Below, in pieces: positions 1-64,000 of a stretch of DNA of 64,000 bases. The notes beneath the pieces were generated by a model that was not told the origin of the DNA, searched no databases, and worked only from the letters and a program-made list of their open reading frames with translations. The DNA is from Pannonibacter carbonis. Its GTDB lineage: Bacteria; Pseudomonadota; Alphaproteobacteria; Rhizobiales; Stappiaceae. Both the position numbers and the translations under genes were made by a program. Position 1 is the first letter of the stretch. The number at the start of each line of letters is the position of its first letter. The stretch is from assembly GCF_003012935.1 (NCBI RefSeq), contig NZ_PUDR01000004.1:186001-250000 (forward strand), read 5' to 3'.

Positions 1-1635
1 TTCTCTGCCCGCATGCCCATCGTGGCCGCTGGCGAGCGCCGGATCTTCGAAGTCACCGACGTGCGCAACCTGCAAGGCGGCGCAGCGCTGGCCATCGACG
101 TGTCGGAGCTTGACCGGACGCGCAAGGAACTGCTGCGCACCGAGGAGTTCCACGGCCGCACGCTGGATCAGCTTGCAACTGCCGTTGCCATCTATGGCGC
201 CGACCGCAAGCTGCAGTTCTACAACGCTGCCTTCCGCGCCCTCTGGGATCTCGACCCGGCTTTTCTCGATGCGAACCCGGAAGACGGCACCGTGCTCGAC
301 ACGCTGCGCGCCGGCCGAAAGCTGCCCGAGCAGGCGGATTACCGCGTCTGGCGCACCAAGATGCTGGAGAGCTACCAGTCTCTGGCTGCGCGCGAATTCT
401 GGTGGCACCTGCCGGACGGCCGCACGCTGCGCGTCATTGCCAACCCGCATCCGCAGGGCGGCGTCACCTATATCTATGAAAACGTCACCGAACGGCTGGA
501 CCTGGAAAGCCGCTACAACGCGCTGATCCGGGTCCAGGGCGAGACGCTGGACAACCTGTCCGAAGCCGTCGCCGTGTTCGGCTCCGATGGCCGCCTGCGG
601 CTGTGGAACCCGGCCTTTGGCCGCATCTGGCATTTGCCGGAAGAGAACCTCGCAACCCTGCCGCATGTCAATGAAGTGGTCGACAGCTGCGCTGCCACCT
701 CCAATGAAGCCGAGGCCTGGCGGCAACTGGCCGGGTCCGTGACCGGACTGATGGACAGCCGGACACATCTGGCCGGACGCATGGAGCGGCGCGACGGCAT
801 GGTCCTCGACTATGCCACCGTGCCCCTGCCGGATGGCGGCACGCTGGTGACCTTCGTTAACGTTACCGACAGCGTCAACGTCGAGCGCGCGCTCGTCGAC
901 AAGAACGAGGCGCTGCAGCAGGCCGACGGGCTCAAGAACGCCTTCATCCAGCACGTGTCCTACGAGCTGCGCTCGCCGCTGACGAACATCATCGGCTTTG
1001 CCCAGCTTCTGTCCGACCCGAAATTCGGCGACCTGTCCGACAAGCAGTCGGAATATGCCGACTACATCCTGTCGTCATCCTCGGCGCTGCTGGCCATCAT
1101 CAACGACATTCTGGACCTCGCCACCATCGACGCCGGCATCATGGAGCTGGATCTCAGCGAAGTAGATGTGGGACGGACCGTCTCGGAAGCGGTTGAAGGC
1201 CTCAAGGACCGGCTGGCGGAAGCCAATATCACCCTGCGCACCCATGTGCCGGACGACATCGGCACCATGCTGGCGGATGAACGCCGGCTGCGCCAGGTTC
1301 TGTTCAACCTGATCGCCAATGCCGTGCGCTATTCCGAGGAAGGCGGCGTGGTCGACATCACCTGCGGCCGGCGTGGCAGCAGCATCGTGTTCACGGTGAA
1401 GGATCGCGGCTGCGGCATTCCGCAGGACATGATAGAGGCGGTGTTCAACCGTTTTGTCGGCCATGATTCCGGGGCCCGCAGACGCGGAGCCGGTCTCGGC
1501 CTTTCCATCGTCAAGAGCTTCGTCGAGCTGCATGGCGGGGAAGTGGAGATCGAATCCCGCGAAGGCGCCGGAACCACGGTCACCTGCATCTTCCCGGCCC
1601 GGCCGGAAGCAAGCGGCCGCGTTGCCGCCGAATAA
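1..1635 (+). CDS. divL: DivL-like PAS sensor pseudo-histidine kinase (5' truncated by window edge)
   Basis: The frame is open from base 1, so the N-terminus lies outside the window and the ATG at 13 is probably internal. At least two PAS-like segments are visible (about bases 150-480 and 535-880; motifs LQFYNAAF and LRLWNPAF), then a dimerisation helix and an HATPase domain with an N-box (NLIANAVRY) and a G-box (GAGLGLSIVK). The H-box reads VSYELRSPLT: the usual phospho-accepting His is Tyr, codon 961-963. That substitution is the hallmark of Caulobacter DivL, which controls the CckA-CtrA cell-cycle relay through DivK. A His three residues upstream (QHVSY) is not in the H-box position. The gene starts a co-directional string; the next gene begins 8 bases downstream. 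Assignment as DivL is confident; activity is inferred. Confidence 0.85.
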   Translation, partial: FSARMPIVAAGERRIFEVTDVRNLQGGAALAIDVSELDRTRKELLRTEEFHGRTLDQLATAVAIYGADRKLQFYNAAFRALWDLDPAFLDANPEDGTVLDTLRAGRKLPEQADYRVWRTKMLESYQSLAAREFWWHLPDGRTLRVIANPHPQGGVTYIYENVTERLDLESRYNALIRVQGETLDNLSEAVAVFGSDGRLRLWNPAFGRIWHLPEENLATLPHVNEVVDSCAATSNEAEAWRQLAGSVTGLMDSRTHLAGRMERRDGMVLDYATVPLPDGGTLVTFVNVTDSVNVERALVDKNEALQQADGLKNAFIQHVSYELRSPLTNIIGFAQLLSDPKFGDLSDKQSEYADYILSSSSALLAIINDILDLATIDAGIMELDLSEVDVGRTVSEAVEGLKDRLAEANITLRTHVPDDIGTMLADERRLRQVLFNLIANAVRYSEEGGVVDITCGRRGSSIVFTVKDRGCGIPQDMIEAVFNRFVGHDSGARRRGAGLGLSIVKSFVELHGGEVEIESREGAGTTVTCIFPARPEASGRVAAE

Positions 1636-1643
1636 GGACTTAC

Positions 1644-3191
1644 ATGGCGCCTGTTCCCGCCACCGAGCTCTTCAGCCTCGACCTTGCCGATGAAGCTGCG
1701 ACCGTCCGGCTCGCGGAAGATCTGGCCGCCCTTCTCTCCGCCGGTGATCTGATCGCCCTGTCCGGGAACCTCGGGGCCGGCAAGTCGACCTTCGCCCGCG
1801 CCCTGCTGCGCGCCTTTGCCGCCAACAGCACGCTGGAGGTTCCAAGCCCCACCTTCACCTTGGTGCAGACCTATGATCTGCCGCGCCTGACTGTCTCGCA
1901 TCTTGACCTGTACCGACTGGACGATCCGGAAGAGCTGCTCGAACTCGGGCTCGACGAGCTGGTTGCAACCGGCGCGGCGCTGGTGGAATGGCCGGAAAAG
2001 GCCGGGCATCTGCTGCCTTCCGGTGCCCTGTTCCTGACGTTCAGCGCCGGTCACGACGACGACGGCCGGCATGTGGTGTTTTCGGCCCGTGAGGCTGAGA
2101 CGGCATCCCGCTGGGGCGCAAGGCTTGAACGCACCATCGCCATCCGCAGCCTGATGCATGCGGCCGGCTGGGGCCAGGCCTCCCGTCGCTATCTGATCGG
2201 CGACGCCGCCGCGCGCACCTATGAGCGGCTGCATTTCGACGGCGCGAGCGCGATCGTCATGAATGCACCGCCGCTGTATGTGCTGGCCGGCCCCGGCGAA
2301 ACGCCCAGCTACGGCGAGATCGTCCACCGCGCCCGCACCATCGCGCCGTTTCTCGCGCTGACAACGGAACTGCGCCGGCGCGGCTATGCTGCTCCCGAAA
2401 TCCTTGCCGCCGATGAAGACCGCTGCCTCATCGTGCTGGAGGATCTGGGTTCGGATACCATGGTGCACGAGCGTGCCCCGATCCCAGAGCGCTACGAGGC
2501 TGCAGCGCTGCTACTCGCCGACATGCACGCGAGCGCGCCCTGGTCCGAGACGCTGCCTGTGCCCGGCGGCGGCAGCTACACGATCCCGGCCTATTCCCGC
2601 CGTGCCCTTTTGACGGAAGCCGACCTGTTCCTCGACTGGTACGTGCCCTGGCGCGCCGGCGTTCCGGTCTCGCCAGACTTTGTTCCCGCCGATGTCCGCG
2701 AGGAGTATCACGCGCTCTGGCACAAGGCGCTGGATGACATCGCGCATGCGGAAACCGGCTGGGTGCTGCGCGACTATCATTCGCCCAACATCATCTGGCG
2801 CGAGCAGCGCCATGGCGTCGACCGGCTCGGCCTCATCGACTATCAGGACTGTGTCATCGGACCGCTGGCCTATGACGTGTCGTCGCTGGCGCTCGATGCC
2901 CGTGTCGACATGCCACACGAGCTGGAACGGCATCTGGTGGATCTTTATGTCACCGCGCGCCGCACGGTAGACACGCGGTTCGACCCGGAGCCCTTCCATG
3001 CCGCCTATGCGGTGACCGCGGCCCAGCGCGTTGCCAAGATTCTCGGCCTGTTCATCCGCCTGAACCTGCGTGAGGGCAAGCCCGGCTACATGGCGCATCT
3101 GCCACGCATGGCCGGCTATCTCGACCGGGCGCTGGCCCATCCGGTGCTGGCCGACCTGAACCACTGGTTCCACAAGCGGATCGGCGGCTGA
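1644..3191 (+). CDS. TsaE-AmgK fusion: t6A ATPase subunit fused to an aminoglycoside-phosphotransferase-fold sugar kinase
   Basis: 515 aa. Residues 1 to about 160 are TsaE (YjeE), the ATPase of the tRNA threonylcarbamoyladenosine (t6A37) complex, with a Walker A loop GNLGAGKST at 41-49 and the SPTF motif after it. Residues about 175-515 are an APH/choline-kinase fold with the catalytic loop RDYHSPNI near 376 and the Mg-binding LIDYQD near 397, as in AmgK, the anomeric MurNAc/GlcNAc kinase of cell-wall recycling. The following gene is MurU-like, which supports that substrate. An AAGGA ribosome site lies 6 bases before the ATG at 1644. The fusion is known in alphaproteobacteria; AmgK activity is inferred from homology and neighbour. 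Confidence 0.85.
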   Translation: MAPVPATELFSLDLADEAATVRLAEDLAALLSAGDLIALSGNLGAGKSTFARALLRAFAANSTLEVPSPTFTLVQTYDLPRLTVSHLDLYRLDDPEELLELGLDELVATGAALVEWPEKAGHLLPSGALFLTFSAGHDDDGRHVVFSAREAETASRWGARLERTIAIRSLMHAAGWGQASRRYLIGDAAARTYERLHFDGASAIVMNAPPLYVLAGPGETPSYGEIVHRARTIAPFLALTTELRRRGYAAPEILAADEDRCLIVLEDLGSDTMVHERAPIPERYEAAALLLADMHASAPWSETLPVPGGGSYTIPAYSRRALLTEADLFLDWYVPWRAGVPVSPDFVPADVREEYHALWHKALDDIAHAETGWVLRDYHSPNIIWREQRHGVDRLGLIDYQDCVIGPLAYDVSSLALDARVDMPHELERHLVDLYVTARRTVDTRFDPEPFHAAYAVTAAQRVAKILGLFIRLNLREGKPGYMAHLPRMAGYLDRALAHPVLADLNHWFHKRIGG

Positions 3192-3355
3192 CACCGCCGC
3201 AAGGCCGGGTGACAGCTGCAACCGTCTGCCGCTGCGCGGCGCACTTGCACTCCCTCCGCGAAGCAGTCACAGCTAGGGCAGCATGGCTTGAGACCATGCT
3301 GCCCTTTTCTTACTTTCTAGCGAACCGTCGTTCGCACTCCAGCCAGGTCCCTGTC

Positions 3356-4090
3356 ATGTCTGCCCGCCCGTTCCGTCCCCACACCGCCATGATCCTCGCT
3401 GCCGGTCTCGGCAAGCGCATGCGACCGATCACGGCGACGACGCCTAAGCCGCTGATCGAGGTCAACGGCAAGGCGCTGATCGACCACGGCATGGACAAGC
3501 TGGCGGCTGCGGGCGTGAAGCGCTGCGTCGTCAACGTGCATTACCTTGCCGACCTCGTCGAGGTGCACGCCCGGCGGCGTCAGGACATGGAAATCATCAT
3601 CTCCGACGAGCGCGACACCGTGCTGGAAACCGGCGGCGGCGTGGTCAAGGCCCTGCCGGCGCTTGGCACCGATCCCTTCTTCCTGCTCAACGCCGACACG
3701 GCCTACTGGATCGAAGGCGTGAAGCCCAATCTCGAGCACATGATCGACGCCTTCGATCCTGAGCGCATGGACGGCCTGCTGCTCATTTCCGATCTGATCA
3801 ATTCGGTCGGCTATGAGGGGCGCGGCGACTTCCTGATGGACACGGAAGGCCGCCTGACCCGTCGCCCGGAGCGTTACGTCACGCCCTTTGCCTATGCCGG
3901 GGCCGCCATCTTCTCGCCGCGCCTGTTCGACGGCGCGCCCGAGGGCAAGTTCTCACTCAACGTGCTGTTCGACCGAGCCATTGCCGAAGGCCGCCTGCAT
4001 GGCGTCCTGATGGAAGGCATCTGGCTGCACGTCGGCACGCCGAAGGACATTGCCGCTGCCGAGGCTGCCGTCCGCGAAAGCGCCGACTGA
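3356..4090 (+). CDS. murU: N-acetylmuramate 1-phosphate uridylyltransferase-like nucleotidyltransferase
   Basis: 244 aa. The N-terminal signature ILAAGLGKRMRPIT (residues 13-26) is the nucleotide-binding loop of sugar-phosphate nucleotidyltransferases, followed by KPLIEVNGK, a NADT metal-binding segment and a C-terminal WLHVGTP motif. MurU makes UDP-MurNAc from MurNAc-1-P in the Pseudomonas-type recycling route that bypasses de novo synthesis; the preceding gene supplies the matching kinase. I chose the ATG at 3356, which places the nucleotide-binding strand near residue 12; the same frame is open back to 3209 but the extra residues look unlike the family. The stop overlaps the addB start (TGATG). 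A generic nucleotidyltransferase role cannot be excluded. Confidence 0.8.
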   Translation: MSARPFRPHTAMILAAGLGKRMRPITATTPKPLIEVNGKALIDHGMDKLAAAGVKRCVVNVHYLADLVEVHARRRQDMEIIISDERDTVLETGGGVVKALPALGTDPFFLLNADTAYWIEGVKPNLEHMIDAFDPERMDGLLLISDLINSVGYEGRGDFLMDTEGRLTRRPERYVTPFAYAGAAIFSPRLFDGAPEGKFSLNVLFDRAIAEGRLHGVLMEGIWLHVGTPKDIAAAEAAVRESAD

Positions 4091-7000
4091 TGCCGGCGGC
4101 GCGGCGGATCTTCACCATCCCGGCCTCTGCGGATTTCTCCCGCGAGCTGATCGCGGCGCTGGCCGAAGGCCGGCTGATCGAGGGCTTCCGGCCGCTGGAC
4201 GATCCGCTGCTCCTGTCCACCGTCACGCTCTACCTGCCGACACGGCGCGCGGCGCGCAACCTGCCGGCGCTCGTGCAGGAGATCTTCGGCGGTCGTCCGG
4301 TGCTCCTGCCGCGCATTCGCCCGCTTGGTGATGTCGACGAGGAAGCCCAGGTGCTGGAGGCTGTGGCCGACGGCGAGGCGCTGCCGCCCGAGCTGCCACT
4401 GCTGGAACGCCGTCTTGCCATGACCCGGCTGGTGATGAGCTGGAAGGCGGCCCTGCGGCGCGAGGTGCTGCGGCTTTCCGCCGACGAACCGCTTGGCCTG
4501 CCGGCCTCCGCCGCCGACGCCGCCTGGCTGGCGGGCGATCTCATCACGCTGATGGACGAGCTGGAGACGGAGGAAGCGGACTGGTCCGACCTGTCCCGCC
4601 TGGTGCCGGATGACCATGCCCGCTACTGGCAGGTGACGCTGGAATTCCTCGACATCGTGCGCAAGGCCTGGCCGGCCTATCTCGAGGAATGCGGCGCGAT
4701 GGACCCGAAGGCGCGCCGCTCCGCCCTGATCCGCCGCGAGGCCGCGCGGTTGCGCCAGTCGCCGCCGCAGGGCCCGGTCATCGTCGCCGGCTCCACCGGA
4801 TCGGTTCCGGCCACGGCCGAGCTGCTCGCCGCCGTAGCCGACCTGCCGCGCGGGGCCATCGTCCTGCCGGGGCTCGATCTCGACATGGATGACGCCTCCT
4901 GGGAGGCGCTCGGCGAGGCGCCGCAGCCGCGCCTCAGCGCGAAACATCCCGCCCCCGCCTTCACCGAGGGCAGCGTCAGCGGTCATCCGCAATATGGCCT
5001 GAAGCTGCTGCTCGACCGGCTGAAGGTGCTGCGCCGCGACGTGCTGGCGCTCTGCCCTCCGGAAAGCCCCCGGCTAGTCGCCCGCGCGCGCCTGGTCAGC
5101 GAGGCCCTGCGCCCGGCTGCCACCACCGACCGCTGGACCGGCTATCTCGCCCGCGTCACGGCCGACGCGCGGGCCGAGGCGCTGGCCGAAGTGGAGCTGC
5201 TGACCGCCCGCAACGAGGCCGAGGAGGCGCTGGCCGTCGCCATTGCCCTGCGCGAGGCGCTGGAGCGCGGCGAGACGGCTGCCCTCGTCTCGCCCGACCG
5301 CCTGCTTGCCCGCCGCGTCGCCGAGGAGCTGGGCCGCTGGTCGATCATCGTCGACGACAGCGCCGGGCGGCCGCTCGACCAGACCCCGCCCGCCGTGCTG
5401 GCCATGCTCGCCGCCCGGCTGGCGCTGGAGGGCTGCGTGCCGCTGGACCTGCTCGCGCTCCTGAAGCACCCGCTCGCCCGGCTGGGTTTGCCGGCGAAGG
5501 AAATCCGCGCCGCGGCCCGGTCGCTGGAACGCGGCGTCCTGCGTGGCCCCTTGCCGCGCCTGGGCTCCGGCGGGCTGGTCGAGGCCATCGCTGCTGCGCG
5601 TCTGGCGTCCGAGGGCGCCCATGTGCCGCGCTGGAAGAAGCTGGTCGAGGCAGACTGGACCGCCGTCGAGGATCTCGTTTCCCGCCTGCGTGCGGCCCTA
5701 GCGCCGCTGGAACGCCTGGCCGAGCAAGCCGGGCCCGTGCCCGTTGTCGAGCTGGCCAGCGCCCATGCCGAGGTGCTGAAGGCCATCGCCGGCGACGAGA
5801 CGGGCAGCGAGGCAGAACTCTATCGCGGCGAGACCGGCGATGCGCTGGCCCTCGCCCTCGCCGGCCTGATGGAAGCGGGGCGCGCCGGGCTTGCCGTGCC
5901 GGCGCGCGAGTGGCCCTCCGTGTTTTCGGCACTGATCGCGGGCACCGCCGTGCGCCGCCGGCTGCCGGGGGATCCGCGCATCCAGATCCTGGGACCGATG
6001 GAAGCGCGTCTGCAGCGGCCGGATCTGGTCATTCTCGGCGGCCTCAACGAAGGCGTCTGGCCACAGCGCACCCGCAACGATCCCTGGCTCAACCGGCCTA
6101 TGAAGCGCGATCTCGGGCTGGAACCGCCGGAACGCCGCATCGGCGCTGGCGCGCATGATTTCGTGCAAGGGATGGGCGCGCGGCGCGTGATCCTGTCCCG
6201 CGCGGCCCGTGCCGATGGCGCGCCGACGGTGACCTCGCGCTGGCTGCAAAGGCTCTTGACCCTCGCCGGACCGCAGGCCGAAGCGGAGATGGCCGCCCGT
6301 GGCAGCCGCTGGCTGGACCTCACCACCCGCCTCGACCGTCCGGACGGCCCGGTGACCCCCGCTGCCCGGCCGGAGCCGAAGCCGCCGCTGGCCGCCCGGC
6401 CGCGCCAGCTGTCGGTGACCGAGATCGAGCGGCTGGTGCGCGATCCCTACGCCATCTTCGCCCGCCGCGTGCTCGGTCTCGAGCCGGTCGATCCGGTTGG
6501 CGGCGCGCCGGGGGCGGCAGACAAGGGTACGATCATCCACGATGCGCTGGCGCGTTTTCTTGCCGACTGGCATGGCCCGTTCGATCACACGGCCGTCGCC
6601 CGCCTGACGGATATCGGCGAGGAGGTGTTTGCGCCGCTGGATGCCTTCCCGGCCGTGCGGGCGCTGTGGTGGCCGCGCTTCCTGCGCATCGCCGAAGGCT
6701 TCGTCGCCTGGGAGCGGTCGCGCGACCCCCGTGTCTCCAACCGCTTCGTCGAGATCGGCGGCGGGGCGGAGCTGGTGCTGCCGGGGGCCGAATTCCGGCT
6801 GACGGGCCGCGCCGACCGCATCGATCTCCTGACCGACGGCACCCTGTCGGTCATCGACTACAAGACCGGCCAGGCGCCGAGCCAGAAGCAGGTGGATGCG
6901 CTCCTGTCGCCGCAGCTGCCGCTGGAAGTGGCGATGATCACCCGCGGCGGCTTTGCCGGCATTCCCTCCGACCGGCCCGTGTCCGAGCTGCTCTACCTGC

Positions 7001-7239
7001 AGCTGAAAGGCGCGCGTGAGGCCCTGAGCGAACAGGGCCGCACGCCAAAGGACATGAGCGTCGGCGAACTGGCGGAAGCTTCGTGGACGCGGCTGGAAGC
7101 GCTCATTGCCGCCTATCAGGACGAGGCAAAGGGCTATCTGTCCCGCGCGCGCGTGGAAAAGGAACGCGACATGAACGGGCCTTACGACCATCTGGCCCGC
7201 GTCAAGGAATGGGCGATCGGCGGAGGAGAGGGCGAATGA
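4090..7239 (+). CDS. addB: Double-strand break repair protein AddB
   Basis: 1049 aa, the expected size for alphaproteobacterial AddB, partner of the AddA helicase-nuclease. The C-terminal third holds a RecB-like PD-(D/E)XK nuclease domain: SVTEIERLVRDPY near residue 775 and GRADRIDLL followed by VIDYKTG near 906-927, containing the catalytic Asp and Lys. The N-terminal region is an inactivated helicase-like scaffold (TLYLPTRRAARN near 42). The complex resects double-strand breaks and loads RecA. The start overlaps the murU stop by one base and the end overlaps the addA start by four, so translation is probably coupled. Nothing looks disrupted. Confidence 0.95.
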   Translation: MPAARRIFTIPASADFSRELIAALAEGRLIEGFRPLDDPLLLSTVTLYLPTRRAARNLPALVQEIFGGRPVLLPRIRPLGDVDEEAQVLEAVADGEALPPELPLLERRLAMTRLVMSWKAALRREVLRLSADEPLGLPASAADAAWLAGDLITLMDELETEEADWSDLSRLVPDDHARYWQVTLEFLDIVRKAWPAYLEECGAMDPKARRSALIRREAARLRQSPPQGPVIVAGSTGSVPATAELLAAVADLPRGAIVLPGLDLDMDDASWEALGEAPQPRLSAKHPAPAFTEGSVSGHPQYGLKLLLDRLKVLRRDVLALCPPESPRLVARARLVSEALRPAATTDRWTGYLARVTADARAEALAEVELLTARNEAEEALAVAIALREALERGETAALVSPDRLLARRVAEELGRWSIIVDDSAGRPLDQTPPAVLAMLAARLALEGCVPLDLLALLKHPLARLGLPAKEIRAAARSLERGVLRGPLPRLGSGGLVEAIAAARLASEGAHVPRWKKLVEADWTAVEDLVSRLRAALAPLERLAEQAGPVPVVELASAHAEVLKAIAGDETGSEAELYRGETGDALALALAGLMEAGRAGLAVPAREWPSVFSALIAGTAVRRRLPGDPRIQILGPMEARLQRPDLVILGGLNEGVWPQRTRNDPWLNRPMKRDLGLEPPERRIGAGAHDFVQGMGARRVILSRAARADGAPTVTSRWLQRLLTLAGPQAEAEMAARGSRWLDLTTRLDRPDGPVTPAARPEPKPPLAARPRQLSVTEIERLVRDPYAIFARRVLGLEPVDPVGGAPGAADKGTIIHDALARFLADWHGPFDHTAVARLTDIGEEVFAPLDAFPAVRALWWPRFLRIAEGFVAWERSRDPRVSNRFVEIGGGAELVLPGAEFRLTGRADRIDLLTDGTLSVIDYKTGQAPSQKQVDALLSPQLPLEVAMITRGGFAGIPSDRPVSELLYLQLKGAREALSEQGRTPKDMSVGELAEASWTRLEALIAAYQDEAKGYLSRARVEKERDMNGPYDHLARVKEWAIGGGEGE

Positions 7240-10200
7240 GCAAGCCGCAGATCCCGCTCGCCACCCGCCAGCGCCAGGACCTTGCCTCGCGCCCCGGTGC
7301 CTCCGCCTGGGTGAGCGCCAACGCCGGCTCCGGCAAGACCTTCGTCCTGTCCCGCCGCGTCGTCCGGCTGCTGCTCGACGGCACCGATCCCTCGCGCATC
7401 CTGTGCCTCACCTTCACCAAGGCGGCAGCCGCCGAAATGGCGACCCGCGTGTTCCGCCTGCTCGGCGAGTGGGTCGGACTTGACGATGCCGCCCTTTCGG
7501 CAGCGCTCACCGACATCGACGGCACGGCCCCCTCGGCCGCGCGGCTCGCCACGGCCCGCCGGCTCTTCGCCAAGGCGCTGGAGACCCCGGGCGGCCTGAA
7601 GATCCAGACCATCCACGCCTTCTGCGAGGCCTTGCTGCACCAGTTTCCGCTGGAGGCCAATGTCGCCGGGCATTTCTCGGTGCTGGACGACCGGCTCGCC
7701 GCAGAACTGATGGCGGAAGCGCGCGCGCGCGTCCTGCATGCAGCCGAAACCGCGCCGGACAGCGCCCTCGGCCAGTCGCTCAGCCTGCTGATCACCCAGA
7801 TGGGCGACAGCACCGTTGAGGAGCTGATGGCCGACGCGATTGCCCGGCGCGACGCGCTGGCGCGCTGGCTGGTCGACGCGAGCGATCTGGAGCTGGCGCT
7901 GGCCGAGCTGCGCCAGAGTTTCGCCATCCCGGCCGGGGAGAGCGAAACCGCGATTGCCGACGAGATGCGCAACGCCCGGCTGATCCGCGATCCGCTCGCC
8001 GTGGCCGAGGCCCTGCGCTACGGCTCGGCCAACGACATCAAGGCCGCCGACAAGCTGGTGGTCGCCGCTGCGACGCTGAAGCCGGGCAGCCCGGGACAGG
8101 CGAGCTTCGAGGCCGCCTGGCTCTCCGTGTTCTTCACCCAGAAACTGACCCCGACAAAGAGCCTCGCCACAAAGAAGGTGGCCGACCGGTTCCCGGACGT
8201 GCTGGAGCAGATGCAGGCCGAACAGGAACGGCTGACGGCCCTCCTCGACCGGCGCCGCGCGCTCAGGGCTTTCGAGGTGACGGCTGCCATCCTGCGGCTT
8301 GCCGATGGCGTCATTGCCGACTACGAGGCGGGCAAGGCGCGGCGCGGGATGCTCGACTTCGAGGATCTGGTGGTGCGCACCGCCAACCTTCTCTCCAACT
8401 CCGATGCGGCCCAGTGGGTGCAGTACAAGCTGGACCAGGGGCTCGACCACATCCTCGTCGACGAGGCGCAGGACACCAGCCCGCGCCAGTGGCAGGTGGT
8501 GACGGCGCTGGCCGAGGAGTTCTTTGCCGGCGTCGGCGCCCGGCGCGGGCCGCGCACGATCTTTGCCGTGGGCGACGAGAAACAGTCGATCTACTCGTTC
8601 CAGGGCGCGGTGCCGGCATATTTCGACGAGATGCGCCGCTATTTCGACCAGCGGGCCGCCCAGGCGCAGCAGCCGTTCCACCCCGTGGAGCTGCAGCTCT
8701 CCTTCCGCTCCACGCCGGATGTCCTTCGCGCCGTCGACAAGGTGTTCGCAGCGCCCGAGGCACATGCCGGCCTGTCGCAGGACCTGAAGGCCCCCGTGCA
8801 CGAGGCGATCCGCCGCGATCCGGGTCTTATCGAGATCTGGCCGCTGGAGGAGGAGCAGGACACCGAGGAGCCGGACGACTGGACGCTTCCGGTCGACCAT
8901 CTCGGAGCCGGCTCGCCGATGCTGCGCATTGCCCGCCGCATCGCGGAGATGCTGCGCCAGTGGATGGACGACGGCACCGCCGGACCGGGCGACGTCATGG
9001 TGCTGGTGCGCAAGCGTGGTCCCTTCGTCGAGGCGCTCAACCGGGAAATGAAGCGGCTCGGCGTGCCGGCCGCCGGCAGCGACCGGCTGGTGCTGACCGA
9101 GCACATCGCCGTCATGGACCTGGTCGCGCTCGGCCGCTTCATCCTGTTGCCCGAGGACGACCTGTCGCTGGCCGCCGTGCTGAAGAGCCCGCTGTTCGGC
9201 CTTGACGACAACGCCCTGCTGACGCTCGCCCGCGAGACCCCGGAGCGCCTGCGTGCGGGAACTCTCTGGCAGGCGCTCCTGAAGCGCGCCGATCAGGATG
9301 CGGCCTGGGAGACGGTGCGCCGGCAGCTCGAGACCTGGCGCGCGCGGGCGGACTTCATGCCGCCCTTCGAGTTCTACGCCCGCCTCCTGTCCGTCGATGG
9401 CCGCCGCCGGGCCTTCCGCGCCCGCATGGGGGCGGAGGTGGATGACGTGCTGGACGAGTTCCTGGCGCTTGCCATGGGCTACGAGCAGACCGGCATTCCG
9501 GGGCTGGAAGGCTTCCTCGCCTGGCTCGCCGCCGCGCCGACCGAGATCAAGCGCGAGCTGACCAACGCCAGCGGTCTTGTCCGCATCATGACCGTGCACG
9601 GATCGAAGGGGCTGGAAGCGCCGATCGTCATTCTGGTCGATCCGGGCAGCGCGCCGGCCAGCGCCACCCATGACCCGAGTTTCCTGCCCTTTGCGCGCGG
9701 CAGCGACGCGCTGACACCGCCCGCCCTCGTCTGGCTGCCGCCGAAGGACGAGCGGATGGCCTGGCAGGACGACGCGATTGCCAACGCCCGGAGGGCAACG
9801 GAAGAGGAATACCGGCGGCTGCTTTACGTCGCCATGACACGGGCCGAGGACCGGCTGATCGTCTGCGGCTGGGCGCCGAAGAAGGGACCCAAGGAGGGCT
9901 GCTGGTATCAGCTGATCGCCGGCGCGCTGAAGCCGGAGGCTGTCGAGCGCAAGGGCCCGGACGGTGCGGTCATTGCCTGGGACTGGCGCCAGCCCGGCAC
10001 GGCAGCTGACGCAGCGCCCGTCGCCCGGTCGCATGCGACGGCCACTGCCGCAGCCGCCGCTCCCGCGCCGCTGCCCGACTGGCTCCTGCGGCCGGTCGAG
10101 ACGCCGAAGCGGATGCCGCGCCTGCAGCCCTCCCGCGTCTTCGAGGCCATGGAGATGAAGGAAGGCATCGAGGCGACGCCGGGCCTGTCGGTGCTGGACG

Positions 10201-10757
10201 CGCGGCGTCAGCCGGAGGCCTGGCCGCTGGAGCGTGGCCGTCTGCTGCACCGCCTGCTGGAAACCCTGCCGGATCTGCCGGCCGGCGAGCGCGGCCCGGC
10301 GGCCCGGCGTCTCATCGCCTCCGGCCTTGCCCCCCGCTTTGCCAACCGGGCCGACGAGCTGACCGCAGAGGTGCTGCGCATCGTCGGGGATCCTGAGTTC
10401 GCCGAGCTTTTTGCGGCAGGAGGACTGGCCGAAGTGCCGATCACCGGACAGCTCGTTGCGGCGGACGGCATCACCGTGCAGGTCACCGGCCAGATCGACC
10501 GGCTGGTGGTGACTGCGCAGCGGGTGCTGATCCTCGACTACAAGACCAACCGGCATGTGCCGGAGGATGCCGCAGGCATTCCGCCCGACTATCTCGCCCA
10601 GCTTGCCGTCTACCGGGCATTGCTCCGGGAGATCTATCCAGGGCATGATATCGAGGCCGCGCTGCTGTGGACATCCGTTCCGCGGCTGATGCGGGTCGAG
10701 AGTGCAGCGCTGGACGCAATCCTGACCCAGCTCAAGAGCACAGCCTCGCTGACTTGA
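7236..10757 (+). CDS. addA: Double-strand break repair helicase-nuclease AddA
   Basis: 1173 aa UvrD/RecB-type helicase. Walker A is ANAGSGKT (residues 28-35), the DEXQ box is DEAQDT (409-414), motif III-like [14 protein letters not shown] follows, and [12 protein letters not shown] is helicase motif VI. The C-terminal nuclease carries GQIDRLVV and ILDYKTNR near residue 1100. AddA unwinds DNA ends and supplies one of the two AddAB nuclease sites. The ATG at 7236 overlaps the addB stop (ATGA) and is preceded by a strong GGAGGAG; the frame is open upstream to 7083 but that part overlaps addB and lacks similarity. It is directly downstream of addB, as in other alphaproteobacteria. Confidence 0.95.
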
Positions 10758-10839
10758 CGGATGCCGCCCTGCTCCCTACGTTCCATTCAACGAAACTAGG
10801 GCGAGTCTCTCCCCACGCCCACAGACGAAAGTACTTGTC

Positions 10840-11160
10840 ATGGCTACCAGCAAAGTGACCGACGCCAGCTTTGACGCAGACGTCCTGAACTCTTCCGAAC
10901 CGGTCGTTGTCGATTTCTGGGCGGAATGGTGCGGTCCGTGCAAGATGATCGCTCCGGCGCTCGAAGAGATCTCCGAAGAGATGGCCGGCCAGGTGAAGAT
11001 CGCCAAGATCAACATCGACGAGAACCAGGCGATGGCCATGAAGTATGGCGTCCGCTCCATTCCGATGCTGATCCTGTTCAAGAACGGCGAACCGATGGCG
11101 ACCCAGGTGGGCGCAGCCCCGAAGGGCAAGCTGGCCGACTGGATCAAGAACGCGCTTTGA
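10840..11160 (+). CDS. trxA: Thioredoxin
   Basis: 106 aa, normal thioredoxin length. The redox-active motif WCGPCK is at residues 30-35 and the cis-Pro segment RSIPMLILF near 70-78. It reduces cytoplasmic disulfides and donates electrons to enzymes such as ribonucleotide reductase. It lies 82 bases after addA, the order addB-addA-trxA seen in many Hyphomicrobiales. The 82-base gap may hold its own promoter, though no strong -35/-10 pair stands out. A nine-base-pair hairpin follows the stop. Confidence 0.97.
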
Positions 11161-11178
11161 TCTGAAGCACCGTCTTGT

Positions 11179-11200
11179 GCATCTGCCGGTTGGCAGATGC
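11179..11200 (+). terminator. Stem-loop after trxA, without a clear T-tract
   Basis: GCATCTGCC and GGCAGATGC form a perfect 9-bp stem around the loop GGTT, starting 18 bases after the trxA stop. No run of T follows, so it may be a 3' mRNA-stabilising hairpin or part of a Rho-dependent end, not a classic intrinsic terminator. Confidence 0.45.
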
Positions 11201-11346
11201 CACCGGGCGGGGTAAAGACCACGAAGGGCCGGTTCCAGCCCCGGGCAAGCCGCAAGGGTCAAGCTGCGTGATCGCACTGCCCCGATGCCCGGCTGACCTG
11301 CGGCGAACCGGCCTTTGCATGTGTTCCCGAAACTCAGGGATTTTGA

Positions 11347-11946
11347 ATGATGACCGACGAGACCAACACTCCCCCGGCGGACGATGCTGCCACTGCTGCC
11401 GACACCGGCGCGGGCAACGAGGCTGGCCTTGATCCCGTCGAGGCGCTCCGGGCCGAGAACGCCGAACTCAAGGATCGTGCCTTGCGCGTGATGGCGGAAA
11501 TGGAAAACCTGCGCCGCCGCACCGAAAAGGAAATCAAGGACATCCGCCAGTACGCCGTAGCCGGCTTTGCCCGCGACGTGCTGACCGTCTCCGACAACCT
11601 GCGCCGCGCGCTCGAAGCGCTTCCGGCTGATGCCCGCGACAGCGCCGATGCCGGCCTGACCGCGCTGATCGAAGGCGTGGAAATGACCGAGCGCGAGCTT
11701 CTGAACCAGCTCGACAAGCACGGCGTCAAGAAGCTCGATCCGATGGGCCAGAAGTTCGACCCGAACTTCCATCAGGCCATGTTCGAGGTGCCGAACCCGA
11801 ACGTGCCGAACAACACCGTGGTCCAGGTGGTACAGGCTGGCTACGCCATCGCTGACCGCGTGCTGCGCCCGGCCCTTGTCGGCGTTGCCAAGGGCGGCCC
11901 GAAGGACGCCCCGGCCCAGGACGCCAGCGTCGACACCACCGCCTGA
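11347..11946 (+). CDS. grpE: Nucleotide exchange factor GrpE
   Basis: 199 aa. GrpE stimulates ADP release from DnaK. The N-terminal 30 residues are acidic and low in complexity, followed by the long coiled-coil dimer helix (about 33-100, containing [13 protein letters not shown]) and the C-terminal beta domain with the family signature [25 protein letters not shown] near 158-182 (split here: [13 protein letters not shown], then [12 protein letters not shown]). Two adjacent ATG codons (11347 and 11350) could start it; an AGGGA lies a few bases upstream. hrcA, its usual alphaproteobacterial neighbour, is not present; instead the gene follows trxA and faces a convergent gene across a hairpin-rich gap. 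Confidence 0.95.
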
Positions 11947-12324
11947 CCCGCTGTCCCGGCCCCGGACGCAAGTCCTTGGCGGCCATGTCGAGACCTCTCC
12001 GCTCCCCTCCCCCTCGTGGGGAGGGGTAAGGGGTGGGGGGCACGGGAGGCTGTTTGATCGCAAGGCGTCGGAAGTCAGCCTGGTCAGAACCCTAGGAAAT
12101 TGGGTTTGCGTCCGCTCCCCCCACCCCCAAAACCCCTCCCCACGAGGGGGAGGGGAGCGGAGAGGCTGCGACAGGGTTTGACGTTCCAGGCACAGTCCTT
12201 CACATCAGACATATGCCAGACATCACCTGCGTTTTCCTTGCCTTTCTGTGGGGAGAGCAGCGCTTGCAAGATCTAGCCGGGACAACCGCTTGTGCGGGAA
12301 TTTCGCCCACTTCTGGTCTGATCT
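11947..12324. other. Convergent intergenic gap (378 bp) between grpE and the GH2 gene
   Basis: No coding frame here is convincing. It contains one long inverted repeat pair described separately and otherwise unremarkable sequence (12170-12320) with no recognisable RNA. Confidence 0.6.
11994..12165. repeat. REP-like doublet, family B (C/G-rich hairpins in inverted orientation)
   Basis: The left arm (11994-12040) and right arm (12115-12165) are inverted copies; the first 34 bases of the left arm (11994-12027) match the reverse complement of 12132-12165 exactly. Each arm also folds alone: CCCCTCCCC, a five-base loop CTCGT or ACGAG, then GGGGAGGGG. This architecture, two opposing hairpins about 75 bp apart in a convergent gap, is that of REP/BIME-type non-autonomous repeats. 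It could also act as a bidirectional transcription block. No transposase is nearby. Confidence 0.75.
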
Positions 12325-14844
12325 CTAGGCCGTAATCCGCACATCCTGCAGGCCATTGAGGGCGCTGATCACAGCGTCCAGCCGGGCATGGGCCGGCGTT
12401 CCTGCACGCGGATGCATCCGCACATGCCGGGTCTCGCCCGGCGCGATGTTCAGGCCGTTGAGCTCGGGCCGGAATTGCGGATCGCGGATCACGACACGCT
12501 GGGCAAAACGCCGTGCCGTCAGCGCCAGTTCGAAAGTCCCCTCGCCCAGATCCTTCGCCTCAGCGGTGAGATCCAGTTGCTGGCGCGGCAAAGCCAGGCC
12601 AAGCGGCAAGTGGCACGCCTCGCTGAGCGATGCCCCTGATGCATCGACGAGCCTTGCGCGCACGACATCATGCGACGGCGGCCCGAAGCGATAGGCGTAA
12701 CCGAGATCGAAGAAGCTGCCGATCAGCGCGAAGCCCGTGTGCCGCTGCTGCGAGCGCGGCGGCAGCACCACGTCCCGGGCGACAGAGATAACCGGCGTCA
12801 GGCCGTCGCGCCACGCTGTCAGTTCCAGGCGGGCGCCGAGCGGCGCTGCCGTTTCGTTGAGGAGATGGATGTCGAGGCCATTGGTGCCCTCATCCGTAAT
12901 CAGCACCTGCACCGGCGCCAGCACCTGCGACAGGATGCCGAGGGCGAGCTTCGGCTCGCCGTGGGCATCGATCAGCCCCCAGCCGGCACCAGGCAGGAGA
13001 TCGGACAGCGCCAGCACCATCGCGCCCCGGCAGGTCGAGCCGACGCGCCGCCACTCGGCAAAGGTGGCTGCCATCACCTCGCCCGTCACGGCCCGGGACA
13101 GCTCCAGATAGCGCTCCGGGTCGTGGCTACGCAGCCGCGCGGGATCGACGCCGTAGAGAGAGCCGAGATAGTGGTCGCGCACATCCTCGAAGTCCCAGCC
13201 TGCCCCCCGGTCGCGCGGAACGCGCGCCTTCCAGCGCGGATCGTGGCAGGCAATGCCGGGCAGCTCGCGCTCCAGCGTCACGGGTTCCGGCACGTTGGCA
13301 AAGGCAAGACATTCGCCGGCAAAGCAAACCCCGGCCCGGCGCGCATCGTCAAGCGGCCGCAGATAGGCGCCGACGCCGTAATAGTGACCGATGCCCACAT
13401 TGGGCAAGAACGGCAGGTCGCCCCCGGTCGGCGAGTTGCGCACATAGGGCACGGAGGGGGCCAGTGCCGCAACGAGATCAGGCAGAAGGCTTTCGATCAG
13501 CGGCTGTGCCCGGCGCTCAGCCGGCAGGCCCATCATCGCGGCCTGCTGCTCCATCTCACTACCGCCGCAGAAGACGGCAAGGCTCGGATGGAAGCAAAGC
13601 CGGCTGACGACCTCAGCGGCTTCACGGCGGACCGCTGCCTCGAAGACGGGGTCAGCGAGCGGATAGTCGAAGTTGGCGAACTGGAAGTCCTGCCAGACCA
13701 TCAGACCCAGCTCGTCGCAGAGCGCGAAGAAGGCCTCGCCCTCGTAGGTCGTGATGCCGGGAATGCGCAGGAGGTTCATGCCCGCGCCGGCCGCCGCCGC
13801 CAGCAGCGGTCGCAGCGCCTCGGGTGTCGAGGCGAGGCGCAGGATGTCAGCGCTGGTCCACACGGCCCCGCGTGCAAACACGGGCACGCCGTTGACGACG
13901 AGCCCGAAGCCCAGACCCTCAGCGCCGGCATCGACCTCGACCCGGCGGAAGCCGGTGCGGCCAAGCCGGTGGCGATGACCGGCAAGATGCAGCGTCACCT
14001 CATGCAGATGCGGCGTGCCGTGCGTCGCTGGCCACCAGGGCGCGACATCCGGGAGGTAAAGCGTCGCGGCGTACTGCCCGTCCGGGCCGGCCACGAGCGG
14101 CACGTGATGGCCGGCGCAGGAAAGCTCCGCGTCCACGAGCGGCGCGGCACTGGTGAGCGTCAGCGCCAGCACGCCGGTGCCATCCTCGCCCAAGGTGCTG
14201 GCAAGCTGCGTGATGGCGATATCGGGGGCTCGCCCGGTCTCGTCCGGAAGCGAGACGAACACGGGCCGGTAGGGGCCGACGGCCTCCACCTCGGGGCACC
14301 AGCCGGGCATGTGGCCGAGCAGCGTGGTGCGCAGGCCGCGCAAGCCAGCCTGATCAACAAGTTGGGTCCGCCAGCGGGCGCGGGGAAGCCTTGCGGCGAG
14401 CCGGTCCGTCAGCGCCCGGAAGGCCAGATGCAGGGTGTTCCGGGCGTCAGCCCCGACCTCGACCTCCAGCGCCGCGAACATGCTGTCTGAACGGGCCACG
14501 CGTTGGCCGTTCCAGAAGATGTCGGTGAGCGTGGCGAGGCCTTCAAAGCGCAGGCGGCAGCGGGCACCGGCCTTGGCAGTAACTTCTGTCCGATACCAGA
14601 AGTCCTTGTCCTGCAGGGGAAATGGCCCGGACGCCGAGAAGGCGCCGAGATCGGCAAAGGCTCCGGCGACGGTGCCCGGGACAGTGGCCGGCAGCCAGTC
14701 GAGATCGTCGGGCAGGTCGGCAGGGCTTGCAGCCTCGCCGGCATAGGTGCCGGCCAGTCTCCAGCCTGCGTCAAGCGGATGCAGCTGCTCTGCTAGGCGG
14801 CGCGGCGCAGGCAGGAGCGAGAAATCGGATACAGCGCTCGCCAT
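12325..14844 (-). CDS. Glycoside hydrolase family 2 protein, beta-mannosidase-like
   Basis: 839 aa. It has the GH2 order: N-terminal jelly-roll (WRLAGTY, TVPGTV, DFWYRTEV, FWNGQRV), immunoglobulin-like domain, then a TIM barrel from about residue 300 (NGVPVFARGAVWTSAD). The likely acid/base Glu is in FCGGSEMEQ (near residue 428), a variant of the usual GNNE motif; a candidate nucleophile Glu lies in FAGECLAF (near 508). No signal peptide is visible, suggesting a cytoplasmic enzyme. It starts 6 bases after the DUF1839 gene and is last in the carrier-protein operon, so its substrate may be a glycosylated product or precursor of that pathway. Exact sugar specificity is unknown. Confidence 0.8.
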   Translation of the reverse strand: MASAVSDFSLLPAPRRLAEQLHPLDAGWRLAGTYAGEAASPADLPDDLDWLPATVPGTVAGAFADLGAFSASGPFPLQDKDFWYRTEVTAKAGARCRLRFEGLATLTDIFWNGQRVARSDSMFAALEVEVGADARNTLHLAFRALTDRLAARLPRARWRTQLVDQAGLRGLRTTLLGHMPGWCPEVEAVGPYRPVFVSLPDETGRAPDIAITQLASTLGEDGTGVLALTLTSAAPLVDAELSCAGHHVPLVAGPDGQYAATLYLPDVAPWWPATHGTPHLHEVTLHLAGHRHRLGRTGFRRVEVDAGAEGLGFGLVVNGVPVFARGAVWTSADILRLASTPEALRPLLAAAAGAGMNLLRIPGITTYEGEAFFALCDELGLMVWQDFQFANFDYPLADPVFEAAVRREAAEVVSRLCFHPSLAVFCGGSEMEQQAAMMGLPAERRAQPLIESLLPDLVAALAPSVPYVRNSPTGGDLPFLPNVGIGHYYGVGAYLRPLDDARRAGVCFAGECLAFANVPEPVTLERELPGIACHDPRWKARVPRDRGAGWDFEDVRDHYLGSLYGVDPARLRSHDPERYLELSRAVTGEVMAATFAEWRRVGSTCRGAMVLALSDLLPGAGWGLIDAHGEPKLALGILSQVLAPVQVLITDEGTNGLDIHLLNETAAPLGARLELTAWRDGLTPVISVARDVVLPPRSQQRHTGFALIGSFFDLGYAYRFGPPSHDVVRARLVDASGASLSEACHLPLGLALPRQQLDLTAEAKDLGEGTFELALTARRFAQRVVIRDPQFRPELNGLNIAPGETRHVRMHPRAGTPAHARLDAVISALNGLQDVRITA

Positions 14845-14850
14845 GCCGTC

Positions 14851-15873
14851 TCACTCCGCCGCTGCGGCAGCGGCAGGCGGGTGCGACAGCAGCCCAGTCA
14901 GGCCACCATGCAGCCGGTCCCAGGCCTCGATCGCCGGCACCAGCGCGGGCGCGAGCTTGTCGAAGGATTTACGCATCACCGCCCGGGCGAGCTGGAACTG
15001 CACCACCTTGGCGGTTGCCGAGATAGTCCGTGCCTCGGGGGCAAGCCGTTCCAGCGCGGACGCATCCAGAGCCGTGTCCTGCCGCGCCAGCCAGTCGAGA
15101 TGGGCGGAGAACAGCTCGAAATTCGCGCCGAACTGGCGCAGGGTGTTGAAGGCGTAGAGATGGAAGAAGCCGAAGGGCCGCTCGGCAATCTCGGCCACCT
15201 GCGCCGGAAACACGGCGGCGAAAGTGGCAATCGGATTGGCCTCAGGCGCGCGCGCCAGATGCCGGCGCAGCAGGGCGACGGCGCGCCCGGCCAGCATGGC
15301 TGCATCGGGCAAGGCGGCCGGAAACTTCACAAATTCGGTATAGGGCAGGAACGGCAGCGCGCCCTCGGGCGCCGTGCGGTGGAAGATGCCGTCGAAATCT
15401 TCGCCTTCCAGCCGGTGCAGGCCGAGATTGTGGAAATAGTCCATCGTCCGGCCGTCGACATCGAGCCGGTTGATGGCGACGGTCGTCTTGCCGTGTTCCT
15501 TGCGGTAGGCGGTACCCTGGGTGTCGGGGAGATAGAAGCTGTCCATCTCGACAAGGCAGAGGTTGCCGCGCGCAATCTGTGCCGCGACATGCGCCTCGAC
15601 CCGGTCGAAGATGGCAAGCTCGGTCACGCGGATGCCGAACAGGGTCTCGAGGTCTTCCAGCGGCACCTTGAAGAAGGTGAACTGGTCGCCCTCGAAATCC
15701 TGGGTGATCGCATAGCCGAGCGCCGCCTCGGGCGGCTGCCCCAGCGCGGCCAGCACCTCGATCCAGATGTCGAGATAGCAGTTGGTCTCCGGCCAGTCGC
15801 GGCCGAGATCGTGCAGGCCGTGGCGCTGATACGCCAGCGGATCAAGCGCCGGAAACACCTTCTCGCGCGTCAT
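14851..15873 (-). CDS. DUF1839 family protein
   Basis: 340 aa, function unknown. The sequence fits DUF1839 (PF08893): NCYLDIWIEVLAALG near residue 20, a YAITQDFEGDQFTFFKVP stretch near 50, and NLCLVEMDSFYLPDTQGT near 95, resembling proteins annotated DUF1839 beside amino acid:carrier protein ligases. The Asp/His/Cys-containing stretches suggest an enzyme, plausibly an acyl or aminoacyl transferase acting on the charged carrier protein, but that is inference from context. I chose the ATG at 15873, one base after the ligase stop (gap 15874); the frame is open to 16002 but that part overlaps the ligase. No membrane segment or signal peptide is apparent. Confidence 0.75.
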   Translation of the reverse strand: MTREKVFPALDPLAYQRHGLHDLGRDWPETNCYLDIWIEVLAALGQPPEAALGYAITQDFEGDQFTFFKVPLEDLETLFGIRVTELAIFDRVEAHVAAQIARGNLCLVEMDSFYLPDTQGTAYRKEHGKTTVAINRLDVDGRTMDYFHNLGLHRLEGEDFDGIFHRTAPEGALPFLPYTEFVKFPAALPDAAMLAGRAVALLRRHLARAPEANPIATFAAVFPAQVAEIAERPFGFFHLYAFNTLRQFGANFELFSAHLDWLARQDTALDASALERLAPEARTISATAKVVQFQLARAVMRKSFDKLAPALVPAIEAWDRLHGGLTGLLSHPPAAAAAAE

Positions 15874-15874
15874 G

Positions 15875-16783
15875 TCAGCCCCAGAGCGCCTTGCGCACCG
15901 TTGACGGCCAGTCGGCCGTATCCAGACCATGGTGCGCGAACAGGGCCAGAGCGATCCGCTCCAGACCGAAGCCGACACAGGCCGTGTGCGCAACCGCACC
16001 ATCGGCGGTGGTCAGTCCCCAGGTCTTGCCGAAATGGTCCTGGTGATAGTTGAAGGACAGGCAGGCCGTCTTCTTAGCGGTCGAGGTCACCGGAATGAGC
16101 AGCTCGAACTTCAGGGCCTGGTCGCGCTGGTTGTTGGCCAGCATCTTGCCGGCGCGGCCGAAGAAGGGATCGTTGGCGACGTCGATCTCGACCGGCAGTT
16201 CGACGGCGGCGATCAGCTCCTGGCCGCGCTCCATCCACTGCTGGCGGAAGGCCATCACCTCTTCCGGCGTACCCATGCGGACATACTCGCGCATGCGGAA
16301 CAGCTGCATGCGGGCCGGGTCTTTCGACGGCTCATGCCGGAAGCAGTAGGACTGCAGGTCGAACAGCCCGCCGCCAGCCGGCAGCGGGCCGCGCTTGGCA
16401 ATGGTCGGATAGAGCGGATAGCAGGCCGCCGGCGTCAGCACGATGTCCGTCGCCTTCTGGTCCTTGGTCCAGTCATTGCCCTCGGCCATGCACTGCAGCA
16501 GGTTCACGTGGTCCAGCTCGCAGCCGCAGAAGGAATGCACGGTTCCGGCAAGCTGCGGGAAGCTCTTCATGTAGCCCGAGCCCTCGAAATGGCTGCGGTT
16601 CATGCCCGGGGGAAAGCGGATGACCTCGGACGGGGAGCTGCTGCCGAAGGCCGAGATCAGCCCCTCGAAGCGCTGGATCACGTCCTCGAAGGCGCCCGAA
16701 CGGCCGTAGAGGCCATCGACGCCGGTGTCGATCAGAAGACCTGCATCAAACAGCCGGTCGAGAAGGGAGGTCTGCATGTCCAT
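15875..16783 (-). CDS. Amino acid--[carrier protein] ligase (truncated seryl-tRNA synthetase homologue)
   Basis: 302 aa, only the class II catalytic core; the tRNA-binding N-terminal coiled coil of SerRS is absent. Class II motif 2 is [20 protein letters not shown] (147-166) and motif 3 is [12 protein letters not shown] (271-282). Three putative zinc ligands, Cys121 (AACYP), Glu166 (MREYV) and Cys269 (TACVGFG), have the same spacing as Cys131/Glu176/Cys279 that I recall for the Bradyrhizobium ligase. Those characterised homologues (Bradyrhizobium, Agrobacterium) activate Gly or Ala with ATP and load it on the phosphopantetheine of a small carrier protein instead of tRNA. The matching carrier protein gene is two genes upstream in the same operon. 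The amino acid specificity here cannot be read from sequence. Confidence 0.9.
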
Positions 16784-16786
16784 GTC

Positions 16787-17968
16787 TCACCCCAACAGGC
16801 TGGTGTCCTGCTTGTTCACAAGCAGCATCGTGGAAGTGTTGCCGAGAATGCGGTCATTGGAGATCATCAGTTGCGCCGAATGTGCATCACGCAGGTGCCG
16901 GCCAATGCTGTAGGGCGTGCCGTTTTTGTAGCCCATGATCCCTGTGATCAGCAGGCAATGGTTGATGATCTCGAGGATCGTCTGCGACGAGGCGATCTTC
17001 ACGTTGTTCATGGCTACCGCAAAGCCCATCGACGACAGCTTCGTCTCGTCCTTCTGGGCGGCATCATACTGCTGCAGGGCGGCCAGGATGTTGGACTTGA
17101 CCAGTTGCAGCAAGTTGGACGCTTCCGCCAGACGCAGCGCGCCCGGAGGCACGCTGCCCGGCGACTTGCGCGCCGCTGCGCGGACGAAGGCCTGGGCACG
17201 GGCAAAGGCGTCCGAGGCGATGCCGAACCAGACGCCGCTCCACAGGATGTGCGAATTGGCCAGCATCGACTGGGCCGCGATCTCGGCGAAGGGCTTGGGC
17301 AGGATCTGCTCCGCCGGTGCCTCGCCCTTGAAGATGAAGCCGTCCGAGCGGGTTCCGCGCATGCCGAGCGTGTCCCAGTGATGGGTCTTCTCGAGCGTAT
17401 ACTGACCTTTCTCGAACACGGTCATCACCTGGTCCGAGGGGGCGCTGTCGGCGCGGGCCCGGGATGTGACGAGGATAGCATCCGCCGCCTCGGCATAGGA
17501 AATGACCGTCGCATCCTTGGTCAGGCGGCAGGTGTCGCCATCGACCTCGATGGCGCAGATGGAATTGCGCAGATTGCCGCCGATGCCGCCCTCCGTGGTT
17601 GCCGAGGCAAGCAGCAGCTGGTCTGCCGCGATGCGGCGCATGTAGGCTTCGTGCCAGGGCGCGCCCTCGCCGTGCGACACCAGGCTCGACGCCTTGATCT
17701 GATGCATGGCGAAGACCATGCCGGAGGCAGCACAGGCCTGACCGAGAATGCAGCAGACTTCAGCAATCTCTGCCGTGGTCGCGCTTTCTCCGCCAAGATA
17801 GTCCGGAATCTGGATACCAAGCAGGCGCTCGGCCTTCATGGCGTCGACGGCTTCATTTGGGAACCGTCCGCCAGCATCAACATCATCCGCGTTGGCCGCG
17901 GCCACCGCCGCTGCCCTGCGGGCGCGCTCGGTCAGGCTGAGCGCCTTCGCCTTGGCCAGCTCGTTCAT
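16787..17968 (-). CDS. Acyl-CoA dehydrogenase-fold flavoprotein of the aminoacyl-carrier-protein operon
   Basis: 393 aa from the ATG at 17968; a GTG at 17971 is an alternative start. The length and order match the acyl-CoA dehydrogenase fold: N-terminal helices, middle beta domain (LLASATTEGGIGGNLRNS, about 125-142; HHWDTLGMRGTRSDG, near 212-226) and C-terminal helical domain. At the C-terminus, where classical members have RDA...YEGT with the catalytic Glu, this protein reads LRDAHSAQLMISNDRIL with no Glu in register. It may therefore be a monooxygenase-type or otherwise altered member acting on the aminoacyl thioester. The start overlaps the carrier-protein stop (TGATG) and the ligase begins 3 bases after its stop. 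Confidence 0.85.
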   Translation of the reverse strand: MNELAKAKALSLTERARRAAAVAAANADDVDAGGRFPNEAVDAMKAERLLGIQIPDYLGGESATTAEIAEVCCILGQACAASGMVFAMHQIKASSLVSHGEGAPWHEAYMRRIAADQLLLASATTEGGIGGNLRNSICAIEVDGDTCRLTKDATVISYAEAADAILVTSRARADSAPSDQVMTVFEKGQYTLEKTHHWDTLGMRGTRSDGFIFKGEAPAEQILPKPFAEIAAQSMLANSHILWSGVWFGIASDAFARAQAFVRAAARKSPGSVPPGALRLAEASNLLQLVKSNILAALQQYDAAQKDETKLSSMGFAVAMNNVKIASSQTILEIINHCLLITGIMGYKNGTPYSIGRHLRDAHSAQLMISNDRILGNTSTMLLVNKQDTSLLG

Positions 17969-18216
17969 CACGCCACCGCTTCTTCAGTCAAGGACGCCAG
18001 CGCATCCCGGATCGCGGCAATCGACGCGAAGGACTTGCGATTGAGCAGGGTCTCGGGGAATTCGACGTCGAACGCGTCTTCGAGCGCCAACATCAGCTGG
18101 ACGGAGGCAAATGACGACAGGCCAGCTTCGTACAGGTCAGTAGTGTCTGCCAGAGTCTCGACGGAAACCGGCAAGGCGCCATGCTTTGCCAGCAATTCGC
18201 GGATCTTGGTGGTCAT
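17968..18216 (-). CDS. Acyl carrier protein-like (aminoacyl) carrier protein
   Basis: 82 aa. It has the four-helix carrier protein pattern: an acidic loop DLYEAGLSSFASVQLMLALE with Ser35 at the phosphopantetheine position. The usual DSL is SSF here, which fits specialised aminoacyl carrier proteins better than fatty-acid AcpP. As the first gene of the operon it is the likely substrate of the amino acid ligase two genes downstream; a 4'-phosphopantetheinyl transferase would have to be supplied from elsewhere. The AT-rich stretch upstream probably holds the operon promoter. Confidence 0.85.
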   Translation of the reverse strand: MTTKIRELLAKHGALPVSVETLADTTDLYEAGLSSFASVQLMLALEDAFDVEFPETLLNRKSFASIAAIRDALASLTEEAVA

Positions 18217-18724
18217 GTTGCGTAATCCCTCAACAAACAGGTAGGCCGCGCCTGCAGCCCTGCTGGAAATGTCATGTCCATTGCATTTCTAGCGCATGTT
18301 AAATAACCCGCGCTTAAGATGCATGGTAAATATCACAATAAAGTTAAATCTGGTCGACGTATATTTACGAATTGTTAATGAATTAATTCCTTCTGCGCCT
18401 CATTGTTTCTGTCTATTTCCATGTATTATCTAAAATAACCATACGGAATATTAAGTTACTCTGCTGTTGCCATGATCCATACGCCGACCGATCAAAGCCA
18501 GCCAACCTTCAGGACAGTAAAAAGAAAGACCAAGTGCTTTGGTCATAGCGAAAAGGCTTAGCAGCGCGGCAAGAAACGACTGCCAGACCATCTGATCATC
18601 TGACCATGCCCAGACGCTGGCTTCGAGCCTGGGCGCTGGATAGCAAAAGCCGTCGGCTGGCGGAAGGTCAAACGAAAACCCCGCCCAAAGGGCGGGGCTG
18701 AATGGCTGACGCTCTGGAAGAGGA
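18217..18724. other. 508-bp gap upstream of the carrier-protein operon
   Basis: Bases about 18285-18470 are strikingly AT-rich for this genome, with many TTAAT and AATT runs and the palindrome GAATTAATTC at 18380-18389; this is the expected place for the promoter and control region of the leftward carrier-protein operon. Bases 18470-18670 contain no supported gene. A frame on the minus strand runs through it (18451-18810) but overlaps ptsN and looks like chance. The ptsN terminator is at 18675-18697. Confidence 0.55.
18675..18697 (-). terminator. Intrinsic terminator of the hpf-ptsN transcript
   Basis: Read on the minus strand: CCCCGCCC, loop TTT, GGGCGGGG, then TTTTC. It begins 27 bases after the ptsN stop. 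Confidence 0.85.
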
Positions 18725-19192
18725 TCAGGCTGCGTTGGACGAGGCCAGTGGCTGGGTAAGGAGCGAGAAGGCCGCTTCCGGATCCTCGGCAGCCCGCAAG
18801 CCGCCGGCAACCTTCGGGTCGCGCAGCTGGCGCGCGATCCGGGCTAGCGCCTTCAGATGATCAGCGCCGGCGCCCTCGGGAGCCAGCAGCAGGAAAATCA
18901 GATCGACCGGCTGGTCATCCAGCGAGTCAAAGTCAATCGGCTTGTCCATGCGGGCAAAGACGCCCACGAGACGGGTGAGCTTGATCAGCTTGCCGTGTGG
19001 AATGGCCACGCCATGCCCAACGCCGGTCGAGCCGAGCCTTTCACGCTGCAGCAGCGTGTCGAAGATTTCGCGCTCGGTCAGTCCGGTCAGTTCAGCGGCC
19101 TTGGAGGCCAGTTCCTGGATTGCCTGCTTCTTGCTGTTCGCCTTCAGCCCGACAACCACTGCGTCTTGCGTAATCAGATCACTCAGATCCAT
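18725..19192 (-). CDS. ptsN: PTS IIA-like nitrogen regulatory protein PtsN (EIIA-Ntr)
   Basis: 155 aa, normal for EIIA-Ntr. The phosphorylatable His is His66 in GVAIPHGK. PtsN is the last acceptor of the PtsP-Npr phosphorelay and regulates potassium transport, nitrogen metabolism and other processes by protein contacts. The ATG at 19192 gives MDLSDLI, the normal family start. It lies 79 bases after hpf in the conserved lptCAB-rpoN-hpf-ptsN order, and HPr with EIIA-Man and HprK is encoded 6 kb further on the same strand. An intrinsic terminator follows. Confidence 0.95.
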   Translation of the reverse strand: MDLSDLITQDAVVVGLKANSKKQAIQELASKAAELTGLTEREIFDTLLQRERLGSTGVGHGVAIPHGKLIKLTRLVGVFARMDKPIDFDSLDDQPVDLIFLLLAPEGAGADHLKALARIARQLRDPKVAGGLRAAEDPEAAFSLLTQPLASSNAA

Positions 19193-19271
19193 GTTCTTTT
19201 TCCATTTCGTCCCGGCGAGGGCCCAGGCAGCGCTTGCCGCCTGAGCCCCGCATATCCGGGAAGCGACCAGC

Positions 19272-19859
19272 CTAGCTGGCCGTCTTCTGTCCAACCAGGG
19301 CCGGATCAATCCAGCCGATGTTGCCGTCCGGGCGCCGGTAAACCACATTGACGCCGCCGCTGGCGGCATTCTTGAAGACGACGACCGGAGCTTCGGACAG
19401 ATCAAGCTCCATGACGGCCATGCCGACGGTCAGCGTCCTGATCTTGGCCGAGGTTTCGGCGATAACCAGCGGACTGAAATCCGCCGGCACTTCCTCTTCC
19501 TCTTCAGGCAAAGCCAGGACATAGGACGCGGCTTCGAAAACTTCTCGCTCTGTGCCATTGGCCCCATGATGGGCCTTCAGCTTGCGCTTGTAGCGGCGCA
19601 GACGCTTCTCGATACGTTCCGCAGCGCGGTCAAAGCTCGCGCGCGGGTCCGGATCCTCCCCGGACACCTGCAATACGATGCCTGTGTCTAGGTGGATCGA
19701 GCATTCGGTCTTGAATCCCGATCCCTCCCGGCTCACGGTCACGTGGCCATTGAACCCGCCGCCGAAATACTTCGACAGCGCGTCAGCTATCCGGTCGTTG
19801 ACGTGGTCGCGCATGGCAGATCCAACATCAACGTTCTTTCCCGAAATCCGCAGTGTCAT
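19272..19859 (-). CDS. hpf: Ribosome hibernation-promoting factor, long form
   Basis: 195 aa. The N-terminal S30AE/YfiA fold (MTLRISGKNVDVGSAMRDHV) is followed by a linker rich in Glu (EEEEEVPADF near 125) and the C-terminal dimerisation domain (about 130-190: VIAETSAKIRTLTVGMAVMELDLS, in two parts VIAETSAKIRTL and TVGMAVMELDLS). The long form dimerises 70S ribosomes into 100S particles in stationary phase. AGAGG lies just before the ATG at 19859. It sits between rpoN and ptsN, its usual neighbours. A -10-like TATAAT about 215 bases upstream suggests its own promoter. Confidence 0.93.
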   Translation of the reverse strand: MTLRISGKNVDVGSAMRDHVNDRIADALSKYFGGGFNGHVTVSREGSGFKTECSIHLDTGIVLQVSGEDPDPRASFDRAAERIEKRLRRYKRKLKAHHGANGTEREVFEAASYVLALPEEEEEVPADFSPLVIAETSAKIRTLTVGMAVMELDLSEAPVVVFKNAASGGVNVVYRRPDGNIGWIDPALVGQKTAS

Positions 19860-20075
19860 GGGGACCTCTACTCGTTCATGAACCGAAATGCAGTCGGTGG
19901 CCCGACTCTCGAGACACATCATGTCCCGGACGTTGCAGCATGAACCACTCGGCGCTTCGGCGCCATACCCCTTTGGCCATAGGTTTCGGGGGCGGGCTAT
20001 AGGCTTCGCCCATCCGAAAGTCAATCGCCCTGGCATGACGCCACCCGCAATGTGGAGCAGCTGCATCCGCAACTT

Positions 20076-20104
20076 ATTATATAGCAATGGTTTGTGTGTT
20101 TTCA
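20076..20104 (-). promoter_or_regulatory. Candidate sigma-70-type promoter of hpf-ptsN
   Basis: On the minus strand a perfect TATAAT occupies 20081-20076; 17 bases upstream the -35 region is only a weak match (TGAAAA, 20104-20099). It lies in the 285-base rpoN-hpf gap and points toward hpf. No -24/-12 sigma-54 site (GGCAC-N5-TTGC) was found in this gap. Confidence 0.4.
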
Positions 20105-20144
20105 GAAAAGATTGGCAAAACTGCCTGTTGTGGGTAAAGCCGGC

Positions 20145-21722
20145 TTACCGGCCGCCACTTTTTTCCCGCCTGCGCTGCACCGACGAAGAAATACGCAGAG
20201 CCTCGCGATACTTGGCAACTGTCCGCCGTGCGATGTCGATGCCTTCCCCTTTCAGCATCTTCACCAAGGTGTCGTCCGACAGGATATCCGAGGCAGATTC
20301 GGCGTCGATCAGTTGCTTGATCCGATGGCGGACAGCCTCGGCTGAATGGGCGTCCCCCCCCTCCGTCGCCGCAATCGAGGACGAGAAGAAATACTTCAGC
20401 TCGAAAATGCCCCGTGAGGTCGCCATGTATTTGTTCGACGTCACGCGGCTGATGGTGGACTCATGCATGCCGACCGCATCGGCGATGGTCTTGAGGTTGA
20501 GTGGCCGCAGATGCTCGATGCCGTAGCTCAGGAAACCATCCTGCTGCCGCACGATCTCGGTCGACACCTTGAGGATGGTCTTGGCGCGCTGGTCGAGGCT
20601 TTTCACCAGCCAGTTCGCTGTCTGCAGGCAGTCCGTCAGATAACTGCGCTCCGTTTCCTTGCGGGCCGTCCGGGTGACACTCGCGTAATAGGTCTGGTTG
20701 ACGAGAACACGCGGCAGGGTGTCGGCGTTGAGCTCGACCGTCCAGCCCCCATCCGAGGCCCGGCGTACAAACACATCTGGCACGACCGGCTGCACAAGAG
20801 CACTGCCATAGGCACGACCTGGCCGGGGATCCAGCGCGCGGATTTCCGCGATCATGTCGGTGAGGTCTTCCTCATCGACATTGCACAGGCGTCGCAGCGC
20901 CGCCAGTTCGCGCCGGGCAAGCAGCTCGATGTTGTCGATCAGGGTCGCCATCGCCGGATCGAAGCGATCACGTTCCTTCAATTGCAGGGCCAGGCATTCG
21001 GCCAGCGAGCGCGCGAACACGCCGGAGGGCTCGAACCCTTGCAGGATGACCAGAACCGCTTCGACACGGGCCAATGAAACGCCGAGCTGGCCAGCGGCCT
21101 CGTCGAGTTCCTGCGCCAGATAGCCGTTTTCATCCAGGCTGTTGATCAGATGCAGGCCAATCAGCTTGTCGACAGGATCCGCCAGCGCCAGGTTCATCTG
21201 GTCGGTGAGGATCTGCGTCAGGGACTCTTCTTCTGCGACAAAGGCTTCGAGATTGTAGTCCTCGCTGACACCGCCGCCGGTGCGGCCGGAATCGGCAGCA
21301 TAGGCAATGGCCTGTTCCGGTGCCGGCGCAACGCCGCTTTCATCGGGGAAGACATTGCCGAGATCCGTGTCCATGCTGGAGGCGATGGTTTCGGCGCTCG
21401 ATTCCAGCTGGTTCTTCATCCAGTCGCCAGCGTCGCCGTCAGGCGCATCGGTGCCGTCGAGGCCGGTGTCGTATGCCCCGCCCTCAGCGCCGGAGCCTGC
21501 CGCCTCGGGCAGGATCTCGACGGCGCTGTCACCGGACTGCTCGCTCGCGGAACCGGTGGCCGGATCGCTCCGCTCGAGCAGCGGATTGCGCTCCAGCTCG
21601 GCATCGACATAGGCCGCAAGATCGAGATTGGAAAACTGCAGCAGCTTGATCGCCTGCATCAGTTGCGGCGTCATCACAAGCGACTGGCTCTGCCGCATCT
21701 CAAGCTTGGTCGAGAGTGCCAT
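20145..21722 (-). CDS. rpoN: RNA polymerase sigma-54 factor RpoN
   Basis: 525 aa from the ATG at 21722 (MALSTKLEMRQSQSLVMTPQ), or 530 aa from an ATG at 21737. Region I is Gln/Leu-rich (QSLVMTPQLMQAIKLLQFSN), region II is acidic (about 55-140), then the core-binding and HTH regions, and the C-terminal RpoN box ARRTVAKYRE that contacts the -24 element. Sigma-54 directs nitrogen, motility and other regulons and needs AAA+ activators. It is placed between lptB and hpf as in most proteobacteria. Confidence 0.95.
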   Translation of the reverse strand: MALSTKLEMRQSQSLVMTPQLMQAIKLLQFSNLDLAAYVDAELERNPLLERSDPATGSASEQSGDSAVEILPEAAGSGAEGGAYDTGLDGTDAPDGDAGDWMKNQLESSAETIASSMDTDLGNVFPDESGVAPAPEQAIAYAADSGRTGGGVSEDYNLEAFVAEEESLTQILTDQMNLALADPVDKLIGLHLINSLDENGYLAQELDEAAGQLGVSLARVEAVLVILQGFEPSGVFARSLAECLALQLKERDRFDPAMATLIDNIELLARRELAALRRLCNVDEEDLTDMIAEIRALDPRPGRAYGSALVQPVVPDVFVRRASDGGWTVELNADTLPRVLVNQTYYASVTRTARKETERSYLTDCLQTANWLVKSLDQRAKTILKVSTEIVRQQDGFLSYGIEHLRPLNLKTIADAVGMHESTISRVTSNKYMATSRGIFELKYFFSSSIAATEGGDAHSAEAVRHRIKQLIDAESASDILSDDTLVKMLKGEGIDIARRTVAKYREALRISSSVQRRREKSGGR

Positions 21723-21909
21723 GGGCGGGTCGCGCATCCTGCTGGGCAGGCCGGTCAGGGCTTGGCTTGCCTGCCCACGGTCCTGCGATAGTTCTGTCCT
21801 CCCGGACCGGACCCGATCAACATGAACGGATGACGGCGGCCCAGCCTCGAAGCCGGATCAGTTTGGATCTGGTCCGTTTCTTGCTTATACCGCAGCCGAG
21901 CCGCCCGCA

Positions 21910-22701
21910 TCAAAGTGTAAATTGTTCGCCAAGGTAAAGACGGCGGACATCGGGGTCCGCAACGATCTCGTACGGGGTGCCCTCGGTCAGGACTTCACCT
22001 GCCGCAATGATGTAGGCCCGGTCGATCAGGCCGAGCGTTTCCCGCACGTTGTGATCGGTGATGAGCACGCCGATGCCGCGCTGGGTCAAGTGACGCACCA
22101 GTTGCTGGATGTCCCCCACCGCAATCGGGTCGATGCCGGCAAAGGGCTCGTCCAGCAACATGAAGGAGGGGCGGCTGGCCAAGGCCCGGGCGATTTCCAC
22201 GCGCCGGCGCTCACCGCCCGACAAGGCAATGGACGGCGACTTGCGCAGATGGGTCAGGCCGAATTCAGCCAGAAGTTCATCGAGATCCGCCTGGCGCTGT
22301 TTCCGGTCGGGCTCCACGACCTCAAGAACTGCGCGGATGTTTTCCTCAACGCTGAGACCGCGAAAGATCGAGGCTTCCTGTGGCAGATAGCCGATGCCGA
22401 GACGGGCACGGCGGTACATCGGCAGGCTGGTGATCTCGAAACCGTCGAGCGTAATGGAGCCCTGGTCCGGGCGGATCAGGCCAGTGATCATGTAAAAGAC
22501 TGTCGTCTTGCCGGCGCCGTTCGGCCCGAGCAGCCCGACGGCCTCCCCGGGGTAAACGGTGAGCGAGACATGCTTCACCACGCGGCGCTTGCCGTAGCTC
22601 TTGCCGATGCCCTCGACGGCAAGTGCGCCGTAGCCAGAGCCAGGGGCCGCTTCACTGTCCTGATCGGACCGAGCGCCGAATGAAAAAGGCAACCATCTCA
22701 C
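21910..22701 (-). CDS. lptB: LPS export ABC transporter ATP-binding protein LptB
   Basis: 263 aa. Walker A is GPNGAGKTT (59-67), signature [15 protein letters not shown] (near 158-172), Walker [14 protein letters not shown]. LptB drives extraction of lipopolysaccharide from the inner membrane with LptF/G/C. The start at 22701 is GTG and the protein has an N-terminal extension of about 25 residues before the ABC fold; no closer ATG is available. It lies 132 bases after lptA, a gap that contains an 11-bp stem-loop. Confidence 0.93.
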
Positions 22702-22771
22702 GCGTGGGCGTCCTGGAAATGAACAAGGGGGAAGTCATAAGGAGTGCCACCGCTCCTGTCGAGCCTGACCG

Positions 22772-22798
22772 CATGTCCGGTCAAACCGACCGGACATG
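22772..22798 (-). other. Intercistronic stem-loop between lptA and lptB
   Basis: CATGTCCGGTC and GACCGGACATG form a perfect 11-bp stem with a five-base loop (AAACC on the plus strand). Neither side is followed by T residues, so it is not an intrinsic terminator. It could stabilise or process the lptA-lptB transcript or be a protein-binding palindrome. Confidence 0.6.
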
Positions 22799-22833
22799 GG
22801 CAGCCAGTTCCGGCCAAAGGCTGACCCGGGGGA

Positions 22834-23364
22834 TCAGTTCCCGTTCAGGCTGTTGGGCTGGATGAGAACCTTGACGCGCCCGGACTTCTTTGCTTCCAGA
22901 TCAGCCTTGCCGGTTTCCAGGTTAATCGTCAGCTTGTTGCCGACGACCACATTCGGCCCCTGGCTCAGCACAACCTGCTGCCCGGTCATCACCATGATCT
23001 TGCGGGCCATGTCGAAGCTGGCCTCATCGCCCGTAGCCGTCTGGTCCTTGGACGAAATATAGACGCGGCCATTGGCTTCCAGACGCATGATCCGCTGCTG
23101 GACGCCGCCATCGGCCTTGCCGTCGTAATAGACCCGCAGCTTCTGCGTCTTCATCCGGGTTTCACCCTGGGAGACCAGAACGTCACCGGTGAATGTCGCG
23201 CTGTTGCTCTTGTCCTCGACCTGAAGCTCCTGCGCCTCGATCTGGATCGGTTCCTTGTCGTTGTCGCCGAAACCGGCAAACGCGTTCGAAAAGGTCTGTG
23301 CCGTTGCAAGCCCGGGCGCAAGGGCAAACAGGGCCGCAGCCGCAAACAGGGAAATGCCCTTCAT
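22834..23364 (-). CDS. lptA: LPS transport periplasmic protein LptA
   Basis: 176 aa with a signal peptide ending near ALAPGLATAQ (residues 14-23). The mature part is an OstA/LptA beta-jellyroll: PIQIEAQELQVEDKSN, FTGDVLVSQGETRM, KIMVMTGQQVVLSQGPNVV (three separate strands). LptA bridges the periplasm between LptC and LptD. The ATG overlaps the lptC stop by four bases (ATGA). Confidence 0.92.
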   Translation of the reverse strand: MKGISLFAAAALFALAPGLATAQTFSNAFAGFGDNDKEPIQIEAQELQVEDKSNSATFTGDVLVSQGETRMKTQKLRVYYDGKADGGVQQRIMRLEANGRVYISSKDQTATGDEASFDMARKIMVMTGQQVVLSQGPNVVVGNKLTINLETGKADLEAKKSGRVKVLIQPNSLNGN

Positions 23365-24029
23365 TCTGTTTTCTCCGTGTCCTTGGCGACCATCTTGGTG
23401 GCACCCGGTCGTAGCGTCATCTTGATGCCGTTGGTGAAGCGCACGACACCATTGTCCTGATCATAGCTGAATTTTCCCGCACTGATGTCGCCTTGCGTCG
23501 AACGCACGACCAGCGGATCGGATGTCCGCACCTTGCCGGTCTTCAGGTCGATCTGAACGGATGAAAACTCCGCGTCATAGTCACCGCTCCAGTCCAGCTT
23601 GATGCCGTCCTTGAGCAGCAAAGTCTCGGCGCCATTGTCATAGGTGCCCTTGTTCGCCGTGATCGCCGCCCGCTGGCCATCGCCCATCACGATTTCGGCG
23701 ACAATGGTCTCAAGATCGATGATACGCGGGTCCATGATCCGCTGGATCGCCCGTACGGCAGAGACCTTGTAGGAGCGGTCTCCGTCATGGCCGGACAGTT
23801 CCGGACGATCCATGACCAGTCCTTCTGACGTCAGCATGACATTGCCGATCCCGAGACTGGTGAGGAAGTTGAACAGGACGATCAGCGCGGCCATCACTGC
23901 CACGATGCCGATGCCCAGCACGGGGAACAGGATGCGCAAAATCCGCACGCGGCCAGAATGCCGGCGCGCGTCGCTGCGTGCGCGCATCAATCGCGCGCCC
24001 GCCTCATCATCCCACGCGTCAGAGCTCAA
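23361..24029 (-). CDS. lptC: LPS export protein LptC
   Basis: 222 aa. One transmembrane helix (about 31-55, rich in Ile/Leu/Val: ILFPVLGIGIVAVMAALIV) followed by a periplasmic jellyroll (DRPELSGHDGDRSYKVSA and later repeats). LptC recruits LptA to the LptBFG complex. The start is TTG at 24029, preceded by GAGG at good spacing (GAGG, 8 bases, TTG); no ATG lies in frame until residue 15. First gene of the lptCAB group; the 202-base gap to the RNase D gene presumably contains the promoter. Confidence 0.88.
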   Translation of the reverse strand: MSSDAWDDEAGARLMRARSDARRHSGRVRILRILFPVLGIGIVAVMAALIVLFNFLTSLGIGNVMLTSEGLVMDRPELSGHDGDRSYKVSAVRAIQRIMDPRIIDLETIVAEIVMGDGQRAAITANKGTYDNGAETLLLKDGIKLDWSGDYDAEFSSVQIDLKTGKVRTSDPLVVRSTQGDISAGKFSYDQDNGVVRFTNGIKMTLRPGATKMVAKDTEKTE

Positions 24030-24231
24030 AAAGCTGCCTCGCCGCTAGGGCCCGTCCCACCAGGGCCGCATGTTCAATCGGATGACAGGCCTCCCCAGGA
24101 CCTGACCGCGCCTCCATATGGGGTGCGCATCCCCTACAATAAAGTGTCCGCCGGGTTTCTGCCAATCTGAACCCGGACTGACCATAAGAGACCGGACAGA
24201 ACCACACGCCGCCCCGGCGCATGGCATACGA

Positions 24232-24852
24232 TCAGCTATGGGCGAAAATGTCGTCCTCGTCCCAGCCGATCAGGTCCAGACGGGCCCGGGTCGGCAGGAA
24301 ATCGAAACAGGCATTGGCAAAGCCGGTGCGCTCCTCGCGGGCCAGCATCACCTCAAGCTGCCGCTGCAGCGCGTGCAGGTAGAGCACATCGGAGGCAGCA
24401 TAGGCGAGCTGCGCGTCGGACAGTTTTTCCGCCGCCCAGTCGGAACTCTGCTGCTGCTTGGAGAGCTCGACCCCGAGAAGCTCGCGGGTGATGTCCTTCA
24501 GGCCGTGCCGGTCCGTGTAGGTGCGCACAAGCTTGGAAGCAATCTTGGTGCAGAACACCGGCGCCACCTCGATGCCAAGATACTGATACAGCACCGCAAC
24601 ATCGAACCGGGCGAAATGGAAAATCTTGGTCACGGACGGATCGGTGAACAGACGTGCCAGATGCGGCGCGTTCTTCTGGCCACGGTCGATCTGCACCACA
24701 TCGGCAGAGCCGTCACCCGGCGACAACTGAACCACGCAGAGCCGGTCACGATGCGGATTGAGACCGAGCGTTTCGGTATCCACCGCGACAGCCGTGACGC
24801 CCTGGTAGTTGGAAAGGTCGGGCAGGTCGTTCCTGTGATAGCGGATGGTCAT
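24232..24852 (-). CDS. Ribonuclease D family 3'-5' exonuclease (short form without HRDC)
   Basis: 206 aa. DEDD motifs: DTETLGL (Asp25, Glu27), FHFARFDVAVL (Exo II) and YAASDVLYL (Exo III, with Tyr and Asp: DEDDy type). The C-terminal HRDC domains of E. coli Rnd are missing, which is normal for this alphaproteobacterial form. Likely role: 3' trimming of stable RNA. The ATG at 24852 (MTIRYHRND) is preferred to one at 24897 whose extra residues look non-homologous. Confidence 0.88.
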   Translation of the reverse strand: MTIRYHRNDLPDLSNYQGVTAVAVDTETLGLNPHRDRLCVVQLSPGDGSADVVQIDRGQKNAPHLARLFTDPSVTKIFHFARFDVAVLYQYLGIEVAPVFCTKIASKLVRTYTDRHGLKDITRELLGVELSKQQQSSDWAAEKLSDAQLAYAASDVLYLHALQRQLEVMLAREERTGFANACFDFLPTRARLDLIGWDEDDIFAHS

Positions 24853-24981
24853 CGGTCTGGTCTCATCATTCGTGTTTGCCGCGCACTTACAGCACATTCA
24901 GGTGCACTGCGGCAAGGGAATGGCAGAGAACGATGACTAAAACGGAAAGGCGCAGCCGCAGGCGGCTTCCAAGGCGCAGTT

Positions 24982-25257
24982 TCAGTCTTCTTCGCCGAAG
25001 CGATCCGCTACCAATGCTGCAATAGCCGCCATGGCCGCTTCGGCATCATTGCCTTCGACAAGCACATGAATGCAGCAGCCAGGCGCTGCAGCCAGCATCA
25101 TCAGCCCCATGATCGAATTGCCGCCGACGGTCTGGCCGTCCTTGGACACCTGAACCTGCGAGGAAAAGGTCTCAACCAGCTTCACCAGCTTGGCAGAGGC
25201 GCGGGCATGGAGGCCGCGCTTGTTGACGATGGCTAGGTCCTGTTCAAGTCGCGTCAT
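24982..25257 (-). CDS. ptsH: Phosphocarrier protein HPr
   Basis: 91 aa. The active His17 is in RGLHARASAK, and the regulatory Ser48 is in GGNSIMGLMML, the HprK target site. In alphaproteobacteria lacking sugar-specific PTS permeases, HPr takes phosphate from EI-Ntr and passes it to EIIA-Man and EIIA-Ntr. It is 33 bases after the EIIA-Man gene, and HprK is encoded just upstream. Confidence 0.95.
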   Translation of the reverse strand: MTRLEQDLAIVNKRGLHARASAKLVKLVETFSSQVQVSKDGQTVGGNSIMGLMMLAAAPGCCIHVLVEGNDAEAAMAAIAALVADRFGEED

Positions 25258-25290
25258 TTTGCGGAGATATCGTCCCGGGTAAGCAAAGCG

Positions 25291-25695
25291 TCAGACCTGG
25301 CCGGAAAGAACCTGGCTGGCGACGGAAATATACTTTTGCCCGGCTTTGCGCGCTTCGTCCACTGCCTCGGGCAGGGCGCGGTCCCCGCGGAGGCTGGTCA
25401 GCTTGACCAGGAGCGGCAGGTTGACGCCGGCGACGACCTCGATCGTTTTGCCATCCATGACCGAAATGGCGAGATTCGAAGGGGTGCCGCCGAACATGTC
25501 GGTGAGCAACACGACGCCAGCGCCGGTGTTGACGGCTTCGACAGCGTCGAGGATATCCTGACGCCGCTGTTCCATGTTGTCTTCGGGACCGATGCAGATG
25601 GTCGCAATCTGGGTCTGCGGGCCAACCACGTGTTCCAGCGCCGCCTTGAATTCCTCGGCCAGACGGCCGTGGGTCACGAGTACGAGTCCGATCAT
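25291..25695 (-). CDS. PTS EIIA component, mannose/fructose type (regulatory EIIA-Man)
   Basis: 134 aa. The phosphorylated His9 is in LVLVTHGRL; LTDMFGGTPSN near 68-78 is the family signature. No IIB/IIC/IID permease genes are nearby, so it is probably regulatory, as proposed for this conserved cluster. I chose the ATG at 25695 (MIGLVLVTHG); the frame is open to 25863 but the extra residues are unlike the family. It lies between hprK and ptsH. Confidence 0.92.
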   Translation of the reverse strand: MIGLVLVTHGRLAEEFKAALEHVVGPQTQIATICIGPEDNMEQRRQDILDAVEAVNTGAGVVLLTDMFGGTPSNLAISVMDGKTIEVVAGVNLPLLVKLTSLRGDRALPEAVDEARKAGQKYISVASQVLSGQV

Positions 25696-25850
25696 TCTTG
25701 TCCGACCTGTCCTGATCAAGATCTGGTCATATCGATCTGACCGGACCCTGCTCGACGTTTTCATGCTGCGGCTTGCCCGCATTCGGCGGCTTGCCCGCAA
25801 TGTCGGCAAGGCCGCGGCGCAAAGCAAGTCGTTTTTCAGATTAAATTCCG

Positions 25851-26342
25851 TTAAACTGGGCATTCAGCCCCATTGCAGAGCTGGGCGAGCGCTGCCCGGA
25901 CCAGCAGCACCTGACGTTGCAGATCCCTTTCCGGCGCCGGTTGGCGCGCCACGACGACACCGGCCAGGGTCACCTGGAACGCATCGTCCTCCGGCATCCG
26001 CTCCATTTGCCCAGCTGGAACAAGATCGACAACCAGACGGATCAAGGCCTGCCGCTCGGCCAGCTCGCCTTCGATCCCGCGCCCCCGCAGCTCAATCTGA
26101 CCCGCGAGGACCGGCGCTCCACTGGCAACCAGCCCGGAAGGATATGCCGTCAACACGACGCGGTCATCGCCGACCAGTGCTGCCCAGTGTCCCTTTCGCC
26201 GCGCCAGCGCCAGAAGTTCAAGTGCCAGCATCGACTTGCCCGCTCCGGACGGACCGCGCAGCAGCAGGCCATGGCAGCCCAGCACCAGCGCCGTCGCATG
26301 CTGGTACGGCTCAGGCGGCATGATCATTCCCCCGCCGCTCAC
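25851..26342 (-). CDS. hprK: HPr kinase/phosphorylase, short alphaproteobacterial form
   Basis: 163 aa, only the C-terminal catalytic domain of Gram-positive HprK. The P-loop GPSGAGKS is at 30-37, and GDDRVVL plus RGRGIEGE (the HprK signature region) follow. It phosphorylates or dephosphorylates HPr on Ser48 in response to metabolites. The GTG at 26342 overlaps the chvG stop (GTGA); ATG codons at 26327 or 26321, the last with GGGGGA at good spacing, are equally likely starts. Position between chvG and EIIA-Man is strongly conserved. Confidence 0.9.
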   Translation of the reverse strand: MSGGGMIMPPEPYQHATALVLGCHGLLLRGPSGAGKSMLALELLALARRKGHWAALVGDDRVVLTAYPSGLVASGAPVLAGQIELRGRGIEGELAERQALIRLVVDLVPAGQMERMPEDDAFQVTLAGVVVARQPAPERDLQRQVLLVRAALAQLCNGAECPV

Positions 26343-28186
26343 GCCGGCCGTCCGGCTGGCAGGGAAATCGTGAACCGGGCCCCCGTCACCCGTGGCTCAC
26401 CGCTCTCGGGATCCTTTTCCATGCGGTTCTCGGCGCTGATCGTACCCTTGTGCGCCTCGATGATCTGGCGCGAAATCGAGAGGCCAAGACCGGAATTGTT
26501 GCCGAAATCCTCGCCATCGGGCCGGTCGGTGTAGAAGCGCTCGAAGATGCGCTCGATCTTCTCGGCCCGGATGCCGGGACCGTCATCGTCAACCGTGACG
26601 AGGATACGCCCCGCCTTGCGGCTCGCACCGATCCGGACATTCCCCCCCTCGGGGGAAAACGAGCGGGCATTGTCGATCAGGTTGTTGATCACCTGCGCCA
26701 GGCGGCTGTCATAGCCCATCATCTCATAAGGGTTTTCGGGCTTCTTCTCGCCCGGTTTGTCCGGCTTCACATCCGCAATGGCCAGGATCACCCGAGGCAT
26801 GTCGTCGCTGGCCCGCTGGTTGCTCATGTCGGCCACACCGCGCAGGAGTTTTGCCACATCCAGAACCTCGGCGTTGCCGCGCGACAGTTCCGCATCGAGG
26901 CGCGAGGCATCGGAAATATCGGTGATCAGTCGATCCAGCCGCCGCACATCATGCTGGATCACCTCCAGCAACCGGGCTCTCGACGTATCGGACTTGGCCA
27001 GCGGCAAGGTCTCCACGGCGCTGCGCAGGGACGTCAGCGGGTTTTTCAGCTCATGCGCAACGTCAGCGGCAAAGCGCTCGATGGCATCCATACGATTGTA
27101 GAGCGCATTGGTCATGTCGCGGAAGGCCCGCGCCAGATGGCCGATCTCATCCTGGCGGTCAGAGAAGTCCGGAATTTCCTGGCGCGAGTTCGAGCCCTTG
27201 CGCACCCGCTCCGCTGCTGCTGCCAGCCGGCGCACCGGACCGGCAATCGTACCGGCCAGAAGCACGGACATGATGAACATCACGCCCGCTGCCACCAGAA
27301 ACACTCGCATGATGGCGATGCGCTCGGCACTGACAATGGCGTCGATGTCGCCGCCCTGTGTGGACAGCAGCAGCGTTCCCAGCACAGCGCGAAAACGCTG
27401 GATCGGCACTGCCACCGATACAATCAGTTCGCCGCGTTGCGACACGCGCACGACACTGGCCGGCGACCCGGCAAGGGCGGCCTCGACCTCCGGATAGACC
27501 CGGCCATCACCGCCACCGGCCTCAAGATACAGCGGCAGATCGCCCTGGCGCAGCCAGAGCTTGGTCGACTGCCAGACCCGGTCGAGCATACCGATCTCCT
27601 CGCCCTCGGGCGGCGGCAGATCGAAGCGCAGGATCTGGGGACCGGAATAGAGATGGCGCGAATCCAGGATCAGCATGCCGTCCGGATCATAGATCCGGGC
27701 ACGGGTCTTGGTCGGCGAGATCAGCCGCCGCAGCACAGGCCCAACCCGCTCCGGATTGACCGGAAAATCCAGCGATGTCAGAGAGTTGGAGTCTGGCCCC
27801 AAGGTCTCGCCAGCCTGAAGCTGCAGCAGCTTTTCCGGGTCGACGCTGATGGCGCCGGTGTCCACCGTGGCAGAGGCGGCAATTGCGCTGGCGATGATTT
27901 CGCCCTGGGTCAGCAGGCTCTGCACCCGGGCATCAATCAGCCCGGCGCGGAACTGGTTCAGATACAAAATGCCGGATACCAGCGCGATCAGCCCGGCCAG
28001 ATTGAGCACGACGATGCGCTTGGTCAGCGAGGAGAAGACATAGGTGCCGAGGAAGGCGCCAATGCGCAGGCGGGCCCGTCGGCGTAGGCGCGGATTGCCA
28101 AGCCGTCGCAAGGGTGCAGCACCCCGATCGCCGGCCGCTTCGGCCGGGCGCAAGGCCATGTCGTCCTTGTCCGCTTCACTAACCAT
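26339..28186 (-). CDS. chvG: Sensor histidine kinase ChvG (ExoS/BvrS family)
   Basis: 615 aa. Transmembrane helices near 50-75 and 290-315 flank a periplasmic sensor domain; HAMP follows (GPVRRLAAAAERVRKG), then the H-box DVAHELKNPLTSLR with the phospho-accepting His near 378, and HATPase motifs NLIDNARSFSPEGG, DDDGPGI and NSGLGLSISRQI. ChvG responds to acid and envelope conditions, inhibited by ExoR in rhizobia, and phosphorylates ChvI. Genes chvI-chvG-hprK are co-directional. Confidence comes from both sequence and synteny. Confidence 0.93.
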   Translation of the reverse strand: MVSEADKDDMALRPAEAAGDRGAAPLRRLGNPRLRRRARLRIGAFLGTYVFSSLTKRIVVLNLAGLIALVSGILYLNQFRAGLIDARVQSLLTQGEIIASAIAASATVDTGAISVDPEKLLQLQAGETLGPDSNSLTSLDFPVNPERVGPVLRRLISPTKTRARIYDPDGMLILDSRHLYSGPQILRFDLPPPEGEEIGMLDRVWQSTKLWLRQGDLPLYLEAGGGDGRVYPEVEAALAGSPASVVRVSQRGELIVSVAVPIQRFRAVLGTLLLSTQGGDIDAIVSAERIAIMRVFLVAAGVMFIMSVLLAGTIAGPVRRLAAAAERVRKGSNSRQEIPDFSDRQDEIGHLARAFRDMTNALYNRMDAIERFAADVAHELKNPLTSLRSAVETLPLAKSDTSRARLLEVIQHDVRRLDRLITDISDASRLDAELSRGNAEVLDVAKLLRGVADMSNQRASDDMPRVILAIADVKPDKPGEKKPENPYEMMGYDSRLAQVINNLIDNARSFSPEGGNVRIGASRKAGRILVTVDDDGPGIRAEKIERIFERFYTDRPDGEDFGNNSGLGLSISRQIIEAHKGTISAENRMEKDPESGEPRVTGARFTISLPAGRPA

Positions 28187-28263
28187 CGCAATCCGCTGCT
28201 GCGGCCCTGCTGGCGTCTACATCGCCGGCGCGGCGCAGGCTCCCTGCCACCCGCGCGCCGAAC

Positions 28264-28962
28264 TCAGGTCTCGCGAAAGCGATAACCGACGCCATAGAGC
28301 GTTTCGATCATGTCGAAATCATCGTCGACCATCTTGAATTTCTTGCGCAGTCGCTTGATGTGGCTGTCGATCGTCCGGTCGTCAACATAGACCTGATCGT
28401 CATAGGCCGCGTCCATGAGGGCATTGCGGCTCTTGACCACACCCGGGCGCTGCGCCAGGGCCGAGAGGATCAGGAACTCCGTCACCGTCAGCGTCACCGG
28501 CTTGCCGTTCCAGGTGCAGGTATGGCGCTCCTGGTCCATCAGCAGCAGGCCCCGCTCCAGCAGCTTGTCGGCATCCTCGCGCGGAGACGAGGCATCGCGC
28601 GGCGAAACGCGGCGCAGGACAGCGCGGACACGCTCTACCAGCAGGCGCTGCGAGAACGGCTTCCGGATAAAATCATCCGCGCCCATCTTGAGCCCGAACA
28701 ACTCGTCGATCTCGTCGTCCTTGGAGGTGAGGAAGATCACCGGCATGTCGGACGTCTGGCGCAGACGGCGCAGCAGCTCCATGCCATCCATGCGGGGCAT
28801 CTTGATGTCGAAGATGGCCAGCGTCGGGGGATCAGTCAGCAGGCCGTCCAGCGCCGATGCGCCGTCCGTGTAGGTCTGGACCCGGTAGCCTTCGGATTCC
28901 AGAGCAATCGACACCGAAGTCAGAATGTTGCGGTCGTCATCGACCAAGGCAATCGTCGGCAT
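28264..28962 (-). CDS. chvI: Response regulator ChvI (BvrR family)
   Basis: 232 aa OmpR-type regulator. Receiver: acidic DDD near 8-10, phosphorylated Asp52 in [12 protein letters not shown], conserved Lys in [11 protein letters not shown]-binding winged helix in the C-terminal half ([12 protein letters not shown], then [16 protein letters not shown]). I chose the ATG at 28962 ([10 protein letters not shown]); an ATG at 28992 would add 10 residues. It is divergent from pckA over a shared AT-rich control region. Confidence 0.93.
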
Positions 28963-29419
28963 GATGCGGGTCTTCGTCCTCTGATCCGTCAAGGTGTTAT
29001 CTCACTTTCAGCGTTTGGCCCCGCAATTGCGCATAAAATAAGGCATTGGCTCACCAGCACCAAACCTTAAAGCGTCAATTAAGGCAGAACAGCAGAACGA
29101 CTTTCATTAATCGGCAAAGCTGTGACCTGCGTCACGCGCTGCCTCCGCGATTGACCTGTGCACCCTCAGTCAACGGAATAAGACAAGACAAAAGCAGCAG
29201 CGCCACAGTTTTGCTTAAATTCGAACAGTGAAATAAATCATGTTGGCAAGTCTTCGTCTTTTAATCGATTTAGTATGACGGTTCTCCAAAAGGGTCACTT
29301 GTTGCAGAAATCCCAATCAACTAGGGTCCGACTGCCGCGGGACTTGGGAGGCAGCGTAAAGGTAAATGCCCGTCCCCCCGCCGCTCCACTTCAGGTTCTT
29401 CGACAGGGATTGCGCGACC
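28963..29419. promoter_or_regulatory. Divergent control region between chvI and pckA (457 bp)
   Basis: AT-rich relative to flanks, especially 29030-29120 and 29210-29280, with no supported gene. A possible pckA promoter is TTGTTG at about 29300 with a 17-base spacer to TAGGGT at about 29323, a weak match. It serves two divergent operons of one physiological circuit, so binding sites for ChvI or other metabolic regulators are expected here but I cannot identify one with confidence. Confidence 0.5.
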
Positions 29420-31030
<1,611 letters not shown>

Positions 31031-31051
31031 ACGGGCAGCTTGACTTCAGGA

Positions 31052-31073
31052 CCGTCTGTCCGCCGGCAGACGG
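31052..31073 (+). terminator. Stem-loop after pckA, no T-tract
   Basis: CCGTCTG (31052-31058) pairs with CAGACGG (31067-31073) around an 8-base loop, 21 bases after the stop. Absence of T residues makes termination uncertain. Confidence 0.4.
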
Positions 31074-31231
31074 CTCACCGCAGCGTCCCAGGGCAACCTG
31101 GGGCGCTGTTTTCGTTTGAGCACCGCTGCGACAGTTCCGCGGCTGATGACAGCCGTGACCCTTTCCGCCATCTGAACCGCCCTATATGCTCAATGGAACG
31201 GAGAATACTATCGCCGTCAGGGAGGCAGTGC

Positions 31232-31588
31232 ATGCAACCGGGGACGCAATCGGGGTCCGCTCCGCACCACCTCGACGTTCTGGCCGTGGCTGAACGCTGG
31301 GTGCAGTCGGGGCGCAAGGCGGCCATTGCGACTGTTGTCGAGACCTGGGGCTCTGCTCCCCGTCCGGTCGGCTCTCACCTCGTCATCGATTCTGAAGGCA
31401 ATTTCGAAGGATCGGTGTCCGGCGGTTGTGTCGAAGGGTCCGTCGTGAGCGAGGCGCTGGATGTGATCGCCAGTGGCCGTGCAACGATGCTCGAGTTCGG
31501 TGTGGCGGATGAAACCGCCTGGCGCGTCGGCCTGTCCTGTGGCGGCCGGATCCGCGTCTATGTGGAGCCCGTGACCGATGCGGCTTGA
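31232..31588 (+). CDS. XdhC/CoxI family protein, N-terminal domain protein
   Basis: 118 aa matching the XdhC_CoxI domain: AIATVVETWGSAPRPVGSHL near 30-49 and the conserved GSVSGGCVEGSV and VGLSCGGRI motifs. XdhC-type proteins hold and insert sulfurated molybdenum cofactor into xanthine-dehydrogenase/CO-dehydrogenase family enzymes. GGGAGG sits at a good distance before the ATG at 31232. The C-terminal Rossmann half is encoded separately by the next gene, which starts 11 bases before this stop. Confidence 0.87.
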   Translation: MQPGTQSGSAPHHLDVLAVAERWVQSGRKAAIATVVETWGSAPRPVGSHLVIDSEGNFEGSVSGGCVEGSVVSEALDVIASGRATMLEFGVADETAWRVGLSCGGRIRVYVEPVTDAA

Positions 31589-32294
31589 TCTCCTTTCGGC
31601 CCTGAATGAGGCCAGGGCCCAGCGTCAGGCGGCGATCCTTGTGACTGATCTGCAAGACGGCAGCCAGCGCCTTGTCCAGGCCGCCACCCTGTCCGCTGAC
31701 GACCCTCTGTATCCTGAGCTGGAGAAGCGCTTTCGCAGCGGTGCGTCTGGTCAGGTCGAGGCGCCGGACGGCCGCGCCGCATTTCTGACGGTTTCGGTTC
31801 CCTCGCCACGGCTCGTGATCATCGGCGCTGTCCATATCTCGCAGGCGCTGCTGCCAATGGCCGAGATCGCGGGCTTTGACGTGACGGTCATTGATCCGAG
31901 AACGGCCTTTGCCAGCGAGGAGCGCTTTCCTCCCCGCGTGCTGCGGGCCGAGTGGCCGGACGAGGTGCTCGCCCGAACGCCGCTGGACGCCTACACCGCG
32001 CTCGCGGCCGTGACGCATGACCCCAAGATCGATGACATGCCCTTGATCGCGGCGCTGCGGGCGGGATGCTTCTATGTCGGCGCGCTCGGCAGCCGCAAGA
32101 CGCACGGCAAGCGGGCAGAGCGATTGATGACCGCCGGACTGACAGAGGCGGACGTCGCCCGCATCAAGGCGCCGATCGGCCTCAGCATCGGCGCTGCCTC
32201 CCCGGCCGAGATTGCGGTTGCCGTGCTGGCGGAAATCATCGCCGCCCTGCGCCAGACAACGGTAGCCCGGTCTGACAGCCCGGTGATCCTCTGA
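31578..32294 (+). CDS. XdhC family protein, C-terminal Rossmann domain protein
   Basis: 238 aa. The central VIIGAVHISQALLPMAEIAG is a Rossmann-type nucleotide-binding segment (GAVHIS instead of the more usual GAGHVA), followed by VIDPRTAFA, AVTHDPKIDD and FYVGALGSRKTHGKR, all typical of XdhC C-terminal domains. It overlaps the previous gene and its own stop overlaps the next start (TGATG), so the three proteins are probably made together. No molybdenum hydroxylase structural gene is in the window. Confidence 0.87.
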   Translation: MRLDLLSALNEARAQRQAAILVTDLQDGSQRLVQAATLSADDPLYPELEKRFRSGASGQVEAPDGRAAFLTVSVPSPRLVIIGAVHISQALLPMAEIAGFDVTVIDPRTAFASEERFPPRVLRAEWPDEVLARTPLDAYTALAAVTHDPKIDDMPLIAALRAGCFYVGALGSRKTHGKRAERLMTAGLTEADVARIKAPIGLSIGAASPAEIAVAVLAEIIAALRQTTVARSDSPVIL

Positions 32295-33904
32295 TGCGCT
32301 TTGGTCCGGTTCCCCTCGCCGAGGCCGCTGGTGCATTTCTTGCGCATAGCCAGCGTATAGGCGAACGCGTGCTGAAAAAGGGTCACACCCTGACATCCGA
32401 CGATGTCACAAGGCTGGCCGAGGCCGGCCTCACATCCCTTGTCGTGGCCCGGCTTGAGCCTGGCGACATCCCGGAAGATAGCGCGGCCCAGCAGCTCGCA
32501 AGTGCCGTCGCCGGGCAGGCCATTGTCACCGACGCGCCGTTCACGGGGCGGGTCAATCTCTATGCCGAGGCCAATGGCGTGTTGCAGCTCGACGTGGCTG
32601 CGATCCATCGCTTCAACCGGATCGATCCGGCGATCACTCTTGCCACCTTGCCGGACCTGACCGCCGTTGAAGCTGGACGGATGGTTGCCACGGTCAAGAT
32701 CATTCCCTTTGCTGTACCGGGCCAGTCCGTCGCCGTCGCAGAAGCGGCGGCCCGCGCGGCGGTGCGCATCGCTCCCTATCGGCCGCGCCCGGTCGGTCTG
32801 GTCGCAACGCAGCTGCCGCAGCTCAAGACCGTGACCATGGACAAGACCCGCCGCGTCCTTGAGCAGCGCCTGTCGCCATCCGGAAGCCTGCTGCTCCCCG
32901 AAATCAGGACAGAGCATGCCGCCCACGCTGTCGCAGCGGCTTTGCAGGAGCAACTAGGGCAAGGCGCCGGTCTGATGATTCTTTTCGGCGCATCGGCGGT
33001 CGTGGACCGGGCGGATGTGCTTCCCGAAGCCATCCGGCTTGCCGGCGGGACGGTTCACCACTTTGGCATGCCGGTTGACCCCGGCAATCTGCTGCTGCTG
33101 GGCGACGTTGCCGGCGTGCCGGTCATCGGCGCACCGGGCTGCGCCCGCAGCCCAAAGGAGAATGGCTTTGACTGGGTGCTGCAGCGCCTGCTTGCCGACA
33201 TCCCCGTTACTGTCGACGAAATCACCGCGTTTGGCGTTGGAGGCCTGCTGATGGAAATCACCTCCCGGCCGCACCTGCGCGAGCCGGTCCCCCCTCGCCC
33301 GAACCGGCGCTATGGCGCGCTGGTCCTGGCTGCCGGACGTTCGAGCCGGATGGAAGGGGGCAACAAGCTCCTGGCCCGTCTGGAGGGCCGCAGCCTCGTC
33401 GCCCATGCGCTCGATGCGGCCTGCAACAGCAGCGTCTGCGATGTTGTTCTGGTCACGGGGCATATGGGAGACAGTGTCGCACGGGAAGCCGAAGGTCATT
33501 CGGCGCGAATTGTCCACAATCCGGATTTTGCCTCTGGCATGGCAAGTTCCATCCGGGCGGGACTGCAGGCGCTGCCGGGCGATCTGGATGGTGTCATCGT
33601 CCTTCTGGGCGACATGCCCGGCGTCACGGCTGCAATGGTGGACAAACTGATTGCGGCGCATGATCGGGACAAGCGGCATCTCATCATTGTCGCCACGGCA
33701 GAGGGCAAGCGCGGCAATCCTGTGCTGTTCGACACGGTTTTCCTCGAAGAGCTGAAAGCACTAGAAGGCGACATCGGCGCAAGGCACCTGATCGCCCGAG
33801 AGGCCGAGATCGTGGCCGAAGTGGAACTCGGCGGGGCCGCCCGGCTCGACCTCGACACAAGGGAAGCACTTGCGGCCGCCGGGGGAGAACTAAACATCAG
33901 TTAA
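32294..33904 (+). CDS. MoeA-like molybdopterin-binding / MocA-like cytidylyltransferase fusion
   Basis: 536 aa with two parts. Residues 1 to about 335 resemble a MoeA/MogA molybdopterin-binding domain (GASAVVDRADVLPEAI and GMPVDPGNLLLLG near 235-270). Residues about 338-536 are a GT-A nucleotidyltransferase of the MobA/MocA type: VLAAGRSSRMEGGNK near 342, DMPGVT metal-binding Asp and RGNPVLFD. MocA makes molybdopterin cytosine dinucleotide for XDH-family enzymes. With the XdhC pair upstream this is a cofactor-maturation operon. The fusion is known in alphaproteobacteria; the exact nucleotide (CTP or GTP) is inferred. Confidence 0.85.
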   Translation: MRFGPVPLAEAAGAFLAHSQRIGERVLKKGHTLTSDDVTRLAEAGLTSLVVARLEPGDIPEDSAAQQLASAVAGQAIVTDAPFTGRVNLYAEANGVLQLDVAAIHRFNRIDPAITLATLPDLTAVEAGRMVATVKIIPFAVPGQSVAVAEAAARAAVRIAPYRPRPVGLVATQLPQLKTVTMDKTRRVLEQRLSPSGSLLLPEIRTEHAAHAVAAALQEQLGQGAGLMILFGASAVVDRADVLPEAIRLAGGTVHHFGMPVDPGNLLLLGDVAGVPVIGAPGCARSPKENGFDWVLQRLLADIPVTVDEITAFGVGGLLMEITSRPHLREPVPPRPNRRYGALVLAAGRSSRMEGGNKLLARLEGRSLVAHALDAACNSSVCDVVLVTGHMGDSVAREAEGHSARIVHNPDFASGMASSIRAGLQALPGDLDGVIVLLGDMPGVTAAMVDKLIAAHDRDKRHLIIVATAEGKRGNPVLFDTVFLEELKALEGDIGARHLIAREAEIVAEVELGGAARLDLDTREALAAAGGELNIS

Positions 33905-34146
33905 CCTTTGGCAAAGCCATGTGATTTCTGAGCAGCTCTTATGCCGTCAAAAGAGTTGCGTTGCAGCAATCAGGTGCTTATGTATGCACCACTCGCGTTG
34001 CCACGCGGCAGGCCGGGCTCGCCCGCGCCTCGCGTTCCAGCAACCAGGATTTCATAGACAGGTGCGCTCGCAAGGCCGTCCCGGAACCCCCGGGCCAACG
34101 GCCGGCTTTTTGCGCTTTCCAGTCGAGATATGACATGAGGATGACC

Positions 34147-34350
34147 ATGGATCTGAGCTTGCCCCGTCCGGGCCGCTGCAAATGGGCAGAAGGCGATACC
34201 GGCAATTACACGTTCCCGTGCAACCAGCGCGTCGATGCAGGTGTGTCTTACTGCACCGATCACCGTGCCCTGGTCTACATGCCGCCGGAAGAGCGTCGCC
34301 GCTCCAAGCCGGCCAACAGCTCGGCAAGCTTCAAGCGAATCGCCGCCTAA
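34147..34350 (+). CDS. Small GcrA C-terminal-like protein
   Basis: 67 aa. The sequence CKWAEGDTGNYTFPC near 11-25, then SYCTDHRALVYMP, follows the pattern of the C-terminal part of GcrA (C-W-x-x-GDP, F-x-FC, YC-x-x-H, Y-x-P), the sigma-70-interacting region of that cell-cycle regulator. The N-terminal DNA-binding domain of GcrA is absent. Possible starts are 34135, 34141 and 34147; GAGG six bases before 34147 favours the last. An intrinsic terminator follows 37 bases after the stop. Function unknown; a sigma-factor-binding or zinc-binding role is inference. Confidence 0.7.
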   Translation: MDLSLPRPGRCKWAEGDTGNYTFPCNQRVDAGVSYCTDHRALVYMPPEERRRSKPANSSASFKRIAA

Positions 34351-34387
34351 CAAAAACATAAGCGGCGCACGTGGCCCCATCGCGTGC

Positions 34388-34426
34388 AAAGAAGCCCGGA
34401 GCGAAAGCCCGGGCTTCTTTGTGTTT
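34388..34426. terminator. Bidirectional intrinsic terminator between the GcrA-like gene and atpC
   Basis: AAAGAAGCCCGG pairs with CCGGGCTTCTTT (12 bp) around a 9-base loop and is followed by GTGTTT on the plus strand; the reverse strand also ends in TTT. It separates two convergent genes. Confidence 0.85.
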
Positions 34427-34512
34427 ATGGGCATGTCTGCGCCAGCAAAAGCAAAGGGCAGGTACCTCGCGGTCCTGCCCTTCACTCATATCAGCATGCA
34501 GCGTTCTTGCGA

Positions 34513-34920
34513 TCAGGCTGCCTTGAGCGCTGCCTGGATTTCGCGAAGCTGGCTCAACAGCATTTCTGCCTTCTGCCGGCTTGCGTCATCACGTGCATCG
34601 GCGACGTCTTCTTCAGCGTCCTTGACATGCTGCGCAAGCACGTCGGCCTTCAGTTCGGTAACCGGCACGGCCATCTCGGCAAGCACGGTAAGACCGTTGC
34701 CGTTGACGTCGGCAAAGCCGCCGCGCACGAAAAACTCGACAACCTGGCCGCCGTCCTTGCGAACCTTCAAGAGGCCCGGACGGACGGTGGACATGAACGG
34801 GCTGTGATCCTTGAGGACGCCGAACTCGCCTTCGCTGCCCGGCACGGTAACCTCAAGCACTTTCTCCGACACGAGAAGGCGCTCGGGCGAGACAAGCTCG
34901 AACTGGAATGGCTGTGCCAT
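34513..34920 (-). CDS. atpC: F1 ATP synthase epsilon subunit
   Basis: 135 aa. The N-terminal beta-sandwich ([34 protein letters not shown]) and C-terminal helical hairpin are intact. Epsilon couples and inhibits F1. It is last in the atpHAGDC operon, 106 bases after atpD; as usual in alphaproteobacteria the Fo genes are elsewhere. Confidence 0.95.
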
Positions 34921-35026
34921 CTGGCAAGTCCTTTACTGGTCGACTGGCTGGCAATCGGATCGTGAAACGAGGCGCGACTGGCGCGCCCCGGTTGAGCGGC
35001 CGCCGGGTTACCGGCGGCCTGTTGCA

Positions 35027-37349
<2,323 letters not shown>

Positions 37350-37385
37350 GGCCGCCCCCGCTCCTTCTCAGACAGCGTTCCGGGA

Positions 37386-38915
37386 TTAAGAGAAGCTCTT
37401 GGCGAAAGCATCGATCGCCGCGCGCAGGCGGGCGGTCAGCTCGTCGTCGAGAGCCTTCTTCTGCCAGATCGCGTCGAGAAGGTCCTTGTGCTCACCACGC
37501 AGGGAAAGCAGCAGACCAGCCTCGAAGTCGCGAACGCGATCGACGGCGATCTTGTCCAGGTAACCATTCACGCCGGCGTAAATCACCGCAACCTGCTCCT
37601 CGGTCTTGAGGGGCGAGAACTGCGGCTGCTTCAGCAGCTCGACGAGACGGGCACCGCGGTTCAGCAGACGCTGGGTGGTGGCGTCGAGATCCGAGCCGAA
37701 CTGGGCAAAGGCCGCCATTTCGCGGTACTGCGCCAGCTCGCCCTTGATCGGGCCTGCAACCTGCTTCATCGCCTTGATCTGAGCCGAAGAGCCCACGCGG
37801 GACACCGACAGGCCGACGTTAACCGCCGGACGGACGCCCTGGTAGAACAGGTCGGTTTCAAGGAAGATCTGACCGTCGGTGATCGAGATCACGTTGGTGG
37901 GAATGTAGGCCGACACGTCGTTCGCCTGGGTCTCGATGACCGGGAGAGCGGTCAGCGAACCGTTGCCATTGGCATCGTTCAGCTTGGCCGCGCGCTCCAG
38001 CAGACGCGAGTGCAGGTAGAACACGTCGCCCGGGAAAGCTTCACGTCCGGGCGGACGGCGCAGAAGCAGGGACATCTGGCGGTAAGCCACGGCCTGCTTG
38101 GACAGATCGTCATAGCCGATCACGGCATGCATGCCGTTGTCGCGGAAGAACTCGCCCATGGCGCAGCCGGCGAACGGAGCCAGGAACTGCAGCGGAGCTG
38201 CGTCCGAAGCGGTCGCGGCGACGACGATGGAGTACGGCAGGGCACCTGCGTCTTCCAGGGTCTTCACGAACTGGGCAACGGTGGAGCGCTTCTGGCCGAC
38301 CGCAACGTAGATGCAGTACAGCTTGTTGCTCTCGTCGTCACCGGCGTGCAGGGACTTCTGGTTCAGGAAGGTGTCGAGCAGAATGGCGGTCTTGCCAGTC
38401 TGACGATCACCGATCACCAGTTCGCGCTGGCCACGACCGACCGGGATCAGGGCGTCAATCGCCTTGAGGCCGGTGGACATCGGCTCGTGCACGGACTTGC
38501 GCGGCAGAATGCCAGGCGCCTTGACGTCCACGCGGCGACGCTCGGTCGCCTCGATCGGGCCCTTGCCGTCCAGCGGGTTGCCCAGCGGATCGACAACGCG
38601 GCCGAGCAGGCCCTTGCCGACCGGGACTTCCACGATGGCGCCGGTGCGCTTGACGGTGTCGCCTTCCTTGATTTCGCGGTCGGAACCGAAAATCACGATA
38701 CCGACGTTGTCGGTTTCGAGGTTCAGCGCCATGCCACGCACGCCGCCCGGGAACTCGACCATTTCACCGGCCTGGACATTGTCCAGGCCGTAGACGCGGG
38801 CGATACCGTCACCGACGGACAGCACCTGACCAACCTCAGTCACCTCGGCATCCTGGCCGAAGCTCTTGATTTGGTCCTTGAGGATAGCGGAAATTTCCGC
38901 GGCCCGAATATCCAT
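37386..38915 (-). CDS. atpA: F1 ATP synthase alpha subunit
   Basis: 509 aa. P-loop [10 protein letters not shown] near 169-178 (non-catalytic nucleotide site), [17 protein letters not shown] signature near 363-379. Normal length. The ATG overlaps the atpH stop by one base (TGATG), so the subunits are translationally coupled. Confidence 0.97.
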
Positions 38916-39529
38916 CAGCCGACCTCTTTCATTGCGAACTTAAGAGAATTGAGCTTGGTGCGCAGCGACGTATCGACCATACGGCTGCCCACCTTGACGA
39001 CAAGGCCGCCAATGAGAGCAGGGTCGACGCGCGCGGCGATGTTGATCTTCTTGCCCGTGGAGGCAGAAAGACCCTCCTTGAGCGCCGCGACATGAGCATC
39101 CGACAGCGGAGCTGCGGAGACGACCTCGGCCGTTGCCTCGCCACGCTTTTCAGCGAGCAGGGCGCGGAAGGCCTTGATCATGTCGGGAAGAACGAAAAGA
39201 CGGCGGTTCTTGGCTGCAAGCTTGACGAAGTTGGCGGCCAGACCGGTGATGCCTGCCTTGGTCAGCAGGGCGTCAAGCGCCGCCTGCTGTTCGTCGGCAG
39301 TAAACACCGGGCTGCGCACAAGACGGACGAGATCCGCGCTTTCGGCCAGCATGGAGTCGAAAGCTGCGAGGTCACGCTCGACCTCACTGGTCGCGCCACC
39401 GTCTTCGGCAAGTTCGAGCAGGGCTGCGGCATACCGCTTTGCCACGCCGGAAACGAGAGTTGTGTTGTCAGTCACCTGATCCGAGCTCTCTGACACAATT
39501 CCAAGGCGCCGCACCAGACTATCCGTCAC
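38915..39529 (-). CDS. atpH: F1 ATP synthase delta subunit (OSCP)
   Basis: Up to 204 aa from a GTG at 39529; family members are usually near 186 aa and the homologous part begins at [17 protein letters not shown], so an internal GTG about 17-18 codons downstream is the more likely start. The C-terminal [21 protein letters not shown] (KVGSRMVD core) is diagnostic. Delta ties the F1 head to the b-subunit stalk. First gene of atpHAGDC; the 177-base gap to priA should contain the promoter. Confidence 0.92.
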
Positions 39530-39706
39530 AATGCCTTGAAATTTATTGGGTTTTCAGGGTCAATTGGATTGACGGCAGAACCGCGCCCCCAGAAGCCGCG
39601 CCTCGAATAACACAGGCCGATGTGGTGTGCAACTTCACAAGGGCGGACAATGGCCGCAATTGCGAAGGATTCTTGCCGCAGCCGTTCGCCCCTGTCACAA
39701 ACGCTG

Positions 39707-41902
39707 TCACAGAAACTGCTGCGGATCGATGTCGATCTGCAGTTTCAGTCCCCCGCGTGCCGGCGGCGCAAGGCGCATCCAGTGCCTCAGATAGGCTTGC
39801 AGGTCGGTCTGGCGCGGCGCCATGGCCAGAAGCCGGAACCTGTAGCGCCCGCGCACCATCGCCAGCGCCGCTTCGGCTGGCCCGAGAATTGTCACTGACC
39901 GATCCGGGGGCGCAACACGGGAGACCGCGCGGGCGAAGGCTTCTGTCGCCGGCTTGTCCGGGCCGGAGATCACCAGCGCCGCAAGTCTGCCGAACGGGGG
40001 AAGCCCGGCCACCCGGCGCGCTTCAATCTCGGCGCGGTAGAATGCTTCCCGGTCACCTGACAGGAGCGCGCGCAGCACGGGGTGCTCCGGCGAGTAGCTT
40101 TGCAGGATCCCACGCCCGCCGCCCGTCACACGGCCAGCCCGGCCCGTCACCTGGGCGAGCAGCTGGAACGTTCGTTCGGCTGCGCGTGGATCTCCGTGGG
40201 CAAGCCCAAGATCTGCATCCACGACACCGACAAGCTTCATCAGCGGAAAGTTGTGACCCTTGGCGACAAGCTGAGTGCCGATGACGATATCTGCGCCTCC
40301 CTCCTCGACAATCTTCATTTCGCGTCGCAGCCGCGCCGGTCCCCCCAGCAGGTCGGAGGAGAGGACCAGCACGCGGGCGTCCGGAAACAGTCCCTCCACC
40401 TCCTCGGCGACGCGCTCCACGCCGGGCCCGCAGGCGACGAGGGCATCCTGGGTGCCGCAGGCCGGGCAGGCACGCGGAATGGCTTCGTTGTGGCCACAGT
40501 GGTGGCAAACCAGCTTGCCCTTCATCCGGTGCTCGACCAGCCAGGCGCTGCACTGGCTGCACTGTAAGCGGTGGCCACAGGAGCGGCAGAGCGTCAGCGG
40601 GGCATAGCCACGCCGGTTGAGAAACAGCAGTGACTGGCCCTTGTCGGCGAAAGTCTCGCGCATGGCCGTAATCAGGCCCGGCGCGATCCAGCGGCCGCGT
40701 TCCGGCCCCTCGATGCGCATGTCGATGACGGACAATTCCGGCAGGCTCGCGCCGCTGGCGCGCTCGGGCAGGATATGGCGTTGATAGCGGCCAACATCCG
40801 CATTGACCCGGCTTTCCACGGACGGTGTCGCCGAGGCAAGGACCACCGGGAAGCGGGCCAGATGGCCACGCACTACCGCCATGTCGCGGGCATTATAGGA
40901 CACCCGATCATCCTGCTTGAAGGCCGTGTCGTGCTCTTCGTCGACGACGATGAGCCCCAGATCGGCGAAGGGCAGGAAGAGGGCCGAGCGCGCACCGACA
41001 ACAACCGGCACCTCGCCGCTCGCCACCCCGCGCCAGACCCGGGCGCGCTTCTTTGGCGTGATCTCCGAATGCCATTCGGCCGGCGCGACGCCGAACCGCG
41101 TTTCAAAGCGGCGCAGGAACTGTTCCGTCAGGCCGATTTCCGGCACGAGGATCACAGCCTGGCGGCCGCGCCGGACGGCTTCGGCGACGGCTTCGAAATA
41201 GACCTCGGTCTTTCCCGAGCCGGTCACCCCGTCAATGAGCGAAACAACGCCGCCCTTGGCGAAGCTCGCCACCAGCGCCTTGGCCACTTCATCCTGCATC
41301 GGCGTCAGGTTCGGCGGGTTGAATTCGGGCTCCGGCATCGGTGGCAACGGGGTTGCCGTCATGAAGACGGGTTCAAACACCCCTTGCGCGGTCAGGCCAT
41401 CGATGACGGAGGAACTGACGCCGGCGGTGGCGGCAAGGCCGGCGCGGGTCCAGGCAAAGCCCTCGCTGGCGGTTTCGATCACCCGCGCCCGGGCCGGGGT
41501 CATGCGATCAGGCTGGCGGTCCAGCACCAGACGCAGGCCCGGCACAGGTGCTTCCGGCTCCAGCGCGTCTTCGGAGCGCAGCACCATGCGCAGCACCATC
41601 CCGGGCGAGGCCAGCGTCCAGGTGGCAACCCAGTCGATGAAACGCCGCAACTCGTCCGTCAGCGGCGGACAGTCATAGACATGGCTGATCTGTTTCAGCT
41701 TGGCGGGATTGATGGCCGCATCCGCCGGTGTGTCCCAGACCGCGCCGACGACCTCACGCGGACCCAGCGGCACCCGCACAATGGACCCCGGCACGACGGT
41801 CTGGCCCGCTGGCACCCGGTAGGTGTAGGGCTCGGGCACGGCGACAGGCACCAGCACGCTGGCAATCGTCTCACGCGTTTCGGGCAGGTCGTCGAACAGC
41901 AC
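39707..41902 (-). CDS. priA: Primosomal replication restart helicase PriA
   Basis: 731 aa. N-terminal 3' binding domain (VPEPYTYRVPAG), Walker A GVTGSGKTEVYFEAV, DEEHD helicase box, and eight zinc-binding Cys arranged as CRSCGHRLQCSQC, CHHCG and CPACG. It reloads DnaB at stalled forks. The start at 41902 is GTG with GGAGA 11 bases upstream; the frame stays open upstream without an ATG. Located next to fsa and the atp operon as in other Hyphomicrobiales. Confidence 0.95.
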   Translation of the reverse strand: MLFDDLPETRETIASVLVPVAVPEPYTYRVPAGQTVVPGSIVRVPLGPREVVGAVWDTPADAAINPAKLKQISHVYDCPPLTDELRRFIDWVATWTLASPGMVLRMVLRSEDALEPEAPVPGLRLVLDRQPDRMTPARARVIETASEGFAWTRAGLAATAGVSSSVIDGLTAQGVFEPVFMTATPLPPMPEPEFNPPNLTPMQDEVAKALVASFAKGGVVSLIDGVTGSGKTEVYFEAVAEAVRRGRQAVILVPEIGLTEQFLRRFETRFGVAPAEWHSEITPKKRARVWRGVASGEVPVVVGARSALFLPFADLGLIVVDEEHDTAFKQDDRVSYNARDMAVVRGHLARFPVVLASATPSVESRVNADVGRYQRHILPERASGASLPELSVIDMRIEGPERGRWIAPGLITAMRETFADKGQSLLFLNRRGYAPLTLCRSCGHRLQCSQCSAWLVEHRMKGKLVCHHCGHNEAIPRACPACGTQDALVACGPGVERVAEEVEGLFPDARVLVLSSDLLGGPARLRREMKIVEEGGADIVIGTQLVAKGHNFPLMKLVGVVDADLGLAHGDPRAAERTFQLLAQVTGRAGRVTGGGRGILQSYSPEHPVLRALLSGDREAFYRAEIEARRVAGLPPFGRLAALVISGPDKPATEAFARAVSRVAPPDRSVTILGPAEAALAMVRGRYRFRLLAMAPRQTDLQAYLRHWMRLAPPARGGLKLQIDIDPQQFL

Positions 41903-42239
41903 GCCGCAATCGTCTCCGGTAGTTTGTGTCCAGCTTAACTGGTCCGTTTTCAGCCGGGGACCGGCTCAGGTCAAACCGGTATTCTCGCGAATGTCAGGTC
42001 CAGGGCTGCAAACGGTCCTGAACACCCCTTTGCCTCGGCCCGGCGGTCAAGATCATGCCGAGGGCTGAGGTACGCTCCGCAAAATCACAGGCCGCACCGA
42101 ATCGGGGGTGTTGCACTGCGCGATCCTACGCTAAACAGACGGGGACCGGAGTGGCAGATGGCGCATGCCGTCTTCCGTCCCGCCTCATTTCGAGTGGACG
42201 TGCCCTGTTTGCGTGGGCACAAGGGGAGTTGATACCCAG
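41903..42239. other. Divergent gap between priA and fsa (337 bp)
   Basis: No supported gene or RNA. It must hold the fsa promoter and possibly the priA promoter. The fsa frame is open from 42165, but the segment before 42240 does not resemble the family. Confidence 0.5.
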
Positions 42240-42893
42240 ATGAAGTTCTTTGTCGATACGGCCGATACCGCAGAAATCGCCGAACTGGCTGCCACCGGCC
42301 TTCTGGACGGCGTGACCACCAACCCCTCCCTGATCATGAAGGCTGGCCGCCCGATGAAGGATGTGATCGCAGAAATCTGCAAGATCACGGACGGCCCGGT
42401 CTCCGCAGAAGTTGCCGCCACCGACTATGAAGGCATCATGCGCGAGGCCAAGGTGCTCGCCGCCATTGCGCCGAATGTCGTCATCAAGCTGCCGTTGACC
42501 ATGGACGGTCTCAAGGCCTGCAAGGCGCTCACCTCGGCTGGCCACAAGACCAACGTCACCCTGTGCTTCTCTGCTACCCAGGCCCTTCTGGCCGCCAAGG
42601 CCGGCGCCACCTACATCTCGCCCTTCATCGGCCGCCTCGACGACATCAATCTCGACGGCCTTGAACTGATCCGCGAGATCCGCACGATCTACGACAACTA
42701 CGGTTTCGCCACCGAGATCCTGGCTGCCTCGATCCGCACGATCAACCACGTGCGCGACTGCGCCATCATCGGTGCCGACGTCGCCACCATCCCGCCGTCG
42801 ACCCTCAAGGCGCTGGTCAAGCATCCGCTGACCGACAAGGGCCTCGAAACCTTCCTGGCAGACTGGGCCAAGACCGGCCAGTCGATCGCCTGA
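42240..42893 (+). CDS. fsa: Fructose-6-phosphate aldolase / transaldolase family protein
   Basis: 217 aa, the small class of transaldolase. [20 protein letters not shown] is the family N-terminus; the Schiff-base Lys is in [12 protein letters not shown] near 81; TNPSLI and [10 protein letters not shown] are conserved. Whether it works as transaldolase in the pentose phosphate pathway or as F6P aldolase cannot be read from sequence. Start at 42240 shortly after AAGGGGAG. A strong terminator follows. Confidence 0.9.
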
Positions 42894-42914
42894 TCGCCTC
42901 GGCCACCAGCATTG

Positions 42915-42946
42915 AAACGGCACCCTCTCGGGTGCCGTTTTTGTTT
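42915..42946 (+). terminator. Intrinsic terminator of fsa
   Basis: AAACGGCACCC, loop TCTC, GGGTGCCGTTT, followed by TTGTTT; an 11-bp stem 21 bases after the stop. Confidence 0.92.
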
Positions 42947-43252
42947 GCAGCCCTTGTGACTGCCGATTTGCGTTCCGAGTCACCCCGGCCAAGAGAAACG
43001 CCGAGCCGGCCCACTCGTTTCCAGAGTGTTGATGCGGGCGATGCGGCGCCCTTCACAAGCTCACGCTGCGTCAAACCGCTGGCGGCGCGGCTAACATAGT
43101 CTGCTCTGGAAGCGCGTAGGTCCCGGGTCTCCGCCTCGCACTCGCCCGGGGTTAGCTCTTGGGTCACCCGGCAGCCCCACAGTTGCGCAGGCAACCGCCG
43201 TTTCCGGCCGCCCCGCCGCTCTCGCCCCTTGCAGTCACCGCGCGGGGCACTT

Positions 43253-43279
43253 ATCCTATAGCGACTAGAGCTATAGGAT
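43253..43279 (+). promoter_or_regulatory. Palindromic MerR-type operator upstream of merR
   Basis: ATCCTATAGC (43253-43262) and GCTATAGGAT (43270-43279) form a perfect 10-bp inverted repeat with a 7-base centre, ending 8 bases before the merR start codon. This is the expected form of a MerR-family site and implies autoregulation. The position right next to the start codon means a bound regulator would cover the start region, or the mRNA has a very short leader. Confidence 0.75.
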
Positions 43280-43287
43280 TTTCTGTC

Positions 43288-43710
43288 ATGGCCGACTTGT
43301 CCATCGGTGATCTCGCCCGCCGCACCGGCGTCAAGGTGCCGACGATCCGCTATTACGAGCAGATGGGACTGGTACCGGAACCGCCGCGCACTGAGGGCAA
43401 CCAGCGCCGCTATGGACGCGCTGAACTGGAACGTCTCACCTTCATCAAGCACGCCCGGGATCTCGGGCTGCCGATGGAGGCAATCCGTGACCTGATCGAC
43501 CTCAGCGCCCATCCGGAGCGCCCCTGCGGCGATGCCGAGCGGATCGCCGCCGAACAGCTCGTTGCCGTGCGTGACAAGATCGCTCGCCTGCAGCGGCTGG
43601 AAGCAGAACTGGAGCGGATCATGGCCCATGACCACGGCGCCCACACCGTCGCGGAATGCCACGTCCTGCGCGCCCTCGCTGACCATTCCCTCTGCGACGG
43701 CGACCATTGA
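43288..43710 (+). CDS. MerR family transcriptional regulator
   Basis: 140 aa. The N-terminal winged helix reads LSIGDLARRTGVKVPTIRYY, followed by the EQMGL and NQRRYG wing motifs and a long dimer coiled coil. Cys are present at ERPCGDAE (near 76) and in the C-terminal tail (AECHVL and SLCDGDH), a pattern that may bind a metal, though it does not exactly match CueR, ZntR or CadR. The perfect operator just upstream supports autoregulation. No efflux or detox gene is adjacent, so the target may be elsewhere. ATG at 43288 chosen because it begins at MADLSIGD; the upstream frame would cross the operator. Confidence 0.88.
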   Translation: MADLSIGDLARRTGVKVPTIRYYEQMGLVPEPPRTEGNQRRYGRAELERLTFIKHARDLGLPMEAIRDLIDLSAHPERPCGDAERIAAEQLVAVRDKIARLQRLEAELERIMAHDHGAHTVAECHVLRALADHSLCDGDH

Positions 43711-43766
43711 GAAGGACAGCAGGCACGATGTTCCAAGAGAACGCGATGCACATGCCCCCACTCCGA

Positions 43767-43868
43767 GGTCATCCCCGCCCCCGTGCACGGATCCAGCGGC
43801 GCCGCACAAACATCAACACCTCGATTCCGTTGAGGCAGAATGGATCCCCGCACGAGGCGGGGATGACC
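43767..43868. repeat. REP-like doublet, family A, copy 1
   Basis: The left arm starts GGTCATCCCCGC (43767) and the right arm ends GCGGGGATGACC (43868), perfect 12-base inverted ends. The right arm folds alone as ATCCCCGC, loop ACGAG, GCGGGGAT; the left arm hairpin is degraded (GCACGGAT instead of GCGGGGAT). A second copy with the same ends lies at 61897-62001, 18 kb away. Probably a mobile non-autonomous REP/BIME-type element. Confidence 0.75.
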
Positions 43869-43956
43869 GTGATGGTGAAAGGCAGTGGCCGGGGGCAAAC
43901 ACAGACGTTTCCAGCATAGACGGTTCCGACCGGAGCCCGGGCGACAACGAAAGATG

Positions 43957-43987
43957 AAAAAGGCCGGAGCGTCGCCGCTCCGGCCTT
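43957..43987 (-). terminator. Intrinsic terminator of lpd
   Basis: On the minus strand: AAGGCCGGAGCG, four-base loop, CGCTCCGGCCTT then TTTC; a 12-bp stem 29 bases after the lpd stop. Confidence 0.88.
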
Positions 43988-44016
43988 CCTAACATTCGGG
44001 ATTGAACCCAGCCCGA

Positions 44017-45420
44017 TCAGGCGTGGATCGGCTTGGCGAAAGTCGCCATGGCTGCTTCCTTCACGGCTTCCGACATGGTCGGATGCGCGTGGCAGGTGCG
44101 GCCGAGGTCTTCCGACGAGCCGCCGAATTCCATCAGCACGGCTGCCTCGTGGATCATCTCGCCAGCGCCGTGGCCGACGATATGCACGCCGAGAACGCGG
44201 TCGGTGGCCGCATCCGCCAGCACCTTCACGAAGCCGTCGGTGTGGTTCATGGCGCGGGCACGGCCGTTGGCGACGAAGTTGAACTTGCCGGCCTTGTAGG
44301 CGACGCCTGCGGCCTTCAGCTCTTCCTCGGTCTTGCCCACCGACGCCACTTCCGGCGAGGTGTAGACGACGCCCGGGATGACGTCATAGTTCACGTGACC
44401 GGCCTGGCCAGCGAGCATCTCGGCCAGCGCCACGCCCTCGTCCTCGGCCTTGTGCGCCAGCATCGGACCGACGATGACGTCGCCGATGGCGTAGATGCCC
44501 GGCACGTTGGTCTGATAGTGGCCATTCGTCTCGACGCGGCCGCGGTTATCCAGCTTGACGCCTGCCTCTTCCAGGCCAAGTCCGGCCGTGTAGGGCTTGC
44601 GGCCGATGGCGACGAGGACCACGTCGGCCTCGATCACTTCCGCAGCACCGCCAGCCGCCGGCTCGACCGAGACTTCCAGACCCTTGCCCTTCTTGGCAAC
44701 GCCGGTGACCTTGGACGACAGCTTGAAGGTCATGCCCTGCTTGGCCAGCATGCGCTGGAACTGCTTCGACACGTCACCGTCCATCGGGCCGAGGATCTTG
44801 TCCATGAATTCGACAACGGTCACCTTGGCGCCGAGACGGCCCCAGACCGAGCCCAGCTCCAGGCCGATGACGCCGCCGCCGACCACAACGAGGTGATCCG
44901 GCACCTTCTCAAGCGTCAGGGCACCGGTGGAGGAGACGACCTGCTTTTCGTCGATCTCGACGCCCGGCAGCTGCATCACGTCGGAGCCGGTGGCAATGAC
45001 GATCGACTTGGTGGCAAGTTCGGTCACATTGCCGTCTTCGGCAGTGACGGACACCTTGCCCTGGCCCAGGATCTTGCCGGTGCCATGGAAGGCCTCGATC
45101 TTGTTCTTCTTCAGCAGGAACGCAACGCCGCCGACATTGGCGTCGATGGTCGCCTGCTTGTGCGTCATCATCGCCGGGAGGTCGAGCTTCGGCTTGGCCA
45201 CCTTGATGCCGAGTGCCTCGAAGCCATGACCGGCCTCATGGAACATCTCGGAAGCATGCAGCAGCGCCTTGGACGGAATGCAGCCCACGTTCAGGCAGGT
45301 GCCGCCATGGGTGGCGCGCTTCTCGACCACCGCGACCTTCAGGCCGAGCTGGGCGGCCTTGATGGCGCAGACATAGCCACCGGGACCGGTACCGATGACA
45401 ACGAGATCATACTGGGACAT
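44017..45420 (-). CDS. lpd: Dihydrolipoyl dehydrogenase (E3)
   Basis: 467 aa. FAD motif [14 protein letters not shown] (7-20), redox disulfide Cys42/Cys47 in [15 protein letters not shown] motif [13 protein letters not shown] near 177-189 and C-terminal His-Glu pair in HAHPTMSE. It reoxidises the lipoyl group of E2, here of the 2-oxoglutarate dehydrogenase complex encoded upstream in the same direction. It ends the TCA gene block and is followed by a strong terminator. Confidence 0.95.
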
Positions 45421-45497
45421 GGGAATGCCTCACGTTCTTATAGGTCAGTTTGAGGCAGCCGGCGCGCATGCGGCCAGCCACCATAGCTTTCGGGAGA

Positions 45498-46085
45498 TCA
45501 TGCGGCAGGCGCGCTCCCGGCGAGACCGGCCTTCACCCGCGCCATGATCACTCCATGCAGCGCGATGATCAGGACCAGCGAAACGACATGCTGGGTCAGG
45601 CTTGCGACCGGCCAGAGGCCGGCAAAACCGGCGGCCCCCAGCGGCAGGAACAGGACGATTGCCGTCCAGACGCCCGGATTGGGCTGGCGCATGGCGATCA
45701 TCTGGACGATGTGCAGCACCGCATTCACCAGCACCAGATAGACGGCGACCATGCCCCATCCGGCATCGATGAAGCGCATCGCGAGCATGGCCAGCGCGGC
45801 CACCCACCAGACGCCGAAGATGTTGACGGCAAATACGAAACCCGGGGTCAGCACCTCACGGCCATGGCCGATATGGGCATTGACGAACTGGCGGAACCGG
45901 TCGCGGTCATGCTCCTCGAACTGGTGCAGCATGTAGACCGGCAGGACGAGATAGACGTAGAGTTCGGCCTGGGGCCATCCGGCGGTGAACACGGGGGTCA
46001 GGAGCAGCAGGACAAACCCTGCCATGAAGCCACCGTAGACCCAGTTTGCGCTGAGGCGCTCAAGCACACCCGTCATCATGCCCAT
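45498..46085 (-). CDS. HXXEE-domain integral membrane protein
   Basis: 195 aa with about five to six hydrophobic segments (near 18-33, 43-55, 83-103, 110-127, 139-160, 167-185). The motif HQFEEH near 54-59 and the later NAVLHIVQ fit the HXXEE domain (PF13787), whose function is unknown. It is inserted between sucB and lpd, and may be cotranscribed, but nothing in the sequence ties it to 2-oxoglutarate dehydrogenase. The start could be the ATG at 46085 or 46079; GGGAG lies upstream of both. Confidence 0.78.
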   Translation of the reverse strand: MGMMTGVLERLSANWVYGGFMAGFVLLLLTPVFTAGWPQAELYVYLVLPVYMLHQFEEHDRDRFRQFVNAHIGHGREVLTPGFVFAVNIFGVWWVAALAMLAMRFIDAGWGMVAVYLVLVNAVLHIVQMIAMRQPNPGVWTAIVLFLPLGAAGFAGLWPVASLTQHVVSLVLIIALHGVIMARVKAGLAGSAPAA

Positions 46086-46265
46086 CCGCTCCCTGTGTCC
46101 GGCTGCGACCTGTTGTCACGCGGGCTAGCTTGACCGCCATTCCTGCAATTGCAAGGGGCAAAGGCAGGGAACGCGTCAGAAGATGGCGGCGGGCATCAGG
46201 GGCGCCTGCCGGGAAACGCAATCGGCGGCGGAGGGTTCAGACCGCTCCGCCGCAGACCAGCAGGA

Positions 46266-47495
46266 TCAGAGATCCAGCACCAGACGGCGCGGATCTTCCA
46301 GGCTTTCCTTCACGCGGACGAGGAAGGTCACGGCTTCCTTGCCATCGACGATGCGGTGATCGTAGGACAGGGCCAGATACATCATCGGGCGGATGACGAC
46401 CTGACCGTTCACGGCCATCGGCCGGTCCTGGATCTTGTGCATGCCGAGGATGCCTGACTGCGGTGCGTTCAGGATCGGCGAGGACATCAGCGAGCCATAG
46501 ACGCCGCCGTTCGAGATCGTGAAGGTGCCGCCCTGCATGTCGGCGACGCCGAGCTTGCCGTCGCGGGCCTTGCGACCGAGGTTGCCGATTTCCTTCTCGA
46601 TCTCGGCAATCGACATCTGATCGGCATCACGCACGACCGGAACCACGAGGCCCTTGTCGGTACCCACGGCCACGCCGATGTGGCAGAAGTTCTTGTACAC
46701 CACGTCCGTGCCATCGATCTCGGCGTTGACGGCCGGGATTTCCTTCAGCGCGTGGCAGACGGCCTTGGTGAAGAAGCCCATGAAGCCGAGCTTCACGCCA
46801 TGCTTCTTCTCGAACACGTCCTTGTAGGCGGCGCGCAGGTCCATCACCGGGCCCATGTCCACTTCGTTGTAAGTGGTCAGCATGGCAGCGGTGTTCTGGG
46901 CGTCCTTCAGGCGGCGCGCGATGGTCTGGCGCAGCTTGGTCATGCGGACGCGCTCTTCGCGGGCCTCGTCCTCGGCCGGAACCGGCGCGCGGACGGAAAC
47001 GGGAGCAGCGGCGGCAGCCGGGGCGGCGGTGACGCCGGCAGCCACGGCGGCCAGCACGTCACCCTTCAGCACCTGGCCACGCTTGCCGGAGCCTGCAACC
47101 TGGTCGGCCGACAGGCCGGTTTCGGCCAGCAGCTTGCCAGCGGCCGGGGCCGGCGGCATGGAGGTCGGCGCAGCCGGGGCGGCGACGGCCGGGGCCGGAG
47201 CAGCGGCGGCAACGGCAGGGGCGGCAGCGGCAGCAGGAGCTGCGGCAGCCGCAGCGGCGCCAGCAGCGATCAGGCCGAGCAGGGCGCCGACGCCAACGGT
47301 GTCGCCTTCCTTGACGAGGATGCTCTCAAGGGTGCCGGATGCCGGGGACGGAACCTCGACGGTCACCTTGTCGGTTTCGAGTTCAACGAGCGGCTCGTCG
47401 GCCTTCACGGCTTCGCCGGGCTTCTTGAACCACTGGGCAATCGTTGCCTCGGAGACGGATTCGCCCAGAGTGGGCACGCGGATTTCGGTTGCCAT
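46266..47495 (-). CDS. sucB: 2-oxoglutarate dehydrogenase E2, dihydrolipoyl succinyltransferase
   Basis: 409 aa. One lipoyl domain with Lys43 in [12 protein letters not shown], an Ala/Pro-rich linker (about 78-115), a peripheral subunit-binding domain ([19 protein letters not shown] near 121-139), a second Ala-rich linker and the catalytic domain ending with [12 protein letters not shown] (catalytic His). AAGG lies 5 bases before the ATG. It follows sucA by 78 bases. Confidence 0.96.
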
Positions 47496-47573
47496 GGTCG
47501 CCTTCTCTAAAAAATTGCCTTGGCCAGTTCCGGATCAGGGGTCCGGCTCGCCTGACTGGCGGGCCGTCCGGGA

Positions 47574-50567
47574 TCAGTTTGCGAATGCCTCGTCCAGGAA
47601 CGCCTGCAGCTGGGCAAGGTGCTTGGACATCAGACCCGTTGCAGTCGAGGCCGAAGCGGCACGTCCGGCGTAGCGCGGACGGCGGTTCTTCGCGCCAATC
47701 TGGTCGAGAACCCATTCGATATAGGGCTCGACGAACGTCCAGCTGCCCATGTTCTGCGGCTCTTCCTGGCACCAGACCATGTCGGCATTGCGGAAACGCG
47801 ACAGTTCCTGCACCAGGGCCTTCTTCGGGAACGGGTAGAGCTGCTCGACACGCAGGAGATAGACATCCGTGATGCCGCGCTTCTCGCGCTCTTCGTAAAG
47901 GTCATAATAGACCTTGCCCGAGCACATCACCACACGGCGGATCTTGTCGTCCGGCACCAGCTTGATGGTGCTGTCAGCCAGATACTCCGCATCGTCCCAC
48001 AGCAGGCGGTGGAAGGTCGAATCCGCGCCCAGTTCCACCAGCTTCGAGGTGGCGCGCTTGTGACGCAGAAGCGACTTCGGCGTCATCAGGATCAGCGGCT
48101 TGCGGATGTCACGCTTCAGCTGACGGCGCAGGATGTGGAAGTAGTTCGCCGGAGTCGTGCAGTTGGCGACCTGCATGTTGTCTTCCGCGCACATCTGCAG
48201 GAACCGTTCCAGACGGGCTGAGGAGTGCTCCGGGCCCTGACCTTCATAGCCATGCGGCAGAAGGCAGACGAGACCGGACATGCGCAGCCACTTGCGCTCA
48301 CCGCTCGAGATGAACTGGTCGAACAGAACCTGTGCACCGTTGGCGAAGTCACCGAACTGGGCTTCCCACATGGTCAGCGCATTCGGTTCGGCCATCGAGT
48401 AGCCATACTCAAACCCAAGCACCGCTTCTTCCGAAAGCATCGAGTTGATGACTTCGTAGCGGGCCTGGTCAGCGGCCAGGTTGTTGAGCGGAATGAAGCG
48501 GTTCTCGTCTTCCTGGTCATACAGCACGGTATGACGCTGCGAGAAGGTGCCGCGTTCGCAGTCCTGGCCGGACAGGCGCACAGGATGACCTTCGGTCACC
48601 AGCGTGCCGAAGGCCAGTGCCTCGGCTGTCGCCCAGTCAATCCCTTCGCCGGTCTCGATCATCGTCGCGCGGTTCGACAAGAACCGGCCGATGGTCTTGT
48701 GGACATTGAAACCTTCCGGAACCTGCGTCAGCTTCTGGCCGATTTCCTTGAGACGTTCGGTCGGAACACCGGTCGCGCCACGGCGCGCGTCTTCCTGGTC
48801 GTCGGCGGCCTTCATCCCGGACCACTTGCCGTCCAGCCAGTCGGCCTTGTTCGGCTTGTAGCTCTGGCCCGCCTCGAACTCGGCTTCCAGCTTGGCGCGC
48901 CAGGCCGTCTTCATCGCGTCGACTTCCTCGGCGGTGAGGACACCCTCGGCCATCAGACGCTCGGCATAGATCTGCAGCGTGGTCGGATGGTTGCGGATCT
49001 TGCGATACATGATCGGCTGCGTGAAGCTCGGCTCGTCGCCTTCGTTGTGACCGAAGCGGCGGTAGCAGATCATGTCAATGACGACCGGGCGGCCAAACGT
49101 CTGGCGGAACTCGATCGCAACCTTGGCGGCGAACACCACAGCTTCCGGATCATCCGCGTTGACGTGGAAGATCGGCGCCTCGATCACCTTGGCCATGTCG
49201 GAGGGATACGGCGAGGACCGCGAGAAGCGCGGGTTCGTCGTAAAGCCGATCTGGTTGTTGATGATGACATGCAGCGAGCCGCCGGTGCGGTGACCGCGCA
49301 GGGCCGAGAGGCCGAAGCATTCCGCCACGACGCCCTGGCCGGCAAAGGCCGCATCGCCGTGGATGAGCAGCGGCAGCACGTTCGACCGGTCGGTCTGGCG
49401 CGAGTCCATCAGCCACCGGCCTTCAGTGGCCGACAGCTGGTCTTGCTTGGCGCGGGCCTTGCCCAGCACCACCGGATTGACGATTTCCAGATGCGACGGG
49501 TTCGCGGTCAATGACAGGTGCACCTGGTTGCCGTCGAAGGAGCGGTCCGACGAGGCACCGAGGTGGTACTTCACGTCGCCCGAGCCTTCCACTTCATCGG
49601 GGGCATAGGAGCCGCCCTTGAACTCGTGGAACACCGCGCGGTGCGGCTTGCCCATCACCTGGGTCAAGACGTTGAGGCGGCCACGGTGCGCCATGCCAAG
49701 GACGATGTCCTTGAGGCCCATGTTGCCGCCGCGCTTGATGATCTGCTCGAGCGCCGGGATCAGCGCCTCTCCACCATCCAGGCCGAAGCGCTTGGTGCCG
49801 GTGTATTTGACATCGATGAACTTCTCGAAGCCTTCGGCCTCGACAAGCTTGTTCAGGATCGCGCGCTTGCCTTCCGGCGTGAACTCGACATGCTTGTCCG
49901 GGCCCTCGATGCGCGCCTGGATCCAGGCCTTGGCGGCCGGATCGGAGATGTGCATGAACTCCACGCCCAGGGTCGAGCAATAGGTGCGCTTCAGGATCTC
50001 CAGCATCTCGCGCAGGGTGGCGTATTCCAGCCCCAGCACGTTGTCGATGAAGATCGGACGGTCCCAGTCGGCGTCGGTGAAACCGTAGGAAGAGGGATGC
50101 AGCTCCTCGTGGTCGCCCGGGGGCGAGAGGCGCAGCGGATCAAGGTCAGCGTGCAGATGGCCGCGCATGCGGTAAGCGCGGATCATCATCAGGGCACGCA
50201 CGCTGTCGCGGGTTGCCTGATGCACGTCGCCAGCGGACGCCGGAGCTGCCGCGCCCTTGGCATCGGCCTTCTGCTTCAGCTTGTCCCCGACCACCTTCTC
50301 GATCTGGCCCCAGTTGCCGTCGAGAGCGTTGATGAGGTCGCCCCCGGCTGCGACTGGCCAATCGGCCCGCGCCCACGGGGCACCGCGTGCTTCCTTCAGC
50401 ACATCGGCTTTTTCATCCTGCAGACCGGCGAAGAAGTCCTGCCACTCGGCGTCAACCGAAGCGGGATTCTCCTGGTACTGGGCGTAGAGTTCTTCAATGT
50501 AGGCTGCGTTGGCGCCGTAAAGGAACGACGTCAGCGCGAAGACATTGTTCGCGTCCTGCCGGGCCAT
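47574..50567 (-). CDS. sucA: 2-oxoglutarate dehydrogenase E1 component
   Basis: 997 aa, typical length. N-terminal E2-interacting segment (TSFLYGANAAYIEELYAQYQ, exactly 20 residues near 13-32), thiamine diphosphate binding in the middle (GMAHRGRLNVL near 287; VVIDMICYRRFGHNEGDEP region with the GDG-like motif) and a C-terminal transketolase-like domain (SGLVCLLPHGYEGQGPEHSS). It decarboxylates 2-oxoglutarate. A hairpin in the leader just before the start codon (50577-50593) overlaps the likely ribosome-binding region; no strong Shine-Dalgarno sequence is free. Confidence 0.96.
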   Translation of the reverse strand: MARQDANNVFALTSFLYGANAAYIEELYAQYQENPASVDAEWQDFFAGLQDEKADVLKEARGAPWARADWPVAAGGDLINALDGNWGQIEKVVGDKLKQKADAKGAAAPASAGDVHQATRDSVRALMMIRAYRMRGHLHADLDPLRLSPPGDHEELHPSSYGFTDADWDRPIFIDNVLGLEYATLREMLEILKRTYCSTLGVEFMHISDPAAKAWIQARIEGPDKHVEFTPEGKRAILNKLVEAEGFEKFIDVKYTGTKRFGLDGGEALIPALEQIIKRGGNMGLKDIVLGMAHRGRLNVLTQVMGKPHRAVFHEFKGGSYAPDEVEGSGDVKYHLGASSDRSFDGNQVHLSLTANPSHLEIVNPVVLGKARAKQDQLSATEGRWLMDSRQTDRSNVLPLLIHGDAAFAGQGVVAECFGLSALRGHRTGGSLHVIINNQIGFTTNPRFSRSSPYPSDMAKVIEAPIFHVNADDPEAVVFAAKVAIEFRQTFGRPVVIDMICYRRFGHNEGDEPSFTQPIMYRKIRNHPTTLQIYAERLMAEGVLTAEEVDAMKTAWRAKLEAEFEAGQSYKPNKADWLDGKWSGMKAADDQEDARRGATGVPTERLKEIGQKLTQVPEGFNVHKTIGRFLSNRATMIETGEGIDWATAEALAFGTLVTEGHPVRLSGQDCERGTFSQRHTVLYDQEDENRFIPLNNLAADQARYEVINSMLSEEAVLGFEYGYSMAEPNALTMWEAQFGDFANGAQVLFDQFISSGERKWLRMSGLVCLLPHGYEGQGPEHSSARLERFLQMCAEDNMQVANCTTPANYFHILRRQLKRDIRKPLILMTPKSLLRHKRATSKLVELGADSTFHRLLWDDAEYLADSTIKLVPDDKIRRVVMCSGKVYYDLYEEREKRGITDVYLLRVEQLYPFPKKALVQELSRFRNADMVWCQEEPQNMGSWTFVEPYIEWVLDQIGAKNRRPRYAGRAASASTATGLMSKHLAQLQAFLDEAFAN

Positions 50568-50576
50568 GCTCGTTCA

Positions 50577-50602
50577 GCGGAGGGTCGCTCCGCCCTTTTT
50601 TT
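50577..50602. other. Hairpin with poly-T on the plus strand in the sucA leader
   Basis: GCGGAG, GGTCG, CTCCGC then CC and seven T on the plus strand. In the sucA mRNA (minus strand) it reads as seven A, GG and the same 6-bp hairpin ending nine bases before the ATG. As plus-strand sequence it looks like a small intrinsic terminator for antisense transcription; as mRNA it could hide the ribosome site. Confidence 0.5.
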
Positions 50603-50759
50603 CTCAGGCGCAGCCAGAGGCTGGCCTGTGTTGCACGTTCGGGCCCGCGCCACAGGACACGGACCCCGCTCGAAAATCACGGACACCGGGAGTGCCGATG
50701 TCCGCTTTCCTTGGTTATGCCTTACGAACCGTAAACAAATTGCCCGGCTCGCAGCGGCA

Positions 50760-51662
50760 TCAGCCCTTCAGGACCTGGACGAGGGTCTCGCCCAGCTTGG
50801 CCGGCGACGAAGAGACGCGGATGCCAGCCGATTCCATGGCGGCAATCTTGTCTTCCGCACCGCCTTTGCCGCCGGAGATCACGGCACCTGCGTGACCCAT
50901 CGTGCGGCCCTTCGGGGCGGTCCGACCCGCGATGAAGCCGGCCATCGGCTTCTTGCGGCCCTTCTTGGCCTCGTCGATGAGGAACTGGGCTGCTTCCTCT
51001 TCAGCCGAGCCACCGATCTCGCCGATCATGATGATCGACTGGGTGGCGTCGTCCGCGAGGAACATCTCCAGCACATCAATGAATTCCGTACCCTTGACCG
51101 GGTCACCACCGATGCCGACAGCCGTCGTCTGGCCGAGGCCGGCGTTGGTGGTCTGGAACACGGCTTCATAGGTAAGCGTGCCGGAGCGCGACACAATACC
51201 GACCGAACCCTTCTTGAAGATGGAGCCCGGCATGATGCCGATCTTGCACTGTTCCGGGGTCAGGATGCCCGGGCAGTTGGGGCCGAGCAGGCGCGACTTG
51301 GACTTCTCCAGGCGGGCCTTGACCTTCACCATGTCAGCAACCGGAATGCCTTCCGTGATGCAGACGATGAAGGGGATCTCGGCGTCGATGGCTTCGATGA
51401 TCGCAGCCGCGGCACCGGCCGGCGGAACGTAGATTACGGAAGCATCCGCACCGGTCGCATCCTTGGCAGCGGCGACGGACGCGTAGATCGGCAGGCTTTC
51501 GCCCTTCGAGCCGGTCCACTTCTCGCCACCCTTGGCCGGATGCACGCCGGCCACCATCTGGGTGCCGTAATAGGCCAGTGCCTGTTCCGTGTGGAACGTG
51601 CCGGTCTTGCCGGTCAGGCCCTGGACGATGACCTTGGTATCTTTGTTGACGAGGATCGACAT
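50760..51662 (-). CDS. sucD: Succinyl-CoA synthetase alpha subunit
   Basis: 300 aa. N-terminal CoA-binding Rossmann domain ([16 protein letters not shown] near 14-29) and active-site His in [14 protein letters not shown] near 254-267, the residue phosphorylated during ADP/GDP phosphorylation. The ATG overlaps the stop of the preceding small gene (TAATG), not sucC directly as in most bacteria. Confidence 0.96.
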
Positions 51663-52041
51663 TATTCTGCTTCCTCTTCCTCAAACTCGAGGGCGTCAAA
51701 TTCCTCGAAAACGTCGTTCGTGAAACGGTAGCCCTTGCCGGCCGCCTGCTTGTGCGGCATCTGCGCATCAAGGTTGCGGGACCAGTTGGTGCTGTACCAG
51801 TCGAAGTGGCCATCGGCTTTCGAGATACCGAGTTCGCCCTGCCAGACAAACGTCTTGGCGTCCTTCGACTTGAGGCCGAAATACTCGGCCGCGTCTTCAC
51901 GATCCGTGAAATGTGCCCAGCTGTTGGCGATGCCGTCTTCCGGCGTCGCTGTCACGTCCCAGCACACGAAGTAGCACAGGTTGATATCGGTCTCGTTCGG
52001 CCCGAAAGCCTGGCGCTTGACGCCTTTGCTCGCGGCGGCCA

Positions 52042-52042
<1 letters not shown>
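51662..52042 (-). CDS. Unrecognised protein encoded between sucC and sucD
   Basis: 126 aa from the ATG at 52042; a GTG at 52045 would add one residue. I do not recognise a family. Features: hydrophilic and aromatic ([10 protein letters not shown] near 21-30, FVWQGELG and [12 protein letters not shown] in the middle), two Cys near 23 and 27, and a strongly acidic tail ([14 protein letters not shown]). No signal peptide or membrane helix. Both ends overlap neighbours by one base (TGATG with sucC, TAATG with sucD), so it is translationally coupled to succinyl-CoA synthetase. A regulatory or assembly role is only inference. Confidence 0.8.
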
Positions 52043-53241
<1,199 letters not shown>

Positions 53242-53322
53242 GGTCTCCCCCGTCGTTCGGAGTACCGCCGCCGGTGAGCCGGCGGCGGGTTGCATCTCTG
53301 GCTGTTAAGGTCAGCGCAAGGC

Positions 53323-54318
<996 letters not shown>

Positions 54319-54444
54319 TCACGCCATCCGCCGATGACTGGGGATGGCACTACTCCGTTTGACCTGCCCACGCAAGCCAATCAAAAGAATATACCTCTGC
54401 GAGAGGCCAGTTTATGCCATTCCTTGCGCGCCCACGTGCATGAC

Positions 54445-55620
54445 CTAATGGGAATGCATATCAGGGCGTGCAGTGCTTCTGTTCTCTCCTGACAGATAGG
54501 CGTCAGACCGCATTTCGATCAGGCGCGAGATTGTCCGGTCGAACTCGAAGATCTCAGCCCCGCTGGCGGCGCGGTAAAGCCCGTCAGCATCGACCTCGGC
54601 CGAGATCACTGTCTTGACGCCATTGTCGTACAGGGTATCGATCAGATTTATGAACCGCTTGGCTTCATTGCGACGGGCCATGTCCATGGCCGGGACGTTT
54701 TCGATGAAGACCGTGCCATAGGCATGGGCGATGCGCAGATAATCCGCAGCGCCCAGCGGATTGCAGCACAGATCAGCAAAGCTGAAACGGGCGATACCAC
54801 TCGCAACACGCGGCACCTCGATGCGGCGTCCCTTCATCTCCAGATGCTCTGCATGCTCCGGCATGCCGTGGGTCAGGGCCCGCCACAGGTCATCAAAGGC
54901 GCGCGCGGTCTCGGTCCCGAGCGGCGTCATGTAAACCTTCGATCCACCCAGTTTCTCCAGGCGATAGTCCGTCGGGGAATCCAGTTTAAGCACTTCGACA
55001 TGCTTGGAAAGCAGACTCAGGAACGGCAGGAACAGCTGACGGTTAAGGCCATCCTTGTAGAGATTTTCGGTTGCAACATTCGACGTCGCAACCACAATCA
55101 CGCCGCGCGCGAACAGCTGCGTGAACAGCCGTCCGAGGATCATGGCATCGGCGATGTCGGTGACCGCGAACTCGTCAAAGCACAGCAACCGCGTCTCGAG
55201 CGCGATCTGGTCGGCGACCGGCGGGATCGGGTCGTCGCCCTTGACCTCACCGCGCTTCAGAGCCTGCCGCCAGGCGTGGATGCGTTCATGCGTCTCGGCC
55301 ATGAATTCATGAAAATGCACCCGTCGCTTGCGGCGGATGACGGTGACCTCCATGAAGAGGTCCATCAGCATCGTCTTGCCGCGTCCGACGCCGCCCCACA
55401 TGTAGAGGCCGCGCACGGCAGCCCACATCTCGTTTTTCTTGCGGGCGAACAGCCAGCCGAGGGAGCTTTTCTTCGACGCAAGCCGAACTTCGGCCAGGTG
55501 ATCGTTCAGGGCATCGAGCTTGCGCACGGCGGCAAGCTGCGCCGCATCCTCGACGATCGCGCCACTTGCGACCAGCGCTTCGTAGCGTCTGGCCAGCGCG
55601 CGACTGCTCGGCAGTTCCAT
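54445..55620 (-). CDS. zapE: Cell division ATPase ZapE (AFG1-like)
   Basis: 391 aa from the ATG at 55620 (MELPSSRALARRYEALVASG), close to the family length; the frame is open to 55764, which would add 48 residues with no obvious similarity. Walker A GGVGRGKTMLMD, then FHEFMAETHERIH, Walker B LCFDEFAVTDIADAMIL. ZapE is an AAA ATPase associated with the FtsZ ring and stress growth in gammaproteobacteria; AFG1 homologues act in mitochondrial protein quality control. Upstream of mdh in the same direction, as often in Hyphomicrobiales. Confidence 0.9.
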   Translation of the reverse strand: MELPSSRALARRYEALVASGAIVEDAAQLAAVRKLDALNDHLAEVRLASKKSSLGWLFARKKNEMWAAVRGLYMWGGVGRGKTMLMDLFMEVTVIRRKRRVHFHEFMAETHERIHAWRQALKRGEVKGDDPIPPVADQIALETRLLCFDEFAVTDIADAMILGRLFTQLFARGVIVVATSNVATENLYKDGLNRQLFLPFLSLLSKHVEVLKLDSPTDYRLEKLGGSKVYMTPLGTETARAFDDLWRALTHGMPEHAEHLEMKGRRIEVPRVASGIARFSFADLCCNPLGAADYLRIAHAYGTVFIENVPAMDMARRNEAKRFINLIDTLYDNGVKTVISAEVDADGLYRAASGAEIFEFDRTISRLIEMRSDAYLSGENRSTARPDMHSH

Positions 55621-56006
55621 TCTCGTCGTCGGCTTCAACGTCGGCTCTCCGCCTGCAGCAAACGCATCCTGGCTCCCGAAGGACCGGGCCACCGCCCCGC
55701 GCGCCTGCGCATTGGCGCCCGTGACTTTCGCTGCTGCGATACGGAGATTGGCATACGGACGCAAGTCCCATCAGACTAAAGGGATCTGCTTTCTAGCATC
55801 AGGATGCAACCGGAGCGTAAATGCCGACAGAATTTGCCCCGAAAAGACCGTGTCTTTCAGCCGCTCCAACCAGTCCCTGAAGGCCTGCGCGCACCAACGG
55901 GCAACGGGCTGCACCGGTGGTGCACCAGAGTTGTCACCTTGGGGCATTCGTAAGTCTGGAAATGACGCCGGAAAGCCCGGGGCTCCAACGGCCCGGCGTC
56001 AGACGC
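55621..56006. other. Gap between zapE and the DUF7662-like gene (386 bp)
   Basis: The first 144 bases are an in-frame open extension of zapE that may or may not be translated. The rest (55765-56006) shows no supported gene, RNA or terminator. Confidence 0.45.
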
Positions 56007-56810
56007 CTACCAGCGCAGGAGCCGACCGCCGCGTCCCGACTGCCGCTCCTGAATTGCGAGGAGGCGCGCAACCAGTTCGCGCTCCTGCGACTTGGCAAGG
56101 TCCGCGCCGCGTCCCCGTCCGTCGCTGAGGATCCACGCGTTGCCCGGACGCAGGATGTCGATCTCGCAAGCGGTCCCCGGCTCGATGCCGAGCCGATCGA
56201 TCAGGCGCACGCCGCCGACTGCTTCCGGGGCCGTGTCCTGCTGGTCCAATCCCTTGAACGAACGGCGCAGGGCGGCATGGAACCCGGCAAGATCCCGGCT
56301 GTCGACGATGCAGGTGAAGACCAGACCGTCGCGCAATCGGGTCAGCCGATAGACACCCGGCTCGGACGGAAGAAGCTGCGAACTGCAGGCGACATCGGCC
56401 AGGGCCCCGATTGCCGTCCATTCGGCCCGGATCGTGATCGAAACGGATTCGCGCAAGGTGGCCATGGCCTGCGCCAGGCGGGCAGCATCGGCCGGCTGTG
56501 TCTCGCCGGACTTCGGAGCATCGGTCTCCGCACGGCGCTGCGCCTGCGCGAGCGAAGTGCCGCCGATGCGCAACCTGCGAAAGACAACCAGGTCGCGTTT
56601 CAGATCCGTGTGATCAACACGCCAGCCAGCATCCAGCCAGGCGTTCTGGTGCACCAGACTGCCGCCAGAATTCGCCCACCAGGTCCGATGTTCACGCGCG
56701 CTCATCGGTAGATTAGAGCCGAGAATTGTCTCCAGATCATCCAGCTTGGCCGCCCAGACAACCTCGTCCAACCGGGCCAGATGTTCGCGCAGCGGATCAT
56801 ACTTCGCCAT
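56007..56810 (-). CDS. DUF7662-like protein with a possible degenerate GIY-YIG-like C-terminal half
   Basis: 267 aa from the ATG at 56810 (MAKYDPLREHLARLD); one at 56831 would add 7. Residues 1 to about 70 contain the pattern KYDPLREHLARLD, REHRTWWANSGG, HQNAWLDAGWRVD, typical of DUF7662-type proteins. Residues about 150-200 read GVYRLTRLRDGLVFTCIVDS then RDLAGFHAALRRSF, which resembles a GIY-YIG domain with altered motifs. No function is known; a nucleic-acid role is speculative. Soluble, no signal peptide. Monocistronic, as the next gene upstream has its own leader. Confidence 0.65.
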   Translation of the reverse strand: MAKYDPLREHLARLDEVVWAAKLDDLETILGSNLPMSAREHRTWWANSGGSLVHQNAWLDAGWRVDHTDLKRDLVVFRRLRIGGTSLAQAQRRAETDAPKSGETQPADAARLAQAMATLRESVSITIRAEWTAIGALADVACSSQLLPSEPGVYRLTRLRDGLVFTCIVDSRDLAGFHAALRRSFKGLDQQDTAPEAVGGVRLIDRLGIEPGTACEIDILRPGNAWILSDGRGRGADLAKSQERELVARLLAIQERQSGRGGRLLRW

Positions 56811-56921
56811 AACCCTCAGACACTCCCCCAAGTTGCTATTTGTGAAACGAATGCCCGTTTCGCGTGAAAATTTCGCGAAACGGGCGAGAACGTTTCCGGG
56901 GGAGGCGTGAAAAGTCGACGA

Positions 56922-57461
56922 TCAGCGCGACAGACTGACGGCAGCGCCCGTGCTGGTCTGGCCGCTGAAGCGTTCGCCGGAGGTGGAATAGAGCCGGGCG
57001 ATCTCGCCGCCGCTGCCATCCTTCAGCACGACCTGCTTGCCTGAAAGATCCCAGGCCGAGACGCCGGCGAGGGTGGCGTCATTACAGCCACGGGTGTTGG
57101 CCCGATAGCCGCCGCTCCAGGTGGTCAGGGTCATGAACAGCATGCAGTTGCTGCTGCCGGAGGCGATCTTCCAACCACCAAGCATGTCGTTTCGGCCGAT
57201 TTCACGGCTGTCGGCCGGCGCCGGTGTTGCCGGCAATGCTGCCACGGGGCCGGGAGCTGCCGGAGCGCCAGGAAGCGGCGCCATCGGATCGGTGGTGACC
57301 GCGCCGGGTGCCGGGACGAGGGGCTGCAGCTGACCGCCGGACACAGGCGTCGTGGGCGTCGCCGGAAGCGGCGGCGCGGAATAGTTGCCGCCGCCGAAGC
57401 GCTGGCAGCCGGCAACACCGGTCAGACAAAGCACCATGGCGATCGTTGCTAGGCGTTTCAT
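56922..57461 (-). CDS. Omp19/Inh-type lipoprotein, protease-inhibitor-like
   Basis: 179 aa. Signal peptide with lipobox: MKRLATIAMVLCLTGVAGC, modified Cys19. A Pro/Ala-rich linker (about 30-85) leads to an AprI/Inh-like beta-barrel: LGGWKIASGSSNCMLFMTL, SGGYRANTRGC and LKDGSGGEIARLYS. Brucella Omp19 has this design and inhibits host proteases. Conserved Cys pair near 108 and 126 may form a disulfide. Outer-membrane location is inferred. Confidence 0.82.
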   Translation of the reverse strand: MKRLATIAMVLCLTGVAGCQRFGGGNYSAPPLPATPTTPVSGGQLQPLVPAPGAVTTDPMAPLPGAPAAPGPVAALPATPAPADSREIGRNDMLGGWKIASGSSNCMLFMTLTTWSGGYRANTRGCNDATLAGVSAWDLSGKQVVLKDGSGGEIARLYSTSGERFSGQTSTGAAVSLSR

Positions 57462-57657
57462 ATCGAATCAGTCCTTCCTGCCTCACAGGTTTGATACAGT
57501 CTACCGTCAGCTGCGGCAGAATTCTCCCCCGACAAACCTTCAATTCACGATGTTTGACTAAACGGCTTGATCCTTGTTGCCGTTAACGTCATATTTGAGG
57601 CAAGTCTTAGGGAGACCCAAGGGCGGCTCGTCACTTCGTTCAAGAAGGCACGGGATC

Positions 57658-58239
57658 ATGCCGCACCTGACTAATAACGGGCGCATCCGCCTTCTGGGCA
57701 GCGCCGACAAACATCTGTTCCGCGACCATCTGCTGCGCCTCGATCCAGAGACGAAGCGGAGCCGTTTTGCCATGCTTGTAAGCGATACGTTTCTCGAGGC
57801 CTATGTCGAGACATCGTTTTCGCTCGACACGGTCATCTATGGTTATATCGAGGACGGCACGCTCCGGGCCACGTCCGAACTGCGCCGGGTCGCTGATGCC
57901 ACCTCTGGCGAGGCTGCCTTTTGCGTCGAGACCGGCTGGCGCGGCCAGGGGCTCGGGACCGCGCTGATGGAACTGGTCCTGATCGCGGCGCGTGCCCAGG
58001 GCTACCAGCATATCTACATGAACTGCCTCGGCACCAACCGGTCGATGCAGGCCCTTGCGCGCAAGTTCGCTGCCGATCTCAGCTTCGAGGCCGGCGATGT
58101 CATCGCCCATCTCGCACCAGCTCCGGTCGAACCTGTCGGAACGGAGCCACGGGCCGACTGGCCACGCCTTGCCTTCGGCCGGCTCCGTGCATTGCTCGGA
58201 CTTGGCGACCGCGACAAGCAACGCGCTGCAGGCGGCTAG
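57658..58239 (+). CDS. GNAT family N-acetyltransferase
   Basis: 193 aa from the ATG at 57658 (MPHLTNNGRIRLL). The acetyl-CoA loop is RGQGLGTALM near 103-112, after AAFCVETGW. Similar domains occur in Pat-like protein acetyltransferases, but the substrate cannot be assigned. Convergent with the aminotransferase gene; a stem-loop lies just after the stop. Confidence 0.82.
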   Translation: MPHLTNNGRIRLLGSADKHLFRDHLLRLDPETKRSRFAMLVSDTFLEAYVETSFSLDTVIYGYIEDGTLRATSELRRVADATSGEAAFCVETGWRGQGLGTALMELVLIAARAQGYQHIYMNCLGTNRSMQALARKFAADLSFEAGDVIAHLAPAPVEPVGTEPRADWPRLAFGRLRALLGLGDRDKQRAAGG

Positions 58240-58259
58240 CCAGACCCCTCGGGGTCTGG
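58240..58259. terminator. Short stem-loop between the GNAT and aminotransferase genes
   Basis: CCAGACCCC and GGGGTCTGG with a two-base centre, directly after the GNAT stop codon and before the convergent aminotransferase gene. Only TT follows, so termination is uncertain. Confidence 0.5.
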
Positions 58260-58286
58260 TTCAAGCCCGGTGTCGACCGGGCGATG

Positions 58287-59468
58287 TCAGGCCAGCGCCT
58301 GCTGCAGGCTCTGGATCGCCGCATCGACACCGCCGGCGCCATGCGGAATGCCAAGATGGCGCAGGCCAAGTTCCAGCGCCGCCAGAGTGCCGAGCAGCAT
58401 CACCGCATTGACGTGCCCCATGTGGCCGATGCGGATGCCACGCCCGGCGATCTCGCCGATGGTTCCGCCCACGGTGACGCCGCAGACATCCTTGACGAAG
58501 GCCCTGAGCGGGGCCGGATCGACGCCGTTGAACAGGATTACCGTCACGCTGTCGGAACGGGCGTCCGGCACCTTGATGTTCAGTTCCAGGCTTCCTGCCT
58601 GCCCCCAGACCTCGACCGCAGCGCGGGTTGCCTGCGCCAGCAGTGCGTGCCGACGCCACACGGCCTCCAGCCCCTCCTCCTCGATCAGTTCAACCGCACG
58701 GTTGAAGGCGAAAAGCAGATGCTCCGGCGGTGTGCCGCAGTATTTCATGTAGTGTTCCGGTCCGTCACGGAACGTCCAGTCCATGTAGCTGTTGCGCAGG
58801 CCGGCGGTCTTGTGCGCGGCCAGCGCACGCGGTCCGGCGGCAACGAAGGCAAGGCCAGGAGGCGCCATCAGTCCCTTCTGCGAGCCGGTCAGCGCAAGGT
58901 CGACGCCCCATTCGTCCATCTCGAAGGGCACGCAGCCGAGCGACGCGATGCAGTCGACCATGTAGAGCGCCGGATGCCTGGCCGCATCGATCGCCTTGCG
59001 GATCGCTGCAATATCGTTGAGAACGCCGGACGCGGTATCGATCTGCACCACCAGCACCGCCTTGATGGCATGCGCCGTATCGGCCTTGAGCCGCGCCTCG
59101 ACGGCGGCCGGATCGACCGGCAGATGCCAGCTGCCCGGCAGCACCTCCATCTCGATCCCGCTCATGGCTGCCGCCTCGCCCCAGCCCAGCGCAAACCGGC
59201 CCGATTCCAGCACCAGCACCGTGTCGCCGCGCGACAGCGTGTTGGACAGCGCCGCATCCCAGGCGCCATGGCCGTTTGAAATGTAGATGTAGGGCTTGCC
59301 CTCGGTGCGGAACAACCGCTTCAGCCCGGAGAGGCAGGCGTCCGTGGTGCGGAGCAAAGGTCCCTCATAAATGTCCACCGCCGGCCGGTGCATGGCGCGA
59401 AGCACCTCGTCGGGCACGTTTGTCGGGCCCGGGATCATCAGGAATTCCTTGCCGTTGCGAAGGGTCAT
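58287..59468 (-). CDS. Class V aminotransferase, alanine/serine-glyoxylate type
   Basis: 393 aa. IPGPTNVP near 12, SNGHGAWDAALSN near 65, and the PLP Lys in LTGSQKGLMAPPGLAF near 195. This is the fold-type I AGXT group (alanine-, serine- or ureidoglycine-glyoxylate transaminases). Start at ATG 59468 (MTLRNGKEFLMI); the frame is open to 59558 without similarity. The neighbouring formylglutamate-hydrolase-like and FAD-oxidase genes suggest amino acid catabolism, but specificity is unknown. Confidence 0.85.
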   Translation of the reverse strand: MTLRNGKEFLMIPGPTNVPDEVLRAMHRPAVDIYEGPLLRTTDACLSGLKRLFRTEGKPYIYISNGHGAWDAALSNTLSRGDTVLVLESGRFALGWGEAAAMSGIEMEVLPGSWHLPVDPAAVEARLKADTAHAIKAVLVVQIDTASGVLNDIAAIRKAIDAARHPALYMVDCIASLGCVPFEMDEWGVDLALTGSQKGLMAPPGLAFVAAGPRALAAHKTAGLRNSYMDWTFRDGPEHYMKYCGTPPEHLLFAFNRAVELIEEEGLEAVWRRHALLAQATRAAVEVWGQAGSLELNIKVPDARSDSVTVILFNGVDPAPLRAFVKDVCGVTVGGTIGEIAGRGIRIGHMGHVNAVMLLGTLAALELGLRHLGIPHGAGGVDAAIQSLQQALA

Positions 59469-59726
59469 GTCGAAGTGTCCTGGAAGGCGGTAGAGAGAAA
59501 TCAGGCGAGGTCCCAGATATAGCCCTGCCGGGCAGGCGGCGGCAACGGATAGCAACATCTGGGATTTCCGCCATTTTCTGGGGATTGACCCGTGCGAATG
59601 GTGGTGCGCCCTGCCGCTGTCGCATCAATGTCACCCCAGATGCGACGATTCGTGAGAGGAGTAGCCTGTGCCGCCTTGTGCGCCCGTACAACCTCGCCGA
59701 AACTGACGCTTCGGATCTCGTGAGTT

Positions 59727-60584
59727 ATGGCAAGAATGATTGTGGTTGAAGAGCGTAGTTCGCCCCTGCTTCTGGTGTTGCCCCATTCCGGCCTGCGCAT
59801 TCCGCGCGAGCTGGAACGCCGCATGACCGCAACCGGTCGCCTGCAGACCGATCTGTCCTGGCATCTTGACCAAGTGGCCGACTTTACCGGCGAGCTTGGC
59901 ATCAGTGTCCTGCGCACCCCCTTTTCGCGCCTCGTCATTGACGTCGACCGCGATCCGGTCCGCGAGGCGGATGGCCAGCCGTCAGATCCCGCCGTGGCGC
60001 TGTGCCCGCTGACCACCATGGACGGCAAGCGCGTCTACCAGGCCGAGGAAGATCCGGGGCCGGTGGAAATCGAGGAGCGGCGCAGGCTGTTCCACGAGCC
60101 GTTCCACACCGCACTGGGAGCCCAGATCGAACGGCTCAAGGGCCAGAACCGGCGCGTGGTCCTGCTCAACATCCAGTCCATGCGCTCACGCATCAAGGGC
60201 AGGTTCCCGGGCGAACTGCCTATGGTCAACATCGGCAATTGCCAGGGCCGAAGCTGCCACGAGGATGTGACCAGCATCGTCGCCAGCCTTGAAAAGGACT
60301 ATCCGAACGGTGGTCTGTCGGAAAATGACATCACGACCGGCGGCTTCATCGCTCAGATGGTTGGCCAGCCGCGCGACGGCGTCCATGCTATCACCCTAGT
60401 CCTGGCCCAACGCGCCTATATCCGGCACGAAACGCCCCCCTTCGAGATGGACAAGGAACGCCTCAGGCAGACCCGCGCAGCCTTGCGCCGCATTTCGGCT
60501 GATCTGATCAACTGGGCCAATGGCGCGCAGAAGGCTCCGCCGCGCACGCTGCTGGAACCATTGCCGGATTTCCTCTCAGTCTGA
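59727..60584 (+). CDS. N-formylglutamate amidohydrolase family protein
   Basis: 285 aa. Family motifs: LVLPHSGLRIPRELE near 15, RTPFSRLVIDVDRDP near 65-79, and GGFIAQMVGQP near 205-215. HutG-type enzymes remove formate from N-formylglutamate in histidine degradation; many paralogues have other substrates, and no hut genes are nearby. The ATG at 59727 or 59736 could start it. Confidence 0.85.
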   Translation: MARMIVVEERSSPLLLVLPHSGLRIPRELERRMTATGRLQTDLSWHLDQVADFTGELGISVLRTPFSRLVIDVDRDPVREADGQPSDPAVALCPLTTMDGKRVYQAEEDPGPVEIEERRRLFHEPFHTALGAQIERLKGQNRRVVLLNIQSMRSRIKGRFPGELPMVNIGNCQGRSCHEDVTSIVASLEKDYPNGGLSENDITTGGFIAQMVGQPRDGVHAITLVLAQRAYIRHETPPFEMDKERLRQTRAALRRISADLINWANGAQKAPPRTLLEPLPDFLSV

Positions 60585-61769
60585 TCAGACGACGTTGCGC
60601 TCGATCAGCGGCTTGTCCTGTGCCAGCCGCTCGAGCCCCAGAGGCGCAAGGTCCAGCGTCTCGTAACCTCCCGTCGCAATCAGTTCCGCCAGTCCCCGGC
60701 CGACGGCGGGCGACTGCTGCAACCCGTGCCCGGAGAAGCCCAGCGCGATATAGAGCCCCGGACGGCCCGGCACGTTGCCGACGAAGGCATTGTGATCGAA
60801 CAGGTTCATGTCGTAGTGCCCGGCCCAGGCCGCGCCGGGGCGGATGGCCTCGAAGGCCGGCACCCGGTTCGCCAGGCTCGGCCACAGGCGTTCGTCGAAG
60901 AAGGCGTGGTCGACCTCGAAGTCGTCCGCCGCAACGTCCGGATCGTCATCCGAGCCGGCGCCGCAGATGAAGCCCTCGCCCTCGGGCCGCACATAGGTGC
61001 CATCCGGGTCGATCAGCAGCGGCACACCGGTGACTTTCTCCCGACAGGTGAAGGGGAAGACAAAGCGCTTGCGGCGGTGGATCGGCAGCTCCAGCCCGGC
61101 CAGCCGGCAGATCTCCGCCCCGCCCGACGCTCCGGCCGCATTGAGCACCGCCCCCGCCTCGATCACGTCGCCCGTGTCGAGCCGCGCCCGCCAGGCCGCC
61201 TCGCCCCGCTCCAGGCCGATCACCCGTGCGGCGACATACTCGACGCCAAGCGCCCGGGCGCGGACACGGAACGCCTGCATCAGGCCGTAGCCGTCGAACC
61301 AGCCTTCCCCGGTCGTGCCGTGACAACCGGCAGCAATGCCTTCGGTGTTCAGGAAGGGAAAGCGCCGCGCCAGCGCCTCGGGCTCGTAAAAGGCAATGTC
61401 GGCCCCGAGCCGGCGTTGCAGCGTATGGTTTTCCTCCAGGATCGGGCGCGTTTCCGGCGTTGCCAGGAACAGATAGCCGCCCTCCTTCAGCCCGATGTCG
61501 GGCGCCTGCCCGCCCCCCGGGACAGCAAGCCGCAGGCCGATGTCGCGCAGGAACGCGATGCCAAAGAGCGATATCTCGATGTTGATCGCGCTGGAAAACT
61601 GCTGCCGGATCGAGGCCGCCGAGCGGGCCGAGGCGCAAAAGGTGTAGGCAGGGTCCGCCTCGACCACGACGATCCGACCGGAAAAATCGCTCCGCGCAGC
61701 AAGCTGGGCGGCCACCGACGAGCCAATTGCGGCCCCACCGATGATCACGAGATCTGCTGTGTCTGCCAA
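60585..61769 (-). CDS. FAD-dependent oxidoreductase, D-amino acid/glycine oxidase family
   Basis: 394 aa from a TTG at 61769, preceded by GGGGAGG at ideal spacing; an ATG at 61811 would add 14 residues but lacks a good ribosome site. The FAD loop VIIGGAAIGSSVAAQLA (near 8-24) is the GxGxxG variant of the DAO family, then RSAASIRQQFS and the C-terminal GLYIALGFSGHGLQQSPAVG that closes the flavin site. Likely oxidises an amino acid or sarcosine-like amine. Neighbouring amino-acid genes fit, but the substrate is unknown. Confidence 0.85.
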   Translation of the reverse strand: MADTADLVIIGGAAIGSSVAAQLAARSDFSGRIVVVEADPAYTFCASARSAASIRQQFSSAINIEISLFGIAFLRDIGLRLAVPGGGQAPDIGLKEGGYLFLATPETRPILEENHTLQRRLGADIAFYEPEALARRFPFLNTEGIAAGCHGTTGEGWFDGYGLMQAFRVRARALGVEYVAARVIGLERGEAAWRARLDTGDVIEAGAVLNAAGASGGAEICRLAGLELPIHRRKRFVFPFTCREKVTGVPLLIDPDGTYVRPEGEGFICGAGSDDDPDVAADDFEVDHAFFDERLWPSLANRVPAFEAIRPGAAWAGHYDMNLFDHNAFVGNVPGRPGLYIALGFSGHGLQQSPAVGRGLAELIATGGYETLDLAPLGLERLAQDKPLIERNVV

Positions 61770-61896
61770 GGCGTCCTCCCCGCCACAAAACGCGAAAGAC
61801 CGGGCGGCCATGCCGTCCGGTCGAAGTGGTCAAACGCGCTCAAGTCGCTCCGCCGTAATCTCTGCCCTCTCCGCCGTGCTCCCAGCCCCTCTCCAC

Positions 61897-62001
61897 GGTC
61901 ATCCCCGCCTTGTGCGGGGATCCAGCCTCCGCATCAACGCGAGCCGGAACGGGAGAGAAGGCCGAAAACCGCAAGGATCCCCGCACGAGGCGGGGATGAC
62001 C
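61897..62001. repeat. REP-like doublet, family A, copy 2
   Basis: Left arm 61897-61923 and right arm 61975-62001 carry the same 12-base inverted ends as copy 1 (GGTCATCCCCGC...GCGGGGATGACC). Here both arms fold perfectly: ATCCCCGC, loop CTTGT or ACGAG, GCGGGGAT. The 51-base centre differs from copy 1 except for a shared GCATCAAC-like core. Located between the FAD oxidoreductase and gcdH genes. Confidence 0.8.
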
Positions 62002-62068
62002 TCAGAGTACGGAACAGACCCCGTGCCAGCGGCGATACGCAGGCACAGGCGTCCCCTTCGTCCGTTCC

Positions 62069-63277
62069 TCAGAAGAACGCCTGCAGGCCCGTCTGGGCAC
62101 GGCCCAGGATCAGGGCGTGGACGTCATGCGTGCCTTCGTAGGTGTTCACGGTCTCCAGGTTCTGGGCGTGACGCATCACGTGGTATTCTTCCTGAATGCC
62201 GTTGCCGCCGTGCATGTCGCGCGCCTGGCGGGCGACGTCGAGGGCCTTGCCGCAGTTGTTGCGCTTGACCAGCGAGATCATCTCCGGTGCCACCTTGCCT
62301 TCATCGAACAGGCGGCCGACGCGCAGCGAGCCCTGCAGGCCGAGCGCAATTTCCGTCTGCATGTCGGCGAGCTTCTTCTGGAACAGCTGCGTCTGCGCCA
62401 GCGGGCGGCCGAACTGATGCCGGTCGAGGCCATACTGGCGGGCACGGTGCCAGCAATCCTCGGCCGCGCCCAGCGCGCCCCAGGAAATGCCATAGCGGGC
62501 GCGGTTGAGGCAGCCGAACGGACCCTTCAGGCCCGAGACATTCGGCAGCAGCGCGTCTTCGGACACTTCCACGCCGTCCATGACGATCTCGCCGGTGATC
62601 GAGGCGCGCAGGGACAGCTTGCCGCCGATCTTCGGTGCGCTGAGACCCTTCATGCCCTTCTCCAGCACGAAGCCGCGAATGGCATTGTCATGCGCCTCGG
62701 ACTTGGCCCAGACGACGAAGACATCGGCGATCGGCGAGTTGGAGATCCACATCTTGGATCCCTTGAGGCGGTAGCCGCCGTCGATCTTCTCGGCGCGGGT
62801 GCGCATGCCGGCCGGGTCAGAACCTGCGTCCGGCTCGGTCAGGCCGAAGCAGCCGACATATTCACCGGAGGCGAGCTTCGGCAGGTACTTCTTGCGCTGC
62901 TCTTCCGTGCCATAGGCATAGATCGGATACATCACCAGCGAGGACTGCACCGAGTTCATCGAGCGGTAGCCGCTGTCGACGCGCTCGATCTCGCGCGCCA
63001 CCAGACCATAAGCCACGTAGGACGCGCTGGCGCAGCCGTACTCTTCCGGCAGCGTTACGCCGAGCAGGCCCAGTTCGCCCATCTCGTTGAAGATCTCGCG
63101 GTCGGTCTTCTCATGCGCATAGGCTTCGAGCACACGCGGCATCAGCTTGTCCTGCGCATAGGCGCGGGCGGTTTCCATGATCAGGATCTCGTCCTCGTTC
63201 AGCTGCTCGCGCAGCAGGAACGGATCATCCCAGGAAAAGGTACCGCCACCGGTGGGATCAGACTTCAGGGCCGCCAT
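62069..63277 (-). CDS. gcdH: Glutaryl-CoA dehydrogenase
   Basis: 402 aa. Acyl-CoA dehydrogenase fold with [15 protein letters not shown] near 145-159, [18 protein letters not shown] near 177-194 and the catalytic Glu in [16 protein letters not shown] near the C-terminus, a sequence typical of GcdH, which oxidises and decarboxylates glutaryl-CoA in lysine and tryptophan degradation. AGGAGG sits 7 bases before the ATG at 63277. Unlike the dehydrogenase-like protein at 16787-17968, this one keeps the YEGT Glu. Confidence 0.92.
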
Positions 63278-63445
63278 GTTCTTTCCTCCTCGTCGGCGAA
63301 CGGGCCTAAGCCCGCCGCGCTGCGTCTCGACCGGACCTGCGTCACGCCGCAAGGTGTCCGGGGTTGGCAAGGACCATGACAGAGAGGGGGGCCGCACTAA
63401 AGGGACAGTTTCTCCCGTTATCATTCCAGACGGGAATGAAGTTGA

Positions 63446-64000
63446 TTACCCTTGAGGCGACAGGGCTGTCAGCTTGTCGGGATTGCGCTGGATGTAGATG
63501 CCGCAAAGCTGGCCGTCCGGTGTCAGGTCGAAGAACACCAGGCTGTCCGGCGCGCCCGGCTCTGCAAACTGCAGCGCTGTGCCGCCGTTCGCCCGGCGCG
63601 ACACGATGGCCGTTCCCTCCGCCATTTGCCCGAGCACGCCGGCCAGAAAGCCGGACACCTCGGCCGGCCCGCTGAGCACACGCCGTGCCGCGGCAACCTT
63701 GGCGCCGCCATCAGACACCAGCTCCACGTCATCCGCCAGGATTGCGGCAAATGCGGCCGTGTCGCCACTGCGCACGCAGGTCTCGATCAGCGCGGTCAGC
63801 CGTGCGATGTCCTCGGGCCGCGCCGGAAAGCGCGGCCGGTCCGCCTGCAGCTGTCCACGGGCCCGTGAGGCCAGCTTGCGGCAGGTAACGCTGCTGCGGC
63901 CCAGCGTCTGGCCGATCTCCTCGAACGGCAGTCCGAACAGGTCATGCAGCAGGAAGGCGGCCCGCTCCAGCGGACTGAGCCGGTCCAGCACCCGCATCAC
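63446..64000 (-). CDS. SigJ-like ECF sigma factor (5' part outside window)
   Basis: 184 codons visible; the frame runs off the window end, so region 2 is missing. Region 4 helix-turn-helix: RLSPLERAAFLLHDLFGLPF and EIGQTLGRSSVTCRKLASRA. A SnoaL-like C-terminal domain (about 75-180: TAAFAAILADDVELVSDGG) is characteristic of SigJ/ECF41 sigma factors, in which the extension controls activity. The visible ATG and GTG at the very end are internal. Confidence 0.85.
   Translation of the reverse strand: MMRVLDRLSPLERAAFLLHDLFGLPFEEIGQTLGRSSVTCRKLASRARGQLQADRPRFPARPEDIARLTALIETCVRSGDTAAFAAILADDVELVSDGGAKVAAARRVLSGPAEVSGFLAGVLGQMAEGTAIVSRRANGGTALQFAEPGAPDSLVFFDLTPDGQLCGIYIQRNPDKLTALSPQG

Follow-up and report, generated by a model that had tools for sequence, protein, structure and literature searches.

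The locus lies in a 64,000-nucleotide stretch of the Pannonibacter carbonis genome (contig NZ_PUDR01000004.1; hereafter the window) and consists of five genes, all on the minus strand and, in the open reading frame list of the window, spaced by -1, 3, 1 and 6 bases. The first encodes a carrier protein of 82 residues (17968..18216) with a PP-binding domain, which scores 112 bits against model NF005480 (cut-off, 72). It is followed by a flavoprotein with an acyl-CoA dehydrogenase fold (16787..17968, with its ATG at 17968), in which the Pfam domains Acyl-CoA_dh_N and _1 are present, and by a SerRS-like amino acid–[carrier protein] ligase of 302 residues (15875..16783), which at 522.3 bits is above the curated cut-off (357) of the ligase model NF005479. 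The last two genes encode a DUF1839 protein (14851..15873; PF08893, 425 bits, scored on a longer open reading frame) and a GH2 protein of the beta-mannosidase type, 839 residues long (12325..14844; PF22666, 48.9 bits; PDB 5n6u, 3.8e-39). It is likely that a single transcript carries all five. The interval that separates the carrier gene from the ptsN-type gene contains a minus-strand stem of 10 pairs, eight of them G-C, with a T-rich tail (18677..18699). It is no more than suggestive of a terminator, because the scan found four terminator-like sites against a mean of 4.0 in shuffled sequences.

The same gene order and orientation were found at 66 of the 101 oriented ligase loci compared (the window counted in), and the five-gene grouping is therefore more than chance; the order recurs in betaproteobacteria as well. 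In a set of 88 loci, comprising a named set retrieved via DUF1839 and eight plasmid regions, all five genes were matched in order at 86, and the remaining two loci end at contig ends. Species are partly shared between the named set and the other locus set, and the GH2 of one of the 88 loci, L237, is matched only in part. Across 397 genomes of the order, the 65 with DUF1839 all fall inside the 88 with the ligase. An earlier note on this DNA had named these five families, on one strand and with the same gaps, and had held that they belong together. The open reading frames and family matches agree with it, as do the conserved order and co-distribution, which came from the search across genomes that the note had asked for. 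A sceptic might answer that GH2 and DUF1839 are co-transcribed through history only and do not act jointly with the ligase: in 3 of 12 plasmid regions (L237, L263 and L265) the best GH2 match covers part of the protein, and GH2 is separate in genome G186. However, in G186 this gene lies elsewhere, not lost, and adjoins the gene of a tandem alpha/beta hydrolase on a separate contig. The order is also retained across alpha- and betaproteobacteria and the catalytic residues of GH2 are kept, and we give this explanation almost no credence. DUF1839 stands alone in 1 of the 12 plasmid regions (L262).

As a member of the NF005479 family over its cut-off, the window ligase resembles the amino acid:carrier protein ligases Bll0957 of Bradyrhizobium and Atu2573 of Agrobacterium, which belong to a kind of enzyme reportedly described biochemically since 2010; Atu2573 was also a hub gene in a transcriptome study. 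Its PDB matches include 4h2w (4.5e-98) and 3mey (6.6e-93), residues 8-300 can be aligned with Bll0957, and a 14-residue stretch of 4h2w that is divergent in 3mey is identical in the window ligase. The protein is a core that lacks the tRNA-binding domain, residues 113-296 aligning with 311-505 of a type-2 SerRS of 527 residues. C121, E166 and C269, each conserved in at least 93% of 101 aligned rows, would be the zinc ligands, as mapped through the alignment and the ligands of Bll0957, which we take to be Cys131, Glu176 and Cys279. In the carrier protein, S35 in the motif GLSSFASV is conserved in at least 93% of 86 rows and is likely the phosphopantetheine serine. The ligases split into two separated groups. 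The structure-solved Bll0957, to which one ligase of the comparison (L077) is near-identical, sits in the other clade, whose 24 loci have no DUF1839, GH2 or tandem hydrolase. A 2022 review still described the biological role of these ligases as unknown (PMC9437257). A non-ribosomal peptide-type pathway, in which the charged carrier would supply a peptide or antibiotic, was originally proposed for them, according to the note in PMC2922099. However, no condensation or NRPS genes were recognised among the five genes or their annotated neighbours, and a GH2 belongs to the gene set; we consider such a pathway very unlikely.

The predicted model of DUF1839 has a papain-like fold (pLDDT 90.5). A Foldseek search with this model placed AziU2-U3 complex, CtaG and CcbD chains at ranks 1-19, with E-values from 1.9e-7 to 1.2e-3 but TM-scores of only 0.5-0.6; BtrH was not among the matches. 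The overall fold, with a papain-like and a helical part, agrees with the CcbD/CtaG class. CcbD/LmbD, CtaG and AziU3 are further alike in that a cysteine opens the first helix and the operon includes a carrier protein, but differ in that their sequence similarity to DUF1839 is undetectable. Kinship at the sequence level with solved amide-forming enzymes was considered and set aside, as neither a sequence search (E up to 1) nor a profile search of the PDB (E up to 10) with DUF1839 returned AziU3, CtaG or CcbD chains. Residues C32, T131 and H148 are invariant in 35 rows. The triad order of DUF1839 has been given as Cys-Thr/Ser-His (PMC10318531), whereas the triad of CcbD is Cys-His-Glu; the three invariant residues may correspond to the swapped C(T/S)H triad. 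In celesticetin synthesis, CcbD condenses a carrier-tethered amino acid with an aminosugar (PMC12945683). The fold match thus suggests a specific reaction, with a particular cysteine as the catalytic residue, and DUF1839 is predicted to be a carrier-protein-dependent aminoacyl transferase.

The flavoprotein has DnmZ as its best PDB sequence match (7e-15), and its Foldseek neighbours are mixed, with acyl-CoA dehydrogenases on one side and KijD3, DnmZ and DszC on the other. It may be either dehydrogenase-like or nitrososynthase/monooxygenase-like. An assignment of mechanism from the predicted structure was set aside, as the model has a mean pLDDT of 77 with a low C-terminal part and both kinds of neighbour occur. 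Acyl-CoA dehydrogenases carry their catalytic glutamate at one of two known sites. In our reading of the equivalent columns no such glutamate is seen; most alignments break off just ahead of the short-chain-type site, and the model is of low confidence towards the C terminus.

In GH2, both catalytic glutamates are kept (E430 in 66/66 rows and E511 in 65/66), and the protein is probably an active sugar enzyme. It shares its domain and its similarity to 5n6u with beta-mannosidases, but departs from the Asn-Glu of their acid/base site: the motif is CGGSE where beta-mannosidase has CGNNE, and S429 is present in 65 of 66 rows. A serine preceding the acid/base residue may favour a 2-amino sugar. No signal-peptide-like stretch was found in the protein. 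The earlier note had read the cassette as a tRNA-independent aminoacyl-carrier-protein pathway, with the flavoprotein changing the charged amino acid, DUF1839 passing the aminoacyl group on and GH2 acting on a sugar-containing partner. Homology supports the pathway, the fold match to CcbD, CtaG and AziU3 supports the DUF1839 step, and the retained glutamates speak for a GH2 that is likely active; of that interpretation, the flavoprotein step, the identity of the amino acid and the aminoacylation itself are only proposed.

A sixth gene shares the distribution of the cassette. A tandem alpha/beta hydrolase, scored as present at a cut-off of our own choice (1e-30), occurs in exactly the 65 of 397 genomes of the order that have DUF1839, unlinked cases included; two genomes without DUF1839 (G131 and G316) have a partial match. 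This identical distribution points to a missing partner. The hydrolase lies within 15 kb of DUF1839 in 49 of the 65 genomes and was found at 51 of the 88 named or plasmid loci. In the window genome it is 71 kb from the cassette, within a Wzx/Wzz-type polysaccharide locus that also holds genes for a WecG-type transferase, Wzz, GT4 proteins, a polysaccharide deacetylase, Wzx and GH5. For the 16 genomes in which it is not within 15 kb of DUF1839, a WecG-type gene was present at 12 of 15 loci (taken from 13 genomes). The hydrolase and WecG are both missing from all 24 ligase loci of the Bradyrhizobium type. The hydrolase matches both XrtA-associated hydrolases 1 and 2 (TIGR03100 and TIGR03101), best in opposite halves, but both matches are under the curated cut-offs and the protein of the window genome is fused. 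Homologues of the other polysaccharide genes of the window genome lie within about 9-10 kb of only 27 of 67 cassette loci and 43 of 80 in the named set, against 5 of the 24 Bradyrhizobium-type loci, which weighs against an exopolysaccharide role. Shinella (L231), by contrast, carries genes for GT4, an O-antigen ligase and GumC upstream of its carrier gene, at a distance of 5-12 kb.

These neighbourhoods bear on whether the product stays in the envelope or is a free secreted small molecule, such as an aminoacyl-aminosugar made by lincosamide-like logic or a glycosylated amino acid, which GH2 would release or trim. CcbD, AziU3 and CtaG all belong to small-molecule pathways, transporter genes occur among the neighbours, and no glycosyltransferase or flippase was annotated in the stretch read around the cassettes that Caballeronia (L236), Phyllobacterium (L238) and Azospirillum (L233) carry on plasmids. 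On the other hand, the five-gene cassette itself has no exporter or glycosyltransferase, and it is co-distributed with an XrtA-hydrolase-like tandem hydrolase that sits in polysaccharide loci. A small molecule seems to us possible, though rather unlikely.

The Dlt system also uses a carrier protein and a ligase, and attaches an amino acid to a polymer of the envelope; it would work alike if the reading proposed below is right. Dlt-like ester aminoacylation of a sugar hydroxyl could be imagined, with the hydrolase as a second acyltransferase. Its second half contains G406-x-C408-S-G410, a GxCxG motif that would supply a Cys nucleophile, and C408 (115/115), D535 (112/113) and H568 (113/113) are near-invariant in the aligned copies, in which some species are represented twice. 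The carrier has weak similarity to DltC, but its scores against two DltC models (27.7 of 68 and 22.6 of 52.35 bits) are below the cut-offs. Moreover, the window ligase is instead a tRNA-synthetase relative, DltA- and DltB-type genes are absent among the five, and amide-forming enzymes are among the nearest folds of DUF1839. Ester formation is improbable in our judgement.

The reading that we favour, to which we give about an even chance, is that the cassette builds a carrier-bound aminoacyl group and joins it to a sugar, which is likely to be an aminosugar within the repeat of an exopolysaccharide. The gene set, its order and co-distribution, the DUF1839 fold and the retained catalytic residues of GH2 and the hydrolase are computed results; which amino acid is used, what the flavoprotein does, the amide nature of the product, the acceptor and the parts played by GH2 and the hydrolase are what we infer here. 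The ligase would activate a small amino acid, glycine or alanine to judge by its homologues, and load it onto the phosphopantetheine of the carrier, and the flavoprotein would probably oxidise it while carrier-bound. C32 of DUF1839 would then accept the acyl group for CcbD-like transfer to a sugar amine. The acceptor would most likely be an aminosugar of a cytoplasmic, lipid-linked repeat unit of a Wzx-dependent exopolysaccharide, which GH2 and the tandem hydrolase, unlinked here, may trim, proofread or modify prior to export. More tentatively, and with the odds against it, the six genes may form a dedicated system, driven by a relative of tRNA synthetases, that attaches an amino acid, possibly N-oxidised, in amide linkage to an exopolysaccharide aminosugar by lincosamide-synthetase-like chemistry. 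If true, this would be the first function for the long-orphan amino acid:carrier protein ligases.

The outline of such a scheme was already predicted by Aravind's group, in a 2010 note added in proof on a StRS/ACP/Atu2574/glycosidase neighbourhood (PMC2922099). It involves the same gene kinds and nearly the same reaction: an amino acid is transferred to the amino group of a cell-surface sugar, an uncharacterised ORF forms the amide and a redox enzyme alters the aminoacyl group. The text of that note gives no structural support, sixth gene or presence/absence census. The gene set and general idea thus date from 2010, and the fold and gene-distribution evidence is new; the DUF1839 fold and the sixth gene make the 2010 idea much easier to test. 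Nothing further on this gene system was found in the open-access literature searched. The sixth gene, the exopolysaccharide link, the two ligase architectures and the 2010 prediction all go beyond the earlier note.

Concerning regulation, the neighbouring rpoN suggested a sigma-54 promoter upstream of the cassette, and 12 matches were found in the window against 13.45 expected, which is no excess. In front of the plasmid-borne copies L232, L237 and L238, a simple scan detected neither NifA nor sigma-54 sites. Upstream of seven named loci it gave one NifA-like (L151) and one weak sigma-54-like (L157) match, both of a kind that can arise by chance, and six aligned upstream stretches showed little conservation except with the nearest relative. 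As a separate observation, some rhizobial plasmids carry the same cassette inside their nif gene clusters.

The five minus-strand genes at 12325-18216 (carrier protein, flavoprotein of acyl-CoA-dehydrogenase fold, SerRS-like ligase, DUF1839, and GH2) are present as claimed in the earlier note, and their spacing was confirmed: a 1-base overlap, with the flavoprotein ATG on the carrier-protein stop, then 3, 1, and 6 bases. The window (C28:186001-250000) belongs to a genome of 4.78 Mb in 33 contigs. The cassette is preceded by rpoN, an S30AE/hpf-type gene, and a PTS EIIA (ptsN-type) gene; downstream of GH2, the raw sequence at 12000-12320 contains repeated C/G-rich stretches like 'cccctcgtggggagg'. 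The closest named relative by DUF1839, among the best 80 of at least 562 matches, is Pannonibacter sp. SL95 (97% identity). In this close relative a GT4 glycosyltransferase gene (L151:6316-7398), absent from the window, lies between the ptsN-type and carrier genes (window 18390-18720 compared with 6163-7482 of its locus L151), and GH2 (L151:11024-13545) is two overlapping ORFs, through decay or sequencing error.

The expectation that these families travel together held in other genomes: GH2 and DUF1839 accompany the ligase in 66/101 sampled loci and in 86/88 named and plasmid loci. The former, compared by tblastn, are 100 ligase neighbourhoods from class and order samples plus the window, and in these 66 the five genes keep identical order and orientation. 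Two loci have the first four genes only (L057, at a contig edge, and L131, from genome G186); 14 have a divergent carrier gene, flavoprotein, and ligase; 10, flavoprotein and ligase; two, carrier and ligase; and seven, only a distant ligase relative. The 88 loci are eight plasmid regions and 80 named loci found by DUF1839, which, being the best 80 of at least 562 matches, are close relatives and share some species with the sample; 86 match all five genes in order, the exceptions being L202 and L220, where a contig end truncates the locus. DUF1839 occurs in five of 385 class-sample genomes, directly adjoining the ligase in all five, and the ligase exceeds the cut-off in 10. Among 397 order genomes the numbers are 65 and 88, and all 65 fall within the 88.

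The ligases themselves form two groups. A tree of 94 rows, with seven distant rows excluded, separates 24 Bradyrhizobium-type from 70 cassette-type sequences (support 100/100, separating branch 1.1), and the 68 DUF1839-adjacent rows require a single label change (support 69/77). L077, near-identical to Bll0957, the ligase with a solved structure, sits in the Bradyrhizobium-type group; the best-studied ligase therefore comes from an architecture lacking DUF1839 and GH2, and the steps downstream of it may differ from those of the cassette. Where chain 4h2w departs, in a short stretch, from the Bll0957 chain 3mey, the window ligase is identical to 4h2w; we take this stretch to be an engineered carrier-recognition helix from the Agrobacterium ligase. 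Bradyrhizobium-type loci (L066-L099, L135) lack DUF1839; beside the ligase they have a flavoprotein gene and, often, a divergent carrier gene. In 16, a weakly GNAT-like protein just under the Pfam cut-off (neighbour cluster C7) lies near the ligase and could be their transfer enzyme. Two rows without DUF1839, L101 and L134, group with the cassette type on long branches, placements of a kind that the program flags as unsure. Both have carrier and ligase without flavoprotein or GH2, possibly a reduced form, yet a hydrolase-like neighbour is present. Upstream of the cassette in eight loci (L102-L104, L110, L114, L115, L120, L264) stand aminoacyl-tRNA-synthetase-family and radical SAM genes, annotated in L264 as epmA and lysine-2,3-aminomutase-like.

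The fold of DUF1839 points to the transfer step. In a model predicted from 35 sequences (mean pLDDT 90.5, pTM 0.90), C32 starts the first long helix. Foldseek hits 1-19 against the PDB are chains of the AziU2-U3 complex, CtaG, and CcbD (E 1.9e-7 to 1.2e-3, TM about 0.5-0.6), no other chain scoring below E 0.01; sequence searches of the PDB did not reveal this link. CcbD joins a carrier-bound amino acid to an aminosugar as an amide via an acyl-cysteine (PMC12945683), and CtaG is a proposed peptidyl transferase acting from a carrier (PMC6772006). A 2023 survey assigns DUF1839 to the papain-like superfamily, describes a C(T/S)H triad for it, and offers, as a guess based on its context, a role in glycan processing at the cell wall (PMC10318531). 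C32, T131, and H148, invariant in 35/35 rows, would fit the triad described there, the residue mapping being our own.

The cassette is real and meaningful; its core idea is not new, being already in the 2010 note in proof of PMC2922099, whose Atu2574 we infer to be DUF1839 from the gene order common to both. That note proposed that an uncharacterised ORF joins an amino acid, as an amide, to the amino group of a sugar on the cell surface, and that a redox enzyme modifies the aminoacyl group. New here are the structural support for transfer, a sixth partner that matches DUF1839 genome for genome among the 397, the split into two architectures, a variant of the GH2 active site, and, in the window's own genome, a plausible target locus.

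The sixth partner is a tandem alpha/beta hydrolase of about 600 aa, found by neighbour clustering in 43/101 loci. At E 1e-30 it occurs in 65/397 order genomes, exactly the 65 with DUF1839 (chance 10^-75.6, which ignores relatedness and so overstates significance). It lies within 15 kb of DUF1839 in 49 of these and not in 16; the only copy in the window's genome is 71 kb away, outside the window. Eight additional genomes were searched at 1e-10: the hydrolase was matched in all three genomes from outside the order that have DUF1839 (G186, G280, G358) and unmatched in three Bradyrhizobium-type genomes. Partial matches in G131 and G316, where carrier and ligase occur without DUF1839, argue against a strict one-to-one rule. 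In G186, GH2 is absent from the cassette and stands beside the hydrolase on another contig. The first and second halves of the window genome's hydrolase best match TIGR03101 and TIGR03100, respectively, both under curated cut-offs; these families are hydrolases of XrtA-type exopolysaccharide loci. C408 within GxCxG is kept in 115/115 aligned copies, D535 in 112/113, and H568 in 113/113, so that the second-half nucleophile would be cysteine.

The hydrolase also leads to polysaccharide genes. In the window's genome its locus runs WecG/TagA-type transferase, Wzz, a 446-aa protein, GT4, polysaccharide deacetylase, GT4, Wzx-type flippase, GH5, hydrolase, and in L105 and L111, of the same genus, the cassette directly adjoins hydrolase, GH5, flippase, and GT4. 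Twenty hydrolase loci were compared: 15, from 13 of the 16 genomes without linkage within 15 kb, have a WecG-type gene in 12 and Wzz in eight; of the remaining five, which are linked or second copies, two have WecG. The link is looser beside cassettes: any of the eight other genes of the own-genome locus occurs within about 9-10 kb in 27/67 sample and 43/80 named loci (raw counts), and WecG in only 11/67 and 1/80. Among 24 Bradyrhizobium-type loci, any of the eight occurs in five (Wzz in five; GT4 also or instead in one), and the hydrolase was found in none. Other neighbours in some loci include an initiating sugar transferase (cluster C20) and further GT4s. A simple hydropathy count found a signal-peptide-like hydrophobic stretch in none of the six proteins, and action should therefore be cytoplasmic, before export.

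GH2 keeps both of its expected catalytic glutamates (E430 66/66; E511 65/66, one gap). In clan members generally, the asparagine before the acid/base contacts the 2-OH; beta-mannosidase 6bye has it in CGNNE. Serine replaces it in 65/66 cassette proteins and 80/81 of the named set (the other row is a gap), which would therefore fit a sugar with nitrogen at C2. By sequence, the flavoprotein is closest in the PDB to the nitrososynthase DnmZ, with KijD3 next and acyl-CoA dehydrogenases close behind; its model search mixes both kinds, with a butyryl-CoA dehydrogenase first. Glycine as substrate would rule out alpha-beta desaturation and leave C-N oxidation or N-oxygenation; with alanine, dehydroalanine would be a possible product.

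The cassette is also found on plasmids, including those of Azospirillum and of the betaproteobacteria Mycetohabitans, Caballeronia, and Burkholderia: 11 of 12 regions have at least partial matches to all five genes in order. L262, from a Rhizobium sp. NZLR1 plasmid, holds DUF1839 alone among plasmid genes, the other five query proteins being unmatched within 9 kb; it is probably a relic. In plasmids of R. gallicum M101 (L232), R. acidisoli FH23 (L237), and Rhizobium sp. C104 (L265), the cassette comes after an 'exopolysaccharide production repressor' gene and a set of nif genes that extends as far as nifX; two of the three also have fdxB annotated. The best GH2 match is only partial in L263 and in two of these three nif-linked regions, L237 and L265.
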